Source of the DNA: Leifsonia sp. Leaf336
GTDB taxonomy: Bacteria; Actinomycetota; Actinomycetes; Actinomycetales; Microbacteriaceae
DNA: 64,000 nucleotides
Assembly (NCBI RefSeq): GCF_001423695.1
Contig: NZ_LMOZ01000001.1
Location: 1,436,443-1,500,442 of the forward strand
Direction: 5' to 3'
The number at the start of each line of letters is the position of its first letter. Position 1 is the first letter of the stretch. The position numbers and the translations under genes were made by a program. The notes under the pieces were generated by a model. It was given only the letters and a program-made list of their open reading frames with translations. It was not told the DNA's origin and made no database searches. This document shows positions 1-64,000 of this stretch, one piece after another.

Positions 1-486
1 GACTACGCCGTTCGTCTGCGCGAGAAGCAGCGTCTGCGCGCCCAGTACGGCATCCGCGAGAAGCAGATCCGCATCGCGTTCGAAGAGGCCCGCCGTACCG
101 GCGGCCTGACCGGTGAGAACCTGGTCGAGCTCCTCGAGATGCGTCTCGACGCCCTGGTGCTCCGCGCCGGCTTCGCCCGCACCATCTCCCAGGCCCGCCA
201 GTTCGTGGTGCACCGCCACATCCTGGTCGACGGCAAGATCGTGGACCGCCCGTCGTTCCGCGTGAAGCCGGGTCAGCTCATCCACGTCAAGGCCCGCTCC
301 GAGGGCACCGAGCCCTTCCAGGTCGCAGCCGCCGGCGGTCACGTCGACGTCCTGCCGAAGGTTCCGGGCTACCTCGAGGTCGAGATCGACAAGCTCCAGG
401 CCCGCCTCGTGCGTCGCCCGAAGCGCGTCGAGGTCCCGGTCACCTGCGAGGTCCAGCTGGTCGTCGAGTACTACGCCGCCCGCTGA
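1..486 (+). CDS. rpsD: 30S ribosomal protein S4 (5' end outside window)
   Basis: This is the C-terminal part of ribosomal protein S4, a primary 16S rRNA-binding protein that nucleates assembly of the 30S body. The reading frame is open from base 1, so the start lies upstream of the window. The S4 RNA-binding domain is visible (EMRLDALVLRAGFARTISQA, then the VVHRHILVDGKI stretch), and the protein ends at the expected C-terminus (VVEYYAAR). No other ribosomal protein gene is in view. An intrinsic terminator hairpin follows the stop codon by about 30 bases, so this appears to be the end of a transcription unit. Confidence 0.97.
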   Translation, partial: DYAVRLREKQRLRAQYGIREKQIRIAFEEARRTGGLTGENLVELLEMRLDALVLRAGFARTISQARQFVVHRHILVDGKIVDRPSFRVKPGQLIHVKARSEGTEPFQVAAAGGHVDVLPKVPGYLEVEIDKLQARLVRRPKRVEVPVTCEVQLVVEYYAAR

Positions 487-516
487 GGCAGGCGCACTCT
501 CGACAGAGACTCCCGC

Positions 517-550
517 GAACGGGGTCGTGGCTCCGGCCACGGCCCCGTTC
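517..550 (+). terminator. Intrinsic terminator hairpin after rpsD
   Basis: A 15-bp stem (517-531 with 536-550, one G-U pair) closes on a TCCG tetraloop. There is no long T tract after it, as is common in GC-rich actinobacteria. It starts 30 bases after the rpsD stop codon. Confidence 0.75.
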
Positions 551-646
551 CGCATTTCCCGGCGATCTCGCGACGCTCAGGGTTCCGCACGGCCCCATTC
601 CCGTTACGCTGTGACGTATGCCCGTCTCGGAATGGAGGGAGCCGAC

Positions 647-1024
647 ATGTCCGGAGGCGACATCGCTGGTCTGATCGCGGCGGGGGTCTTCGCCGTGCTG
701 GTCGGGTTCATCGCGGTCCCATTGCTCAAGCTGGGCCGCGTCCTCGACTCCACGCGCGACGCCATCAAGGAGGCCAGCGACGGCATCACGCCCATCCTGG
801 ACGAGACGGCGACGACCCTTCAGGAGACCAACAAGCAGCTCGCGAAGGTCGACCTCATCACCAAGAACGTGGCCGATGTCACCGGCAACGTGTCCGCGCT
901 CGTCGCGCTCTTCGCCGCCACGGTGGGAGGGCCGCTGATCAAGCTGGCGGGCTTCAGCGCGGCCGTCCGCGCGGCCTTCCGGGTGCCCGGCGCGACCGGC
1001 CGTTCCCGCCGTAAGGCGGACTAG
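647..1024 (+). CDS. DUF948-type small membrane protein
   Basis: A 125-residue protein with one N-terminal membrane segment (about residues 6-27, AGLIAAGVFAVLVGFIAVPL). An amphipathic, possibly coiled-coil stretch follows (LDSTRDAIKEASDGITPILD), and the C-terminus is basic. This matches the DUF948 family, which lies directly upstream of alaS in many actinobacteria; its function is unknown. I chose the ATG at 647 because GGAGGG sits 7 bases before it; an in-frame ATG at 632 lacks such a site. A TACGCT hexamer at 605-610 could be the -10 element. It probably forms a unit with the next small gene. Confidence 0.8.
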   Translation: MSGGDIAGLIAAGVFAVLVGFIAVPLLKLGRVLDSTRDAIKEASDGITPILDETATTLQETNKQLAKVDLITKNVADVTGNVSALVALFAATVGGPLIKLAGFSAAVRAAFRVPGATGRSRRKAD

Positions 1025-1073
1025 ACTTGCGCGAGTGCGCTCACGCACGAATCCAGGGAGGGAAGATCCTGCA

Positions 1074-1265
1074 ATGAAGAGTTTCCTGTGGCTCCTGATC
1101 GGCGTCGCCGTCGGCTTCGTCGTCGCCCACAAGGTCAACGAGACCCCCAAGGGTCGCGAGTTCTTCGGCACGCTCGACAAGAAGGCGCGCGACTTCGGGG
1201 AAGCCGTCTCGGACGGCTACCGCCAGCGCGAGGCCGAGATCCGCTCGGCCATCGACGGCGACTGA
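1074..1265 (+). CDS. Small YtxH-like membrane protein
   Basis: A 63-residue protein. A hydrophobic N-terminal segment (FLWLLIGVAVGFVVAHKV) is followed by a charged amphipathic helix (KKARDFGEAVSDGYRQREAE). The pattern resembles YtxH-type envelope stress proteins, but it is too short for a firm family call. The ATG at 1074 has a GGGAGGGAAG ribosome-binding site. A TAGACT hexamer at 1022-1027 overlaps the stop codon of the preceding gene and could give an extra promoter. The DUF948/small membrane protein pair before alaS is a recurring actinobacterial arrangement of unknown role. Confidence 0.75.
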   Translation: MKSFLWLLIGVAVGFVVAHKVNETPKGREFFGTLDKKARDFGEAVSDGYRQREAEIRSAIDGD

Positions 1266-1335
1266 ACCCGTCCACCGCCTCGCCTCTTCGCACCACCTCG
1301 ACTGACGCTCGCACCATCTCGAATGACCGGAACCC

Positions 1336-3993
1336 ATGCAGACTGCTGAAATCCACCGCCGCTGGCTCGACTTCTTCGCCACGCGCGGTCACACCGTCGT
1401 CCCGTCCGCCTCGCTCGTCAGCGACGACCCGTCTCTGCTGTTCACGGTGGCCGGGATGGTGCCGTTCGTGCCGTATCTGACCGGTGTGGTCCCGGCGCCC
1501 TTCCCGCGCGCCACGAGCGTCCAGAAGTGCATCCGCACGCTGGACATCGAGGAGGTCGGCAAGACCCCGCGGCACGGAACGTTCTTCCAGATGTGCGGCA
1601 ACTTCTCCTTCGGCGACTACTTCAAGGAGCAGGCGATCACGTTCGCCTGGGAGCTCCTCACCTCCTCGGAGGACGAGGGCGGCCTCGGCTTCGACCCGAA
1701 GGACCTGTGGGTCACCGTCTACGAGGAGGACGACGAGGCCCGCGAGATCTGGAGCCGCGTCGCAGGCCTCCCCGCCGAGCGCATCCAGGGACTCGGCAAG
1801 GACACCAACTACTGGTCGACCGGCCAGCCCGGCCCGGCCGGCCCGTGCTCCGAGATCTTCTTCGACCGCGGCCCCGCCTACGGCATCGACGGCGGCCCCG
1901 CGACGGACGACGACCGGTACGTCGAGATCTGGAACCTCGTCTTCATGCAGTACCTCCGTGGCGAGGGAACGGGCAAGAAAGACTTCGATATCCTCGGCGA
2001 CCTGCCCAAGAAGAACATCGACACCGGGCTCGGTCTCGAGCGCGTCGCGTTCATCAAGCAGGGCGTCGACAACATGTACGAGATCGACCAGGTGCGACCG
2101 GTCCTCGACCGCGCGGCGGAACTCGCCGGCAAGCCGTACGGTAACGAGGCCCACGAGGACGACGTGCGGCTGCGCGTGGTCGCCGACCACGTGCGCAGCG
2201 CCCTCATGCTGATGACCGACGGTGTGACGCCGTCGAACGAGGGCCGCGGCTACGTGTTGCGCCGGCTGCTGCGCCGCACGGTGCGCGCGATGCGCCTGCT
2301 GGGTGTGGAGACGGCGACGTTCCCCGAGCTCTTCCCGGCCTCGCGCGACGCCATGAAGGCGGCGTACCCCGAGGTGGAGGCCGAGTTCGCGCGCACGTCG
2401 CAGCTCGCCTACGCGGAGGAGGAGACCTTCCTGCGCACGCTCGCGGCGGGCACCAGCATCCTCGACACGGCGGTCGCGAACACGCGCAAGTCCGGCAGCG
2501 AGCGGCTCGCCGGCGACACCGCGTTCCTGCTCCACGACACGTACGGCTTCCCGATCGACTTGACCCTTGAGATGGCGGAAGAGGCTGGGCTCAGCGTCGA
2601 CCGCGCGGCGTTCGACACCCTGATGGCCGACCAGCGCGCCCGCGCCAAGGCCGATGCGAAGGCGAAGAAGACCGCTCTCGCCGACCTGTCGGTCTACAGC
2701 ACGTTCCGCGCGCAGGGCGAGACCGTGTTCACGGGCTACACCGACCTCGAGACCGAGTCGAGCGTGCTCGGCCTGATCGTCGACGGTCAGTCGGTCAACG
2801 TCGCCCGCGAGGGCCAGGTCGCCGAGGTGATCCTCGGCGCGACCTCCCTCTATGCGGAGTCCGGTGGCCAGAGCGCGGACGCCGGCACGATCGTCGGCCC
2901 GGGCTACGAACTCGATGTGCTCGACGTCCAGAAGCCGGTCAAGGGCCTGATCAGCCACAAGGTCCTCGTCCGCAGCGGCGAGGTCGGTGTCGGTGCGCCC
3001 GCGACCAGCTTGGTCGACGCGCAGTACCGGCGCGGCGCGACGCAGGCGCACTCCGGTACGCACATCATCCACGCGGCGCTTCGCCAGGTCCTCGGCCCGA
3101 ACGCGCACCAGTCGGGATCGTTCAACAAGGCCGGATACCTCCGCCTCGACTTCTCCTGGAACCAGGCGCTGTCTCCCGAGACGCGCAGCGAGATCGAGGA
3201 GATCTCGAACAACGCGATCCGCGACAACCTCCAGGTCACGACGCGTGAGCTCCCGCTGGCGGAGGCGAAGGCGCTCGGCGCCATGGCCCTCTTCGGCGAG
3301 AAGTACGGCGATGTCGTGCGCGTCGTCGACATCGGCGGACCGTGGTCGCGCGAACTCTGTGCGGGCACGCACGTGTCCACCAGCGCGGAGATCGGGATGA
3401 TCAACTTGGTCAGCGAGTCGTCGGTCGGCTCGACCAACCGCCGGGTGGAGTCCCTGGTGGGCCTGGAGGCCTTCCAGGATCTCGCGGTCGAGCGCACGAT
3501 CGTCTCCCAGCTGTCGGGCTCGCTCAAGACTCCGCGCGAGCAGCTCCCCGAGAAGATCGCCGACCTGATGGCGAGCCTCAAGGCCGCGGAGAAGCGCATC
3601 CAGGCGTTCGAAGCGCGCGCCGTGCTCGACAAGGTCCCGTCGCTGCTGGAGTCGTCGACGCGTCGCGGCGCCGTCACCGTGGTCGCGGAGGACGCGGGCA
3701 CGCTGAACTCGGCCGACGATCTGCGGCTCCTGGTGACGACCGTGCGCGAGCGGCTGGGTTCCGACCCTTCGACCGTCGCGCTCGCGGCCCGTGCCGCGGG
3801 CAAGCCGGTGGTCATCGTGGCGACCAACCAGGCCGCGCGCGACGCCGGCGTGAACGCGGGTGCGCTCGCCAAGACCGCGGCCGGGATCCTCGGCGGCGGT
3901 GGCGGCGGCAAGGCGGATCTCGCGCAGGGCGGCGGCACGGACGCCGAGGCGATCCCCGCAGCGCTCTCGGCAGTGGTCGCGGCGATCGGCTGA
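1336..3993 (+). CDS. alaS: Alanyl-tRNA synthetase
   Basis: Cytoplasmic class II synthetase that charges tRNA-Ala with alanine. At 885 residues it is full length. The catalytic core begins at once (IHRRWLDFFATRGH, then the CIRTLDIEEVGK motif). The editing domain carries AHSGTHIIHAAL and CAGTHV, which supply the zinc/editing-site His and Cys residues. The C-terminal C-Ala domain ends in a glycine-rich GGGGGGKADLAQGGG segment typical of AlaRS. The 70 bases before the start hold no obvious T-box. The next gene, ruvX, starts 2 bases after the stop, so the two are very likely co-transcribed. Confidence 0.98.
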   Translation: MQTAEIHRRWLDFFATRGHTVVPSASLVSDDPSLLFTVAGMVPFVPYLTGVVPAPFPRATSVQKCIRTLDIEEVGKTPRHGTFFQMCGNFSFGDYFKEQAITFAWELLTSSEDEGGLGFDPKDLWVTVYEEDDEAREIWSRVAGLPAERIQGLGKDTNYWSTGQPGPAGPCSEIFFDRGPAYGIDGGPATDDDRYVEIWNLVFMQYLRGEGTGKKDFDILGDLPKKNIDTGLGLERVAFIKQGVDNMYEIDQVRPVLDRAAELAGKPYGNEAHEDDVRLRVVADHVRSALMLMTDGVTPSNEGRGYVLRRLLRRTVRAMRLLGVETATFPELFPASRDAMKAAYPEVEAEFARTSQLAYAEEETFLRTLAAGTSILDTAVANTRKSGSERLAGDTAFLLHDTYGFPIDLTLEMAEEAGLSVDRAAFDTLMADQRARAKADAKAKKTALADLSVYSTFRAQGETVFTGYTDLETESSVLGLIVDGQSVNVAREGQVAEVILGATSLYAESGGQSADAGTIVGPGYELDVLDVQKPVKGLISHKVLVRSGEVGVGAPATSLVDAQYRRGATQAHSGTHIIHAALRQVLGPNAHQSGSFNKAGYLRLDFSWNQALSPETRSEIEEISNNAIRDNLQVTTRELPLAEAKALGAMALFGEKYGDVVRVVDIGGPWSRELCAGTHVSTSAEIGMINLVSESSVGSTNRRVESLVGLEAFQDLAVERTIVSQLSGSLKTPREQLPEKIADLMASLKAAEKRIQAFEARAVLDKVPSLLESSTRRGAVTVVAEDAGTLNSADDLRLLVTTVRERLGSDPSTVALAARAAGKPVVIVATNQAARDAGVNAGALAKTAAGILGGGGGGKADLAQGGGTDAEAIPAALSAVVAAIG

Positions 3994-3995
3994 GC

Positions 3996-4463
3996 GTGCG
4001 GACCGGAGTGCGGCTCGGCATCGATGTCGGCAAGGTCAGGATCGGTGTGAGCCGATCCGACCCGCATGGGATGCTGGCGACCCCGGTGGAGACCGTCGCG
4101 CGCTCCGAAGACGCTGCGGATCGTCGCAGGATCGCCGCGATTGTGACCGAACTCGGAGTTTTCGAGATTATCGTCGGGTTACCCCTGGCGCTCTCGGGCG
4201 CGCAGACCGCGTCGACGGCGGATGCCGTCTCGTTCGCGGAAGCGCTCGAAGCCGAGGTCGAGGTGCCCGTGCGACTGGTTGACGAGCGGCTCTCGACCGT
4301 TTCGGCGCACTCGGCACTCCGAGCGTCGGGCAAGAATTCGAAAAGCGCGCGTCCGGTGGTGGATCAGGTGGCCGCCACGATAATTTTGCAGCACGCCCTC
4401 GACGCGGAGCGCGCTTCAGGCCGTCCGCCGGGCCGTCCCGTCGAACCGAGCATTGGACCCTAG
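3996..4463 (+). CDS. ruvX: RuvX/YqgF RNase H-fold nuclease (16S pre-rRNA processing)
   Basis: A 155-residue RNase H-like protein of the YqgF/RuvX family. Family members act in 5' maturation of 16S rRNA, and mycobacterial RuvX has been described as a Holliday-junction resolvase. Typical motifs are LGIDVGKVRIGVS with the first catalytic Asp, IIVGLPLALSG, VRLVDERLSTVSA, and a C-terminal region with VVDQVAATIIL. I chose the GTG at 3996, just after the alaS stop; a second in-frame GTG at 4008 is possible. It sits between alaS and mltG as in many actinobacteria. Confidence 0.94.
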   Translation: MRTGVRLGIDVGKVRIGVSRSDPHGMLATPVETVARSEDAADRRRIAAIVTELGVFEIIVGLPLALSGAQTASTADAVSFAEALEAEVEVPVRLVDERLSTVSAHSALRASGKNSKSARPVVDQVAATIILQHALDAERASGRPPGRPVEPSIGP

Positions 4464-6045
4464 TTTGTCGCAGAACCCGCAGGAGAAGCCGGAGCCACCC
4501 GCTTTCCCCGCCGTGAACCGGCAGCCGATGACCCGCCGCGAGGCGCGGGAGGCCAGGGAAGCGCAGGAGGCCCGTGCCGCCCAGCAACCGCCGTCCTCCC
4601 ACGCCTCCGATCCTGCGGCAGCGCCCGCCGACGAGCGCAACCCCCGCACGCCCGGGCCCTGGACCCCGCCTCCCGCAGAGACCCCCTCCCAGCAGCAGAC
4701 CCTCGCCGGGCTGGACTTCGACTCGGTTGTGACCGGTCCGATCGCGGTCGACGCCGACAACGGCGCCGCTGCGTCCGATCGCGAGACTGTCGCCGCCTCG
4801 GCGCGCCACGAGGCGACGCACGGCACGGCGGCAGGCGACCACGGGCGGTTCGACAACCCGGTGCACGCGATCTTCTCGCCGCTCTCGGACGATCGGGGCG
4901 AGGTCGGAGGGGGAGACCCGCAGCATCCGTTGGCCTGGCGGCAGCAGAACTACGTCTCGCATGAGAAGCCTTCCAAGCGCAAGCGGCGCTGGGTCAAGCC
5001 ATTCGTCATCACGGTCGTCATCATCGCGGTCCTCGGCGGCCTGGCGGGAGGCGCGTACGCAGCGTTCCAGCCGCAAGTCGCCAAGCTCATCACCGCGCTG
5101 TCGCCGGTCGACAACGACTACACGGGCTCGGGCACCGGCCAGGTCGTGTTCACGATCAAGTCGGGCGACACCGGAGGCTCGATCGCGACCAACCTCCAGA
5201 AGGCCGGCGTCACGAAGAGCTACGACGCCTTCTATCAGCTGCTGCTCCGCCAGCACCCCGAGGTCGAGTTCCAACCCGGCGTGTTCAAGCTGGCCAAGGG
5301 CATGAGCGCCCAGGCGGCTCTCACCGCGCTGCAGGATCCCGCGAACCGCATGCAGAACACCGCGGTCATCCCCGAAGGGACGGCCGAGAAGGACGCCCTG
5401 CAGACGGTGTCCGAGGCGACCAAGATCCCGCTGGCCGAGCTCCAGCAGGCGGCGGCGAACCCGGCCGAGTACGGCCTCCCGGCGCAGGCGACGACTCTCG
5501 AGGGCTTCCTGTTCCCCGCGACGTACACCTTCCCTCCCGGTGCGACGGCCCACGACGTGATCAAGACCATGGTCGACCGGTCCTTCCAGTCGCTGGACGC
5601 GGCGGGCGTCGCTCCGGCCGATCGGTGGAACACCGTCGTGCTGGCGTCGATCGTGCAGCGCGAGGCCGGCCTCAAGGACGACTACCCCAAGGTCGCGCGC
5701 GTGTTCCTCAACCGGCTCGCGCAGGGCTGGGACCTGCAGTCGGACGCCACGGTCGCGTACGGCACGGGCAACACGCAGCGGGTGGAGACGACGGACGCCG
5801 AGCGCGCGAATGCCGCGAATCCTTACAACACGTATGTGCACCCCGGACTTCCGGTCGGACCGATCTCGAACCCGGGCGATCTGGCGATCAACGCGGTCGT
5901 CCATCCGGCCGACGGCCCGTGGATGTTCTTCGTGACCTGGAACCTGAAGACCGGCGAGACGATCTTCTCGACGACGGTCGCGGAGCACGATGCGGCGGTC
6001 GCGAAGTGGCAGCAATGGATGAAGGACAACCCCGGCTATGAGTGA
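4453..6045 (+). CDS. mltG: Endolytic murein transglycosylase MltG
   Basis: A membrane-anchored lytic transglycosylase that cuts nascent glycan strands and limits their length. A long Pro/Ala/Gln-rich cytoplasmic N-terminus (about 170 residues) precedes one membrane segment (FVITVVIIAVLGGLAGGAYA). The extracellular YceG domain shows VIPEGTAEKDAL, the catalytic motif LASIVQREAG (Glu) and LNRLAQGWDLQSDATVAYG. The start is uncertain. TTG at 4453 overlaps ruvX by 11 bases, and TTG at 4465 begins MSQNPQEK directly after the ruvX stop; neither has a good ribosome-binding site. The long disordered N-terminus is common in actinobacterial MltG. The last 8 bases overlap aroE. Confidence 0.93.
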   Translation: MDPSLSQNPQEKPEPPAFPAVNRQPMTRREAREAREAQEARAAQQPPSSHASDPAAAPADERNPRTPGPWTPPPAETPSQQQTLAGLDFDSVVTGPIAVDADNGAAASDRETVAASARHEATHGTAAGDHGRFDNPVHAIFSPLSDDRGEVGGGDPQHPLAWRQQNYVSHEKPSKRKRRWVKPFVITVVIIAVLGGLAGGAYAAFQPQVAKLITALSPVDNDYTGSGTGQVVFTIKSGDTGGSIATNLQKAGVTKSYDAFYQLLLRQHPEVEFQPGVFKLAKGMSAQAALTALQDPANRMQNTAVIPEGTAEKDALQTVSEATKIPLAELQQAAANPAEYGLPAQATTLEGFLFPATYTFPPGATAHDVIKTMVDRSFQSLDAAGVAPADRWNTVVLASIVQREAGLKDDYPKVARVFLNRLAQGWDLQSDATVAYGTGNTQRVETTDAERANAANPYNTYVHPGLPVGPISNPGDLAINAVVHPADGPWMFFVTWNLKTGETIFSTTVAEHDAAVAKWQQWMKDNPGYE

Positions 6046-7294
6046 GGAACCCCAGACTCCGGCGAAGCGCGGAGGCGCGGAGAGCCGGAAGCCGGCTCCG
6101 AAGCCTCCCGTCGAGGACGTCTCGGTCGAGGACGGCGTATCGGAAGCCTCGGCGGAGGCTGAGATCGCGGCTCTGGTCGAGGCTGAGCGCGAGGCGGAGG
6201 CCGAGGAGGCCGCGATCGCGGAGGCTGAAGCGGCGGCGGACAGCGAAGAGCCGCTGGACGGCGACGAGGTCGACGCAGACGACGGGGTCGACGCAGAGGA
6301 CGTGCTCGACACAGGCGACGGGGTCGACGCAGAGGACGTGCTCGACACAGACGACGAGGTCGGCGCTGAGGACGTGGCGGAGGCGGGCGACGAGTCCGTC
6401 ACGGTCACCGAGCCCGCACGGCGCCTGGCCGTGCTGGGCTCGCCGATCGGCCACTCGAAGTCGCCGGCCCTGCATCGCGCGGCGTACGAAGCGCTCGGTC
6501 TGCCGTGGTCGTACGAGCCCGTCGACGTCGCGGAGGACGGCCTGGCGGCCTTCCTCGACGGGCTGGGGCCGGAGTGGCGGGGTCTCTCGCTCACGATGCC
6601 GCTCAAACAGACCGTCGTCCCGCTGCTGAGCTCCGTCGACCGGGTCGCGGAGCAGACCGGCGTCGCGAACACCGTCCTGCTCGACGGCGACACGATCGAC
6701 GGGTTCAACACCGACGTCGCGGGTATCGTGCGTGCGCTCGGTGCTGCCGGCCTCCACAGCGCCCGGTACGTGCACGTGCTCGGCGGGGGAGCGACGGCCG
6801 CGTCCGCTCTCGTCGCCGCGGCCGAGCTCGGGGCGGAACGCGTCGATGTGCACGTGCGCGACCTCCAGAAGAGCCTGTGGCTGGAGCCGCTCGCCCACGA
6901 TCTCGGCCTGATGGTCCGGATCCGGTCGTTCGCGCAGGCCGATCGTTCGCTCGAGGTGCCCGAACTCGTGATCAGCACGCTGCCGGGCGGTACCTCCACG
7001 GCCGCGGTCTACACCGACTCGACCCGCCGCAGGGCTGTGCTCCTCGATGTCGCCTACGACCCGTGGCCCAGCTCGCTCGGCCGCTCCTGGCAGCTCGTCG
7101 GCGGCACGGTCGTCTCCGGGCTGGCGATGCTGGCCCATCAGGCGCTCCTCCAGGTGCGGATCTTCGTCTCGGGCGACCCGCTGCAGCCGCTCCCGGACGA
7201 GGACGAGGTCCTCGACGCCATGCGCACGGCGGTGGGCATCGCCGCGGACGGCTCGCCGCTCGGTGACGGCTCCGACGCGGCCGAGGCCGAGTAG
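6038..7294 (+). CDS. aroE: Shikimate dehydrogenase with long acidic N-terminal extension
   Basis: NADPH-dependent reduction of 3-dehydroshikimate to shikimate. The enzyme domain begins near residue 126 (RRLAVLGSPIGHSKSPALH). The SxS shikimate-binding motif is present, the catalytic Lys is at about residue 190 in LTMPLKQ, and a Rossmann motif (VLGGGATAASAL) follows. At 418 residues it is about 125-140 longer than usual AroE. The excess is an Ala/Glu/Asp-rich, probably disordered N-terminus, part of it built from near-identical 12-residue units (GVDAEDVLDT). The only plausible start, ATG 6038, overlaps the mltG stop, and no frameshift is evident. The extension has no recognised function. Confidence 0.93.
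   Translation: MSEEPQTPAKRGGAESRKPAPKPPVEDVSVEDGVSEASAEAEIAALVEAEREAEAEEAAIAEAEAAADSEEPLDGDEVDADDGVDAEDVLDTGDGVDAEDVLDTDDEVGAEDVAEAGDESVTVTEPARRLAVLGSPIGHSKSPALHRAAYEALGLPWSYEPVDVAEDGLAAFLDGLGPEWRGLSLTMPLKQTVVPLLSSVDRVAEQTGVANTVLLDGDTIDGFNTDVAGIVRALGAAGLHSARYVHVLGGGATAASALVAAAELGAERVDVHVRDLQKSLWLEPLAHDLGLMVRIRSFAQADRSLEVPELVISTLPGGTSTAAVYTDSTRRRAVLLDVAYDPWPSSLGRSWQLVGGTVVSGLAMLAHQALLQVRIFVSGDPLQPLPDEDEVLDAMRTAVGIAADGSPLGDGSDAAEAE
6263..6388 (+). repeat. 36-bp tandem repeat inside aroE
   Basis: A 33-bp block at 6281-6313 recurs without a mismatch at 6317-6349 (period 36). A half unit lies before it (6263-6280) and a degenerate third copy after it (from 6353). The period is a multiple of three, so the frame is kept; it encodes repeated GVDAEDVLDT units in the acidic AroE extension. 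Confidence 0.85.
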
Positions 7295-7301
7295 CCGCTC
7301 C

Positions 7302-7805
7302 GTGGCCGTGGTGGAGGTCCGACCAGCGCGTCCCGCCGAGTGGATCGCCGTGGGCGGTCTGCGGTGGGACTCCAACCGGGAGTTCGGAGGAGCGCCGGAG
7401 GACACCCGGGAGTCCTTCGCGGCCCGCTTCGCCGCCTGGGCCGCCGGCCGACGCTCCCACGAGTGCTTCGTCGCGGTCGAAGGCGATCGTGTGCTGGGCA
7501 TGGCCTGGCTCGCCATCGTCGACCGGGTGCCGAGCGCACGGCTGTTCGAGCGCGCCTCCGGTGACCTCCAGTGCGCGTACGTCGTCCCCGACCGGCGTGA
7601 CGACGGTATCGGCGGCCGACTCATCGACGCCGTGCTGGCGCGCGCCGCCGAGCTCGGACTCGAACGCGTCACCGTGCACTCCAGCCCGCGTGCAGTCCCG
7701 GTCTACGAGCGTCACGGGTTCACCTCGGAGGACTGCCGGCTGCTGCACGCGTTCGTCGAGCACACCGACCTCTTCACTGCCGCGAGCCGGCCGGTCGGCG
7801 CGTAA
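7302..7805 (+). CDS. GNAT family N-acetyltransferase
   Basis: A 167-residue acetyl-CoA-dependent acetyltransferase of the GNAT superfamily. Motif A is present as VVPDRRDDGIGGRLIDAVL (R/D-x-x-G-I-G), followed by a conserved helix and VYERHGFTSED, the usual GNAT C-terminal signature. Substrate is unknown. GTG 7302 lies 7 bases after the aroE stop; GTGs at 7308 and 7311 are alternatives, and none has a strong ribosome-binding site. It is co-directional between aroE and aroC, probably a passenger of the shikimate operon, although modification of a pathway or ribosomal protein cannot be excluded. Confidence 0.82.
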   Translation: MAVVEVRPARPAEWIAVGGLRWDSNREFGGAPEDTRESFAARFAAWAAGRRSHECFVAVEGDRVLGMAWLAIVDRVPSARLFERASGDLQCAYVVPDRRDDGIGGRLIDAVLARAAELGLERVTVHSSPRAVPVYERHGFTSEDCRLLHAFVEHTDLFTAASRPVGA

Positions 7806-7834
7806 CGGCGCGAGGCGGGCCTTCGCCGCTGTGC

Positions 7835-7840
7835 CAGACT
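7835..7840 (+). promoter_or_regulatory. Possible -10 element for aroC
   Basis: CAGACT ends 6 bases before the aroC ATG, the spacing expected of a leaderless start, though it lacks the first T of TANNNT. It belongs to the series of start-proximal hexamers in this window. Confidence 0.3.
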
Positions 7841-7846
7841 TGAGGC

Positions 7847-9055
7847 ATGCTTCGTTGGCTCACGGCCGGGGAATCCCACGGCCCCGAACTCATCGCCGTC
7901 CTGGAGGGCCTCCCCGCAGGGGTGCCCGTCTCGCTGGACGCGGTCCGCGCCGATCTCGCCCGCCGAAAGCTCGGCTATGGGCGCGGTGCGCGCATGAAGT
8001 TCGAGCAGGACGCCCTCGACATCTCGGGAGGCGTGCGCCACGGCCTGAGCCTCGGCAGCCCCATCGCCCTCCGGATCGGCAACACCGAATGGCCCAAGTG
8101 GGTCGACGTGATGAGCGCGGAGCCGGTGGACCCCGAGAAACTGGCGACCGGCCGCGGCGCCGCGCTGACGCGTCCGCGTCCGGGCCACGCCGACCTGGTG
8201 GGCATGCAGAAGTACGGCTTCGACGAGGCGCGTCCGGTCCTGGAGCGCGCCAGCGCCCGGGAGACCGCTGCGCGCGTCGCGCTCGGCGCCGTCGCGCGCT
8301 CGTTCCTCGCCGAGCTCGGCATCACGCTGGTCAGCCACACGCTCTCGATCGGGCCGGTGCGCGTTCCGGAGGACGCCCCGCTCCCGACCCCCGCCGACGT
8401 CGCGACGCTCGACGCCGACCCGCTGCGCTGCTTCGACCCCGTGACCTCCGAGCGGATGGTGGCGGAGGTCGACGACGCGCACAAGGACGGCGACACCCTC
8501 GGCGGCGTCGTCGAGGTGCTGGCCTACGGCCTCCCGCCGGGGCTCGGCTCGCACGTGCACTGGGACCGCCGGCTCGACAGCCAGCTCGCAGCCGCGCTCA
8601 TGGGCATCCAGGCGATCAAGGGCGTGGAGGTCGGCGACGGCTTCCTCACGACGACGCGTCGCGGGTCGCAGGCGCACGACGAGCTCGTCGCGGAGGACGG
8701 CACCATCATCCGCACCAGCGACCGAGCCGGCGGCACGGAGGGCGGCATGAGCACGGGCGGCGTACTGCGCGTCCGCGCGGGCATGAAGCCGATTGCCACG
8801 GTTCCGCACGCGCTGCGCACGATCGACATCGCGACCAGCGAGGCCGCCCCGGCGCACCACCAGCGCTCCGACGTCTGTGCCGTGCCGGCCGCGGGTGTCG
8901 TGGCGGAGGCCATGGTCGCCCTGGTGCTGGCCAACGCCGTTCTGGAGAAGTTCGGCGGCGACTCGGTGACCGAGACCGCCCGCAATCTGCGCGGCTACCT
9001 CGACGCCATCCCGGAGAACCTGGCGACGGAGCGCGTCAGCGCGCCCTACGCCTGA
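7847..9055 (+). CDS. aroC: Chorismate synthase
   Basis: FMN-dependent 1,4-elimination of phosphate from EPSP, the last step to chorismate. The 402-residue length is right for the family. Signatures include [11 protein letters not shown] at the N-terminus, [29 protein letters not shown] and [21 protein letters not shown]. The ATG at 7847 follows a short gap after the acetyltransferase. aroK begins 6 bases after its stop codon. Its product supplies the trpE product encoded later in the window. Confidence 0.98.
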
Positions 9056-9061
9056 ACGACC

Positions 9062-9607
9062 GTGACGATCGTCCTGATCGGCCCACCGGCGGCGGGCAAG
9101 ACGCGCCTGGGCAAGCGCCTGGCCCGGCGGCTCGGCCTCCCGTTCGTGGACACCGATGCCGTCGTGGTCGCCGAGCACGGTGCGATCTCCGAGATCTTCG
9201 CCGAGCACGGTGAGCCGTACTTCCGCGCCCTGGAGCGCGCCGCCGTGGCCGACGCGGTCGCGCGTCCCGGCATCGTCTCGCTCGGTGGCGGCGCGGTCCT
9301 CGATCCCGACACGCAGGCCGACCTCGCCGCGACGCGCGTCGTCCTCCTGACGGTGCGGCCCGACGCCATCGCCGCGCGCATCGCCAACAGCAAGCGCCCT
9401 CTGGTGACCGATCTCGAGTCGTGGAAGCGGCTGGTCGAGGCGCGCACCCCGCTCTACGAGTCGCTCGCGGACTACACCGCCGACACCTCCTCACGACCGA
9501 TGGACGCCATCGTGGAGGAGATCGCGCGCTGGGTGGGAGACGCGCAGGGCACCGAAAACGCGCAGAGCACCGAAGACCAGCAGAGCACCGAACAAGGAGA
9601 GCCATGA
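9062..9607 (+). CDS. aroK: Shikimate kinase
   Basis: ATP-dependent phosphorylation of shikimate at the 3-hydroxyl. The P-loop is IGPPAAGKTRLG, followed by the shikimate-binding Asp (VDTDAVV), the Arg of YFRALERAA, and the GGGAVLDPD motif. The lid Arg lies in the KRPLV segment. Start is GTG 9062, 6 bases after aroC. At 181 residues it is slightly long because the last 20 residues form a repetitive Thr/Glu/Gln/Ser tail (GTENAQSTEDQQSTEQGEP) encoded by an 18-bp tandem repeat. The stop codon overlaps the aroB start (ATGA), indicating translational coupling. Confidence 0.96.
   Translation: MTIVLIGPPAAGKTRLGKRLARRLGLPFVDTDAVVVAEHGAISEIFAEHGEPYFRALERAAVADAVARPGIVSLGGGAVLDPDTQADLAATRVVLLTVRPDAIAARIANSKRPLVTDLESWKRLVEARTPLYESLADYTADTSSRPMDAIVEEIARWVGDAQGTENAQSTEDQQSTEQGEP
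9544..9592 (+). repeat. 18-bp imperfect tandem repeat at the aroK 3' end
   Basis: Three copies of GCAG(G/A)GCACCGAA start at 9544, 9562 and 9580 with an exact 18-base period. They encode the repetitive C-terminal tail of AroK and end just before the aroB ribosome-binding site (AAGGAGA). Confidence 0.8.
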
Positions 9608-10683
9608 CCGACCAGCCCACCGAGATCCTCGTCGCCGGCACGAACCAGTACCCGGTCGTCGTCGGGCGGGGACTGCGCTTCGGACTCGCGTCGCACCTCG
9701 GCTCCGGCGTGAACAAGGTGCTCGTCGTCCACCCGCCGACCCTCGGCGCCGCGGCCGCGGAGGTGCGCGAGTCGCTCATCGGGCAGTACGAGGTGCTGCT
9801 GGCCGAGGTACCCGATGCGGAGGCGGCCAAGCGCGTCGAGGTCGCGTCCTTCCTCTGGGGCATCATGGGCCAGGCCGACTTCACACGCTCCGACGCCGTG
9901 ATCGGCTTCGGCGGCGGCGCCGTGACCGACCTGGCGGGATTCGTCGCCGCCACGTGGTTGCGCGGGGTCCGTCTGATCCAGGTCCCGACCACGGTGCTCG
10001 GCATGGTGGACGCCGCCGTGGGCGGCAAGACCGGCATCAACACCGCGGAGGGCAAGAACCTCGTCGGCGCGTTCTACGCCCCGGCCGCGGTGGTCTGCGA
10101 TCTCGACACACTGACCTCCCTCGGGCGCAACGAACTGCTCGCCGGCTTCGCGGAGATCGTCAAGTACGGCTTCATCGCCGAGCCGGAGATCCTGGACATC
10201 ATCGAGCGCGACGTGGATGTCGCCACCGACCCCGAGTCGCCGGAGTTCCGCCGCCTGGTGGAGCTGTCGATCGGGATCAAGGCGCGCGTGGTCGGCGAAG
10301 ACTTCACCGAGCAGGGCCTCCGCGAGATCCTCAACTACGGGCACACGCTCGGACACGCCATCGAGCACGCCGAGCGCTACCAGTGGCGGCACGGAGCTGC
10401 CGTGTCGGTCGGGATGGTCTTCGCCGCAGAGCTCGCGCGTCTGAGCGGCCGCCTGAGCGACGAGGTCGTCGACCGGCACCGCCGGATCCTCGAGTCGCTC
10501 ACGCTGCCGACGACGTACCCGGCCGGCCGCTGGCAGACCCTGCTGGCGACGATGCAGCGCGACAAGAAGGCGCGGGGGAGCCTGCTGCGGTTCATCGTGC
10601 TCGACGACCTTGCGCGGCCGACGGTCCTCGCCGGGCCCGACCAGAGCCTCCTCTTCGCCGCCTACCAGGAGATCGGCTCCTGA
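9604..10683 (+). CDS. aroB: 3-dehydroquinate synthase
   Basis: NAD- and metal-dependent conversion of DAHP to 3-dehydroquinate, the second step of the shikimate pathway. The 359 residues match the family. Visible motifs are the NAD-binding GFGGGAVTDLAGFVAATW, QVPTTVLGMVDAAVGGKTGIN, the metal ligands around EIVKYG and LNYGHTLGHAIEHA, and a later His (RHGAAVSVGM). ATG 9604 has AAGGAGAG 3 bases upstream and overlaps the aroK stop. The stop overlaps the start of the next small gene (TGATG). Confidence 0.97.
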   Translation: MTDQPTEILVAGTNQYPVVVGRGLRFGLASHLGSGVNKVLVVHPPTLGAAAAEVRESLIGQYEVLLAEVPDAEAAKRVEVASFLWGIMGQADFTRSDAVIGFGGGAVTDLAGFVAATWLRGVRLIQVPTTVLGMVDAAVGGKTGINTAEGKNLVGAFYAPAAVVCDLDTLTSLGRNELLAGFAEIVKYGFIAEPEILDIIERDVDVATDPESPEFRRLVELSIGIKARVVGEDFTEQGLREILNYGHTLGHAIEHAERYQWRHGAAVSVGMVFAAELARLSGRLSDEVVDRHRRILESLTLPTTYPAGRWQTLLATMQRDKKARGSLLRFIVLDDLARPTVLAGPDQSLLFAAYQEIGS

Positions 10684-11072
10684 TGCCCAGGACGATCGTG
10701 GAGAAGCTCCTCATCAAGTCCGGCGACGCGCTGAGCCTCGTCGGGGCCGGTGCGGAGGAGCGTGCGGTGCTCGGCGACATGCCGAGCGGCATCGTCGAGG
10801 TCGCGCCGGCGGAGGCCGCGGTCTCCGTCACCTTCGTCCGCACGCGTGACGAGCTCGTGACACAGTTCGGCACGGAGCTCCCGGTGCTGGCGGGAGCCCG
10901 CGCCGTCTGGTTCCTGTACCCGAAAGGAGGCCGCGCCGACGTCAACCGCGACACCATCATCCGGGAGGCCGGCCCGTTCGGCTGGCGCGCGATCAGCAAC
11001 GTCGCGGTGGACGACGTGTGGTCGGCCGTGCGCGTCCGTCCACTCGCCGACGGCGAAGCATCGATAGGGTGA
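10683..11072 (+). CDS. Conserved DUF3052-like small protein
   Basis: A 129-residue soluble protein. The layout ([15 protein letters not shown], a central [28 protein letters not shown], and a closing [15 protein letters not shown]) resembles the DUF3052 group, which has a methyltransferase-like shape with no demonstrated activity. ATG 10683 overlaps the aroB stop, so it is probably translationally coupled to aroB. Its place between aroB and aroQ suggests co-expression with chorismate synthesis, but I infer no reaction. Confidence 0.68.
11065..11070 (+). promoter_or_regulatory. -10 hexamer for leaderless aroQ
   Basis: TAGGGT ends 7 bases before the ATG at 11078, which would put the transcription start on or next to the start codon. 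It lies within the end of the preceding gene, so aroQ could have its own promoter. Confidence 0.4.
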
Positions 11073-11077
11073 TCGGC

Positions 11078-11515
11078 ATGGCATCCGTCCTCGTCCTCAA
11101 CGGCCCCAATCTCGGTCGCCTCGGCACGCGCGAGCCCGACATCTACGGCGCGGGCACGCTCGACGACCTCCGCGCGCTGCTCCAGGAGGACGCACCAGAG
11201 CTGGAGGTCGACCTACGCCAGACCGACACCGAGGGCGAGCTGCTGGGCTGGCTGCACGAGGCCGCCGACAGCGCCACGCCGGTGATCCTCAACGCCGGCG
11301 CCTGGACGCACTACTCGTACGCGCTGCGCGACGCGGTCTCGCTCGTGACGAAGGCGGGCGGCACGGTGATCGAGGTCCACCTGTCGAACCCGCACGCGCG
11401 CGAGGAGTTCCGGCACACGAGCGTCATCAGTGCGGTGTCGACCGGCGTGGTCGCCGGGCTCGGGTTCGAGTCGTACCGCCTGGCTCTGGCGTTTATTCGC
11501 CGAAACGCGCGCTGA
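11078..11515 (+). CDS. aroQ: Type II 3-dehydroquinate dehydratase
   Basis: Trans-dehydration of 3-dehydroquinate to 3-dehydroshikimate. At 145 residues it has the compact type II fold. Motifs: [19 protein letters not shown] with the catalytic Tyr and lid Arg, [17 protein letters not shown], and [18 protein letters not shown] with the catalytic His region. I chose ATG 11078; an in-frame GTG at 11069 overlaps the upstream stop and would add three residues. It completes aroB, aroQ, aroE, aroK and aroC in this cluster. The DAHP synthase and EPSP synthase genes are not in the window. Confidence 0.96.
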
Positions 11516-11519
11516 CGTC

Positions 11520-11525
11520 TAGAAT
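11520..11525 (+). promoter_or_regulatory. -10 element upstream of efp
   Basis: TAGAAT, the best -10 match in this intergenic region, lies just after the aroQ stop. Transcription from about 11532 would give a leader of roughly 84 nt for efp. No clear -35 element is seen. Confidence 0.4.
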
Positions 11526-11615
11526 CTTGTGGGGCTCCGTACGCCGAGCCCTCCGTGGAGGGCGCCGAGCGCCGCATCCACCCGAATCTTCCGCAAACCG
11601 AAATGGAACTCGCGC

Positions 11616-12179
11616 ATGGCATCGACCGCTGACATCAAGAACGGCATCGTCCTCAACATCGACGGACAGCTCTGGAGCGTCATCGAGTTCCAGCACGTCA
11701 AGCCGGGCAAGGGTGGAGCGTTCGTCCGCACGAAGCTGAAGAACGTCACCACGGGCAAGACCGTCGACCGCACCTACAACGCCGGCGCCAAGATCGAGAT
11801 CACCAACGTCGACCGTCGCGACTACCAGTACCTGTATCAGGACGGCGCCGACTTCGTGTTCATGGACACCAGCGACTACGACCAGATCACCATCCCGGGC
11901 CCGGTCGTCGGCGACGCCGCCAACTTCATGCTCGAGAACCAGAACGTCACCGTCGCGCTGCACGAGGGCTCGCCCCTCTACGTCGAGCTCCCGGCCTCCG
12001 TCGTGCTCGAGATCACCTACACCGAGCCGGGCCTCCAGGGCGACCGCTCCACCGGCGGCACCAAGCCGGCGACCGTCGAGACCGGCTACCAGATCCAGGT
12101 CCCGCTGTTCCTCGAGACCGGCACGAAGGTCAAGGTCGACACCCGTAGCGGTGACTACCTCGGCCGCGTCAACGACTAG
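11616..12179 (+). CDS. efp: Translation elongation factor P
   Basis: EF-P relieves ribosome stalling at consecutive prolines. The protein is 187 residues, the standard length. Domain I carries the tip loop [10 protein letters not shown], with the functionally important Lys at residue 32. Domains II and III follow, ending [18 protein letters not shown]. No modification enzyme gene is nearby. The ATG at 11616 starts [12 protein letters not shown], as in relatives; a closer-in ATG at 11603 is out of frame. The stop TAG shares one base with the nusB start, so efp and nusB are co-transcribed, as is usual in actinobacteria. Confidence 0.98.
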
Positions 12180-12601
12180 TGAGCGCCCGGACCAAAGCGC
12201 GCAAGCGCGCGCTCGACGTGCTGTTCAGCGCCGACCTGCGTCAGCTGACCCTGCCGCAGGCTCTGGCCGCCGAGGCGGAGCGCGCCGCGAACGAGCCGAC
12301 GCGTGAGGCCTCCTGGCTGTACGCGCGTGAGATCGTCGACGGCGTGATCGACCACCAGGACGAGATCGACGAGCAGATCGAAACGTACGCGCAGGGCTGG
12401 ACCCTCGCGCGCATGCCCGCCGTCGACCGAGCGATCCTGCGCATCGGCGTGTGGGAGCTGCTGTTCAACGACGAGGTGCCAGACGGTGTCGCGATCTCGG
12501 AGGCCGTGGAGGCGGCGACCGTGTTGTCGACGGACGACTCCGCAGGGTTCGTGAACGGCCTGCTGGCCAAGATCGCGCAGAACCGCTCGCAGCGCGCATG
12601 A
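12179..12601 (+). CDS. nusB: Transcription antitermination factor NusB
   Basis: An all-helical RNA-binding protein that works with NusE (S10) at boxA elements in rRNA antitermination. The 140 residues are typical. Signatures: MSARTKARKRALDVLFSAD at the start, DRAILRIGVWELLFNDEVPDGVAI, and AGFVNGLLAKIA near the end. It begins at GTG 12179, overlapping the efp stop by one base, and its stop overlaps the next gene's start by 4 bases. Confidence 0.97.
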   Translation: MSARTKARKRALDVLFSADLRQLTLPQALAAEAERAANEPTREASWLYAREIVDGVIDHQDEIDEQIETYAQGWTLARMPAVDRAILRIGVWELLFNDEVPDGVAISEAVEAATVLSTDDSAGFVNGLLAKIAQNRSQRA

Positions 12602-13320
12602 AGGCCCCGGCCTCCCGCAGGTTCGCCCGGGTCGTCGCGGCGGCCGTTCTCGCGGTCGCGGTGACGGCGGGCGTCGCCTCGTGCTCGCTGCTCGGCGGCA
12701 ACTCGAACGTCCCGGTCGCGACCGCGAAGCCTCCGACCGGCACGGACGCCGCTGTCGACTTCGACGGCGGCTTCGTCTCGGCGGGTGCCGGCCCCAAGAA
12801 GGTCGACATCTGGTTCGACGCGATGTGCCCGGTGTGCGGCGCCTTCGAGAAGACCAACGGCTCGACGCTGTCGAACGCCGTCAAGGACGGGTCCATCACG
12901 CTCCGCCTGCACCCGCTGACCTTCCTCGACCGCGCATCGAACGGCACCGGCTACTCGACCCGCGCGGCAGCGGCGCTCGTCTGCGTCGGGGTGCACGATC
13001 CCGATCACGTGCTCGACTACTATCAGGCGCTCTTCACCGACCAGCCGGAGGAGAACTCCAACGGTCTGACCGACTCGGAGCTCGCCAAGCGCGCCACGGA
13101 CCTCGGCATCGCTGACATCTCCAGTTGCATCGACCGCAGCGGGCCCTACCAGGCGTGGGCGCAGGCGAACACTGCGCACTCGCAGTCCGGCCCGATCGAG
13201 GTCGACGGCAAGAAGGTGCTCGACACCATCCAGGGCACGCCGACGGTTCTCGTGAACGGCAAGCAGTACACCGGCTCGATCAGCGACGAGAAGGAGTTCG
13301 CGAGCTTCCTGGGCCGGTAG
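12598..13320 (+). CDS. DsbA-like thioredoxin-fold lipoprotein
   Basis: A 240-residue exported protein. A signal peptide (residues 1-27) ends in a lipobox, VASC, so it is probably lipid-anchored outside the membrane. The mature part has a thioredoxin fold with a CPVC active site in FDAMCPVCGAFEK and a conserved cis-Pro region (IQGTPTVLVNGKQY). This is the DsbA/thioredoxin_4 group, so oxidation of exported proteins is likely; the partner is unknown. ATG 12598 overlaps the nusB stop (ATGA). A second Cys pair in the C-terminal half (LVCVGVH and SSCIDR) is also seen. Confidence 0.85.
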   Translation: MKAPASRRFARVVAAAVLAVAVTAGVASCSLLGGNSNVPVATAKPPTGTDAAVDFDGGFVSAGAGPKKVDIWFDAMCPVCGAFEKTNGSTLSNAVKDGSITLRLHPLTFLDRASNGTGYSTRAAAALVCVGVHDPDHVLDYYQALFTDQPEENSNGLTDSELAKRATDLGIADISSCIDRSGPYQAWAQANTAHSQSGPIEVDGKKVLDTIQGTPTVLVNGKQYTGSISDEKEFASFLGR

Positions 13321-13336
13321 ATTCCGTACACCCTGC

Positions 13337-13342
13337 TAGGCT
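13337..13342 (+). promoter_or_regulatory. Possible -10 of the pyr operon
   Basis: TAGGCT lies about 55 bases before the pyrR ATG. Starting near 13349, the transcript would carry a short leader containing the PyrR-binding motif. A -35 element is not obvious. Confidence 0.35.
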
Positions 13343-13365
13343 CGTCCCAATTGGCATCCTTTAAC

Positions 13366-13397
13366 AGCCGTCCTGTGAGGCGGGGAAGGAGGTCGGC
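13366..13397 (+). promoter_or_regulatory. PyrR-binding leader element overlapping the pyrR ribosome-binding site
   Basis: The stretch around 13370-13381 reads GTCCTGTGAGGC, close to the known PyrR binding-loop consensus (UCCNGNGAGGCU). It is held by a GCC/GGC stem and runs straight into the Shine-Dalgarno sequence GGAAGGAGG. In mycobacteria, PyrR bound to such a site with UMP blocks translation, and no terminator follows here, so translational repression is the likely mode. Upstream bases (CCGTCCT) could also pair with the AGGA of the ribosome-binding site. Confidence 0.68.
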
Positions 13398-13970
13398 ATG
13401 ACAGCGCGCACCGTGCTGCAGCAGGCTGACATCGCCCGGGCGTTGACTCGGATCTCCCACGAGATCCTGGAGTCCAACCGGGGAACGAACGATCTGGTGG
13501 TCCTGGGGATCCCGACGCGCGGCGTCGTGCTCGCCCGGCGGATCGCCGAGAACATCCAGCGCATCGAGCCGCAGTCCGTGGCTTCGCCCGACGACATCGT
13601 GGGCGCGCTCGATGTGACCATGTACCGCGACGACCTGTCGCGGCATCCCACCCGGGCCCCGCAGCCGACGTCGCTGCCGGGGCCGATCGACGGCCGCACC
13701 GTCGTGCTGGTCGACGACGTGCTGTTCTCCGGCCGGACGATCCGGGCGGCGCTCGATGCGCTCAGCGACCTCGGGAGGCCGCGGGCCGTGCGCCTCGCCG
13801 TGCTGGTGGACCGCGGGCACCGCGAACTCCCGATCCGCGCGGACTTCGTCGGCAAGAACCTCCCGTCGGCGGCGACCGAGCGCATCTTCGTCCGACTGGA
13901 CGAGATCGACGGCGAGGAGTCGGTGACCATCGACGAGCCCGGAACGACGGACGACGGAGGCCGCGCATGA
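13398..13970 (+). CDS. pyrR: Bifunctional pyr operon regulator / uracil phosphoribosyltransferase
   Basis: PyrR binds pyr leader RNA in response to UMP and usually has weak uracil phosphoribosyltransferase activity. At 190 residues it is normal length. The type I PRPP-binding motif [21 protein letters not shown] is present, as are [15 protein letters not shown] and the RNA-binding basic surface near [20 protein letters not shown] 13398 has a strong GGAAGGAGG site. It leads the pyrimidine operon, and its stop overlaps the pyrB start by 4 bases. Confidence 0.96.
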
Positions 13971-14977
13971 GGCACCTGCTCAGCACGAAGACCCTCTCGC
14001 GCGACGACGCCATCACTCTGCTGGACGTCGCGGAGGACATGGCGGATGTGCAGGACCGCGAGGTGAAGAAGCTCCCGACGCTGCGCGGCAAGACGGTCGT
14101 CAACCTGTTCTTCGAGGACTCGACCCGCACGCGGATCTCGTTCGAGGCGGCCGCGAAGCGGCTGTCCGCGGATGTGATCAACTTCTCGGCCAAGGGTTCG
14201 AGCGTCTCGAAGGGCGAGAGTCTGAAGGACACCGCGCAGACCCTCGCCGCGATGGGCGCCGACGCCGTGGTGGTGCGGCACAGCGCGTCCGGTGCGCCGC
14301 AGACGCTCGCGACCAGCGGCTGGATCGACGCGGGCGTGCTGAACGCCGGCGACGGGATGCACGAGCACCCGACGCAGGCGCTGCTCGACGCCTTCACGAT
14401 GCGCAGGCGACTGCACGGCCGCGGCTCGCGCGGCCGCGATCTCGACGGGGTGCGCGTCACGATCGTCGGCGACATCCTGCACTCGCGGGTCGCGCGCTCG
14501 AACGTGTGGCTGCTGCAGACCCTCGGGGCGGAGGTCGCCCTGGTCGCTCCTCCGACCCTCCTTCCCGTGGACGTATCGAGCTGGCCGGCCACGATCGGCT
14601 ACGACCTCGACCGCGCGATCGACGCGGACCCCGACGTGGTGATGATGCTTCGCATCCAGGGCGAGCGCATGCACGCCGCCTACTTCCCGACCGAGCGCGA
14701 ATACGCGCGGCGCTGGGGACTCGACGAGGAACGGCTGGGCCGGCTCCGGGCGGATAGCATTGTGATGCACCCCGGGCCCATGAACCGCGGGCTGGAGATC
14801 TCGGCGGCCGCCGCCGACTCGCCGCGGTCGACGGTGCGGGAGCAGGTCGCCAACGGCGTGTCCGTGCGAATGGCGGCGCTGTACCTGCTGCTGTCCGGGG
14901 GCGACCGGGACGGCCAGAGGACCCATGAAGAGCGGCAGACGAATGAAGAGCCGCCGACGACAGGCGGTGCGCGATGA
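13967..14977 (+). CDS. pyrB: Aspartate carbamoyltransferase catalytic subunit
   Basis: Condenses carbamoyl phosphate with aspartate, the committed step of pyrimidine synthesis. Carbamoyl-phosphate-binding [12 protein letters not shown], the 80s-loop equivalent around [27 protein letters not shown] and the C-terminal [12 protein letters not shown] are all present. No pyrI regulatory subunit is nearby, as in other actinobacteria. The last 25 residues (GDRDGQ through TTGGAR) are hydrophilic and extend beyond the usual end. Translational coupling to pyrR and pyrC is likely from ATGA overlaps on both sides. Confidence 0.97.
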
Positions 14978-16317
14978 GTGACGGTGTGTACAGGAGTGAC
15001 AAGGTGAGCCAGCAGTACCTGATCCGCGGCGCGTCGCTGGCCGACGGCACCCGCACCGACCTGCTGCTCGCCGACGGCCGGATCGCCGCGACGGGCTCCG
15101 ACGCCGCGGCGGCGGGCGCCACGGTGATCGACGCCGACGGCCTGATCGCCCTGCCCGGGCTGGTCGACCTCCACACGCACCTGCGCGAACCCGGCTACGA
15201 GCAGAGCGAGACGGTGCTCACGGGCACGCGCGCCGCGGCGGCGGGAGGCTTCACCGCGGTGTTCCCGATGGCGAACACCTCTCCGGTGGCCGACACCGCC
15301 GGCGTCGTCGAGCAGGTGCTCAGCCTCGGCGAGGCGGCCGGCTACGCGACCGTGCAGCCGATCGGCGCGGTGACCGTCGGTCTCGGGGGCGAGCGGCTGG
15401 CCGAGCTCGGCGCCATGGCCGAATCGCGCGCCAGGGTGCGGGTGTTCTCGGACGACGGCAAGTGCGTCTCCGACCCACTGCTGATGCGCCGCGCGCTCGA
15501 GTACGTCAAGGCGTTCGGCGGCGTCATCGCCCAGCACGCGCAGGAGCCGCGGCTCACCGAGGGCGCGCAGATGAACGAGGGCGCGCTGTCGGGGGAGTTA
15601 GGCCTCGCAGGCTGGCCCGCCGTGGCCGAGGAGTCGATCATCGCCCGCGATGTGCTTCTGGCCGAGCACGTCGGCTCGCGCCTGCATGTCTGCCACGTGT
15701 CGACGGCCGGCTCGGTCGACGTCATCCGCTGGGCCAAGGCCCGCGGGGTCGACGTCACCGCGGAGGTGACGCCGCACCACCTGCTGCTGACCGAGGAGCT
15801 GGCCTCCGGCTACGACGCGCGCTACAAGGTGAACCCGCCGCTGCGCCGTACCGAGGACGTGGAGGCGCTGCGCGCCGGCCTCGCCGACGGCACCATCGAC
15901 ATCGTCGCGACCGATCACGCCCCGCACCCGGTCGAGTCGAAGGACTGCGAGTGGGACGCCGCCGCGTTCGGCATGGTCGGCCTGGAGTCGGCCCTGTCGG
16001 TCGTGCAGGCCTCCGTGGTCGACAACGGGCTGCTCGGCTGGACCGACATCGCCCGCGTGCTCTCGGCCGCCCCGGCTCGCATCGGCCGGCTGCAGGGCCA
16101 CGGCCTCCCGCTCGAGGCGGGCGCACCGGCGGAGCTGTTCCTCTACGACCCGACCGCGTCGCGGGAGTTCTCGACCGGCGATCTCGCCGGCAAGGGCGTC
16201 AACTCGCCGTACCTGTCGATGACGCTCCCCGGCCGTGTGGTCGCGACGTTCCACCGCGGGTACGCGACTGTCGTCGACGGCGCGGTCGTCGAACAGCTGG
16301 AGGTGGCCCGTGGATAA
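14974..16317 (+). CDS. pyrC: Dihydroorotase
   Basis: Class I dihydroorotase that cyclises carbamoyl-aspartate to dihydroorotate. The zinc ligands are visible in [11 protein letters not shown] and later in [14 protein letters not shown] (catalytic Asp); further metal-site His residues lie in HVSTAG and [13 protein letters not shown] 14974 overlaps the pyrB stop; a second in-frame start, GTG 15004 ([11 protein letters not shown]), aligns better with typical N-termini. The end overlaps the next gene by 8 bases. pyrD and pyrE are not in the cluster. Confidence 0.95.
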
Positions 16318-16837
16318 GCTCCTGCCGACGATCGGCATCCTGCTCGTCGTCATCGTCGTGCTCGCTCTCGCAATCGTCGGCTGGCGCCGGCGCGTGCGTC
16401 GCGACGCGCCGGCCGGGGGCGGCTACCCCGCGCCGGAGACCGCGTCCGCCGCGACCGCGACCTCCGAGGTGCTCTACGTCGCCACGACGAAGGCGGGCGA
16501 GCCGCTGGAGCGCCTCGCACTGCCCGGCCTCTCGTACCGCGGCAGAGGCACGGTGGAGGTCTCGGCCGACGGCGTCCAGCTGCGGGTGACGGGGGAGCAG
16601 CCCGTGTTCATCCCCGCCGCTGCGCTCACCGGCATCGGGGCGTCCACTGTCGCGATCGACCGCGTCGTCGAGCGGGACGGTCTCGTCCGCCTCGGCTGGA
16701 CCACCAGCGGCGGCGCGGCCGCCGACAGCTACTTCCGGGTCGTGGACCCGGCCGGCCGGGGTCGGCTGACCTCGGCCGTCGAAGAGATCGTCCCGGCGGA
16801 CAGCACGCCGGGTGACAGCACCGAAAGGGAGGTGTGA
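16310..16837 (+). CDS. PH-like domain membrane protein of the pyr operon
   Basis: A 175-residue protein. One N-terminal membrane helix ([18 protein letters not shown]) and a basic stretch precede a beta-rich, PH-like domain (about residues 60-160: [20 protein letters not shown] ... YFRVVDP). A gene for a small membrane protein stands at this same position, between pyrC and carA, in mycobacteria (the Rv1382 position) and other actinobacteria; its function is unknown. Start GTG 16310 overlaps pyrC by 8 bases. The arrangement implies co-translation with the pathway enzymes, perhaps to tether or regulate them at the membrane, but that is a guess. Confidence 0.78.
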
Positions 16838-16838
16838 C

Positions 16839-18013
16839 GTGGTCGCAGCAGAGCCTGCCGTCCTCGTCCTCGAAGACGGGAAGCGCTATGTGGGACGGGC
16901 GTACGGCGCCCGTGGCCGCACACTCGGCGAAGCGGTCTTCGCCACCGGCATGACCGGCTACCAGGAGACCCTGACCGACCCGTCGTACGCGGGCCAGATC
17001 GTCCTGATGACGGCGCCGCACATCGGCAACACCGGCACCAACGACGAAGACATGGAGTCCCGGCGGATCTGGGTCGACGGCTTCGTCGTCCGCGAGCCCA
17101 GCCGTGTTGTCTCGAACTTCCGCGCGCAGCGCAGCCTCGACGACGACCTCGTCGAGCAGGGCGTCGTGGGCGTCAGTGGCATCGACACCCGTGCGGTGAC
17201 CCGGCACATCCGGTCGGCGGGCGCGATGCGCGCCGGGATCTTCTCGGGTGACGACTTCGGCCTGAGCGACGCGGAGCAGCTGGAGCTCGTGCTCTCGGCC
17301 GCGAAGATGTCCGGCCGCAACCTCTCGGCCGAGGTCTCCACGGTGGAGCCCTACACCGTCCCGGCGGTCGGCGAGCGCGTCGGCTCGGTCGCGGTCCTCG
17401 ACCTGGGCGTCAAGAAGTCGACCCTGGAGAACCTGGCAGGGCGTGGGCTCGACGTCCACGTCCTCCCGCAGCAGGTCACCGCCGAGCACGTGCTCAGCCT
17501 GAAGCCGTCCGCCCTGTTCTTCTCGAACGGCCCCGGCGACCCGCAGGCCTCCGACAAGCACGTCGCGCTCCTGCAGGAGACGCTGCGGGCCGGACTGCCG
17601 TACTTCGGCATCTGCTTCGGCAACCAGCTGCTCGGCCGTGCGCTCGGGCTCACCACCTACAAGCTCCCGTTCGGCCACCGCGGCATCAACCAGCCGGTGC
17701 TCGACAAGCGCACCGGGCGGGTCGAGATCACCGCGCAGAACCACGGGTTCGCGGTCAAGGCGCCGATCGACGCGACCTTCGACTCGCCGGCCGGCTTCGG
17801 CACGGTGGAGGTCAGCCACTTCAGCCTCAACGACAACGTCGTGGAGGGCCTCAACTGCCTCGACATCGACGCGTTCAGCGTGCAGTACCACCCGGAGGCG
17901 GCGGCCGGCCCGCACGACGCCAACTACCTCTTCGACCGGTTCCTCGACATGATCCGCGCGGTGGAGCCTGCGACCGAGGTCGAGAACGACGACCAGACCC
18001 AGGAGAACGACTG

Positions 18014-18014
<1 letters not shown>
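16839..18014 (+). CDS. carA: Carbamoyl-phosphate synthase small subunit
   Basis: Glutamine-hydrolysing subunit that channels ammonia to CarB. At 391 residues it is standard. The N-terminal domain ([29 protein letters not shown]) is followed by a class I amidotransferase with the nucleophile Cys in [12 protein letters not shown] and the catalytic His-Glu in [16 protein letters not shown] 16839 is preceded by GGGAGG at 7 bases and follows the previous stop by one base. The last base of its stop codon is the first base of the carB ATG. Confidence 0.97.
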
Positions 18015-21291
<3,277 letters not shown>

Positions 21292-21295
<4 letters not shown>

Positions 21296-22173
21296 CCGAC
21301 GGCACGGCCACCGCAGCCGCCTCGTTCGGCGACCGCCTCGCTGGCGTGTTCGCCGAGCGCGGGCGGCTCTGCGTCGGCATCGACCCGCACGCGCACCTGC
21401 TGGCGGACTGGGGGCTGGACGCCTCCGCCGCCGGGCTGCGGGAGTTCGGCCTGCGCACGGTGGACGCCGCCACGGGCGCGGCGGGCATCGTCAAGCCGCA
21501 GGTCGCGTTCTTCGAGCGCTTCGGTTCGGCGGGCTACGCGGCGCTGGAGGACGTGATCCGCGCAGCGCGCGAAGCCGGCCTGCTCGTGATCGCCGACGCC
21601 AAACGCGGTGACATCGGCACGAGCGTCGCCGCCTACGCCGAGTCGTGGCTCACCCCCGGCTCTCCGCTGGAGGCCGACGCCCTGACGGTCGCCGCGTTCC
21701 AGGGCGTCGGCTCCCTCGCCGAGCCGATGCGGCTCGCGGAGGAGACCGGCAAGGGCCTGTTCGTGCTCGCCGCGACCTCCAACCCGGAGGCCGCGGCCGT
21801 GCAGCAGGCGGTCGTCGCCGACGGAGCGCGTGCCGGGATGACCGTGGCGCGTGCGATCATCGAAGACGTGCACGCGTTCAACCAGGCTCAGCCTCCGCAT
21901 CCCTTCGGCACGGTCGGCCTGGTGCTCGGCGCCACGGTCGCGCTCGGCGACTACGGCATCGACACCGCGGTCGCGATCGAGCCGGCCTTCCCGGTGCTCG
22001 CGCCCGGGTTCGGGCACCAGGGCGCGCGGGTCGACGACGTCGACCGGCTCTTCGGCGCGTACGCGCCCGGAGTGATCGTGAGCGAGTCCCGCGGCCTCCT
22101 GAGCGCCGGCCCGCACGGGCTGGCCGACGCGGTCGCGCGCCGCGCGGAGGAGGTGCGCGCCAGCCATGGCTGA
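21292..22173 (+). CDS. pyrF: Orotidine 5'-phosphate decarboxylase (type 2)
   Basis: Decarboxylates OMP to UMP. The active-site Lys/Asp array is seen in [17 protein letters not shown], together with the N-terminal [12 protein letters not shown] and the phosphate-binding PGFGHQGAR. Length (293) and sequence fit the longer type 2 subfamily used by mycobacteria and other actinobacteria. GTG 21292 overlaps the carB stop by 4 bases. The last 8 bases overlap the start of the next gene, gmk. Confidence 0.95.
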
Positions 22174-23128
22174 GCCCCAGTCCGCATCGGCTCGACCGGC
22201 CTCGACGCGACCCGCATCGGTCCGGCCGGCGCCTCCCGAGGTCGACCGCGCAGCGGCGTCCGCCGCCGCCGTCGCCGCCCGGCGGGCGCGCGCCGCCGTG
22301 AAGAACGCGATCGCCGCGCGCGAGATCTCGCCGCTGGTCGTCCTCGACCACGCGACCGCCGCCCCCGGCGGCGTCGAGGGTCGCCTCCGCGTCACCGAGT
22401 TCCTGCTCAGCGTCCCCGCGATCGGGACGACCAAGATGCAGGAGGCCCTGCAGAAGCTGGCGATCTCGCCGGCCAAGCGCCTCGGCGGCCTCGGCCGCCA
22501 TCAGCGTCTCAAGCTGCGCGAGTTCCTGATCGAGCGCGAGAACAAGGTCGGCCGGCGCCGCAACCAGCTCGTTGTCCTCGCCGGGCCGTCCGCGGTCGGC
22601 AAGGGCACGGTCTCGACCTACATCCGCGAGAACTACCCCGATGTGCTGCTCTCGGTGTCGGCGACGACCCGGGCGCCGCGGCCCGGCGAGGTCGACGGCG
22701 TCAACTACTACTTCGTCGACGACGCCGAGTTCGACCGCATGATCGCGGAGGGCGAGCTGCTGGAGCACGCCACCGTGCACAACGCCTACCGCTACGGAAC
22801 TCCGCGCGCCCCGATCGAGGACGCGCTGGAGCAGGGCAGGAGCGTGCTGCTCGAGATCGACCTCCAGGGCGCGCGCCAGGTGCGCGAGTCGATGCCGGAG
22901 GCCCGGCTCATCTTCCTGCTGCCTCCGACGTGGGAGGAGCTGGTCCGCCGGCTCATCGGCCGGGGCACCGAAGACGCCTCCGAGCAGCAGCGCCGGCTGG
23001 AGACCGCGAAGGTCGAGCTGGCCGCCCAGGACGAGTTCGACTACCGGGTCGTCAACCACACGGTCGCCGAGGCCGCTCGCGAGGTCGTAGACTTGATGAA
23101 GGTCCGCTCGGCGCCGTCGCGCCCGTAG
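22166..23128 (+). CDS. gmk: Guanylate kinase fused to an N-terminal mIHF-like domain
   Basis: The C-terminal half (residues 135-320) is guanylate kinase (GMP to GDP), with P-loop [11 protein letters not shown] at 138-148, the GMP-binding [17 protein letters not shown], and the lid segment [14 protein letters not shown]. The N-terminal 130 residues are not part of the kinase. After a Pro/Ala/Ser-rich linker, residues 35-120 match the mycobacterial integration host factor fold: a basic helix ([13 protein letters not shown]), [20 protein letters not shown], and [18 protein letters not shown] (helix-two-turn-helix). mihF and gmk are separate neighbours in mycobacteria (Rv1388-Rv1389); here they share one frame. 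No ATG, GTG or TTG codon lies in frame between residue 91 and the kinase, so a separate kinase start is unlikely. It overlaps pyrF by 8 bases. Confidence 0.92.
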
Positions 23129-23140
23129 ATCAGAATCGTA

Positions 23141-23156
23141 GCGCCGAGTTCGGCGC
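23141..23156 (+). other. Hairpin in the gmk-rpoZ gap
   Basis: GCGCCG-AGTT-CGGCGC forms a 6-bp stem with a 4-base loop, 12 bases after the gmk stop. A second hairpin (GCCCC/GGGGC, 23175-23191) follows. There is no T tract. These may be weak terminators or leader structures for rpoZ. Confidence 0.35.
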
Positions 23157-23219
23157 CTTCCGCAGGTTCTCCGCGCCCCGCCTCACGGGGCCGGAAGCAC
23201 GAACAGAGAGGGTTTCCGC

Positions 23220-23480
23220 ATGGCAACCAGCAACAACGGCATCATCGACCCGCCCATCGACGACCTCCTGGCTCGCGTCGAGTCCAAGTACGCGCTCGTC
23301 ATCTTCGCCTCCAAGCGTGCGCGCCAGATCAACGACTACTACGCCGACCTCCACGAGGGCAGCCTGTTCGACAACGTCGGCCCGCTGGTCGACTCCTCGG
23401 TCGACGACAAGCCCCTGTCGGTGGCGCTGCACGAGATCAACGAGGACAAGCTCGTCATCAAGCCCCTCGCCGCGGAGTAA
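23220..23480 (+). CDS. rpoZ: RNA polymerase omega subunit
   Basis: An 86-residue omega subunit that helps assemble RNA polymerase by holding the beta-prime C-terminus. The conserved core [26 protein letters not shown] is present, as is an actinobacterial C-terminus ([18 protein letters not shown]). ATG 23220 is preceded by an AGAGAGGG ribosome-binding site. It stands between gmk and coaBC as in most bacteria. The 91-base gap to gmk contains two small hairpins, so transcription may be partly re-set here. Confidence 0.97.
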
Positions 23481-23566
23481 CTCGGCCCTCCGAGACCCGC
23501 AGACTGAGAGCCGCTGAACCGGCGCTTCAGAACCAGCGCCGAGAGCCAGCGCGCCCCGAGCAGCCG

Positions 23567-23572
23567 TACGAT
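23567..23572 (+). promoter_or_regulatory. Possible -10 for coaBC
   Basis: TACGAT lies in the 129-base rpoZ-coaBC gap. A start near 23579 would leave a leader of about 31 nt that includes the GGAGGAGA ribosome-binding site of coaBC. Confidence 0.3.
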
Positions 23573-23609
23573 CGCAGCCGGATCCCCGGCCGATGGAGGA
23601 GATGCCGCC

Positions 23610-24905
23610 GTGAGCCCACGATTGACCATCGTCGTCGGAGTGACCGGCGGCATCGCCGCGTATAAGGCCGTCGGAGTCATCCGCGCGCTGGTCCTCGAAG
23701 GGCACTCCGTCCACGTCGTCGCGACGGAGGCCGCGCTGCGGTTCGTCGGCCGCCCGACGCTCGAGGCGATCAGCCGCAACCCGGTGGCGACCGACCTCTA
23801 CGAGGGCGTCGCCGAGGTGCGTCACGTGGCCATCGGCCAGTCCGCCGACCTCATCGTCATCGCCCCCGCGACCGCCAACACGCTCGCGAAGCTGGCGGCG
23901 GGTCTCGCCGACGACCTGCTGGGCAACACCGTTCTGGCCTCCACGGCGCCGCTCGTCGTGGCGCCGGCGATGCACACCGAGATGTGGCGCAATCCTGCCA
24001 CCGTCGCCAACGTCGCGACGCTCCGCAGCCGCGGCGTCACCGTGGTCGGTCCCGCCTCCGGCCAGCTCACCGGGGCCGATTCCGGCCCCGGCCGCATGGA
24101 GGAGCCCGACGTGATCGTGCGGGCCGCACTGCGCGCCGCGGGGATCTCGCCGCGTCTCGCCGTCTCGGCCGTCCCCGAGCCGGTCGCCGACGTCGTCGTG
24201 CTCTCGGAGCGTCGGCGCGCGAACGAAGCGTCGCGGCTGCCGCGTGGAGGCGTGGACCTCGCCGGCAAACGCATCGTCGTGACGGCGGGCGGCACGCGCG
24301 AGCCGCTCGATCCCGTGCGCTTCCTCGGCAACCGATCCAGCGGGCGCCAGGGCGTCGCCGTCGCCGCAGCGGCGCAGGCGCGCGGCGCCGACGTGGTGCT
24401 GATCGCCGCGCACCTGGAGGTCGACCCTCCCGAGGGCGTCGAGGTCGTCGAGGTGCAGACGGCGCTCGAGCTCCAGGAGGCGGTGACCGAGGCGGCGAGA
24501 TCGGCCGATGTCGTCGTGATGACGGCCGCGGTCGCCGATTACCGTCCCGCGGTCACTCGCGACAGCAAGATCAAGAAGTCCGAGGCGGGCGACACGCTGA
24601 GCATCGACCTGGTCGCCAACCCCGACATCCTCGCCGGGCTCTCGTCGGAGCGCCGCGACGGCCAGGTCGTCGTGGGGTTCGCGGCCGAGACCGAGCCGGA
24701 CCCGTCCACGCTGATCGAGCTCGGGCGCACCAAGCTCGCCGCGAAGGGCAGTGATTTCCTGGTGCTCAACCAGGTCGGCTGGGAGCAGGGCTTCGCAACG
24801 GAGAGCAACGAGGTCGTCGTGCTGCGCAAGGGCGGCGATATAGTGATGGAGGCCTCGGGGAGCAAGCTGTCGGTGGCCGACCGTATCCTCGACGTCGTCG
24901 TCTAG
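23610..24905 (+). CDS. coaBC: Bifunctional phosphopantothenoylcysteine synthetase/decarboxylase
   Basis: Catalyses two steps of coenzyme A synthesis. The N-terminal CoaC flavoprotein (about residues 1-180) shows [13 protein letters not shown], the catalytic His in EVRHVAIG, and PAMHTEMW. The CoaB half starts near residue 215 ([22 protein letters not shown]) and carries the dimer motif [13 protein letters not shown] and LVLNQVGW. At 431 residues the fusion is standard. GTG 23610 follows a GGAGGAGA ribosome-binding site. Confidence 0.96.
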
Positions 24906-24963
24906 TCGACGACCGGGCCACGGCATCCCGGGCACACCCTCCGCGCCGCGATCAAGGAGAACA

Positions 24964-26157
24964 ATGGCAGATCTGCGCCTCTTCACGTCCGAGTCGGTCA
25001 CCGAGGGTCACCCGGACAAGATCTGCGACCAGATCTCCGACAGCATCCTCGACGCGCTCATCGCGGTCGACCCGCACAGCCGGGTCGCGGTCGAGACGCT
25101 GGTCACGACCGGTCTGGTGCACGTCGCGGGCGAGGTGACGACCAACGGCTACGTCGAGATCCCCGCGCTGGTGCGCGAGAAGATCGTCGAGATCGGCTAC
25201 GACTCGTCCGACGTCAGCTTCGACGGCACCCAGTGCGGCGTCTCCGTCTCGATCGGCGCCCAGTCGCCCGACATCGCTCAGGGCGTGGACAATGCGCTCG
25301 AGTCGCGCGCCGAGCAGAGCGTCGACGACCTCGACCGGCAGGGTGCGGGCGACCAGGGCATCATGTTCGGCTTCGCCACCACCGAGACGCCGCAGTACAT
25401 GCCGTTGCCGATCTGGCTGGCCCACCGGTTGGCCGAGCGGCTCGCCGCCGTGCGCAAAGACGGCACGCTCGACTACCTCCGGCCCGACGGCAAGACGCAG
25501 GTGACGATCGGCTACGAGGGCTACACGCCGCGGTCGGTCGAGACCGTCGTCCTCTCCACGCAGCACGCGCCGCACGTCTCCAGCGAGCAGCTGCAGGCCG
25601 AGGTGATCGAGGAGGTCATCGCGCCGGTCATGCACGCCGCCGGGCTCGAGACCGCGCACATCCGCACGCTCATCAACCCGACCGGACGGTTCGAGATCGG
25701 CGGCCCCAAGGGCGACGCCGGCCTCACCGGCCGCAAGATCATCGTCGACACCTACGGCGGCGCGAGCCGTCACGGCGGCGGGGCGTTCTCGGGCAAGGAC
25801 CCGTCGAAGGTCGACCGCTCGGCGGCCTACGCGATGCGCTGGGTCGCGAAGAACGCCGTCGCAGCAGGCCTCGCCGACCGGCTGGAGGTGCAGGTGGCGT
25901 ACGCGATCGGCAAGGCGGCGCCTGTCGGGCTGTACGTGGAGACGTTCGGCACCGGCACGGTTCCGGACGACCGGATCATCCGCGCCATCCGCGAGGTGTT
26001 CGACCTGCGCCCGGCGGCCATCGTGCGCGACCTCGATCTCCTCCGGCCGATCTACGCGCAGACGGCGACCTACGGCCACTTCGGCCGCGAACTCCCCGAC
26101 TTCACCTGGGAGCGGCTGGACCGCGTCGACGACCTGCGCTCCGCCGCAGGGCTCTAG
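24964..26157 (+). CDS. metK: S-adenosylmethionine synthetase
   Basis: Makes SAM from methionine and ATP. The signature loops are complete: [32 protein letters not shown], and [19 protein letters not shown]. At 397 residues it is the normal length. ATG 24964 follows AAGGAGAAC. The 58-base gap from coaBC is too short for a SAM riboswitch. It neighbours priA, as in other actinobacteria. Confidence 0.98.
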
Positions 26158-26170
26158 CGTGGAGGCGGCC

Positions 26171-28162
26171 ATGACGGTCGCCCGTGTCGTTCTGGACTCG
26201 CCGCTGCCGCAGCTCGACCACCTGTTCGACTACAGCGTTCCCGACGAGCTCGCGGGGCAGGTGCTGCCGGGCGTGCGGGTGCGCGTCCCGTTGCGTTCCG
26301 CAGGCCGGGTCGCCGACGGGTACGTCGTGGAGCTCGCCGAGCCGGACGCCGCGTTCTCGGGCTCGCTGAGTCCGATCGAAGCCGTCGTCTCACCGGTCCC
26401 CGTGCTGACGGACGCGGTGTGGCGGCTCGCCCGCCGGCTCGCCGACCGGAGCGCGGGCACGGCGAGCGACATCCTGAGGCTCGCGGTGCCGCCGCGGATG
26501 GTGCGCGTCGAGAAGGCGTGGCTGTCGCAGGCCGCCGACACGGCCCCGGTACCGCGTGACGACGCGGGCGAGCCGGCTGCGTTCCCCGTGCGCGGCTACA
26601 CCGCCGGCGCGCTGGAGGCCGCTGTCGCGGCGGGGGAACGTCTCGCACTTCGGCCGATCCGCCGGCTGAGCCGCCTCCCGGACGGCACCTGGGTCGGCGA
26701 GTGGGCGATCACGCTCGCGTCCATCGCCACCGCGACCTGGCGGAGGGGAGCCACCGCGATCCTCGCCGTGCCCGATCACCGCGACCTCGAACAGCTGGCG
26801 GCGGCGCTGGCAGCGATCGCCCCGGGGGACGCCGTGGTGCGCGCCGACGCCTCCCAGTCGAACCCCGACCGCTACAAAGGCTTCCTCGCGGCGCTCTCCG
26901 GTCCGCGGATCGTCATCGGCAACCGTTCGGTGGTCTACGCGCCCGCCGCCGAGCTCGGTCTCGTCGTGGTCTGGGAGGACAGCGACCCACTGCTGGCCGA
27001 GCCGCTGAGCCCGTACGTGCACGCCAGGGACGCCGCGCTGGTGCGGCAGGAGCTGGAAGGTTGTGCGCTCGTCCTGAGCGGCCTGGTGCGCAGTGTCGAA
27101 GCGCAACGACTGGTCGAGCTCGGCTGGCTGCGCGATGTCGGTCCGGAGCGCGCCTACTCGCCGAAGGTCGTGCTGACCGCCAATCAGAGCGCCTCCGAGC
27201 CGGCGGCACGCGCTGCGCGCATCCCGTCGTCGGCGTGGCGGGCGGCGCGCGAGGCACTCAGCGGCGAGAGCGGCCGCGAGCGGGGGCCGGTGCTGGTGCA
27301 GGTCGCGCGACCGGGCTACCTGCCGGTGCTGTCGTGCGCGCACTGCGGCCAGGCCGCGCGCTGCGCGAAGTGCTCGGGCCCGCTCGGCGTGCGCCGCGCG
27401 GGCGCGACGCCCTCGTGCGGGTGGTGCGGTGCGCTGGCGACCGAGTGGAGCTGCACCCGCTGCGAGCACACCAAGCTGCGGATGGTCACGCCTGGCTCCG
27501 GGCGCACGGCGGAGGAGCTGGGACGGGCGTTCCCCGGCACCCGGGTCGTCCTCGCCGACGGCGACCACCCGGTGCTTCGCGTCGGGTCGGCTCCCGCGCT
27601 GGTCGTCGCCACCCGTGGCGCCGAGCCGATCGCCGACGGCGGCTACCAGGCCGTGCTGCTGCTCGACGGCGAAAGGATGCTGGCGAGGGAGACCCTCCAC
27701 GTCGCGGAGGACTGTCTGCGCTGGTGGACGAGCGCGTCGGTCCTGGCCTCACCCGGGGCTCCGACGCTGCTCGTGGGGGTCTCAGGCGATCTCGCCAGGG
27801 ACTTCGCGACCGATCGACTCGTCGACTTCGCGCGCGAGGAGTTGACCGACCGTCGCCAGTTGCGGTTCCCGCCCGCAGTGCGGCTCGCGTCGGTCACGGG
27901 GGCGGAGAGCGCGGTCAGCGGGGTGCTCGACGCCGTCGATCCCGGTCTCCTGATCGATGTGCTCGGGCCTGCGGAGGTCGACGAGAAGACGGTCCGCGCC
28001 ATCCTCCGCTTCGAGTATGCGCGAGGGGCGGAGGTCGCCGCTACCGTGCGTGCGGCCGTCGTGCGCAACGCGACCCAGCGGCGCAAGGCTCCGGGAGGCC
28101 GTCCCGGCTACCGGCCGGCGCCGACCCTCCGCGTCCGCTTCGACGACCCCGAGATCCTCTGA
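26171..28162 (+). CDS. priA: PriA-like primosomal protein lacking helicase motifs
   Basis: The replication-restart factor PriA normally couples a 3' DNA-binding domain to a DEAH helicase. The N-terminal DNA-binding domain (VVLDSPLPQLDHLFDYSVP) and the eight-Cys zinc region (CAHCGQAARCAKC, then CGWCG and CTRC) are clear. The helicase lobe, however, has no Walker A GxGKT sequence, and the DEAH box is replaced by VVWEDSD. Actinobacterial PriA proteins are known to lack these motifs, so a structural loader role is likely. ATG 26171 is preferred over GTG 26159 because GGAGG lies 6 bases before it. It is 663 residues long. Confidence 0.88.
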   Translation: MTVARVVLDSPLPQLDHLFDYSVPDELAGQVLPGVRVRVPLRSAGRVADGYVVELAEPDAAFSGSLSPIEAVVSPVPVLTDAVWRLARRLADRSAGTASDILRLAVPPRMVRVEKAWLSQAADTAPVPRDDAGEPAAFPVRGYTAGALEAAVAAGERLALRPIRRLSRLPDGTWVGEWAITLASIATATWRRGATAILAVPDHRDLEQLAAALAAIAPGDAVVRADASQSNPDRYKGFLAALSGPRIVIGNRSVVYAPAAELGLVVVWEDSDPLLAEPLSPYVHARDAALVRQELEGCALVLSGLVRSVEAQRLVELGWLRDVGPERAYSPKVVLTANQSASEPAARAARIPSSAWRAAREALSGESGRERGPVLVQVARPGYLPVLSCAHCGQAARCAKCSGPLGVRRAGATPSCGWCGALATEWSCTRCEHTKLRMVTPGSGRTAEELGRAFPGTRVVLADGDHPVLRVGSAPALVVATRGAEPIADGGYQAVLLLDGERMLARETLHVAEDCLRWWTSASVLASPGAPTLLVGVSGDLARDFATDRLVDFAREELTDRRQLRFPPAVRLASVTGAESAVSGVLDAVDPGLLIDVLGPAEVDEKTVRAILRFEYARGAEVAATVRAAVVRNATQRRKAPGGRPGYRPAPTLRVRFDDPEIL

Positions 28163-28173
28163 GCGCGCGTGTC

Positions 28174-28190
28174 CCTCGCCGGGCGCGAGG
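28174..28190 (+). terminator. Possible terminator hairpin between priA and fmt
   Basis: CCTCGC-CGGGC-GCGAGG forms a 6-bp stem with a 5-base loop, 11 bases after the priA stop. No T tract follows. A TAGACT -10-like hexamer comes just after it. Confidence 0.4.
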
Positions 28191-28204
28191 ACGGCGAGCG
28201 CGGG

Positions 28205-28210
28205 TAGACT
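28205..28210 (+). promoter_or_regulatory. Possible -10 for fmt
   Basis: TAGACT lies 31 bases before the fmt ATG, after a possible terminator hairpin. The transcript would carry a leader of roughly 25 nt that includes GAAAGAA before the start. Confidence 0.4.
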
Positions 28211-28241
28211 CGTTCGCTGACCCCACCGAAAGAACCTTGCC

Positions 28242-29150
28242 ATGCGCCTCGTCTTCGCCGGCACGCCCGCCGTCGCCGTCCCCTCACTCACCGTCCTCGC
28301 CGAGCGTTTCGAGCTCGCCGCCGTCATCACGCGCGAGGACGCCCCGCTCGGCCGCAAGCGCGTGCTGACCCCGTCGCCTGTCGCGGAGGCGGCAGCCGAG
28401 CTCGACCTCCCTGTCATCAAGGCCAACCGGCTGGGGGACGGCGTCACCGAGCAGGTCGCCGACCTGCGTGCCGACCTCGGCGTCATCGTCGCGTACGGCG
28501 GTCTGGTGCGCGAGCCGCTGCTCTCCACTCCGCGGCTCGGATGGGTCAATCTGCATTTCTCGCTGCTTCCGCGCTGGCGGGGGGCCGCGCCGGTCCAGCG
28601 GGCCGTGATGGCCGGCGACACAGAGACCGGCGCTGCCGTCTTCCAGCTGGTCGCCGCGCTCGACGCCGGCGACGTCTTCGGGCAGCTGCAGCGGCCGATC
28701 CCGGCCGACGCGACGGCGGGAGAGCTGCTCGACTCCCTGGCGCAGGACGGGGCCGTGCTGCTCGCCGACACAGTGTCGGCGATCGCCGACGGCTCGGCCG
28801 TCGCGGTGCCGCAGAGCGGCGAGGCCGTGCTCGCGCCCAAGCTCACGATCGACGACGCTCGACTCGACCTGACCCTCCCGGTCGACGAGGTGTACGCGCG
28901 GCTGCGCGGCGTCACCCCGGAACCGGGCGCCTGGGTGCTGCTCGACGGCGAGCGGTTCAAGGTGCACGCGGCGCGCCCCACCGAGGGCCTGTCGTTGCCG
29001 CCCGGCGTGGTCGCCGACGTCGACGGACGCATCGAGGTCGGCACCGGCACCACACCGCTCGAGCTCGTCACCGTGCAGCCGGCGGGCAAACGCGCGATGG
29101 CGGCCGCCGACTGGTGGCGCGGCGCCGGCGGATCGGCGGTGCTCTCGTGA
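28242..29150 (+). CDS. fmt: Methionyl-tRNA formyltransferase
   Basis: Formylates initiator Met-tRNA using 10-formyl-THF. The N-terminal Rossmann domain begins MRLVFAGTPAVAVPSL, and the catalytic region is WVNLHFSLLPRWRGAAPVQRA with the conserved His and SLLP loop. The C-terminal anticodon-arm-binding domain (LGAKxxID equivalent LAPKLTIDDARLD) is present. It is 302 residues, as expected. Its stop overlaps the start of rsmB by 4 bases; fmt-rsmB is a classic pair. Confidence 0.97.
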   Translation: MRLVFAGTPAVAVPSLTVLAERFELAAVITREDAPLGRKRVLTPSPVAEAAAELDLPVIKANRLGDGVTEQVADLRADLGVIVAYGGLVREPLLSTPRLGWVNLHFSLLPRWRGAAPVQRAVMAGDTETGAAVFQLVAALDAGDVFGQLQRPIPADATAGELLDSLAQDGAVLLADTVSAIADGSAVAVPQSGEAVLAPKLTIDDARLDLTLPVDEVYARLRGVTPEPGAWVLLDGERFKVHAARPTEGLSLPPGVVADVDGRIEVGTGTTPLELVTVQPAGKRAMAAADWWRGAGGSAVLS

Positions 29151-30523
29151 ACGACCGCACCAGAGTCCAGCCCTCGCGCCGGGTCGCCTACGACGTGCTG
29201 TCCGCCGTGCGGGAGTCGGACGCCTACGCCAACCTTCTGCTGCCCGGCCGGATCGCGCGAGCGCGACTGTCGCCGGCCGACGCCGCCCTCGCGACGGAGC
29301 TGACTTACGGCACCCTGCGGATGCAGGGCTACTACGACCGCGTCATCGCCCGAGCCGCCGGTCGCACGGTCGACAAGATCGACCCGCCGCTGCTCGACGT
29401 GCTCCGGCTCGGAGCCCACCAGCTGCTGTCGACCCGCGTGCCGTCGCACGCGGCGGTCAACGAGTCCGTCGCGCTCGCGCGCCTGGTCGGCAGCCGGTCG
29501 GGAACGGGCTTCGTCAACGGTGTGCTGCGTGAGATCGGCCGCTCGACGCCCGACGAGTGGCGCGAGCGGGTGCTTGCGGGCGTGACGAACGAGGACGAGC
29601 GGCTCGCGGCGCTCACCTCCCACCCCGCCTGGATCGTGAGGGCGTTCCGTCGTTCCCTCGAAGCGGAGGGCCGCGAGACGGAGCTGGAGGCTCTGCTGGA
29701 GGCCGACAACACCGCACCGCGCGTCAACCTGGTCGCGCTGCCCGGTCTCGCCGAGCCTCCCAGCGGAGCGCGGCCGGACCGCTTCTCGCCCGTCGGCTTC
29801 ACGGCGGGCGGGGGAGACCCGCAAGGGCTGGTGACCGAGGCGGAAGGCCGCCTGCGCGTGCAGGACGAGGGCTCGCAGCTCGCGGCGCTCGCCCTCACCC
29901 GCGCGCGGCCCATCGTGGAGGGCGAGCGTTGGCTCGATCTCTGCGCCGGACCGGGTGGCAAGGCGGCACTGCTCGCCGCGGAGGCGTTCGCGGGCGGGGC
30001 GAGCCTGGTCGCCAACGAGGTGATGCCCGCACGTGCCGAGCTGGTGCGCCGGGCGCTCGCCGCCGTCCCGCTCGATGTCCCGGTGTGGGAGCGCGACGGC
30101 GTGGACATCGGGCGGAGCGAGCCGCACGCTTTCGACCGCATCCTGCTCGACGCGCCGTGCACCGGCCTCGGCGCGCTGCGTCGCCGCCCGGAGGCGCGCT
30201 GGCGCAAGACGCCCCGCGACGTCGCCGAGCTGACCGGGCTGCAGGCGCGCCTGATCGACGCCGCAGTGGAGGCGCTCAAACCGGGAGGCGTCCTCGTCTA
30301 CGTGACGTGCTCGCCCCACGTCGCGGAGACCCGCGCGGTGGTCGCGGACGCCCTCGACCGCCATCGCGGCGTCCTGAGCACGGCCGATAGCGCCGAGATC
30401 GTGCAATCGGTCGCGAACGAGCGACTCGATCTGGCGGGCGATCCCCAGCTGGTCCAGCTCTGGCCGCACCGCCATCTGACCGATGCCATGTTCATCGTGG
30501 TGCTCGAGAAGGCGGTCTCGTAA
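29147..30523 (+). CDS. rsmB: 16S rRNA (cytosine-967-C5)-methyltransferase
   Basis: SAM-dependent m5C methyltransferase of 16S rRNA. An N-terminal NusB-like RNA-binding domain (VAYDVLSAVRESDAYANLLLP, DVLRLGAHQLL) joins a Rossmann catalytic domain with the SAM motif LDLCAGPGGKAALLA. The catalytic cysteines are in LDAPCTGLGALRRRPE and VTCSPHVAET. GTG 29147 overlaps the fmt stop. It is 458 residues. A perfect 11-bp hairpin begins at the next base after its stop codon. Confidence 0.95.
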   Translation: MNDRTRVQPSRRVAYDVLSAVRESDAYANLLLPGRIARARLSPADAALATELTYGTLRMQGYYDRVIARAAGRTVDKIDPPLLDVLRLGAHQLLSTRVPSHAAVNESVALARLVGSRSGTGFVNGVLREIGRSTPDEWRERVLAGVTNEDERLAALTSHPAWIVRAFRRSLEAEGRETELEALLEADNTAPRVNLVALPGLAEPPSGARPDRFSPVGFTAGGGDPQGLVTEAEGRLRVQDEGSQLAALALTRARPIVEGERWLDLCAGPGGKAALLAAEAFAGGASLVANEVMPARAELVRRALAAVPLDVPVWERDGVDIGRSEPHAFDRILLDAPCTGLGALRRRPEARWRKTPRDVAELTGLQARLIDAAVEALKPGGVLVYVTCSPHVAETRAVVADALDRHRGVLSTADSAEIVQSVANERLDLAGDPQLVQLWPHRHLTDAMFIVVLEKAVS

Positions 30524-30548
30524 CCGCTCGGCCGGTCCGGCCGAGCGG
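30524..30548 (+). terminator. Intrinsic terminator hairpin after rsmB
   Basis: A perfect 11-bp stem (30524-30534 with 30538-30548) closes on a GTC loop, immediately after the rsmB stop. No T tract follows. The next gene has its own -10-like hexamer 15 bases further on. Confidence 0.7.
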
Positions 30549-30563
30549 AGCGGACAGCGCCAA

Positions 30564-30569
30564 TAGGCT
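30564..30569 (+). promoter_or_regulatory. -10 hexamer for leaderless rpe
   Basis: TAGGCT ends 6 bases before the rpe ATG, and no ribosome-binding site is seen between them. It lies just after the rsmB terminator, so transcription would re-start at the start codon. Confidence 0.5.
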
Positions 30570-30575
30570 GGTCGC

Positions 30576-31235
30576 ATGGCGACGCGTATCAATCCGAGCA
30601 TCCTGGCGGCCGACTTCGTGAACCTCGAGCGCGATCTCGGGAGAATCGCCACCGCGGACCTCGTGCACGTGGACGTCATGGACAACCACTTCGTTCCCAA
30701 CCTCACGTTCGGCCCGCAGATGGCCGGTCGCATCCAGGACGTCAGCCCGATACCGCTCGATGTGCACCTGATGATCGACGACCCGGATCGCTGGGCTCCC
30801 GGCTATGCGGAGCTGGGCGCCTTCTCGGTGACGTTCCATGCGGAGGCCGCGGCCGATCCGGTGGGGCTCGCCCGCCGACTGCGTGCCATCGGCGCCCGAG
30901 CGGGCATCGCGCTCAAGCCGGGTACGCCGGTCGACGGCTACCTCGACCTGCTCGCCGAGTTCGACCAGGTGCTGGTGATGACCGTGGAGCCGGGATTCGG
31001 CGGTCAATCGTTCATGGTCGAGACGATGCCGAAGCTGCGTTCGCTCCGGGAGGCCGTCGAAGCGCGCGGTCTCGACGTCTGGCTGCAGGTCGACGGCGGC
31101 ATCACCGAGGAGACGATCCTCACGGCCGCCGAGAACGGCGCCGACACGTTTGTCGCCGGCTCCAGCGTCTTCCGGGGAGAGCCCGCCGAGCGGATCGCCG
31201 CGCTACGGGCCGCCGTCGCGGGCCACGCGCACTGA
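30576..31235 (+). CDS. rpe: Ribulose-phosphate 3-epimerase
   Basis: Interconverts ribulose 5-phosphate and xylulose 5-phosphate in the pentose phosphate pathway. Family motifs: INPSILAADFVNLERDL, LVHVDVMDNHFVPNLTFGP with the metal and catalytic Asp, HLMIDDPDRW, and MTVEPGFGGQSFM. At 219 residues it is standard. There is no ribosome-binding site; the TAGGCT box suggests leaderless translation. It converges on a reverse-strand transporter only 8 bases away. Its product is a substrate for the phosphoketolase encoded at 54516. Confidence 0.97.
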   Translation: MATRINPSILAADFVNLERDLGRIATADLVHVDVMDNHFVPNLTFGPQMAGRIQDVSPIPLDVHLMIDDPDRWAPGYAELGAFSVTFHAEAAADPVGLARRLRAIGARAGIALKPGTPVDGYLDLLAEFDQVLVMTVEPGFGGQSFMVETMPKLRSLREAVEARGLDVWLQVDGGITEETILTAAENGADTFVAGSSVFRGEPAERIAALRAAVAGHAH

Positions 31236-31243
31236 CGACGCCC

Positions 31244-32449
31244 CTACTCCGGCGCCGGAACCGGCTTCGCCGCGATGCGCGCGTGCACCGGGACGATGGC
31301 GAGCGCACCCACGGCGAGGATCGCGGCGGCGGCGAACACGTAGAAGCCTCCCGGGTAGGCGAGGCCTGCGGACACCAGGACCCCGGTGATCGCAGGGCCG
31401 ACGATGGCGCCGAGACGGCCGATGCCGGCGGCGAAGCCGAGGGCGGTGCTCCGGATCTCGGGCGGATAGAGCTGGGTCACGAACGCGTAGACGAGCACCT
31501 GAGCCGAGAACACGAAGACGCCCGTGACGAAGACGGCGACGTACAGCATCGTGACGTTCTCCAACCGGACGCTGAGGAACGCGAGCAGCACGCCGGACAG
31601 CGCGAACCAGGTCATCGCGATGCGCTTGGTGCCCGAGCGGTCGGCGACGATGCCGGCGAGGATCAGTCCGGTCACGGCGCCCGCGTTCAGCACCAGCAGC
31701 AGGCCGAGCGAGTCGGTGGAGCCGTAGCCGGCGTCCCGCATCAGCTGCGGCAGCCAGGTGTTGAGGCCGTAGACCAGCAGGAGGCCCATGAACGACGCCA
31801 CCCAGACCCCGATGCTGATCAGGAGGTACGGGCGCTCGACCAGCCGCCGCACGGTCGGCCGCGCGACGTCCTGCTGTCTGCGGCGCTCCTCGGGCAGCGC
31901 GAGCCGGATGAGCGGGACGGTGACGAGGCCCGCGATGCCGCCGATCGCGAACAGCACGCGCCAGTCGGGGATGACGGCGAGGGCGAGGAGCGCCGTCAGG
32001 ACGGCGCCAGCGTGGTACCCGGTCATGGTCAGTGTCGTCGCCCTCCCCGCCCGCTCGCGCGGCATCAGGTCGGTGACGTACGCGATGGTGACGGGAAGGC
32101 ACGCTCCCAGCGCCAGCCCGGCGAGCACGCGCAGGAGCGCGAACACGAAGATGTTCGGCGCGATCACGATCGCGAGCGTGAGCACAGAGAAGACCGTGAC
32201 GCAGAGGAGGAGGCAGAGCCGCCTCCCGTAGCGGTCCGCGAGCGGCCCGACGGTGAGCGCGCCGACGCCGACGCCGACCAGACCCGCCGTGGCGACAGCG
32301 GTCGCGGCCGGTGCGTCGAACCCGAGCTCGCGCGTGCTCAGCAGCGTGGGGATGACCGTGCCGAGCACCACCAGGTCGAAGCCGTCGAGGGCGACGATCA
32401 CCCAGCAGAGCAGCAGTGGCCAGGGTCGGGGGCGGGGCGTAGGTTCCAT
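31244..32449 (-). CDS. MFS transporter, AAHS-like (aromatic acid/H+ symporter type)
   Basis: A 401-residue, 12-helix major facilitator. TM1 carries ALDGFDLVVLGTVIPTLL, which resembles the DGFD signature of the aromatic acid:H+ symporter family, and the TM2-TM3 loop has GPLADRYGRR. A second loop motif (ADRSGTKRIAM) marks the C-terminal half. The substrate is probably a small aromatic or organic acid, not established here. ATG 32449 has GGAGG upstream. It is the only reverse-strand gene between rpsD and the pyk terminator, splitting the rpe and hisE units. A TAATGT hexamer (32495-32500, minus strand) could be its -10. Confidence 0.85.
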   Translation of the reverse strand: MEPTPRPRPWPLLLCWVIVALDGFDLVVLGTVIPTLLSTRELGFDAPAATAVATAGLVGVGVGALTVGPLADRYGRRLCLLLCVTVFSVLTLAIVIAPNIFVFALLRVLAGLALGACLPVTIAYVTDLMPRERAGRATTLTMTGYHAGAVLTALLALAVIPDWRVLFAIGGIAGLVTVPLIRLALPEERRRQQDVARPTVRRLVERPYLLISIGVWVASFMGLLLVYGLNTWLPQLMRDAGYGSTDSLGLLLVLNAGAVTGLILAGIVADRSGTKRIAMTWFALSGVLLAFLSVRLENVTMLYVAVFVTGVFVFSAQVLVYAFVTQLYPPEIRSTALGFAAGIGRLGAIVGPAITGVLVSAGLAYPGGFYVFAAAAILAVGALAIVPVHARIAAKPVPAPE

Positions 32450-32563
32450 CGCGGACCTCCTTGTCGAATGGAATATGTCAGATGAGACCCGCCGACATTA
32501 GCACACCCGTTCGGCCATGCCTCGTGCTCGGCCGTCACGCGCGAGCGGGCTCCGCTCGGTGAC

Positions 32564-32569
32564 TAGTAC
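32564..32569 (+). promoter_or_regulatory. Possible -10 for hisE
   Basis: TAGTAC lies 9 bases before the hisE GTG within the 129-base divergent region shared with the MFS gene. There is no clear ribosome-binding site, so a very short leader or leaderless start is likely. Confidence 0.35.
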
Positions 32570-32578
32570 GCTGTAACG

Positions 32579-32842
32579 GTGAAAACCTTCGACGACCTCT
32601 TCGCCGAGCTCAGCGAGAAGGCCGAGGCCCGCCCGGACGGCTCCGGGACGGTTCGCGAGCTGGGCGCGGGCGTGCACGCCATCGGAAAGAAGATCGTGGA
32701 GGAGGCCGCCGAGGTCTGGATGGCCGCGGAGTACGAGTCCGACGAGGCCACCGCTGAGGAGATCTCCCAGCTGCTGTACCACCTGCAGGTGCTGCTGATT
32801 GCGAAGGGCCTCACCCCGGCCGACGTGTACCGACATCTGTGA
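32579..32842 (+). CDS. hisE: Phosphoribosyl-ATP pyrophosphatase
   Basis: Second step of histidine synthesis, removing pyrophosphate from phosphoribosyl-ATP. An 87-residue all-helical MazG-like protein with [19 protein letters not shown], supplying the metal-binding Glu residues, and [14 protein letters not shown]. It is monofunctional, separate from hisI, as in actinobacteria. GTG 32579 starts [11 protein letters not shown]. It is first in the co-directional his/trp block and precedes hisG by 61 bases. Confidence 0.95.
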
Positions 32843-32903
32843 TGACCGCTCCCGGATCCCCGGATCCGTGCCTCCGTCCGTCACGTCACGAAAGTCACAA
32901 CGC

Positions 32904-33743
32904 ATGCTGAAGATTGCCGTCCCCAACAAGGGATCCCTCTCCGAGACCGCGGCGCAGATGCTCCTCGAAGCCGGCTACCACGGTCGCCGCGATCCCAAGG
33001 AGCTCATCGTCGCCGACCCGCGCAACGGCGTGGAGTTCTTCTACCTCCGCCCGCGCGACATCGCGACCTACGTGGGCTCCGGCGCGCTCGACGTCGGCAT
33101 CACCGGCCGCGACCTCCTGCTCGACTCGAACTCGCCCGCCGCCGAGATCGCCGCGCTCGACTTCGCCGCGTCGACGTTCCGCTTCGCGGGACCGGCCGGG
33201 TCGTACGCCGACCTCGCCGATCTGGAGGGCAAGCGCGTCGCGACGAGCTACCCCGGGCTCGTCGGTCAGTTCCTCGCCGACAACGGCGTGGACGCCTCCC
33301 TCATCAAGCTGGACGGCGCCGTGGAGTCCGCCGTGCGTCTCGGCGTCGCCGATGCCGTGGCCGACGTGGTCGAAACCGGCACGACACTGCGCAAGCAGGG
33401 CCTGGAGATCTTCGGCCCGGTGATCCTCGAGTCGGAGGCCGTGCTCGTGTCGTCGCCGTCGCCCGCAGCCGGCGTCGACACCCTGCTGCGCCGGCTCCAG
33501 GGCGTGATGGTCGCGCGGCAGTACGTGCTGATCGACTACAACCTCCCTGTCGCGCTGCTCGACCGCGCCGTCGCCCTGACCCCGGGCGTCGAGTCGCCGA
33601 CGGTATCGCCGCTCGGCGAGCCGGACTGGGTCGCCGTGCGGGTCATGATCAAGCGCGACAGCACCAACCAGGTCATGGACGAGCTCTACGAGCTGGGGGC
33701 GCGCGCGATCCTGGTCACCTCGATCCACGCGGCGCGGATCTGA
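32904..33743 (+). CDS. hisG: ATP phosphoribosyltransferase (long form)
   Basis: First, feedback-regulated step of histidine synthesis. At 279 residues it is the long HisG, with a C-terminal histidine-sensing ACT-like domain ([22 protein letters not shown]). The catalytic part shows [13 protein letters not shown], the [10 protein letters not shown] loop and the PRPP motif [18 protein letters not shown] 32904 begins [10 protein letters not shown]. The stop overlaps the hisF start by one base. Confidence 0.96.
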
Positions 33744-34507
33744 TGAGCGTCGCGGTCCGGGTCATCCCCTGTCTCGACGTGGCCGCCGGACGCGTCGTGA
33801 AGGGCGTCAACTTCCAGAACCTCCGCGACCAGGGCGATCCCGTGGAGCTCGCTCGCCGGTACTTCGAGCAGGGTGCAGACGAGCTGACCTTCCTCGACGT
33901 CACGGCGACGGTCGACGACCGCTCGACGACCTACGACGTGGTGCGCGCCACCGCGGAGCAGGTCTTCATCCCGCTCACCGTCGGCGGCGGCGTGCGCAGC
34001 ACGGAGGACGTCGCGAAGCTGCTCGGCAGCGGCGCAGACAAGGTGGGCGTCAACTCCGCGGCGATCGCGCGGCCCGAGCTGGTCGGCGAGATCGCCGAGC
34101 GTTTCGGCGCCCAGGTGCTCGTGCTCTCGCTCGACGTCAAGCGCTCGGCCGGAACGGCCTCCGGCTTCGTGGTGACGACGCACGGCGGCCGTACGGAGAC
34201 CGGGATCGACGCCCTGGAGTGGGCGGAGCGCGCGATCGAGCTGGGCGCAGGGGAGTTGCTGGTCAACTCCATCGACGCTGACGGCACGAAGGAAGGCTTC
34301 GACCTGGACCTCATCCGCGAGATGCGCGCGATCAGCCGGGTGCCGGTCATCGCCTCGGGAGGCGCGGGCGCCGTCACCGATTTCGTCCCGGCGATCGATG
34401 CCGGCGCCGACGCGGTGCTGGCGGCGAGCGTGTTCCACTCGGGCGAGATGAGCATCGGCGATGTGAAGGACGAGCTGCGACGAGCAGGTCTGGAGGTGCG
34501 TTCATGA
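33743..34507 (+). CDS. hisF: Imidazole glycerol phosphate synthase cyclase subunit
   Basis: TIM-barrel subunit that makes IGP and AICAR from PRFAR with ammonia supplied by HisH. The catalytic Asp residues are in [16 protein letters not shown] and [13 protein letters not shown]. Phosphate-binding loops [11 protein letters not shown] and [12 protein letters not shown] are present. It is 254 residues. hisH, hisA and hisB are not in this window, so the remaining his genes lie elsewhere. It is coupled to hisG and hisI by overlaps. Confidence 0.97.
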
Positions 34508-34896
34508 CCGCGATCGACGACGTGATCGGACGGATCCGGTTCACCGACGCGGGGCTGGTCCCCGCCGTGATCCAGCAGTGGGACTCTCGCGAGGTGCTCA
34601 TGATGGGCTGGATGGACGCCGAGGCGGTGCGCCGCACCCTCAGCGAGGGCCGCGTCACGTTCTGGTCGCGCTCGCGCCGGGAGTACTGGCGCAAGGGCGA
34701 CACCTCCGGCCACGTGCAGTACGTCAAGGGCGCGGCACTGGACTGCGACGGCGACACGCTGCTCGTGACCGTCGAGCAGATCGGTGCGGCGTGCCACACC
34801 GGCACGCGCACGTGCTTCGACGCGGACGTGCTGGACCCGGTGGTGGCCGACGCCGAGAGCGCACAGCTCGCCGCCGAGATGGGATCGGACCTGTGA
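34504..34896 (+). CDS. hisI: Phosphoribosyl-AMP cyclohydrolase
   Basis: Third step of histidine synthesis, hydrolysing the adenine ring of PR-AMP. The 130-residue monofunctional form has [31 protein letters not shown], the metal-binding [10 protein letters not shown] and the Cys pair in [11 protein letters not shown]. It overlaps hisF by 4 bases and trpE by 4 bases, so the his genes run directly into the trp genes. Confidence 0.96.
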
Positions 34897-36434
34897 TCGC
34901 CACTGCAGGCGGCACGACCGGGCGCGAGGAGTTCGCGGCGCTCGCCGCCGAGCATCGTGTGGTCCCGGTGGTCCGCGAGCTGTTCGCCGACGGGGAGACG
35001 CCCGTCGGCATCTACCGCAAGCTCGCGGCGGGCCGGCCGGGCACCTTCCTGCTCGAGTCCGCCGAGCAGGGCGGCATCTGGTCGCGCTTCTCGTTCGTGG
35101 GCGCCGCCTCGTTCGGCATGCTGACCCAGGACGGCGACGAGGTCCGCTGGCTCGACTACGGGCTCTCGGCTCAGCGCGCGCTGGGCGATGAGGCCTCCGG
35201 AACCCCGCTCGACGCCCTCGCGGCTCTGCACGAGCGTTGGAGCACTCCACGGATCCCTGGCCTACCTCCGCTGACCGGCGGGCTGGTCGGCTTCATCGGC
35301 TGGGAGGCGGTCCGCCAGCTCGAGCGGCTGCCGCAGCGTCCGCCGGCCGACTACGACATCCCGGGTCAGGCGATGGCGTTCGTCGCCGATCTGGTCGTGA
35401 TCGACCACCGCTCCGGCACCGTCAAGCTGATCGCCAACGCTCTGGCCGACGGCGAGCACGACGTCGACGCGCTCTGGAGCGACGCCCAGCAGCGTCTCGA
35501 CCGCATGCAGACCGAGCTCGCCCGGCCGTCGGAGGCCTGGCTCGCCGAGGTGGACCTCACCGCCGTCGGCAGTCCGGTGTCGCGCACGCTCGAGGAGGAC
35601 TTCCTCGCGTCGGTCGAGACCGCCAAGCGGCGGATCGTCGACGGGGACATCTTCCAGGTCGTGATCTCGCAGCGCTTCGAGCTCGAGTGCAGGGCCTCCG
35701 CTCTCGATGTCTACCGGGTGCTGCGCTCGCTCAATCCGAGCCCGTATATGTACCTGCTGTCGCTGGAGCGCCCGGACGGTCAGCCGTACCAGATCGTGGG
35801 GTCCTCGCCCGAGGCGCTGGTCAAGGTGCAGGAGGGGCGTGCGTTCACGCACCCCATCGCCGGCTCGCGCCCGCGTGGTGCGACGCCGGAGGAGGACCTC
35901 GAGCTGGAGGCCTCGCTGCTGTCCGACGACAAGGAGCGGGCCGAGCACCTCATGCTCGTCGACCTCGCCCGCAACGACCTGCTCAAGGTGTGCGCGGCGG
36001 GCAGCGTCGAGGTGACGGAGTTCATGCGCGTCGAGCGCTTCAGCCACATCATGCACATCGTCTCGTCGGTGGAGGGCGACCTCCTGCCCGAGTCCGGTGC
36101 GATCGACGTCTTCCGCGCGACCTTCCCGGCCGGAACGCTCTCGGGCGCGCCCAAGCCGATGGCCCTGCGGATCATCGACGAGCTCGAGCCGGCGCAGCGC
36201 GGCGTGTACGGCGGGGTGATCGGCTACTTCGACTTCGCCGGAGACGCCGACCTCGCCATCGCGATCCGCACGGCCACGATCATGGACGGCGTGGCCCGGG
36301 TGCAGGCCGGAGGCGGCCTGGTCGCCGACTCGGTGCCGATCCTGGAGTTCCAGGAGTCGCAGAACAAGGCGGCGGCGCCGCTGCGGGCGGTCGCCGTCGC
36401 CAACGGCATGAGACGGGTGCAGGGTGCGCGCTGA
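34893..36434 (+). CDS. trpE: Anthranilate synthase component I
   Basis: Chorismate and ammonia (from TrpG) to anthranilate. At 513 residues it is full length. The tryptophan feedback site [16 protein letters not shown] is intact. The catalytic half has [37 protein letters not shown] and [23 protein letters not shown] 34893 overlaps hisI by 4 bases. trpG and trpD are absent from this cluster, which is usual in actinobacteria. No leader peptide or attenuator precedes it, as it lies inside an operon. Confidence 0.96.
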
Positions 36435-37146
36435 GAACCGCCGCGTCAAGTACCTGACGCTCCTCGCACTGGTCGTGGGGAGCGGTCTCGGGCTGCTCTC
36501 GGCCACCCAGACCTGGTTCGTCATCGACGTGAAGGACGTCGCGAACCACGCGGGCACCGTCACCGTCGCCGGATCGGCCGCGGCTCCCGCCCTCACCGCC
36601 CTCTCGCTGGCCGGGCTCGCGCTGACGGCGGCGCTCGCCATCGCCGGTCCGGCCTTCCGCGTCGTGCTGTCGATCCTCGGCATCCTGCTCGGCGTCTCGA
36701 TCGTGTTCTCGGCCGTCTCGGTCGTGGGCGACCCGCTGCGAGCCGCAGGCGGGGCGATCACCTCGGCGACGGGGGTCGCGGGGGAGGCATCCCTGCGCAA
36801 GCTCGTGGAGAGCACGACGACCGAGTTCTGGCCGTGGCTCGCAGTGGTCGGCGGGGTGCTCGTCGCTCTCGCGGGCATCCTGGCCATCGTCTTCGTGCGC
36901 GCGTGGCCCGGCCCGTCGCGGAGGTACCAGGCGCGGTTCGCCGGCGAGGACGGCCGCTCGGCCGAGGAGGCCGTCGCCGGGCTCTCCGAGGGCGACGACG
37001 AGGCGGCCGGCGGCATCGCCGACGACGATCAGGAGGCGCGCGAGGCGGCCGAGGCCGACACGCCCGACACCCCCACCGCGCTCGACAGGGACACGGCGAT
37101 CGACAGCTGGGACGAGCTGAGCCGCGGCGACGATCCCACGCGGTGA
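36424..37146 (+). CDS. Trp biosynthesis-associated membrane protein
   Basis: A 240-residue protein with four predicted membrane segments (about residues 9-28, 54-75, 78-98 and 133-156). An acidic cytoplasmic tail ends in AIDSWDELSRGDDPTR, the hallmark of the actinobacterial Trp-associated membrane protein family (TIGR02234-like). It is found between trpE and trpC in many actinobacteria, and its function is unknown. The start GTG 36424 overlaps trpE by 11 bases. The conserved WDxLSRGxDPT tail suggests a binding site for a cytoplasmic partner; that is inference. Confidence 0.87.
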   Translation: MRAENRRVKYLTLLALVVGSGLGLLSATQTWFVIDVKDVANHAGTVTVAGSAAAPALTALSLAGLALTAALAIAGPAFRVVLSILGILLGVSIVFSAVSVVGDPLRAAGGAITSATGVAGEASLRKLVESTTTEFWPWLAVVGGVLVALAGILAIVFVRAWPGPSRRYQARFAGEDGRSAEEAVAGLSEGDDEAAGGIADDDQEAREAAEADTPDTPTALDRDTAIDSWDELSRGDDPTR

Positions 37147-37151
37147 GCCAC

Positions 37152-37157
37152 TAGACT
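37152..37157 (+). promoter_or_regulatory. Possible internal -10 in the trp cluster
   Basis: TAGACT lies 5 bases after the stop of the membrane protein gene. A start near 37164 would give a leader of about 70 nt before the HGxxPAAW gene, followed by trpC-trpB-trpA. Confidence 0.35.
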
Positions 37158-37232
37158 GGTTCCCGATCCACCAACCGTGCGCCGCCCCTGCCTGATGAGC
37201 GGGCGCAGGCGCACCCGACGTGCAGGAGTCCC

Positions 37233-37463
37233 ATGAGCACCGAGTCAGTCGAGCCAGGCCACGGTCATTCGCCGGCGGCGTGGACGGCCGTGATCATCAT
37301 GCTGATCGCCTTCACCATCGGAGCCGTCGCGTTCTTCTTCGACGCTCCGATCATCGTGTGGCTGTCTGCTGGTCTCGCCGTGATCGGACTGATCGTGGGC
37401 TGGATCATGAAGCGCGCGGGCTACGGAGTGGGCGGCTCCAAGTACCAGCCGAAGGGCCACTAA
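37233..37463 (+). CDS. HGxxPAAW family small membrane protein
   Basis: A 76-residue protein named for its motif, here HGHSPAAW at residues 10-17. Two membrane helices follow (VIIMLIAFTIGAVAFFF and IIVWLSAGLAVIGLIVGWIM) and then a basic tail. Members are found almost only in actinobacterial trp clusters, and no function is known. ATG 37233 is preceded by GCAGGAG. trpC starts 3 bases after its stop, so co-translation is likely. Confidence 0.87.
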   Translation: MSTESVEPGHGHSPAAWTAVIIMLIAFTIGAVAFFFDAPIIVWLSAGLAVIGLIVGWIMKRAGYGVGGSKYQPKGH

Positions 37464-37466
37464 CCC

Positions 37467-38237
37467 GTGCTCGCCGACCTCGTCGCCGGCGCGCTGGAGG
37501 ATGCGGAGCGGCGACGCTCTGAGCGCCCGCTCGCCGTGGTCGAAGCGGCTGCGGCCGCCCGAGAGCCCGCCATCGACGCGCTAGCCGCGCTGGCTCCGGC
37601 CGATCGTGTGAAGATCATCGCCGAGGTCAAGCGTGCGAGCCCCTCGCGCGGCGACCTCGCCGCGATCCCCGACCCGGCCGCCCTGGCCTCCCTCTACGAG
37701 ACCGGTGGCGCGAGCGCCATCAGCGTCCTCACGGAGGAGCGCCGCTTCAAGGGGTCGCTCGCCGACCTCGAGGCTGTGCGCGCTGCCGTGTCGCTGCCCG
37801 TGCTGCGCAAGGAGTTCGTCGCCGATCCGTACCAGGTGCTCGAGGCACGTGCGGCCGGCGCCGATCTGGTGCTGCTGATCGTCGCAGCCCTCGACCAGCC
37901 CCGTCTGGTCGAGCTGCACGGCCTGATCTCCGACCTGGGCATGACCGCTCTGGTGGAGGCGCACACCGAGGAGGAGCTGAGCCGCGCGTTCGACACCGGC
38001 GCGCAGCTGGTGGGCGTGAACGCGCGCAACCTCTCCACGTTCGAGCTGGATCGGGACCTGTTCGGCCGGCTGGCCGACCGCTACCCGTCCGGCGTCATCC
38101 GCGTGGCGGAGTCGGCCGTGAAGTCGGCCGCCGATGTCGCGCACTACCGGGCGGCGGGCGCGGATGTCGTGCTCGTCGGCGAGGCGCTCGTCACGAGCGA
38201 CCCCGTCGCCACGCTCGGCGAGTTCCTGGGAGCCTGA
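37467..38237 (+). CDS. trpC: Indole-3-glycerol phosphate synthase
   Basis: TIM-barrel enzyme that closes the indole ring from CdRP. The 256 residues show [17 protein letters not shown] with the catalytic Lys, [40 protein letters not shown] and RVAESAVKS. It is monofunctional, with no trpF domain; in actinobacteria the PRA isomerase step is usually done by phosphoribosyl isomerase A, not encoded here. GTG 37467 is close behind the HGxxPAAW gene, and the stop overlaps trpB by one base. Confidence 0.97.
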
Positions 38238-39448
38238 TGTCCCTTCGTTCTGAACACGGACCCTACTTCGGCGAGTTCGGCGGGCGATTCGTGCCCGAAT
38301 CCCTCGTCGCCGCCCTCGACGAGCTGACGATCGCGTGGGAGGAGGCCAAAGCCGATCCCGCATACCACGCCGAGCTCGACGAGCTGCACCGCAGCTACAC
38401 CGGCCGCCCGAGCATCATCACGGAGGTGCCACGGTTCGCGCAGCACGCCGGAGGCGCCCGCGTCATCCTCAAGCGCGAAGACCTCAACCACACCGGCTCG
38501 CACAAGATCAACAACGTGCTCGGCCAGGCGATCCTCACCAAGCGCATCGGCAAGACGCGCGTGATCGCCGAGACGGGCGCCGGCCAGCACGGCGTCGCCA
38601 CGGCGACCGCGGCCGCTCTGTTCGGACTCGAGTGCACCATCTACATGGGCGAGGTCGACACCGAGCGCCAGGCGCTGAACGTCGCCAGGATGCGGCTGCT
38701 CGGTGCGGAGGTCGTCGCGGTCAAGACCGGCTCGCGCACCCTGAAAGACGCCATCAACGACGCGATGCGCGACTGGGTCACCAACGTCGAGAACACCAAC
38801 TACATCTTCGGCACGGTCGCGGGTCCGCACCCGTTCCCCGAAATGGTGCGCGACCTCCAGAAGATCATCGGCGAGGAGGCCCGCGAGCAGGTCCTGGCAC
38901 TCACCGGGCGCCTTCCCGACGCGGTCGCGGCCTGCGTCGGCGGCGGCTCCAACGCCATGGGCATCTTCCACGCGTTCCTCGACGACGAAGACGTGCGTCT
39001 CGTCGGCTTCGAGGCCGGGGGAGAGGGCGCCGAGACCCTGCGCCACGCGGCGACCATCACCAAGGGCCGACCCGGCGTCCTGCACGGCGCCCGCAGCATG
39101 CTGCTGCAAGACGAAGACGGCCAGACGATCGAGTCGCACTCGATCTCGGCGGGTCTCGACTATCCAGGCGTCGGCCCCGAGCACGCCTGGCTCGCGAAGA
39201 TCGGCCGCGCGGAGTACCGCCCGGTGTCCGACGCCGAGGCGATGGAGGCCCTTCGCCTGCTCAGCCGCACCGAGGGCATCATCCCGGCGATCGAGTCGGC
39301 GCACGCCCTCGCAGGCGCCCTCGAGCTCGGCAAGCAGGTGGGTCCCGACGGCATCGTGCTCGTGAACCTCAGCGGCCGCGGCGACAAAGACATGGAGACC
39401 GCCGGACGCTACTTCGGCCTGATCGACGAAGGAGCCGTGCAGTCGTGA
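38237..39448 (+). CDS. trpB: Tryptophan synthase beta chain
   Basis: PLP-dependent condensation of indole with serine. The PLP Lys lies in [19 protein letters not shown]. The [17 protein letters not shown] and [16 protein letters not shown] phosphate-binding motifs are present. At 403 residues it is the TrpB1 type that pairs with TrpA. It overlaps trpC by one base and trpA by four. Confidence 0.98.
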
Positions 39449-40242
39449 GCCGTGTGGCAGACACCATCGCGCAGCGCAACGCGGACGCGGGCGGCGCCCT
39501 GGTCGGCTACCTGCCGGCGGGCTTCCCCGACCTGCAGACGAGCATCGACGCGGCCGTGGCCCTCGCCGAGAACGGCGTCGATGTCATCGAGCTCGGCCTG
39601 CCGTACTCCGACCCGGTCATGGACGGCGCGGTGATCCAGGCGGCGACGCAGCAGGCCCTCTCGAACGGCTTCCGTCTGCGCGACGGCTTCACGGCCGTGC
39701 GCGAGATCACGCAGCGCATCGACATCCCGGTGCTCGTCATGACGTACTGGAACCCCGTGCTCCAGTACGGCGTCGACCGCTTCGCCGACGACCTGGTCGC
39801 GGCGGGAGGGGCGGGGCTCATCACGCCCGACCTCATCCCCGACGAGGGCGCCGATTGGCTGGCCGCCTCCGACCGCACCGGCCTCGACCGGGTGTTCCTG
39901 GCCGCTCCTTCGTCGACCGACGCCCGCCTGCACACGACCGTCGAGAGCAGCCGCGGGTTCGTCTACGCCGTCTCCACCATGGGCATCACCGGCGCCCGCA
40001 GCGACGTCGACTCCGCGGCGCGCGCACTCGTCTCCCGTCTGCGCGACGCCGGCGCGACGAGCACCTGCGTCGGCCTCGGCATCTCGACCTCCGCTCAGGT
40101 GGCGGAGGTCCTCGAGTACGCCGACGGCGCGATCGTCGGGTCCGCTCTCGTCAAGGCTCTCGCCGACGGCGGCGTCGCCGGGGCCGGCCGCGTCGCGGCC
40201 GAGCTCGCCACGGGCACCGCGCGGCAGGGCGCGTCGGCCTGA
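39445..40242 (+). CDS. trpA: Tryptophan synthase alpha chain
   Basis: Cleaves indole-3-glycerol phosphate to indole, which passes to TrpB. The 265 residues contain [15 protein letters not shown], the catalytic Glu and Asp in [24 protein letters not shown] and [15 protein letters not shown] 39445 overlaps the trpB stop by 4 bases. It is the last trp gene; lgt follows after 109 bases that contain a possible promoter. Confidence 0.97.
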
Positions 40243-40289
40243 GGCCTCCGCCGTCTCCCCGCGAGTCGGTCACAGCACAGACCTGCACT

Positions 40290-40295
40290 TAGACT
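40290..40295 (+). promoter_or_regulatory. Possible -10 for lgt
   Basis: TAGACT lies 56 bases before the lgt start, in the gap after trpA. The leader would include the GAAAGG ribosome-binding site. Confidence 0.35.
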
Positions 40296-40351
40296 GGAGG
40301 CCGTGCGCCGTTCGGCGCCGGACTCCATAGGACACGAAAGGTAGTCATCGC

Positions 40352-41353
40352 GTGGTCGCGACGATGAGCAGCTGGGTCACCAGCATCCCGAGCCCGGGGC
40401 CCGAATGGCAGCAAATCCCGATCGACATCTTCGGGCTGCACTGGCGTATCCAGACCTACGCGATCATGATCCTGATCGGCATCGTGGTCGCGGCCCTCTG
40501 GACCTCCCGCCGCCTCACCAAGCGCGGCGCCGAGCCCGGCGTGATCCTCGACATCCTGCTGTGGGCCGTCGTGCTCGGCATCATCGGTGCCCGCCTCTAC
40601 CACGTGTTCACGCACCCGTCCGACTACTTCTACGCCGGCGCGAACCCCTGGAACGTGTTCGCGATCTGGGAGGGCGGCAACGCCATCTTCGGCTCGCTGA
40701 TCGGCGGCGCCATCGGCATCTGGATCGCCTGCCGCATCAGCGGCCTGCGGTTCTGGAGCGTCGCCGACGCCCTCGCGCCCGCACTGCTGCTCGCGCAGGC
40801 CATCGGCCGGCTCGGCAACTACTTCAACCAGGAGCTCTTCGGCCTGCCGACCAACCTGCCGTGGGGCCTCCAGATCGACGCGGGCAACAAGGCGATCCCG
40901 GTCGGCCTGCCCGACAACACGCTGTTCCAGCCGCTGTTCCTCTACGAGATCATCTGGAACGTCATCGGCGTGGTCGTCATCCTGTTCCTGGAGCGCAAGT
41001 TCCGCCTCCAGTGGGGCAAGACGCTGGCCGTCTACCTCATCTGGTACGGCCTCGGCCGGTCCTACCTGGAGTCCATCCGCATCGACCCGAGCGAGTTCTC
41101 GTTGCTCGGCATCCCGAGCAACGTCTGGGCCGCGTTCCTCGCCGTCGTGCTCGGAATCGTGATCTTCATCGTGCAGTCCCGCCGGCACACCGGACTGGAG
41201 CCGAGCGTCTACCGACCGGGTCGTGAATGGGTTCGCCCCGATGCTGAGGTAGACTCTGACGACACGGACTCGGATGACGAGGACTTCGTCGATGGCGACG
41301 GGGAGCCCACCGCGTCCGCAGGAGCCAAGGCCACAAGCCCATCGAACGGATGA
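40352..41353 (+). CDS. lgt: Prolipoprotein diacylglyceryl transferase
   Basis: Integral membrane enzyme that adds diacylglycerol to the lipobox Cys of prolipoproteins. About seven membrane helices are visible. The Lgt signature appears in ILIGIVVAALWTSRRL, GARLYHVFTHPSDY, and QAIGRLGNYFNQELFG. The last 45 residues (DSDDTDSDDEDFVDGDGEP) form an acidic C-terminal extension. GTG 40352 is favoured because AAAGG lies 10 bases upstream; ATG 40364 is an alternative. A likely client in this window is the lipoprotein encoded at 12598. Confidence 0.95.
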   Translation: MVATMSSWVTSIPSPGPEWQQIPIDIFGLHWRIQTYAIMILIGIVVAALWTSRRLTKRGAEPGVILDILLWAVVLGIIGARLYHVFTHPSDYFYAGANPWNVFAIWEGGNAIFGSLIGGAIGIWIACRISGLRFWSVADALAPALLLAQAIGRLGNYFNQELFGLPTNLPWGLQIDAGNKAIPVGLPDNTLFQPLFLYEIIWNVIGVVVILFLERKFRLQWGKTLAVYLIWYGLGRSYLESIRIDPSEFSLLGIPSNVWAAFLAVVLGIVIFIVQSRRHTGLEPSVYRPGREWVRPDAEVDSDDTDSDDEDFVDGDGEPTASAGAKATSPSNG

Positions 41354-41435
41354 TCTCCGTCGGCTCATGACAAAACGGCTACATCACACACCCGTCGAGG
41401 CGATCCCGTAACCATCTTCTGACCGCACGGACGTC

Positions 41436-41456
41436 CCGGGCCGCACACAAGCCCGG
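41436..41456 (+). other. Leader hairpin upstream of gltB
   Basis: CCGGGC pairs with GCCCGG around a 9-base loop in the 194-base gap between lgt and gltB. It could be a weak terminator for lgt or part of a gltB leader. No known riboswitch is recognised in this gap, and I see no other clear signal. Confidence 0.3.
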
Positions 41457-41547
41457 CGCAACAGCGGCGGAACCCTCCCAGCAACGGGCCGAAGGCGTCC
41501 CCGCACTCCAATCCCCACATCCACGACACTGTGAGGACGGTCGACAT

Positions 41548-47593
<6,046 letters not shown>

Positions 47594-47611
47594 TCCCCTC
47601 CACCACGAGAA

Positions 47612-47629
47612 CGCGCCGTCAGGGGCGCG
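47612..47629 (+). terminator. Possible terminator hairpin after gltD
   Basis: CGCGCC and GGCGCG form a 6-bp stem with a 6-base loop, 18 bases after the gltD stop. There is no T tract, so it may only attenuate transcription into pyk. Confidence 0.35.
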
Positions 47630-47654
47630 AGAATCACGGAGCACTGAAAAACCC

Positions 47655-49070
47655 ATGAGAAGGGCTAAAATCGTCGCGACCCTCGGTCCGGCGACCTCCA
47701 GCTACGACAACATCCGCGCGATCATCGACGCGGGCGTTGACGTCGCGAGGATGAATCTGAGCCACGGCAGCTACGAAGTGCACGAGGGGGTCTACGCCAA
47801 CGTGCGCAAGGCCGCCGAGGACGCGGGCAAGCCGGTCGCCGTCCTGGTCGACCTCCAGGGCCCCAAGATCCGACTCGGCAAGTTCGAGGCCGGCCCCTAC
47901 GATCTCGCCCAGGGCGACATCTTCAAGATCACCACCGACGACATCATCGGCACCAAGGAGATCTCCTCGACCACGTTCAAGGGCCTGCCCAACGACGTGA
48001 AGCCGGGCGACTACCTGCTGATCGACGACGGCAAGGTGCGCGTGCGCGTCGTCGAGGTCGAGGGCAACGTCGTGACCACCGAGGTCGTCGTCGCCGGCCC
48101 GGTCTCGAACAACAAGGGCATCAACCTCCCGGGCGTCGCGGTCAACGTGCCCGCGCTGTCCGAGAAGGACGAGGCCGACCTGCGCTGGGGCCTCAAGCTC
48201 GGCGCGGACATCATCGCGCTCTCGTTCGTGCGCAACGCCAAGGACATCGAGCGTGTGCACGAGATCATGGCGGAGGAGGGCCGCAAGGTCCCCGTGGTCG
48301 CCAAGATCGAGAAGCCGCAGGCCGTGGAGGCGCTGGAGGAGATCATCGAGGCGTTCGACGCCATCATGGTCGCCCGCGGCGATCTCGGTGTGGAGCTGCC
48401 GCTGGAGGCCGTGCCCATCGTGCAGAAGCGTGCCGTCGAGCTCGCCCGTCGCGCGGCCAAGCCGGTCATCGTCGCGACGCAGATGCTCGAGTCGATGATC
48501 TCCAGCCCGGTCCCGACCCGCGCCGAGACCTCCGACGTCGCCAACGCCGTCCTCGACGGCGCGGACGCGGTCATGCTCTCGGGCGAGACCAGCGTCGGCG
48601 AGTACCCGGCGATCACCGTCGCGACCATGGCGCGCATCGTGACCTCCACCGAGGAGCACGGGCTCGACCGCATCCAGCCGCTCGGCACCCGGCCGCGCAC
48701 CCAGTCGGGTGCGATCACGCTGGCCGCCGTCGAGGTCGCCGACTTCGTCGAGGCGAAGTTCCTCTGCGTCTTCACCGAGTCGGGCGAGTCGGCCCGCCGC
48801 ATGGCCCGCCTGCGCAACAAGATCCCGATCCTGGCCTTCACGCCGGAGGAGTCGGTGCGCCGGCGCATGTCGTTGTTCTGGGGCGTCGAGTCCTTCGTGG
48901 TCGGTCGCGTCACGCACACCGACCAGATGGTCGCGCAGGTCGACGAGGCGCTCAAGTCCACCGGTCGCGCCGTCGACGGCGACAAGGTGATCATCATCTC
49001 CGGTTCCCCTCCCGGGATCCCCGGAACCACGAACGACATCCGCGTCCACAAGGTCGGCGACGTCCTGTAG
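47655..49070 (+). CDS. pyk: Pyruvate kinase
   Basis: Last step of glycolysis, PEP + ADP to pyruvate + ATP. The 471 residues include RRAKIVATLGPATSSY, the catalytic Lys in VVAKIEKPQAVEALEEI, and IMVARGDLGVELPLEAVP. The C-terminal effector-binding domain ends IIISGSPPGIPGTTNDIRVH. ATG 47655 has GGAG about 13 bases upstream, which is weak. A strong terminator follows the gene, closing the co-directional run that started at hisE. Confidence 0.98.
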   Translation: MRRAKIVATLGPATSSYDNIRAIIDAGVDVARMNLSHGSYEVHEGVYANVRKAAEDAGKPVAVLVDLQGPKIRLGKFEAGPYDLAQGDIFKITTDDIIGTKEISSTTFKGLPNDVKPGDYLLIDDGKVRVRVVEVEGNVVTTEVVVAGPVSNNKGINLPGVAVNVPALSEKDEADLRWGLKLGADIIALSFVRNAKDIERVHEIMAEEGRKVPVVAKIEKPQAVEALEEIIEAFDAIMVARGDLGVELPLEAVPIVQKRAVELARRAAKPVIVATQMLESMISSPVPTRAETSDVANAVLDGADAVMLSGETSVGEYPAITVATMARIVTSTEEHGLDRIQPLGTRPRTQSGAITLAAVEVADFVEAKFLCVFTESGESARRMARLRNKIPILAFTPEESVRRRMSLFWGVESFVVGRVTHTDQMVAQVDEALKSTGRAVDGDKVIIISGSPPGIPGTTNDIRVHKVGDVL

Positions 49071-49083
49071 TGACGGATGAAGG

Positions 49084-49107
49084 AAGGCCCCGCTCCGGCG
49101 GGGCCTT
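49084..49107 (+). terminator. Intrinsic terminator after pyk
   Basis: A perfect 10-bp stem (AAGGCCCCGC, 49084-49093, with 49098-49107) closes on TCCG and ends in CCTTCT. It begins 13 bases after the pyk stop and is the best terminator in the window. Confidence 0.85.
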
Positions 49108-49204
49108 CTGCGTGCGTCCGGGAGGCTCCCAGCCGAGGTCATACCAGGGGATGATTTCCGGTTCTCCCATGGAACCCGGAGGGTCGGCGCGGGGGTCGCG
49201 AGCG

Positions 49205-49210
49205 TATCCT
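49205..49210 (+). promoter_or_regulatory. -10 hexamer for the LolA-like gene
   Basis: TATCCT ends 7 bases before the ATG at 49218, and no ribosome-binding site is seen, so a leaderless start is likely. It follows the pyk terminator. Confidence 0.45.
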
Positions 49211-49217
49211 CGGCACT

Positions 49218-50270
49218 ATGAAGCACCGCCTGGTCCGCTGGCTGCCCGCCATCGTCGTCCCCGTCGCCATCGCCGCGGGAGCGATCGCCATCCCGATCGC
49301 CGCGGGGGCCGCCGACCTTCCCGTGAAGTCGCCGCAGGACGTCCTCCGGCTGGTCGCGTCGAGCGACACCAAGGCGTTCTCCGGCACGGTCGAGCAGAGC
49401 TCCGACCTGGGGCTGCCGAGCCTGCCGAAGACGGGCGGAGGCTCCAGCACGGACAGCTCCGTCGCGAACACGCTCGAGCTGCTCATGGGCGACCACACGG
49501 CCAAGGTGTACGTGGACGGTCCGACGAAGGTGCGCGTCCAGGTGCTCGACCAGCTGGCCGAGCGCGATGCGATCCGCAACGGCTCGGATGTGTGGCTGTA
49601 CCAGTCGTCGGACGAGTCGGTGACCCACCTCACGCTTCCGGCGCACGCCGCGTCGACCGAGCCGACGCCCGCCCCCGACGCGACCGCGACCACGCCGCAG
49701 GCGCTCGCGGAGCGATTCCTGGCCGCGGTGGACCCGACGACGAAAGTCACCCTCGGCGCGAACACGAAGGTCGCCGGGCGTGACGCGTACGACCTGGTGC
49801 TGACGCCGCGCACCGACGCCACCCTGGTGGGGTCGGTCGCCATTGCGGTCGACGGCCAGACCGGCCTCCCGCTGCGCGTCCAGGTGCTGGCGCGTGGGGC
49901 CTCCTCGCCGGCGTTCGAGGCGGGGTTCACGTCCTTCAGCCCGGGCGCTCCCGATGCGAGCGTCTTCTCGTTCACTCCGCCGAAGGGCGCGACCGTGAGC
50001 GAGCAGTCGGCCAAGTCGGGCGAGCGGCCCTCCGGCGCCTCGCACCCGAAGCCCACGGTGACCGGCACCGGCTGGGCGACGATCGTCAGCCTCCCGGCGG
50101 GCACCGTGCCGGCGCAGGCACTCGACGACCCGCTGGTCGGCGAGCTGACGCAGGCGGTCGACGGAGGCCGGGCCCTCTCGACCACCCTGGTGTCGGTGCT
50201 CGTCACCGCCGACGGCCGCGTCCTCGCCGGCGCCGTCCCCGTCTCCGCGCTGCAGTCCGCCGCCCAGTGA
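49218..50270 (+). CDS. Secreted LolA-like / DUF2092-type protein
   Basis: A 350-residue exported protein. A hydrophobic signal segment (residues 8-31) is followed by a beta-rich domain like those of LolA/LppX-type lipid-binding proteins (KAFSGTVEQSSDLG, VWLYQSSDESVTHLTL, AYDLVLTPRT, SVAIAVDGQTGLPLRVQV). There is no lipobox Cys, so it is probably secreted or tethered by the signal. An ABC transporter pair begins 10 bases after it, which suggests one export or lipid-handling function, but the cargo is unknown. Confidence 0.78.
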   Translation: MKHRLVRWLPAIVVPVAIAAGAIAIPIAAGAADLPVKSPQDVLRLVASSDTKAFSGTVEQSSDLGLPSLPKTGGGSSTDSSVANTLELLMGDHTAKVYVDGPTKVRVQVLDQLAERDAIRNGSDVWLYQSSDESVTHLTLPAHAASTEPTPAPDATATTPQALAERFLAAVDPTTKVTLGANTKVAGRDAYDLVLTPRTDATLVGSVAIAVDGQTGLPLRVQVLARGASSPAFEAGFTSFSPGAPDASVFSFTPPKGATVSEQSAKSGERPSGASHPKPTVTGTGWATIVSLPAGTVPAQALDDPLVGELTQAVDGGRALSTTLVSVLVTADGRVLAGAVPVSALQSAAQ

Positions 50271-50290
50271 GCGACGGCCAGTGAGCGACG
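50265..50290 (+). repeat. 12-bp direct repeat spanning the LolA-like stop and ABC start
   Basis: CAGTGAGCGACG occurs at 50265-50276 and 50279-50290 (period 14). The first copy contains the stop codon of the LolA-like gene; the second contains the GTG start of the ATPase gene. It looks like a small tandem duplication of a start region. Confidence 0.75.
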
Positions 50291-51216
50291 CCGCGATCGC
50301 GACCAGCGGGCTCACCAAGCGTTTCCGCGGGCGTGCAGTGGTCGACGACCTCAGCCTGTCCGTACCGCGCGGGTCCGTGTTCGGATTCCTCGGCCCGAAC
50401 GGGTCGGGCAAGACCACGACGATCCGGATGCTGCTGGGCCTGATCTCCCCGTCGGCGGGGCAGATCTCGGTGCTGGGCGAGGCGATGCCGGATCGCGGCG
50501 CCTCGGTGCTGCCGCGCGTCGGCGCGCTGGTGGAGGGGCCGTCGTTCGCCCCGTATCTCTCGGGCACGGCGAATCTGGTGCGTCGCGACACCGCCGACCG
50601 CTACGCCCCGGGCGGCACGCGGTCCGCGCGTGTGGAGGCCGCCCTGGAGCGCGTCGGCCTGTCGCACGCCGCGGGCAAGCACGTGCGCGCCTACTCGCTC
50701 GGCATGAAGCAGCGGCTCGGGATCGCGGGCGCCCTGCTCACCGATCGCGACCTCCTGGTGCTCGACGAGCCGACGAACGGGCTCGACCCGCAGGGCACCA
50801 GGGAGGTGCGCAACCTCGTGCGCTCGCTCGCGGGCGAGGGAACGACGGTGTTCGTCTCGAGCCACCTGCTGGCCGAGATCGAGCAGATCTGCTCGCACGC
50901 CGCGATCATGCGGGCGGGCCGGCTCGTGGCGCAGGGCTCGCTCGACGAGCTCCGCAGCGCGTCCGGACCTCGGGTGATCGTGACGACCCCGGACCTCGGC
51001 GCCGCGACGGAGGTGCTGGCCCGGCTGGGGCTCGCCCCGGCCGCCGTGGGCGACGAGGTGGAGGCCGCGCTCGGCGACGGCGCGCCGCTCGCAGAGGACC
51101 TCGCCGCGGCGCTGGTGGGCTCGGGGGTGCGGCTGCGCGGATTCGCCGTGCGCGCGTCGAGCCTGGAGGAGCGGTTCGTCGACCTGACGGGGGAGGGCTT
51201 CGATGTCGAGCAGTGA
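50281..51216 (+). CDS. ABC transporter ATP-binding protein
   Basis: A 311-residue ABC-2 type ATPase. Walker A is LGPNGSGKTTTIRMLLG, the signature YSLGMKQRLGIAGALL, and Walker B LLVLDEPTNGLDP with the H-loop in VSSHLLAEIEQ. The last 80 residues resemble the C-terminal domain of exporter ATPases that binds a partner. GTG 50281 is 10 bases after the LolA-like stop. It overlaps the permease by 14 bases, so the pair is translationally coupled. Substrate is unknown. Confidence 0.93.
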   Translation: MSDAAIATSGLTKRFRGRAVVDDLSLSVPRGSVFGFLGPNGSGKTTTIRMLLGLISPSAGQISVLGEAMPDRGASVLPRVGALVEGPSFAPYLSGTANLVRRDTADRYAPGGTRSARVEAALERVGLSHAAGKHVRAYSLGMKQRLGIAGALLTDRDLLVLDEPTNGLDPQGTREVRNLVRSLAGEGTTVFVSSHLLAEIEQICSHAAIMRAGRLVAQGSLDELRSASGPRVIVTTPDLGAATEVLARLGLAPAAVGDEVEAALGDGAPLAEDLAAALVGSGVRLRGFAVRASSLEERFVDLTGEGFDVEQ

Positions 51217-52096
51217 GGCTGTTCCGATCGAGGCGTCGCCGGCGGCGCCGGCCGCGCACAGCTCCCTGGCGGCGCGGCGCGAGCGGCCTTCGGCCGGGTG
51301 GGCGCTGCTCGGGTCGGAGCTCTCGGTGCTGTTCCGGCGCTGGCGCACCTGGGCGATGCTCGCCGCGCTGGCGGCCGTGCCCATCCTGATCGCCGTCGCG
51401 GTGCGGCTGACCGGCCGCGGCCGGGGTCCGGCCTTCCTCGATCAGATCACCAGCAACGGGCTGTTCGTCGCGTTCACCGCGCTGGTCGTGTGCGTTCCGC
51501 TGTTCCTCCCGCTCACGATCGGGGTCGTCGCCGGTGACACGATCGCCGGGGAGGCGAGTCACGGCACGCTGCGGTACCTGGTGATCGCGCCGGCCGGGCG
51601 GCTGCGGCTGCTCGCGGTGAAGTACGCCGGGTGCGCGGCGTTCTGCGTCGCAGCCGCGCTGACGGTGGCCATCGCGGGAGCGGTGATCGGTGCGATCCTG
51701 TTCCCGATCGGCCCGGTCACCCTGCTCTCGGGCGCAGTGGTGAGTGTCGGGGACGCGATGGTGCGGCTGCTGCTGATCGCCCTGTACATCGTCGTGTCAC
51801 TTCTCGGGATGTGCGCGATCGGGCTGTTCCTGTCGACGCTCACCGACGTGCCGGTGGGAGCCATGGCGGCGACCGCCGTCCTGGCCGTCGTCTCGCAGGT
51901 GCTCGACCAGTTGCCGCAGCTCGACGCCCTCCACCCGTGGCTGTTCAGTCACTACTGGCTGGGCTTCGCCGACTTCCTCCGTGCGCCGCTGGTGTGGGAC
52001 TCGTTGGTGTCCAACGCCTGGCTGCAGCTCGGCTACATCGCCGTGTTCGGCGCGCTCGCGGTCGGACGGTTCCTCAGCAAGGACATCCTGTCCTGA
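51203..52096 (+). CDS. ABC-2 type transporter permease
   Basis: A 297-residue membrane protein with about six helices. The TSNGLFVAFTALVVCVPLFLPL region and ITGEAS-like AGDTIAGEASHGTLRYLVIAP loop are typical of ABC-2 permeases, where GTLRYL often follows the first extracellular helix pair. The N-terminal 40 residues are hydrophilic. It starts inside the ATPase gene. It converges on the EamA gene with only 4 bases between stops. Confidence 0.9.
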   Translation: MSSSEAVPIEASPAAPAAHSSLAARRERPSAGWALLGSELSVLFRRWRTWAMLAALAAVPILIAVAVRLTGRGRGPAFLDQITSNGLFVAFTALVVCVPLFLPLTIGVVAGDTIAGEASHGTLRYLVIAPAGRLRLLAVKYAGCAAFCVAAALTVAIAGAVIGAILFPIGPVTLLSGAVVSVGDAMVRLLLIALYIVVSLLGMCAIGLFLSTLTDVPVGAMAATAVLAVVSQVLDQLPQLDALHPWLFSHYWLGFADFLRAPLVWDSLVSNAWLQLGYIAVFGALAVGRFLSKDILS

Positions 52097-52100
52097 GGGC

Positions 52101-52988
52101 CTAGGGGATCGTCTCGGCCGTCGCCTCGAGGTCGGAGCGCGGACGCTCGCGCTGGGTGGTGATGCTGACGCCCGCGGCGAGACAGACCACGACGATGCCG
52201 ACGAGCTGCACGAACACGAAGTGCTCGCCGAGCACGAGCACGCCGAACAGCGTCGCGATCACCGGCCCGAACGACGTGATGATCGCGTAGAGCCGCGGCG
52301 TGATCCGGCGCAGGATGAAGGTGTCCAGGCTGTACGGCACGGCGGAGGACAGGATGCCGGCCGTGAGCAGGAGGCCCGCGACGCGCCAGTCGATGCGGGA
52401 GTAGTCGACGACGATCAGCGCGAGCGGCACGGTGAGCACCGTTGCGACGACGCTCGCGATGCTCAGCCCTTCGAGGCCCGGCAGCCGCGTCGCGACCCTC
52501 CGCGTCAGCAGGATGTAGGCCGCCCAGGAGGCCGCGGCGGTGAGTGCGAGCACGACGCCGATCGGGTCGATCGCGCCCTCGGTCGCGGTGAGCAGCAGCA
52601 CCCCGCCCGCCGCAGCGACGGCGCAGCCCGCGTCGAGGAGCCGGCGCGACCCCACCAGGGCGAGCACGAACGGACCGAGGAACTCGATCGTGGCGGCGAT
52701 CCCCAGCCCCAGCCGTCCCACCGCCTCGTAGAAGCTCAGGTTCATGGCGGCGAGCACGACTCCGAGCGCCAGGGCGGGCCAGAGTCGGCGCCAGGTCAGT
52801 TCCGCCCGCTTGGGACGGTAGAACGGCAGGATGCAGACGGCCGTCACGAGCTGGCGGACCGCGACCACGACGAGAGAGCCGACGATCGGGATGAGCAGGC
52901 CGGCCACGGACGAGCCGAAGTTGATACTGACCTCGGTGGCGACCTGGGTGCCGGCACCGACGACGACCCGATTGCGCTGCGAACTCAC
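52101..52988 (-). CDS. EamA/RhtA-like transporter
   Basis: A 295-residue, ten-helix member of the drug/metabolite transporter superfamily, with two EamA repeats: NFGSSVAGLLIPIVGSLVVVAVRQ in the first half and PIGVVLALTAAASWAAYILLTRR in the second. It is closest in style to RhtA, a threonine/homoserine exporter, but the substrate is not shown here. I chose GTG 52988 because a TAAGCT box ends 7 bases upstream, which fits a leaderless start; GTG 53018 would add ten residues and has no suitably spaced site. Confidence 0.85.
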   Translation of the reverse strand: MSSQRNRVVVGAGTQVATEVSINFGSSVAGLLIPIVGSLVVVAVRQLVTAVCILPFYRPKRAELTWRRLWPALALGVVLAAMNLSFYEAVGRLGLGIAATIEFLGPFVLALVGSRRLLDAGCAVAAAGGVLLLTATEGAIDPIGVVLALTAAASWAAYILLTRRVATRLPGLEGLSIASVVATVLTVPLALIVVDYSRIDWRVAGLLLTAGILSSAVPYSLDTFILRRITPRLYAIITSFGPVIATLFGVLVLGEHFVFVQLVGIVVVCLAAGVSITTQRERPRSDLEATAETIP

Positions 52989-52995
52989 CCGATCG

Positions 52996-53001
52996 AGCTT
53001 A
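52996..53001 (-). promoter_or_regulatory. -10 hexamer for the EamA gene
   Basis: On the minus strand TAAGCT ends 7 bases before GTG 52988. This leaderless geometry is the reason for choosing that start. Confidence 0.45.
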
Positions 53002-53002
53002 G

Positions 53003-53034
53003 GCCCTCCGTCGGCCACGCCCTCCGTCCGCCAC
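53003..53034. repeat. 16-bp tandem repeat upstream of the EamA gene
   Basis: GCCCTCCGTCGGCCAC at 53003-53018 is followed at once by a second copy with a single mismatch (53019-53034). It lies between the EamA promoter and the end of the acetyltransferase gene. Confidence 0.75.
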
Positions 53035-53048
53035 GGGCTTGCCCGGCC

Positions 53049-53621
53049 TTACAGCTCCCGCCGCATGACCGCCCGGGTCGCGCTCGGCCGGCGCACGACC
53101 TCGAAGCCGCCGTCGCGGAAGAGCGAGACCGTACCGTGGTACCGCTCCGCGGCGGACAGCGAGGGCCTCACCTCCGGGTCGACGGGGTAGCCCTCGATCA
53201 CGGTGGCGCCCCGCTCGCGTGCGTGTTCGAGTGCGCCGGCGAGCAGCGCGCGGGCGACGCCGCGCTTGCGGTATTCGAGTCTCACGACGAAGCACGTCAC
53301 CGCCCAGACGTCGTCGGGGTCGGCCTCGGTGCGCCGCGTGATCGGCGAGCGGCCGAGCGCCGAGTACGCGGAGAACGGCTCGACCGCGGCCCAGCCGACG
53401 GGCTCGCCGTCGATGCGGGCGATGACCCCGGGGGAGCCCTCCTGCACCTGCTCGTGCAATAGGGCCCGGGTCTGCTCGCGGGTGGCGGCGTCCCAGTCGG
53501 CGCGGCTCAGCTTGAACCACTGGCACCAGCAGCTGGAGGCGTCGCCCTTCGTGCCGAATACCGTCTGCAGTTCGTTCCAGGTCGATGCGTCGACCGATTC
53601 CGTGACCACCTCGTCCGTCAT
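53049..53621 (-). CDS. GNAT family N-acetyltransferase
   Basis: A 190-residue acetyltransferase. The N-terminal half has the CWCQWFKLSRADWD motif common to a GNAT subgroup. The acetyl-CoA site is VVRLEYRKRGVARALLAGAL, and the C-terminus GFEVVRRPSATRAVMRREL is typical. The reading frame extends to 53678, but ATG 53621 is chosen because a TAGGTT box ends 7 bases before it. It is followed by the EamA gene in the same direction. Substrate is unknown. Confidence 0.85.
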   Translation of the reverse strand: MTDEVVTESVDASTWNELQTVFGTKGDASSCWCQWFKLSRADWDAATREQTRALLHEQVQEGSPGVIARIDGEPVGWAAVEPFSAYSALGRSPITRRTEADPDDVWAVTCFVVRLEYRKRGVARALLAGALEHARERGATVIEGYPVDPEVRPSLSAAERYHGTVSLFRDGGFEVVRRPSATRAVMRREL

Positions 53622-53628
53622 GCCCTCG

Positions 53629-53634
53629 AACCTA
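53629..53634 (-). promoter_or_regulatory. -10 hexamer for the acetyltransferase gene
   Basis: TAGGTT on the minus strand ends 7 bases before ATG 53621, without a proper ribosome-binding site, fitting a leaderless transcript. Confidence 0.45.
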
Positions 53635-54504
53635 TCGCGACCGGAGGACACCGGCGAGGACACCCGGCCGCTCGACATGGCCGAAGTGTCCGGTCGACGG
53701 GAGGACGAGCGCCGAATAGCGTGGAATGATGCGGGCGAGGCGCGCGTCGTCGCTCGCGGGCGCGAACGCGTCGTGGTCGCCGTGCAGGGCGACGACGGGA
53801 CAGACGATCCTCCGCCACCGCTCGGACGCCGGATATCGTCGGGCGCACGCGACCGCCCGCACGAACCCTGCCGGCCTCAGGTCACGGGCGAGCTCCCGGA
53901 CGACCGACGGCTGCGGCCCGTCGAACAGCGGCGCGAGCAGCAGTCCGAGCAGCCGGCGGCGGTCCAGCCAGCGCACGAACGGCGCGGCTGCCGCGCCGCC
54001 GGCCGCCAGCAGCCGCATCCCGGCGTCCATGAGCGCGAGCGACGGCGCCGAACGGACGAACCCGATCGGCCCCAGCCGGTCACCGCGTCCGCCCAGCGTC
54101 GTCGCCGACATGAGCACCAGTGAGACGGTCGCCACCGGCTCCAGCACCGCGAGCTCGAGTGCCACGAAGCCTCCCATCGAGTGCCCGACCACACGCCAGC
54201 GTCGGTAGCCGAGCGCACGCGCGACCGCGGCCACCGTGCGGGCGAGCGACTCCGGATCCAGCAGGCGTGGGTCTGCGGGGGAGTCACCCCAGCCGGGTAG
54301 ATCCGGCACGACCAGGTCGTCCGCCGCCTCCGGACCACCTGCGGCCTCGATCGCCGGCAGCCACGTGGTCCACGAGCCGGCGGCGCCGTGCAGCAGGATG
54401 GTCGCCGTCCGCGAGGCCACACGGGTGTGCCGGACGGCCACCGCGCCGAGCGCGGTCTCGATCAGGGAGGTTTCCACACCTGTTATTCGGAGCGGACCGC
54501 TCAT
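53632..54504 (-). CDS. Alpha/beta hydrolase
   Basis: A 290-residue alpha/beta-fold hydrolase. The oxyanion-hole motif is LLHGAAGSWTTW, the nucleophile elbow GHSMGGFVALE (Ser), the acid in LHGDHDAFAP (Asp), and the catalytic His in STGHFGHVERP. No signal peptide is seen, so it is probably cytoplasmic. Substrate is unknown. ATG 54504 has GGAG 6 bases upstream. It is divergent from the phosphoketolase gene, with only 11 bases between the two start codons. Confidence 0.87.
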   Translation of the reverse strand: MSGPLRITGVETSLIETALGAVAVRHTRVASRTATILLHGAAGSWTTWLPAIEAAGGPEAADDLVVPDLPGWGDSPADPRLLDPESLARTVAAVARALGYRRWRVVGHSMGGFVALELAVLEPVATVSLVLMSATTLGGRGDRLGPIGFVRSAPSLALMDAGMRLLAAGGAAAAPFVRWLDRRRLLGLLLAPLFDGPQPSVVRELARDLRPAGFVRAVACARRYPASERWRRIVCPVVALHGDHDAFAPASDDARLARIIPRYSALVLPSTGHFGHVERPGVLAGVLRSR

Positions 54505-54509
54505 AGGAT
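54504..54509 (+). promoter_or_regulatory. -10 hexamer for phosphoketolase
   Basis: TAGGAT ends 6 bases before GTG 54516 and overlaps the start codon of the divergent hydrolase gene by one base. Transcription of the two genes must therefore interfere. Confidence 0.45.
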
Positions 54510-54515
54510 CTCCGC

Positions 54516-56957
54516 GTGAGCGACTCCACGAACGTCTCCGAATCCGCCCTCTCCACCTCCGAACTCGATCAACTGGACGCGTGGTGGCGCGCCGCCAACT
54601 ACCTCTCCGTCGGGCAGATCTACCTCCTCGACAACCCGCTGCTGCGGCGGCCGCTCTCGCGCGACGACATCAAGCCGCGATTGCTCGGGCACTGGGGCAC
54701 GACCCCGGGCCTCAACTTCATCTACGCGCATCTCAACCGCGCGATCCGACAGCGGGATCTCGACACGCTGTTCGTCGCAGGACCCGGTCACGGAGGCCCG
54801 GGCGTCGTCGCCGGCGCCTACCTCGACGGCACGTACAGCGAGGTCTACAGCGCGATCGATCGCAGTGACGACGGCCTGCGCCGGCTGTTCCGGCAGTTCT
54901 CGTTCCCGGGCGGAATCCCGTCGCACGCCGCTCCCGAGACGCCGGGAAGCATCCACGAGGGCGGCGAGCTCGGCTACGCGCTGTCGCACGCCTACGGCGC
55001 GGCCTTCGACAACCCGGAGCTGCTCGTCGCGGCCGTGGTCGGCGACGGCGAGGCCGAGACGGGGCCGCTCGCGACCGCCTGGCATTCGAACAAGTTCCTG
55101 AACCCGAAGACCGACGGTGCGGTGCTGCCGATCCTGCACCTGAACGGGTACAAGATCGCCAACCCGACCGTGCTCGCGCGCATCCCCGAGAGCGAGCTGT
55201 TCGAGCTGATGCGCGGCTACGGCTATACGCCGTATCTGGTCTCGGGAGGCTTCGACGGCGAGGATCCGCGCGACGTGCACAAGCGGATGGCGGCGACGCT
55301 CGACGAGATCCTCGACCGGATCGCCGAGATCAAGACCGCGGCCGCCGCGGGGGATCTGATCGATCGCCCGGCCTGGCCGATGCTCATCCTCCGCACGCCC
55401 AAGGGCTGGACCTGCCCGCCGGAGATCGACGGGCATCCCGCCGAGAACAACTGGCGGTCCCATCAGGTGCCGCTCGCCGACGCACGCGACACCGAGGCGC
55501 ACACCCGCCTCCTGGAGAGCTGGCTGCTGTCGTACCGGCCGGAGGAGCTGTTCGACGATTCGGGCGCACCCGTACCTCTCGTCACCTCGCTCGCGCCGGA
55601 GGGCGCCCGCCGGATGAGCGCGAACCCGGCTGCGAACGGCGGGTTGCTGCGCCGCGACCTGCGCCTGCCCGACTTCCGTGACTACGCCGTCGATGTGCCG
55701 GCGCCGGGAGAGACCGTGGCGGAGGCGACGCGCGTGCTCGGCGGCTGGCTGAGGGACGTGATGGCGGAGAACCCCGACGACTTCCGGCTGTTCGCGCCCG
55801 ACGAGACCGCCTCCAACCGCCTGCAGGACGTCTACGAGGTCACCGGCAAGCAGTGGAACGCGGAGTTCTGGCCGATCGACTCCGACAACCATCTGGCGCC
55901 CAGCGGCCGAGTGATGGAGGTGCTGAGCGAACACCAGTGCCAGGGCTGGCTCGAAGGCTACCTGCTGACCGGCCGGCACGGGGTGCTCACCTCGTACGAG
56001 GCGTTCATCCACATCGTCGACTCGATGTTCAACCAGCACGCCAAGTGGCTGAAGAGCTCACGTGCCATCCCGTGGCGCCGGCCGGTCGCCTCGCTGAACT
56101 ACCTGCTCAGCTCGCACGTCTGGCGGCAGGACCACAACGGGGCGTCGCACCAGGATCCCGGCTTCATCGACCATGTCGTCAACAAGAAGGCGGACGTGGT
56201 GCGCGTCTACCTCCCTTTCGACGCCAACACGCTGCTGTCGACCTACGACCACTGCCTGCGCTCCGTCGACTACGTGAACGTCGTGGTCGCCGGCAAGCAG
56301 CCGGCGCCCAACTGGCTGAGCATGCCGGACGCGATCGCGCACTGCACCCGCGGCATCGGGATCTTCGAGTGGGCGGGCACGGAGCACGAAGGCGAGGAGC
56401 CCGACGTCGTGCTCGGCTGCGCAGGGGACATCCCGACGCTCGAGGTGCTCGCGGCCGCCGACATCCTCCGCCGGCGGTTGCCCGGCCTCGCGGTGCGCGT
56501 GGTGAACGTCGTCGACCTGATGCGGCTGCAGAGCGAGGGGGAGCACCCGCACGGGCTGAGCGATCGCGAGTACGACGCGTTGTTCACGGTCGACAAGCCG
56601 GTGATCTTCGCCTATCACGGCTATCCCTGGCTCATCCACCGGCTGACGTACCGCCGGGCGGGGCACGACAACCTCCACGTGCGCGGATACAAGGAGGAGG
56701 GCACGACCACGACCCCGTTCGACATGGTCATGCTCAACGATCTCGACCGCTACCACTTGGTGATCGACGTGCTCGACCGGGTGCCAGGGCTGGCGGCACG
56801 GGAGGCCGTCTTCCGTCAGGAGATGGTGGACGCCCGCCTGCGTGCGCGGCAGTACACGCGCGAGCACGGCGAGGACATCCCCGAGGTCGCCGAGTGGCGC
56901 TGGGGCGGAGGCACGCGCACCACCCGCATCGACACCACCGGCGGCGACAACGACTGA
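54516..56957 (+). CDS. xfp: Xylulose/fructose-6-phosphate phosphoketolase
   Basis: TPP-dependent enzyme that splits xylulose 5-phosphate (and often fructose 6-phosphate) with phosphate into acetyl phosphate and a shorter sugar phosphate. At 813 residues it is full length. Signatures: [19 protein letters not shown], the TPP-region [31 protein letters not shown], and [17 protein letters not shown]. No acetate kinase or phosphotransacetylase gene is near. GTG 54516 starts [10 protein letters not shown]; no ribosome-binding site is visible. Which sugar it prefers cannot be judged from sequence alone. Confidence 0.95.
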
Positions 56958-56972
56958 CGCGGGCCTTCGGCG

Positions 56973-57752
56973 TCAGAGCGGGTGGGCGGAGGCAGGGTCG
57001 ACGACGGTGAGTTCCGCGATCTTGGCCGTGCGGCCGTCGCCGGACGAGCGCCCGGTGAGCCGGCGGCCGATCCACGGCAGCACGTAGCGCCGGTAGTAGT
57101 CCGCGGTGCGCCGCGAGCGCTCACCGGCGGGGGCCGCCTCCACCTCGGCGACGCCCCACTCGGGCGGCACCGGAACGTCGAGCGCGGTCAGCACGTTGCT
57201 CGCGACCCGCGCGTGACCGAGGGCGTTGAGGTGCAGGCGATCGGCGGACCAGTAGCGGATGTCCTCCAGCGATTCGTCGGCCCAGTTGTCGACGAACAGC
57301 ACTCCGTGCCGTGGCAGGAACGCGCGCACGGCCACCGCGAGCTCGTCGCCGCGCTTGCGCAGCAGCCCGCCGAGCGGGAGGTGCCTGCTGGGGTTCGCGC
57401 CGCTCAGCAGCAGCATGGTGCTCCCGGAGGCCGCGACCCGGTCGGCGGCGTCGACCAGCTGCGTCGCGACCGACTCGATGGTGACGCGCGGACGCATGAT
57501 GTCGTTGCCGCCACCGTTCAGGCTGACCAGCTGCGGGTGCTGCGCGATCGCCGGCTCCAGCTGCTCGGCGAGGATCGGCCCCAACTTGCGCCCGCGGATG
57601 GCGAGGTTCGCGTACCGGACGGGCCCGGGGGCCGCCTGCGCCAGCCCGAGGGCGACGAAGTCGGCCCAGCCGCGCTGCCTCCCGTCGGGGAGGTCGTCGC
57701 CGACGCCCTCGGTGAAGCTGTCGCCGATCGCGATGAAACTCGAGAACACCAT
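56973..57752 (-). CDS. SGNH/GDSL hydrolase
   Basis: A 259-residue esterase-type hydrolase. Block I is AIGDSFTEGVGDD (nucleophile Ser), block III SLNGGGNDIMRP, and block V DRLHLNALGHARVA with the Asp-His pair. No signal peptide is present, so it is probably cytoplasmic. It converges on the phosphoketolase gene (15 bases apart) and diverges from the VOC gene. Substrate is unknown; members act on lipids or sugars esters. Confidence 0.9.
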   Translation of the reverse strand: MVFSSFIAIGDSFTEGVGDDLPDGRQRGWADFVALGLAQAAPGPVRYANLAIRGRKLGPILAEQLEPAIAQHPQLVSLNGGGNDIMRPRVTIESVATQLVDAADRVAASGSTMLLLSGANPSRHLPLGGLLRKRGDELAVAVRAFLPRHGVLFVDNWADESLEDIRYWSADRLHLNALGHARVASNVLTALDVPVPPEWGVAEVEAAPAGERSRRTADYYRRYVLPWIGRRLTGRSSGDGRTAKIAELTVVDPASAHPL

Positions 57753-57758
57753 CCCGCT

Positions 57759-57764
57759 ACGCTA
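57759..57764 (-). promoter_or_regulatory. -10 hexamer for the SGNH hydrolase gene
   Basis: TAGCGT on the minus strand ends 6 bases before ATG 57752. The plus strand of the same bases reads TACGCT (57758-57763), which could serve the divergent VOC gene. Confidence 0.45.
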
Positions 57765-57779
57765 CCGCCGCCGCGTACC

Positions 57780-58253
57780 ATGACCGGCATGCAGAAGGTC
57801 AGGACGTTCCTCTGGTACGACGGTCAGGCCGAAGCGGCGGCGAACCACTACGTCTCGCTGGTGCCCGACTCCCGCATCGTCGACGTCGCCCGGCTCGGAG
57901 AGGACGGCGCCACTGTGCTCGTCACCTTCGAACTCGGCGGCATCGAGTATCTCGCTCTCGACGGCGGCCCGCTCTACAGCTTCACAGAGGCGGCCTCCAT
58001 CATGGTGCTCTGCGAGGACCAGGCGGAGGTCGACCGGCTCTGGGACGGCCTCATCTCGGGAGGTGGGGAGCCGGGGCCGTGCGGGTGGTGCAAGGACCGC
58101 TGGGGGCTCAGCTGGCAGGTCGTGCCGCGCGCCCTGCTCGAGCTGCAGCAGGATCCCGATCCCGCACGCGCGGGCCGGGCGAACGCCGCCATGATGAAAA
58201 TGGGCAAGCTCGACATCGCCGCTCTCTACGCGGCGGCGGACGGCACCGACTGA
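57780..58253 (+). CDS. VOC family (PhnB-like) protein
   Basis: A 157-residue member of the vicinal oxygen chelate fold, PhnB/3-demethylubiquinone-like subgroup. MQKVRTFLWYDGQAEAAANHYVSLVPDSRI, a central FELGGIEYLALDGGPLY, and CGWCKDRWGLSWQVVPRAL are characteristic. Such proteins are often of unknown function. ATG 57780 is taken; ATG 57789 is in frame and would give the more usual MQKV start. It is divergent from the SGNH hydrolase gene with a 27-base gap. Confidence 0.87.
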   Translation: MTGMQKVRTFLWYDGQAEAAANHYVSLVPDSRIVDVARLGEDGATVLVTFELGGIEYLALDGGPLYSFTEAASIMVLCEDQAEVDRLWDGLISGGGEPGPCGWCKDRWGLSWQVVPRALLELQQDPDPARAGRANAAMMKMGKLDIAALYAAADGTD

Positions 58254-58287
58254 CGGCGATCCCGTCAGCGTCTCAGCGGTCAGCGCG

Positions 58288-59226
58288 TCAGCGCGCGATG
58301 AGCGCCTGCCACGACAGCAGGTGCTCGACCGTGACGCCCGTGTAGCCGCGGGTGCCGCCGAAGGCCGAGCGGACCAGCGCCGTCTGCGCCTCCAGCACGG
58401 CCGCGGTGTCGTCGCCGAAGGTGGCCGCGGGGCCGCCGGCGACCTCGGGGTCGTCGGTCTCCACGCCGATGCTGAACGGGATCCGCGTTGAAGCTGCCGC
58501 CGTCGCCGCGGGTCGGGCGAGAGCGATGATGCCGTCGTCTCCCGGAGCGTGGTCGGAGAACGCGACGATCGCGACCGAGCGCAGGTGGGGCAGGAGCTGA
58601 GCGAAGAGCGTCGAGCCGGTGTCGGTGGGCTTCGCGGCCAGCCACCACGGGAGGTCGGCGCCGACCGGCACCGTGCGTGCGGCGGCTGCGGCGGTGTCGT
58701 ACATGGTGGCGAGCTGGGCGACGATCCCCGGCAGCTGATCGTCGGTCGCGCCGACCCACGGCTCGACGTCGAACTGGATCGCGTCGAACGGCGCGGCCTT
58801 CAGGGCGGCCTTCGTCCACGTGGCGGCGAGGTCGGGCTGCTGCGCCCACGCGGGGTCGCCTCCCAGCGCCGCCACCGTGGTGACACCGGCGCCGTGGAGG
58901 GAGGTGACCGCCGAGCGCAGCCAGGCCGAGAACGGACCCTCGTCGGCTGCCCACGGCACCGAGAGGTACACCGTGCGCAGCTTGTGCGCCGCGGCGAACG
59001 CGGCCAGGGCCTTCGGCTCGAAGGCGGGCTCACCGTCTCCGCGCGGATCCACGGCCGGATCGATCGGGTTGCCCCAGGCCCACATCCCGGTGATGGCCGA
59101 GGGGGTGGAGGCGCCGGAGAGAGTCACTGCGCCCGCCGGCGCGGCGGTCGCCCCGAAACCGGCGACACCCGCCAGTAGCGCCAGTCCCGCCGCAAGAATC
59201 CCCACACCCGATCGTCGAGTTCGCAA
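58288..59226 (-). CDS. Secreted protein with TIM-barrel-like pattern, function unknown
   Basis: A 312-residue protein with a signal peptide (residues 1-33, ending APAGA). Alternating beta-strand/helix segments include AITGMWAWGNP, LRTVYLSVPWA, VTTVAALGGDPAWAQ, DAIQFDVEPW and PFSIGVETDD. The FDVEPW stretch, with an acidic pair at a strand end, resembles glycosidase active-site strands, but I cannot name a family. Its start is TTG 59226, supported by an AAGGGG site about 6 bases upstream. An AT-rich patch near 59297-59313 (AACTAATATTCTCATAT) is the likely promoter. Confidence 0.75.
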   Translation of the reverse strand: MRTRRSGVGILAAGLALLAGVAGFGATAAPAGAVTLSGASTPSAITGMWAWGNPIDPAVDPRGDGEPAFEPKALAAFAAAHKLRTVYLSVPWAADEGPFSAWLRSAVTSLHGAGVTTVAALGGDPAWAQQPDLAATWTKAALKAAPFDAIQFDVEPWVGATDDQLPGIVAQLATMYDTAAAAARTVPVGADLPWWLAAKPTDTGSTLFAQLLPHLRSVAIVAFSDHAPGDDGIIALARPAATAAASTRIPFSIGVETDDPEVAGGPAATFGDDTAAVLEAQTALVRSAFGGTRGYTGVTVEHLLSWQALIAR

Positions 59227-59359
59227 AGCACACCCCTTCCATGGGACCGGACGGTTCCGTCACGGCCTGTGCTGCGGAATTCGGGTGTACCGCGAACTAA
59301 TATTCTCATATCCATCGCCGGGGGACAGGGCCGCGTTCGGGGTACAGACTGCGGTCGGC

Positions 59360-60379
59360 TCAGTCGCGCCAGCCGAGCTCGCGCCCGACCGCTACTACGC
59401 CCTCCAAGAGCCGCGCATTGAAGTCGACGCCGAGCTGGTTCGGCACCGTGACGAGCACGGTGTCCGCCATCCGGACGGCTTCGTCCGCGGCCAGCTCCTC
59501 GACGAGCTTCTCCGGCTCGCCGATGTAGGAGCGGCCGAAGCGGGCCAGCCCGCCGTCGAGGTTGCCCACCTGGTCGCGTCCCTCCACCTGTGCCCTGGCG
59601 CCGAAGTAGCGGTACGACGCCTCATCCGTGATCGGGATGATGCTGCGGCTCACGCTCACCCGCGGCTCGCGCTCCCAGCCCATCTCGGCCCAGGTATCGC
59701 GGAAGCGCTGGATCTGCTCAGCCTGCAACTGGTCGAACGGGACGCCGGTGTCTTCGGTGAGCAGGGTCGACGACATCAGGTTCATGCCCTGCTCGGCCGT
59801 CCACTCCGCGGTCGCCCGCGTGCCGGCGCCCCACCAGATGCGGTCGGGCAGCGTCGGCGACAGCGGCTGGATCGACAGGCCGCCGGAGGTGCCGGTCATT
59901 CGCGGGTCGGCGTTCGCCATCGCCTCGCCGGCGATCGCCGCACGGAAGATCGCCGTGTGCCGACGGGCCAGGTCGGCGTCCGACTCGCCCTCGCCCGGGA
60001 CGTAGCCGAACGACTCGTAGCCGGCGAGCGCGGTCTCGGGTGAGCCACGGCTGACGCCGAGCTGGAGGCGCTCGCCGCTGATGAGGTCCGCCGCCGCGGC
60101 CTCCTCGGCCGTATAGAGGGGATTCTGATACCGCATGTCGATGACGCCGGTGCCGATCTCGATCCGCGACGTGCGTGCTCCGATCGCCGCCAGGAGCGGG
60201 AATGGCGAGGCCAGCTGCGGAGCGAAGTGGTGCACGCGCACGTAGGCGCCGTCGGCGCCCACCTCCTCGGCGGCGACGGCGAGCTCCACCGTCTGCAGGA
60301 GGGCGTCGCCGGCCGTGCGGACGACGGAGCCGGGGACGGCCTGGTAGTGGCCGAAGCTGAGGAAGCCGATGCGTTTCAC
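59360..60379 (-). CDS. LLM class flavin-dependent oxidoreductase
   Basis: A 339-residue luciferase-like monooxygenase (TIM barrel, FMN or F420). It starts MKRIGFLSFGHYQAVPGS. VRVHHFAPQLASPFPLLAAIGARTSRIEIGTGVI is the typical strand-helix-strand near the flavin site, and LQLGVSRGSPETALAGYESFG binds the phosphate. The substrate is unknown. The start is GTG 60379. It lies downstream of a hydrolase gene in the same direction, 61 bases apart, so the two may be one unit. Confidence 0.87.
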   Translation of the reverse strand: MKRIGFLSFGHYQAVPGSVVRTAGDALLQTVELAVAAEEVGADGAYVRVHHFAPQLASPFPLLAAIGARTSRIEIGTGVIDMRYQNPLYTAEEAAAADLISGERLQLGVSRGSPETALAGYESFGYVPGEGESDADLARRHTAIFRAAIAGEAMANADPRMTGTSGGLSIQPLSPTLPDRIWWGAGTRATAEWTAEQGMNLMSSTLLTEDTGVPFDQLQAEQIQRFRDTWAEMGWEREPRVSVSRSIIPITDEASYRYFGARAQVEGRDQVGNLDGGLARFGRSYIGEPEKLVEELAADEAVRMADTVLVTVPNQLGVDFNARLLEGVVAVGRELGWRD

Positions 60380-60440
60380 GATGATGCCAAGGCGTCGGAG
60401 CCGGCCCGTATTCCGTGAGCGGCGGCCCCGGCGCCCCAGG

Positions 60441-61241
60441 TCAGTCCTCGAGCCCCTGCTGGCCCAGCCACACGAGGATCTCGGTCGCGACGTCGCGCCA
60501 GCCGTGGTCGATCACGAGCGAGTGGCCGCGATCCTTGAATGTGATCAGCTCCGTCACGGCGTTGGAGTCGCGGTACAGCTTCAGCGTCGCGTCCGTCGTC
60601 ACCTCCGGAACGGTGTTGTCCTCGCCGCCCGCGATGAGCAGCAGCGGGCCGCGGTCCTCGTTCTTCGTCTCGACGGCGGCCTGCGAGTGCAGGCTGAAGT
60701 TGGCTGCCGCCGCCTGGAAGATCGGGCGCACGGTGGAGGGGACCGTCCAGCGGTCGAACAGCTCCTTCGCCTCGTCGTCGGTCAGCTGGTTGGCGAAGCC
60801 GAATGTGAACTGCTCCTCCGTGAGCGCGATCGGCTTGTGGATGTTGGCCGGGTTCCCGAGAACCGGGAACGACGCCTTGAGCTGCCGGAAGGGCAGAGGC
60901 AGCACGCCCTTGATCTGCGCCGGATCGATCGCGACCCCGGCGTTGCCGTAGCCCTGCCCGATCAGCTTCTCGGTGACGAGGCCGCCGAACGAGTGCCCGA
61001 TGATCACCGGAGGCGTGTCCATCGCTTCGATGATCTGCGCGAAGTGCGCGGTCACCTCGTCGATGCCGTAGTTCGCGACGTCGTCTGGATGGGCGCGGGT
61101 GTCGGCCACGGTGTCCTTCTCGCCGGGCCACAGGGGAGCGACGGGAGCGTAGCCCTCCGCCGTGAAGAGGTCGATCCAGGGCTGCCAGCTGCTGGCGTGC
61201 AGCCAGAGGCCGTGGATGAAGAGCACGGGTTGATTCGCCAT
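60441..61241 (-). CDS. Alpha/beta hydrolase
   Basis: A 266-residue alpha/beta hydrolase. The oxyanion motif is LFIHGLWLHASSWQPW, the nucleophile elbow VIIGHSFGGLVTEK (Ser), and the C-terminal His in DRGHSLVIDHGW; an acidic residue lies in AGGEDNTVP. There is no signal peptide. I chose ATG 61241 because TAGCGT ends 6 bases before it; GTG 61247 is in frame. It lies back-to-back with the MBL-fold gene. Substrate is unknown. Confidence 0.88.
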   Translation of the reverse strand: MANQPVLFIHGLWLHASSWQPWIDLFTAEGYAPVAPLWPGEKDTVADTRAHPDDVANYGIDEVTAHFAQIIEAMDTPPVIIGHSFGGLVTEKLIGQGYGNAGVAIDPAQIKGVLPLPFRQLKASFPVLGNPANIHKPIALTEEQFTFGFANQLTDDEAKELFDRWTVPSTVRPIFQAAAANFSLHSQAAVETKNEDRGPLLLIAGGEDNTVPEVTTDATLKLYRDSNAVTELITFKDRGHSLVIDHGWRDVATEILVWLGQQGLED

Positions 61242-61247
61242 GCGCAC

Positions 61248-61253
61248 ACGCTA
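61248..61253 (-). promoter_or_regulatory. -10 hexamer for the alpha/beta hydrolase gene
   Basis: TAGCGT on the minus strand ends 6 bases before ATG 61241; no ribosome-binding site lies between. Confidence 0.45.
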
Positions 61254-61305
61254 ATGGGCGCAGGACCGTTCGGCTAGACGCGTGCGTCCGCACGTTCGAC
61301 GCGGG

Positions 61306-61311
61306 TAGCGT
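61306..61311 (+). promoter_or_regulatory. -10 hexamer for the MBL-fold gene
   Basis: TAGCGT ends 7 bases before ATG 61319. The same hexamer serves the divergent hydrolase on the other strand. Confidence 0.45.
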
Positions 61312-61318
61312 GGCGCGC

Positions 61319-62143
61319 ATGGCCGACTGGTTGTGCGCGACGTGCGCCGTGGAGACGACACCGATCGTGACGGAGGCGGGGGAGGAGCCGCCGCCCTCCT
61401 GCCCGATCTGCGAGGACGAACGGCAGTACGTCCCTCCGACAGGGCAGCGCTGGACCACCCTCCAACGGCTCCAACGGGAGGGCGAACGGGTCACGGTGAC
61501 CCAGCTCGAACCCGACCTGTACGGGCTGAGCAGTGAGCCGAGAGTGGGAATCGGTCAGCGGGCCCTGCTGCTGTGCACGCCCGACGGCAACCTGCTCTGG
61601 GATCCCACGGGCTACGTCGACGAAGCGGCGGCCACGGCGGTGCAGGATCTCGGCGGTGCGGCCCTGATCGCCAGCAGCCATCCGCACATGTTCGGAGCGC
61701 AGACATCATGGTCGCGCATGCTCGGCGGCGTGCCGGTGCTCGTCAACGCCGCCGACCGGCACTGGGTGCAGCGGGAGGACCCGGCCATCCAGGAGTGGAG
61801 CGGCGAGGAGGAGGTGCTCCCCGGCGTGCTGCTGCGCACGATCGGCGGACACTTCCCTGGCAGCGCTGTCGTGCACTGGGATCGCGGCGTCGTCCTCAGC
61901 GGCGACACCGTCTTCCCCGGGCCGTCGCAGAAGTGGGTGACCTTCCAGCGCAGCTTCCCGAACGACATCCCGCTCTCGGCCGCCGTGGTGCGGCGTGTCG
62001 CCGACCTGGTGTGCGACCGGCCCTTCGACCGTATGTACGGCAACCTCGGCAACGTCGTGCCGGTCGACGCCCGGGAGGCCGTCCTGCGTTCGGCCGAGCG
62101 CTACATCGGGTGGGTGAGCGGCGCGTTCGACCACCTCACCTGA
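61319..62143 (+). CDS. MBL-fold hydrolase with N-terminal zinc ribbon
   Basis: A 274-residue protein. The N-terminus has two CxxC pairs (CATC and CPIC, residues 6-30) that would form a small zinc ribbon. The body is a metallo-beta-lactamase fold with metal-site residues in ASSHPHMFGAQTSW, IGGHFPGSAVVHW and LSGDTVFPG. The canonical HxHxDH is changed to HPHMFG, as in a known subgroup whose activity is not established. A single-metal or altered site is likely. ATG 61319 is favoured over GTG 61310 by the promoter spacing. Confidence 0.83.
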   Translation: MADWLCATCAVETTPIVTEAGEEPPPSCPICEDERQYVPPTGQRWTTLQRLQREGERVTVTQLEPDLYGLSSEPRVGIGQRALLLCTPDGNLLWDPTGYVDEAAATAVQDLGGAALIASSHPHMFGAQTSWSRMLGGVPVLVNAADRHWVQREDPAIQEWSGEEEVLPGVLLRTIGGHFPGSAVVHWDRGVVLSGDTVFPGPSQKWVTFQRSFPNDIPLSAAVVRRVADLVCDRPFDRMYGNLGNVVPVDAREAVLRSAERYIGWVSGAFDHLT

Positions 62144-62149
62144 TCCGCG

Positions 62150-62476
62150 TCAGTCCAGGAGGCCCGCCAGCTCGAACTCCATCGCTGGCTTCGGCTTGGC
62201 TCCGACGATGGTCTTCACGACCTCCCCGTTCTGGAAGACCTTCATCATCGGCAGCGACAGCGCGTGATATTGGGCGGACGACCGCGGGTTCTCGTCCGCG
62301 TTGATACGCAGGATGCGGATGCCGTCGGGGTGCTCCTCGGCGATGCGCTCCAAGATGGGCGTGACGGCGCGGCAGGGCCCGCACCAGGGCGCCCAGAACT
62401 CGACGAGGGTGGTGCCCTCCGCGTCGAGGACGTCGGAGGCGAAGGAGGCGTCGGTGACGCTGGGGAGTGTGCTCAT
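62150..62476 (-). CDS. trxA: Thioredoxin
   Basis: A 108-residue cytoplasmic thioredoxin with the active site WAPWCGPCRAV. The cis-Pro is in ALSLPMMKVF, and GEVVKTIVGAKPK forms the last strand. It reduces disulfides, with electrons from thioredoxin reductase (not in window). ATG 62476 follows a TAACCT box. It converges on the MBL-fold gene with 6 bases between stops. No redox partner is adjacent. Confidence 0.93.
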   Translation of the reverse strand: MSTLPSVTDASFASDVLDAEGTTLVEFWAPWCGPCRAVTPILERIAEEHPDGIRILRINADENPRSSAQYHALSLPMMKVFQNGEVVKTIVGAKPKPAMEFELAGLLD

Positions 62477-62482
62477 GCGGCG

Positions 62483-62488
62483 AGGTTA
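62483..62488 (-). promoter_or_regulatory. -10 hexamer for the thioredoxin gene
   Basis: TAACCT on the minus strand ends 6 bases before ATG 62476, without an intervening ribosome-binding site. Confidence 0.45.
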
Positions 62489-62561
62489 AGCCGTGCCCCG
62501 GGGGTCAAGGTCAAGCGGCGGTCGACCGCACCTGTGCGAGCATGGAACGCAGGAGGTGCCC

Positions 62562-63062
62562 ATGGAGAGCCTGACCCCGGAGGAGATCCGCGAGTCGTTC
62601 GTGAACTGCTCGCGCGCCGACGCCGCCGAGCTTCCGCTGCCGCCGGGGCTGCACGAGGTCGACTGGGCGCGCCGGGAGTACCTCGGCTGGCGCGACCCGC
62701 GCCTGCCGCAGCGCGGCTACGTGGTCATCCCGACCGACAACGGCGCCGTGGGCATCGTCCTGCGCGCCTCCGAGGCGTCCATGCGTTCGCACACCCCGAC
62801 GATGTGCGGGTGGTGCCAAGACATCCACCTGGTCCGCGACGTCTACTTCTGGTCGGCCCGGCGAGCCGGCGACGCCGGCCGCAAGGGCGACACCGTCGGC
62901 GCGCACGTCTGCGGGTCGTTCGAGTGCACGGAGAACGTGCGCCGGACCCCTCCGCCGCATTACGTCGGTTTCGACGCCGAGCGGGTGGTCGAGGATCAGA
63001 TCGCCGGCCTCGGCGAGCGCGTCCGCCGCTTCGCGCAGGCTGTGGTCGGCGCCCGCATCTGA
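62562..63062 (+). CDS. FBP-domain protein (FusB/EF-G-binding type zinc finger)
   Basis: A 166-residue protein matching the FBP domain, the C-terminal treble-clef zinc finger of FusB-type EF-G-binding proteins. The Cys pairs are in MCGWCQDIH and HVCGSFECTENV, with the surrounding helices (ARREYLGWRDPRLPQRGYVV) also conserved. In FusB this domain binds EF-G and frees it from fusidic acid; for actinobacterial homologues the role is not settled. ATG 62562 has a strong AGGAGG site. It is not in an operon. Confidence 0.78.
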   Translation: MESLTPEEIRESFVNCSRADAAELPLPPGLHEVDWARREYLGWRDPRLPQRGYVVIPTDNGAVGIVLRASEASMRSHTPTMCGWCQDIHLVRDVYFWSARRAGDAGRKGDTVGAHVCGSFECTENVRRTPPPHYVGFDAERVVEDQIAGLGERVRRFAQAVVGARI

Positions 63063-63124
63063 CGTGCGCCTCTCCTGGTCACGGTCCCGGCCCTGCGCCT
63101 GCGCCGGAACGTCTGAATCCGTTG

Positions 63125-63207
63125 TGCCGCTGGTGGGACTCGAACCCACACGCCCTTCCGGACAAAGCATTTTGAGTGCTCCGCGTCTGCCATTCCGCCA
63201 CAGCGGC
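63125..63207 (-). tRNA. tRNA-Leu (CAA anticodon)
   Basis: Reverse strand, 83 bases: acceptor stem GCCGCTG/CAGCGGC with A73, D arm with GGAATGGCAGAC, anticodon arm GAGCA-CTCAAAA-TGCTT (anticodon CAA, decoding UUG), a class II variable arm, and T arm GTGGG-TTCGAGT-CCCAC. The CCA end is not encoded (the next bases are CAA). It lies between the FBP-domain gene and pdtaR. Confidence 0.95.
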
Positions 63208-63232
63208 GCACAACAACACCTGAACAATACCG

Positions 63233-63238
63233 TAGGCT
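63233..63238 (+). promoter_or_regulatory. -10 hexamer for pdtaR
   Basis: TAGGCT ends 7 bases before GTG 63246, a leaderless arrangement. It lies 26 bases beyond the 5' end of the reverse-strand tRNA gene. Confidence 0.5.
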
Positions 63239-63245
63239 TTTACCC

Positions 63246-63851
63246 GTGACTGACCAGGAGACCACCACCACCGCACCCCGCCGAGTCGTCGTCGCGGAGG
63301 ACGAGTCGCTCATCCGGCTCGACATCGTCGAGACACTGCGCGACAACGGTTTCGAGGTCGTCGGCGAGGCCGGAGACGGCGAGACCGCGGTCGCGCTCGC
63401 GACCGAGCTGCGCCCCGACCTGGTCGTCATGGACGTCAAGATGCCCCAGCTCGACGGCATCTCCGCGGCTGAGCGGCTCTCCAAGAACCACATCGCGCCG
63501 GTCGTTCTGCTGACCGCGTTCAGCCAGAAGGAGCTCGTGGAGCGCGCGACCGAGGCCGGTGCACTGGCCTACGTCGTCAAGCCGTTCACCCCCAACGACC
63601 TCCTGCCGGCGATCGAGATCGCCCTCGCGCGTTACCAGCAGATCATCGCGCTGGAGGCCGAGGTCTCCGACATGGTGCAGCGTTTCGAGACCCGCAAGCT
63701 GGTCGACCGCGCCAAGGGCCTCCTCAACGAGAAGATGGGACTCAGCGAGCCCGACGCGTTCCGCTGGATCCAGAAGGCGTCGATGGACCGCCGCCTCACC
63801 ATGCACGACGTCGCCCAGGCGATCATCGAGCAGCTCGCCCCCAAGAAGTAA
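63246..63851 (+). CDS. pdtaR: ANTAR-domain response regulator
   Basis: A 201-residue regulator. An N-terminal receiver domain has the acidic pair in VAEDESLIRLD, the phosphorylated Asp in LVVMDVKMPQLDG, and the Thr/Lys switch (LLTAF, VVKPF). A C-terminal ANTAR domain (RKLVDRAKGLLNEKMGLSEPDAFRWIQKASMDRR) binds tandem RNA hairpins to control transcription antitermination or translation. It corresponds to PdtaR (Rv1626) of mycobacteria, partnered there by the kinase PdtaS. The sensor kinase gene is not in this window. Start is GTG 63246. Confidence 0.9.
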   Translation: MTDQETTTTAPRRVVVAEDESLIRLDIVETLRDNGFEVVGEAGDGETAVALATELRPDLVVMDVKMPQLDGISAAERLSKNHIAPVVLLTAFSQKELVERATEAGALAYVVKPFTPNDLLPAIEIALARYQQIIALEAEVSDMVQRFETRKLVDRAKGLLNEKMGLSEPDAFRWIQKASMDRRLTMHDVAQAIIEQLAPKK

Positions 63852-63869
63852 CTCGGGGCCCGCCGGGCG

Positions 63870-64000
63870 CTACAGGTCTTTGATCAGGTTCGTGATGCGG
63901 ATGGTCGAGCAGCGGCGGCCGCGATCGTCGGTGACGGTGATCTCGTGCGTCGTGAGCGTGCGACCGAGGTGGATGGGCGTGCAGACGCCGGTCACGTAGC
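63870..64000 (-). CDS. Hotdog-fold thioesterase (PaaI type), 5' end outside window
   Basis: On the minus strand the last 42 codons of a gene are visible, reading YVTGVCTPIHLGRTLTTHEI and then VTDDRGRRCSTIRI. This is the C-terminal beta-sheet of a PaaI/YdiI-type acyl-CoA thioesterase, where ATPIHxGR is the hallmark. The start and most of the protein are beyond base 64000. It converges on pdtaR with 18 bases between stops. Confidence 0.75.
   Translation of the reverse strand, partial: YVTGVCTPIHLGRTLTTHEITVTDDRGRRCSTIRITNLIKDL

What the first reader, a model, noticed from the sequence alone, without database searches (positions are those of the whole stretch)
22166..23128. mIHF nucleoid-protein domain fused to guanylate kinase
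The 130-residue N-terminus of this Gmk matches mycobacterial integration host factor (mIHF): a basic helix, then a helix-two-turn-helix ending [11 protein letters not shown]. mihF and gmk are separate adjacent genes in mycobacteria; here a single frame runs through both, with no ATG, GTG or TTG codon between residue 91 and the kinase P-loop. A nucleoid-binding domain tied to the GMP-to-GDP enzyme could localise nucleotide synthesis to DNA or make DNA binding respond to GMP. The kinship is seen in sequence; the functional coupling is inference. It may be lineage-wide and simply annotated as long Gmk.
Basis: partly seen in the sequence, partly recalled or inferred. Interest (0 to 1): 0.78.

Follow-up and report, generated by a model that had tools for sequence, protein, structure and literature searches.

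The report
DNA-architect domain fused to guanylate kinase
Across a family of soil and plant bacteria, and apparently independently in small lake bacteria, a DNA-folding protein has become the front part of the enzyme that turns GMP into GDP, which hints at a physical link between chromosome organisation and guanine-nucleotide supply; what the link does is untested.

Summary

The fusion is a family trait (80 of 80 named loci fetched; 11 of 199 family genomes lack the domain). It also occurs in 39 of 44 genomes of a lineage that is almost surely freshwater acI and in both genomes of a third genus. The kinase tree rejects one origin (AU p = 0.006); the short IHF-domain trees do not.

In Microbacteriaceae the linker is short, length-conserved and poor in start codons, so one polypeptide is likely. 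The domain keeps fold, charge and most basic signature residues, but evolves about twice as fast as the kinase and has lost one arginine. Best reading: a guanylate kinase with a built-in nucleoid tether; DNA binding and coupling are inferred. I found no paper describing it in the held library.

The parts
22166..23128 (+). mIHF-Gmk fusion gene, 320 aa, single frame
   Evidence: only NF041260 match in the genome
22146..22153 (+). Shine-Dalgarno-like GGAGGAGG, 12 nt before the ATG
   Evidence: read directly
22166..22231 (+). N-terminal tail, residues 1-22, poorly conserved, lower pLDDT
22232..22249 (+). PPEVDR motif, residues 23-28; P23, P24, V26, D27 and R28 at least 90% conserved in 68 fused family members
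22244..22522 (+). mIHF/sIHF-type H2TH domain, residues 27-119 (NF041260); structural match to sIHF-DNA 6bek over residues 32-122
22475..22507 (+). [11 protein letters not shown], residues 104-114, counterpart of RRxRGLGxxQ in standalone mIHF; third Arg replaced by Gly107
22532..22564 (+). linker, residues 123-133, net charge +3, no start codon; the model has one helix 111-129 running into it
22565..23098 (+). guanylate kinase domain, residues 134-311; P-loop residues 140-147 at 22583-22606
21292..22173 (+). pyrF (start inferred), overlaps the fusion gene by 8 nt
   Evidence: TIGR02127 249.8 bits on 21349-22170; overlap read
23220..23480 (+). rpoZ, RNA polymerase omega, next gene downstream
   Evidence: TIGR00690 67.6 bits
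23610..24905 (+). coaBC
   Evidence: TIGR00521 385.8 bits

Best explanation
The gene makes one polypeptide: a normal guanylate kinase carrying, on a short linker, the genome's only actinobacterial IHF domain. It arose when the adjacent operon genes mihF and gmk fused; the same happened, most likely independently, in the freshwater acI lineage and in one more genus. The N-terminal H2TH domain most likely still binds DNA (or structured nucleic acid) non-specifically and so holds Gmk on or near the nucleoid, next to transcription that consumes GTP; it replaces the standalone nucleoid protein in a modified, less abundant and partly dispensable role. Shown: single frame, both domains, predicted folds, no second mIHF in the genome, family-wide distribution, occurrence in other lineages, absence of the domain in some genera. 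Inferred: translation as one chain, DNA binding, nucleoid location, lower abundance, benefit of proximity.
Against: The IHF domain evolves faster after fusion: median dN(IHF)/dN(Gmk) 2.04 in Microbacteriaceae against 0.81 in standalone order relatives (dS near saturation, so only the ratio is used); identity 0.54 against 0.68 at equal Gmk identity. The basic residue at position 107 is gone in 119 of 120; basic residues at 34, 50 and 88 are also mostly lost, 73 in about half. 11 of 199 family genomes lack the domain. IHF-domain trees do not reject one origin: p 0.84 with the held tree scoring higher, p 0.29 in a more careful tree without 9 long rows. The neighbour control is loose: in separate-gene loci gmk-rpoZ is a median 72 nt apart and pyrF ends a median 219 nt before the IHF match, further than mihF and gmk, and pyrF was not found next to it in acI. 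Codon adaptation gives no sign of nucleoid-protein-level expression (0.643 for the fusion, small reference set). In acI, start codons are enriched in the linker (12 of 30 with ATG against 6.3 expected), so two products are possible there. pTM 0.65 leaves the domain arrangement open.
Confidence: 0.47

Rival explanations
1. The fusion is a near-neutral by-product of losing the stop between two adjacent, nearly overlapping genes. The two domains work independently as beads on a string: mIHF activity and Gmk activity just share a chain and a promoter.
For: mihF-gmk adjacency is tight: 13 of 53 separate loci have the two in the same frame, median 48 nt between domain hits; in the 5 separate acI loci the mihF stop lies at or close to the gmk start; many matches elsewhere in the order and phylum span both domains with one stop inside. 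acI genomes are streamlined, with under 5% non-coding DNA (PMC5301498, passages). The neighbours that never fuse are also further apart. The acI linker is predicted with low confidence at 106-109.
Against: The fused state was kept across most of the family (76 of 78 genus groups have a match, one of them only a marginal one) with a length-conserved linker. In Microbacteriaceae pyrF overlaps or lies close to the fusion and stays separate in 121 of 121 loci.
Confidence: 0.29
2. The domain no longer acts as a nucleoid protein; it became an accessory N-terminal domain of Gmk (stability, oligomer contact, RNA or ribosome contact).
For: Relaxed and shifted constraint, no basic residue at 107 in nearly all fused sequences, new conserved R33, R93, R114 and the PPEVDR motif in Microbacteriaceae, absence of the domain in some genera.
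Against: Fold and most basic signature residues kept, net charge about the same; acI fused domains stay close to the standalone type (26 of 29 solo-conserved residues kept; 82-134 bits; 49% identity and 0.8 A to sIHF).
Confidence: 0.15
3. A guanine-nucleotide-gated nucleoid protein: GMP, GDP/GTP or (p)ppGpp binding to the kinase domain changes how the mIHF domain holds DNA, linking starvation signals to nucleoid state.
For: Recurrent fusion of these two functions; one helix runs from the H2TH domain towards the kinase in the window model. That (p)ppGpp inhibits Gmk in some bacteria is recalled; the title of PDB 4qrh names such regulation.
Against: No direct evidence; pTM 0.65-0.67 shows no defined interface; the linker sequence varies and in the acI model it is not helical.
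Confidence: 0.13
4. Two proteins are made from the gene by internal initiation or by cleavage, so the fusion is only on paper.
For: In acI 12 of 30 loci keep an ATG in the linker, above expectation. Cleavage was not testable.
Against: In Microbacteriaceae linker start codons are depleted (80 of 118 have none against 31.8 expected) and none exists in the window gene between codon 91 and the P-loop.
Confidence: 0.1

Closest known systems
mIHF (Rv1388, M. tuberculosis) and sIHF (SCO1480, Streptomyces coelicolor), actinobacterial IHF, NF041260
   Different: Those are ~105-aa standalone proteins; here the domain is fused to Gmk, diverged (67 bits; standalone order relatives reach 149 bits, the weakest there about E 1e-30), has G at the third Arg of RRxRGLG, and is the only copy.
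Bacterial guanylate kinase (Gmk, TIGR03263; M. tuberculosis Rv1389, 1s4q)
   Different: Standard bacterial Gmk lacks the ~130-residue N-terminal nucleic-acid-binding domain (general knowledge).
S13-like H2TH domain (Pfam PF22525 H2TH_5)
   Same: The H2TH core of the N-terminal half is over the Pfam cut-off.
   Different: Ribosomal S13 binds rRNA (recalled); here the domain sits in an mIHF-like fold on an enzyme.

Membership tests
Actinobacterial IHF (NF041260) | Profile score over curated cut-off | tested here: met
   67.1 bits, cut-off 60
Actinobacterial IHF (NF041260) | mIHF/sIHF fold | tested here: met
Actinobacterial IHF (NF041260) | Position directly before gmk and rpoZ | tested here: met
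   rpoZ next downstream; 118 of 123 fused family loci show both pyrF and rpoZ, the other 5 show one of them
Actinobacterial IHF (NF041260) | Three basic residues in RRxRGLG | tested here: not met
   K104 and R105 kept, position 107 is G; basic in 43 of 50 standalone, 1 of 120 Microbacteriaceae fused, 0 of 29 acI fused. A common trait, since 7 of 50 standalone proteins lack it too, not a criterion of the curated model
Actinobacterial IHF (NF041260) | Standalone protein of about 105 aa | tested here: not met
   one frame of 320 codons; the NCBIfam model is of type equivalog_domain, so the domain can still belong: I file the domain, not the whole protein, in this family
Actinobacterial IHF (NF041260) | Binds and bends or compacts DNA, abundant nucleoid protein | not testable with these tools
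   needs binding assays and imaging; codon adaptation inconclusive
Guanylate kinase (TIGR03263) | Profile score over curated cut-off | tested here: met
   218.8 bits, cut-off 160.45
Guanylate kinase (TIGR03263) | P-loop and GMP-binding residues, Gmk fold | tested here: met
Guanylate kinase (TIGR03263) | GMP to GDP activity | not testable with these tools
   needs enzymology

The most novel reading that the evidence does not exclude
mIHF and Gmk are one functional unit throughout Actinomycetota, and the recurrent fusions are its signature: a nucleoid-bound guanylate kinase whose grip on DNA is set by guanine-nucleotide state (GMP/GDP/(p)ppGpp), so that purine supply or the stringent response directly remodels the nucleoid. 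In most actinobacteria the same coupling would run through a complex of the two neighbouring gene products.
Probability: 0.12. Interest if true: 0.88.

Novelty: new variant of a known kind. Interest (0 to 1): 0.6.

Why it matters
A nucleoid protein that is essential in M. tuberculosis appears, across a large family of soil and plant bacteria, only as the front end of a central purine enzyme, and the same fusion recurs in abundant freshwater bacteria. Recurrent fusion of the same two genes is Rosetta-stone evidence, though not proof, that the two proteins act together. It makes a testable prediction for standalone relatives (mIHF and Gmk should interact) and offers a natural experiment: genera that kept the genes apart, fused them or dropped the domain.

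Tried and rejected
Artefact, sequencing error or chance frame: rejected, since 80 of 80 named loci from separate records carry the same fused frame. A second mihF elsewhere: not found. Second NF041260 matches in 7 family genomes: five are ribosomal protein S13 by sight, one an ABC-transporter-like frame, one (L142) a distant IHF-like fragment not followed. Two class genomes with long frames at a standalone IHF match, G699 and G852, were read: genes separate. Horizontal transfer of one fused gene between acI and Microbacteriaceae: disfavoured by the kinase tree (AU p 0.021 for Microbacteriaceae plus acI-fused, 0.0065 for all fused), not excluded by the IHF domain (quick tree p 0.84, with the held tree 26 log units better than the free one; careful tree of 76 rows p 0.29 for all fused and 0.57 for Microbacteriaceae plus acI-fused). 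In that careful tree the f45 fusions group with a separate f45 gene (99/96). In the kinase tree the separate acI genus g271 lies among fused acI (support 81), so acI may have had two fusions or one re-separation. Codon adaptation as a proxy for abundance: inconclusive. dN/dS: dS near saturation, only ratios used; some single pairs exceed 1 (maximum 1.16); acI gave 7 usable pairs (ratio 2.56) and is not interpreted. Further fusions: among the listed rows of order-wide (396 genomes) and phylum-wide (296 genomes) searches, every match outside the family that spans both domains carries at least one stop; neither list was complete.

Rows dropped: one search lost 2 of 100 fused loci (L140, L141, motif not found); one search kept 67 representatives; one search's P-loop pattern missed 27 of 32 acI/f45 loci and its linker count was replaced; one search used 118 of 121 Microbacteriaceae loci and 30 acI loci; one search left out 9 of the 85 rows (L135, L140, L141, L238, L240, L244-L247). 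One search's 158 fused loci, and the counts, include four pairs from one genome each (L001/L167; L211/L229; L223/L231; L218/L232).

Literature: no paper in the held library holds mIHF together with guanylate kinase (0) or all four terms (0); ten hold 'guanylate kinase' and 'integration host factor', and by titles and abstract starts none concerns this fusion; searches added none. PMC6155035: abstract and passages seen; PMC3724605: one passage; PMC5301498: passages including part of Table 1; all others: search listing only. The paper at doi 10.1093/nar/gkt095 is not held, so the DNA contacts of sIHF could not be checked.

Full report
What is there. The window holds carA (to 18014), carB (18014-21295), pyrF (about 21292-22173), the fusion gene (22166-23128), rpoZ (23220-23480), coaBC (23610-24905) and metK (24964-26157), all on the + strand. 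The fusion gene starts with ATG 12 nt after GGAGGAGG and overlaps pyrF by 8 nt. Its 320-aa product matches actinobacterial IHF at residues 27-119 (67.1 bits, cut-off 60) and guanylate kinase at 134-311 (218.8 bits, cut-off 160.45), Pfam H2TH_5 and Guanylate_kin, and among solved chains first mIHF 6tob and sIHF 4itq/6bek. No in-frame start codon lies between codon 91 and the P-loop at residue 140.

Only copy, and a family trait. The window's genome has one NF041260 match, the fused one. One search found 162 related loci in named genomes and kept the best 80; all 80 are fused. The selection favours relatives of the query; 79 titles name genera or a family that I recognise as Microbacteriaceae (from memory), one says only Actinomycetota bacterium. 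In 199 genomes of the window's family (f1), 190 have a match; every match in the listed part (down to E about 1.5e-18) lies in an open frame of 283 codons or more. Nine have none, and two more (G011, G187) match only at E 9e-4 and 2e-4. In all eleven the gmk region has pyrF and rpoZ but no IHF domain. In ten of them the pyrF match ends 2-49 nt before the gmk match, so the IHF stretch is simply missing; in the eleventh (L134) the pyrF match is partial and 835 nt away. They belong to three genus groups (g10, g12, g64), which suggests at least two losses. In none of the genomes that I looked into was there an intact separate mihF; the second matches in seven genomes are mostly ribosomal S13. In the 36 family genomes the best match spans both domains (one, G286, is cut by a contig end); eight of these matches include a stop, and in the six of them that I have as DNA (L176-L180, L183) both domains lie in one open frame.

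Elsewhere the genes are separate, with two exceptions. In 396 genomes of the order, 350 have the IHF match, standalone proteins reaching 149 bits against at most 83 in the family. The 29 order loci outside the family for which I had both domains (best-scoring ones) have them in separate open frames. A search of the same 396 genomes with the fusion profile lists no match outside the family that spans both domains without a stop (list not complete). In a class-wide search (393 genomes), however, fused frames appeared in family f39 and in genus g244 of family f45. A count over chosen genomes gave for f39 39 of 44 with the IHF match in a 290-336 codon frame and 5 of 44 (g262, g271, g273) in 106-123 codon frames; for f45 2 of 19 in frames of 302-303 codons, 10 of 19 in frames of 104-190 codons and 7 of 19 without a match. 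DNA of 30 f39 and 2 f45 fused loci confirmed both domains in one frame, and DNA of the 5 f39 and 7 f45 separate loci confirmed separation. f39 is almost surely the freshwater acI lineage: contigs of 1,353,947, 1,456,516 and 1,506,415 bases match the 1.354, 1.457 and 1.506 Mbp of strains IMCC25003, IMCC26103 and IMCC19121 in Table 1 of PMC5301498; no tool names it. A phylum-wide search (296 genomes) lists no further fusion (list not complete).

Separate origins. On a tree of 104 kinase domains, the fused acI sequences sit with separate acI sequences, the two fused f45 sequences are sister to a separate f45 sequence (support 95), and most Microbacteriaceae form their own group (support 90), with the reduced-genome members placed apart on long, weakly supported branches. 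Holding all fused sequences (with the family members that lack the domain) together is rejected (lnL 79.7 lower, AU p 0.0065), as is Microbacteriaceae plus fused acI (p 0.021). The ~100-residue IHF domain does not reject one clade of fused domains: p 0.84 in a quick tree, where the held tree scored higher, and p 0.29 in a careful tree without nine long rows, where Microbacteriaceae plus fused acI scored 2.4 log units higher than the free tree (p 0.57) and acI fused plus separate did not form a group (p 0.195 for holding them together). Both the kinase tree and the careful IHF tree put the f45 fusion with its own separate relative. So the f45 origin is well supported as separate; the acI origin rests on the kinase tree and on the presence of separate genes in sister genera.

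Why this junction. mihF and gmk are neighbours with a median 48 nt between domain hits, in the same frame in 13 of 53 separate loci; in separate acI relatives the mihF stop lies at or close to the gmk start. Few changes would fuse them. gmk and rpoZ share a frame in 0 of 226 loci, and pyrF and the next gene in 0 of 172, but in separate-gene loci these neighbours are further apart (median 72 and 219 nt), so this control is suggestive only. The tighter part of it is that pyrF, which lies close to or overlaps the fusion in the Microbacteriaceae loci measured, stays separate in 121 of 121 loci.

One chain or two. In 98 fused family loci the distance from GLGxxQ to the P-loop is 24-28 residues in 92. 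Start codons in the linker are far below what each gene's own codon use predicts: none in 80 of 118 loci against 31.8 expected, ATG in 6 against 31.6 (linker amino-acid make-up may explain part of this). In Microbacteriaceae one polypeptide is therefore likely. In acI start codons are above expectation (none in 4 of 30 against 11.7; ATG in 12 against 6.3), so an internal Gmk start may survive there.

Has the domain kept its function? Of 29 positions conserved in 50 standalone sequences, the commonest residue is the same at 21 in 120 Microbacteriaceae fused sequences and at 26 in 29 acI fused sequences. R28, R39, R42, K46, K104 (R in standalone) and R105 are kept, and the net charge of the domain is about the same (median +8 fused, +9 acI fused, +7 and +8.5 standalone). 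Mostly lost in Microbacteriaceae: basic residues at 34, 50, 88 and 107, partly 73; gained: 33, 93, 114. Position 107, the third Arg of RRxRGLG, is non-basic in 119 of 120 Microbacteriaceae and 29 of 29 acI fused sequences and, read by eye, in both f45 fused ones, against 7 of 50 standalone; three of those seven are acI relatives, so in acI the change may precede fusion. By the alignment, positions 104, 105 and 107 correspond to residues 85, 86 and 88 of the sIHF chain; I could not check their contacts. The domain evolves faster than the kinase after fusion (dN ratio 2.04 against 0.81) and is less conserved at equal kinase identity (0.54 against 0.68), but is on the whole still constrained (median dN/dS 0.42, with dS near saturation and a maximum of 1.16).

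Mechanism. I take the most likely reading to be a bifunctional protein in which a modified mIHF domain tethers Gmk to the nucleoid. mIHF depletion is lethal in M. tuberculosis and the protein is among its ten most abundant (PMC6155035, abstract and passages); a 1:1 fusion to an enzyme, and the absence of the domain in some genera, suggest that in Microbacteriaceae it no longer carries the full architectural duty. Nucleotide-gated DNA binding is possible and would be the most consequential version; nothing here tests it.

Known or new. The domain model in NCBIfam is of type equivalog_domain, so curators allow for multidomain proteins, and the gene is presumably annotated as a long Gmk (not checked). 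In the held library I found no paper that describes the fusion. I rate it a new variant of a known kind: two known families in a combination that I did not find described and that recurs.

Noticed in passing
L123, L126, L127, L130 (family genus g12): Where the IHF domain is missing, the pyrF match ends 2 nt before the gmk match begins, so pyrF and gmk probably overlap.
   Followed up: partly
L134 (G064, family genus g64): No IHF domain, only a partial pyrF match 835 nt upstream, and a long low-complexity in-frame stretch before the kinase.
   Followed up: no
L142 (G192 contig 1, about 450,869-451,063): A distant mIHF-like fragment (28.8 bits) in a 326-codon frame of a genome that also has the fusion; possibly a phage-type IHF.
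   Followed up: no
order family f4 (e.g. L154-L163) and genus g107 of f17 (L151, L153): No f4 genome appears among those with an mIHF match; the f4 and g107 loci read have gmk without an IHF domain in frame, so mIHF is absent from more than one actinobacterial lineage.
   Followed up: partly
G013 (family genome, contig of 927,303 bases): A strongly reduced family genome still has an IHF-domain match (E 9.7e-16), whereas 1.3-1.7 Mb relatives g10 and g12 lack it; whether it is fused was not read.
   Followed up: no
alignment position 107 (window residue G107): The third Arg of the RRxRGLG signature is missing in nearly all fused sequences of three lineages and in 7 of 50 standalone proteins.
   Followed up: yes
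L209, L210, L212, L215, L224-L227 (acI): The acI linker often keeps an in-frame ATG 16 codons before the P-loop, perhaps the old gmk start.
   Followed up: partly
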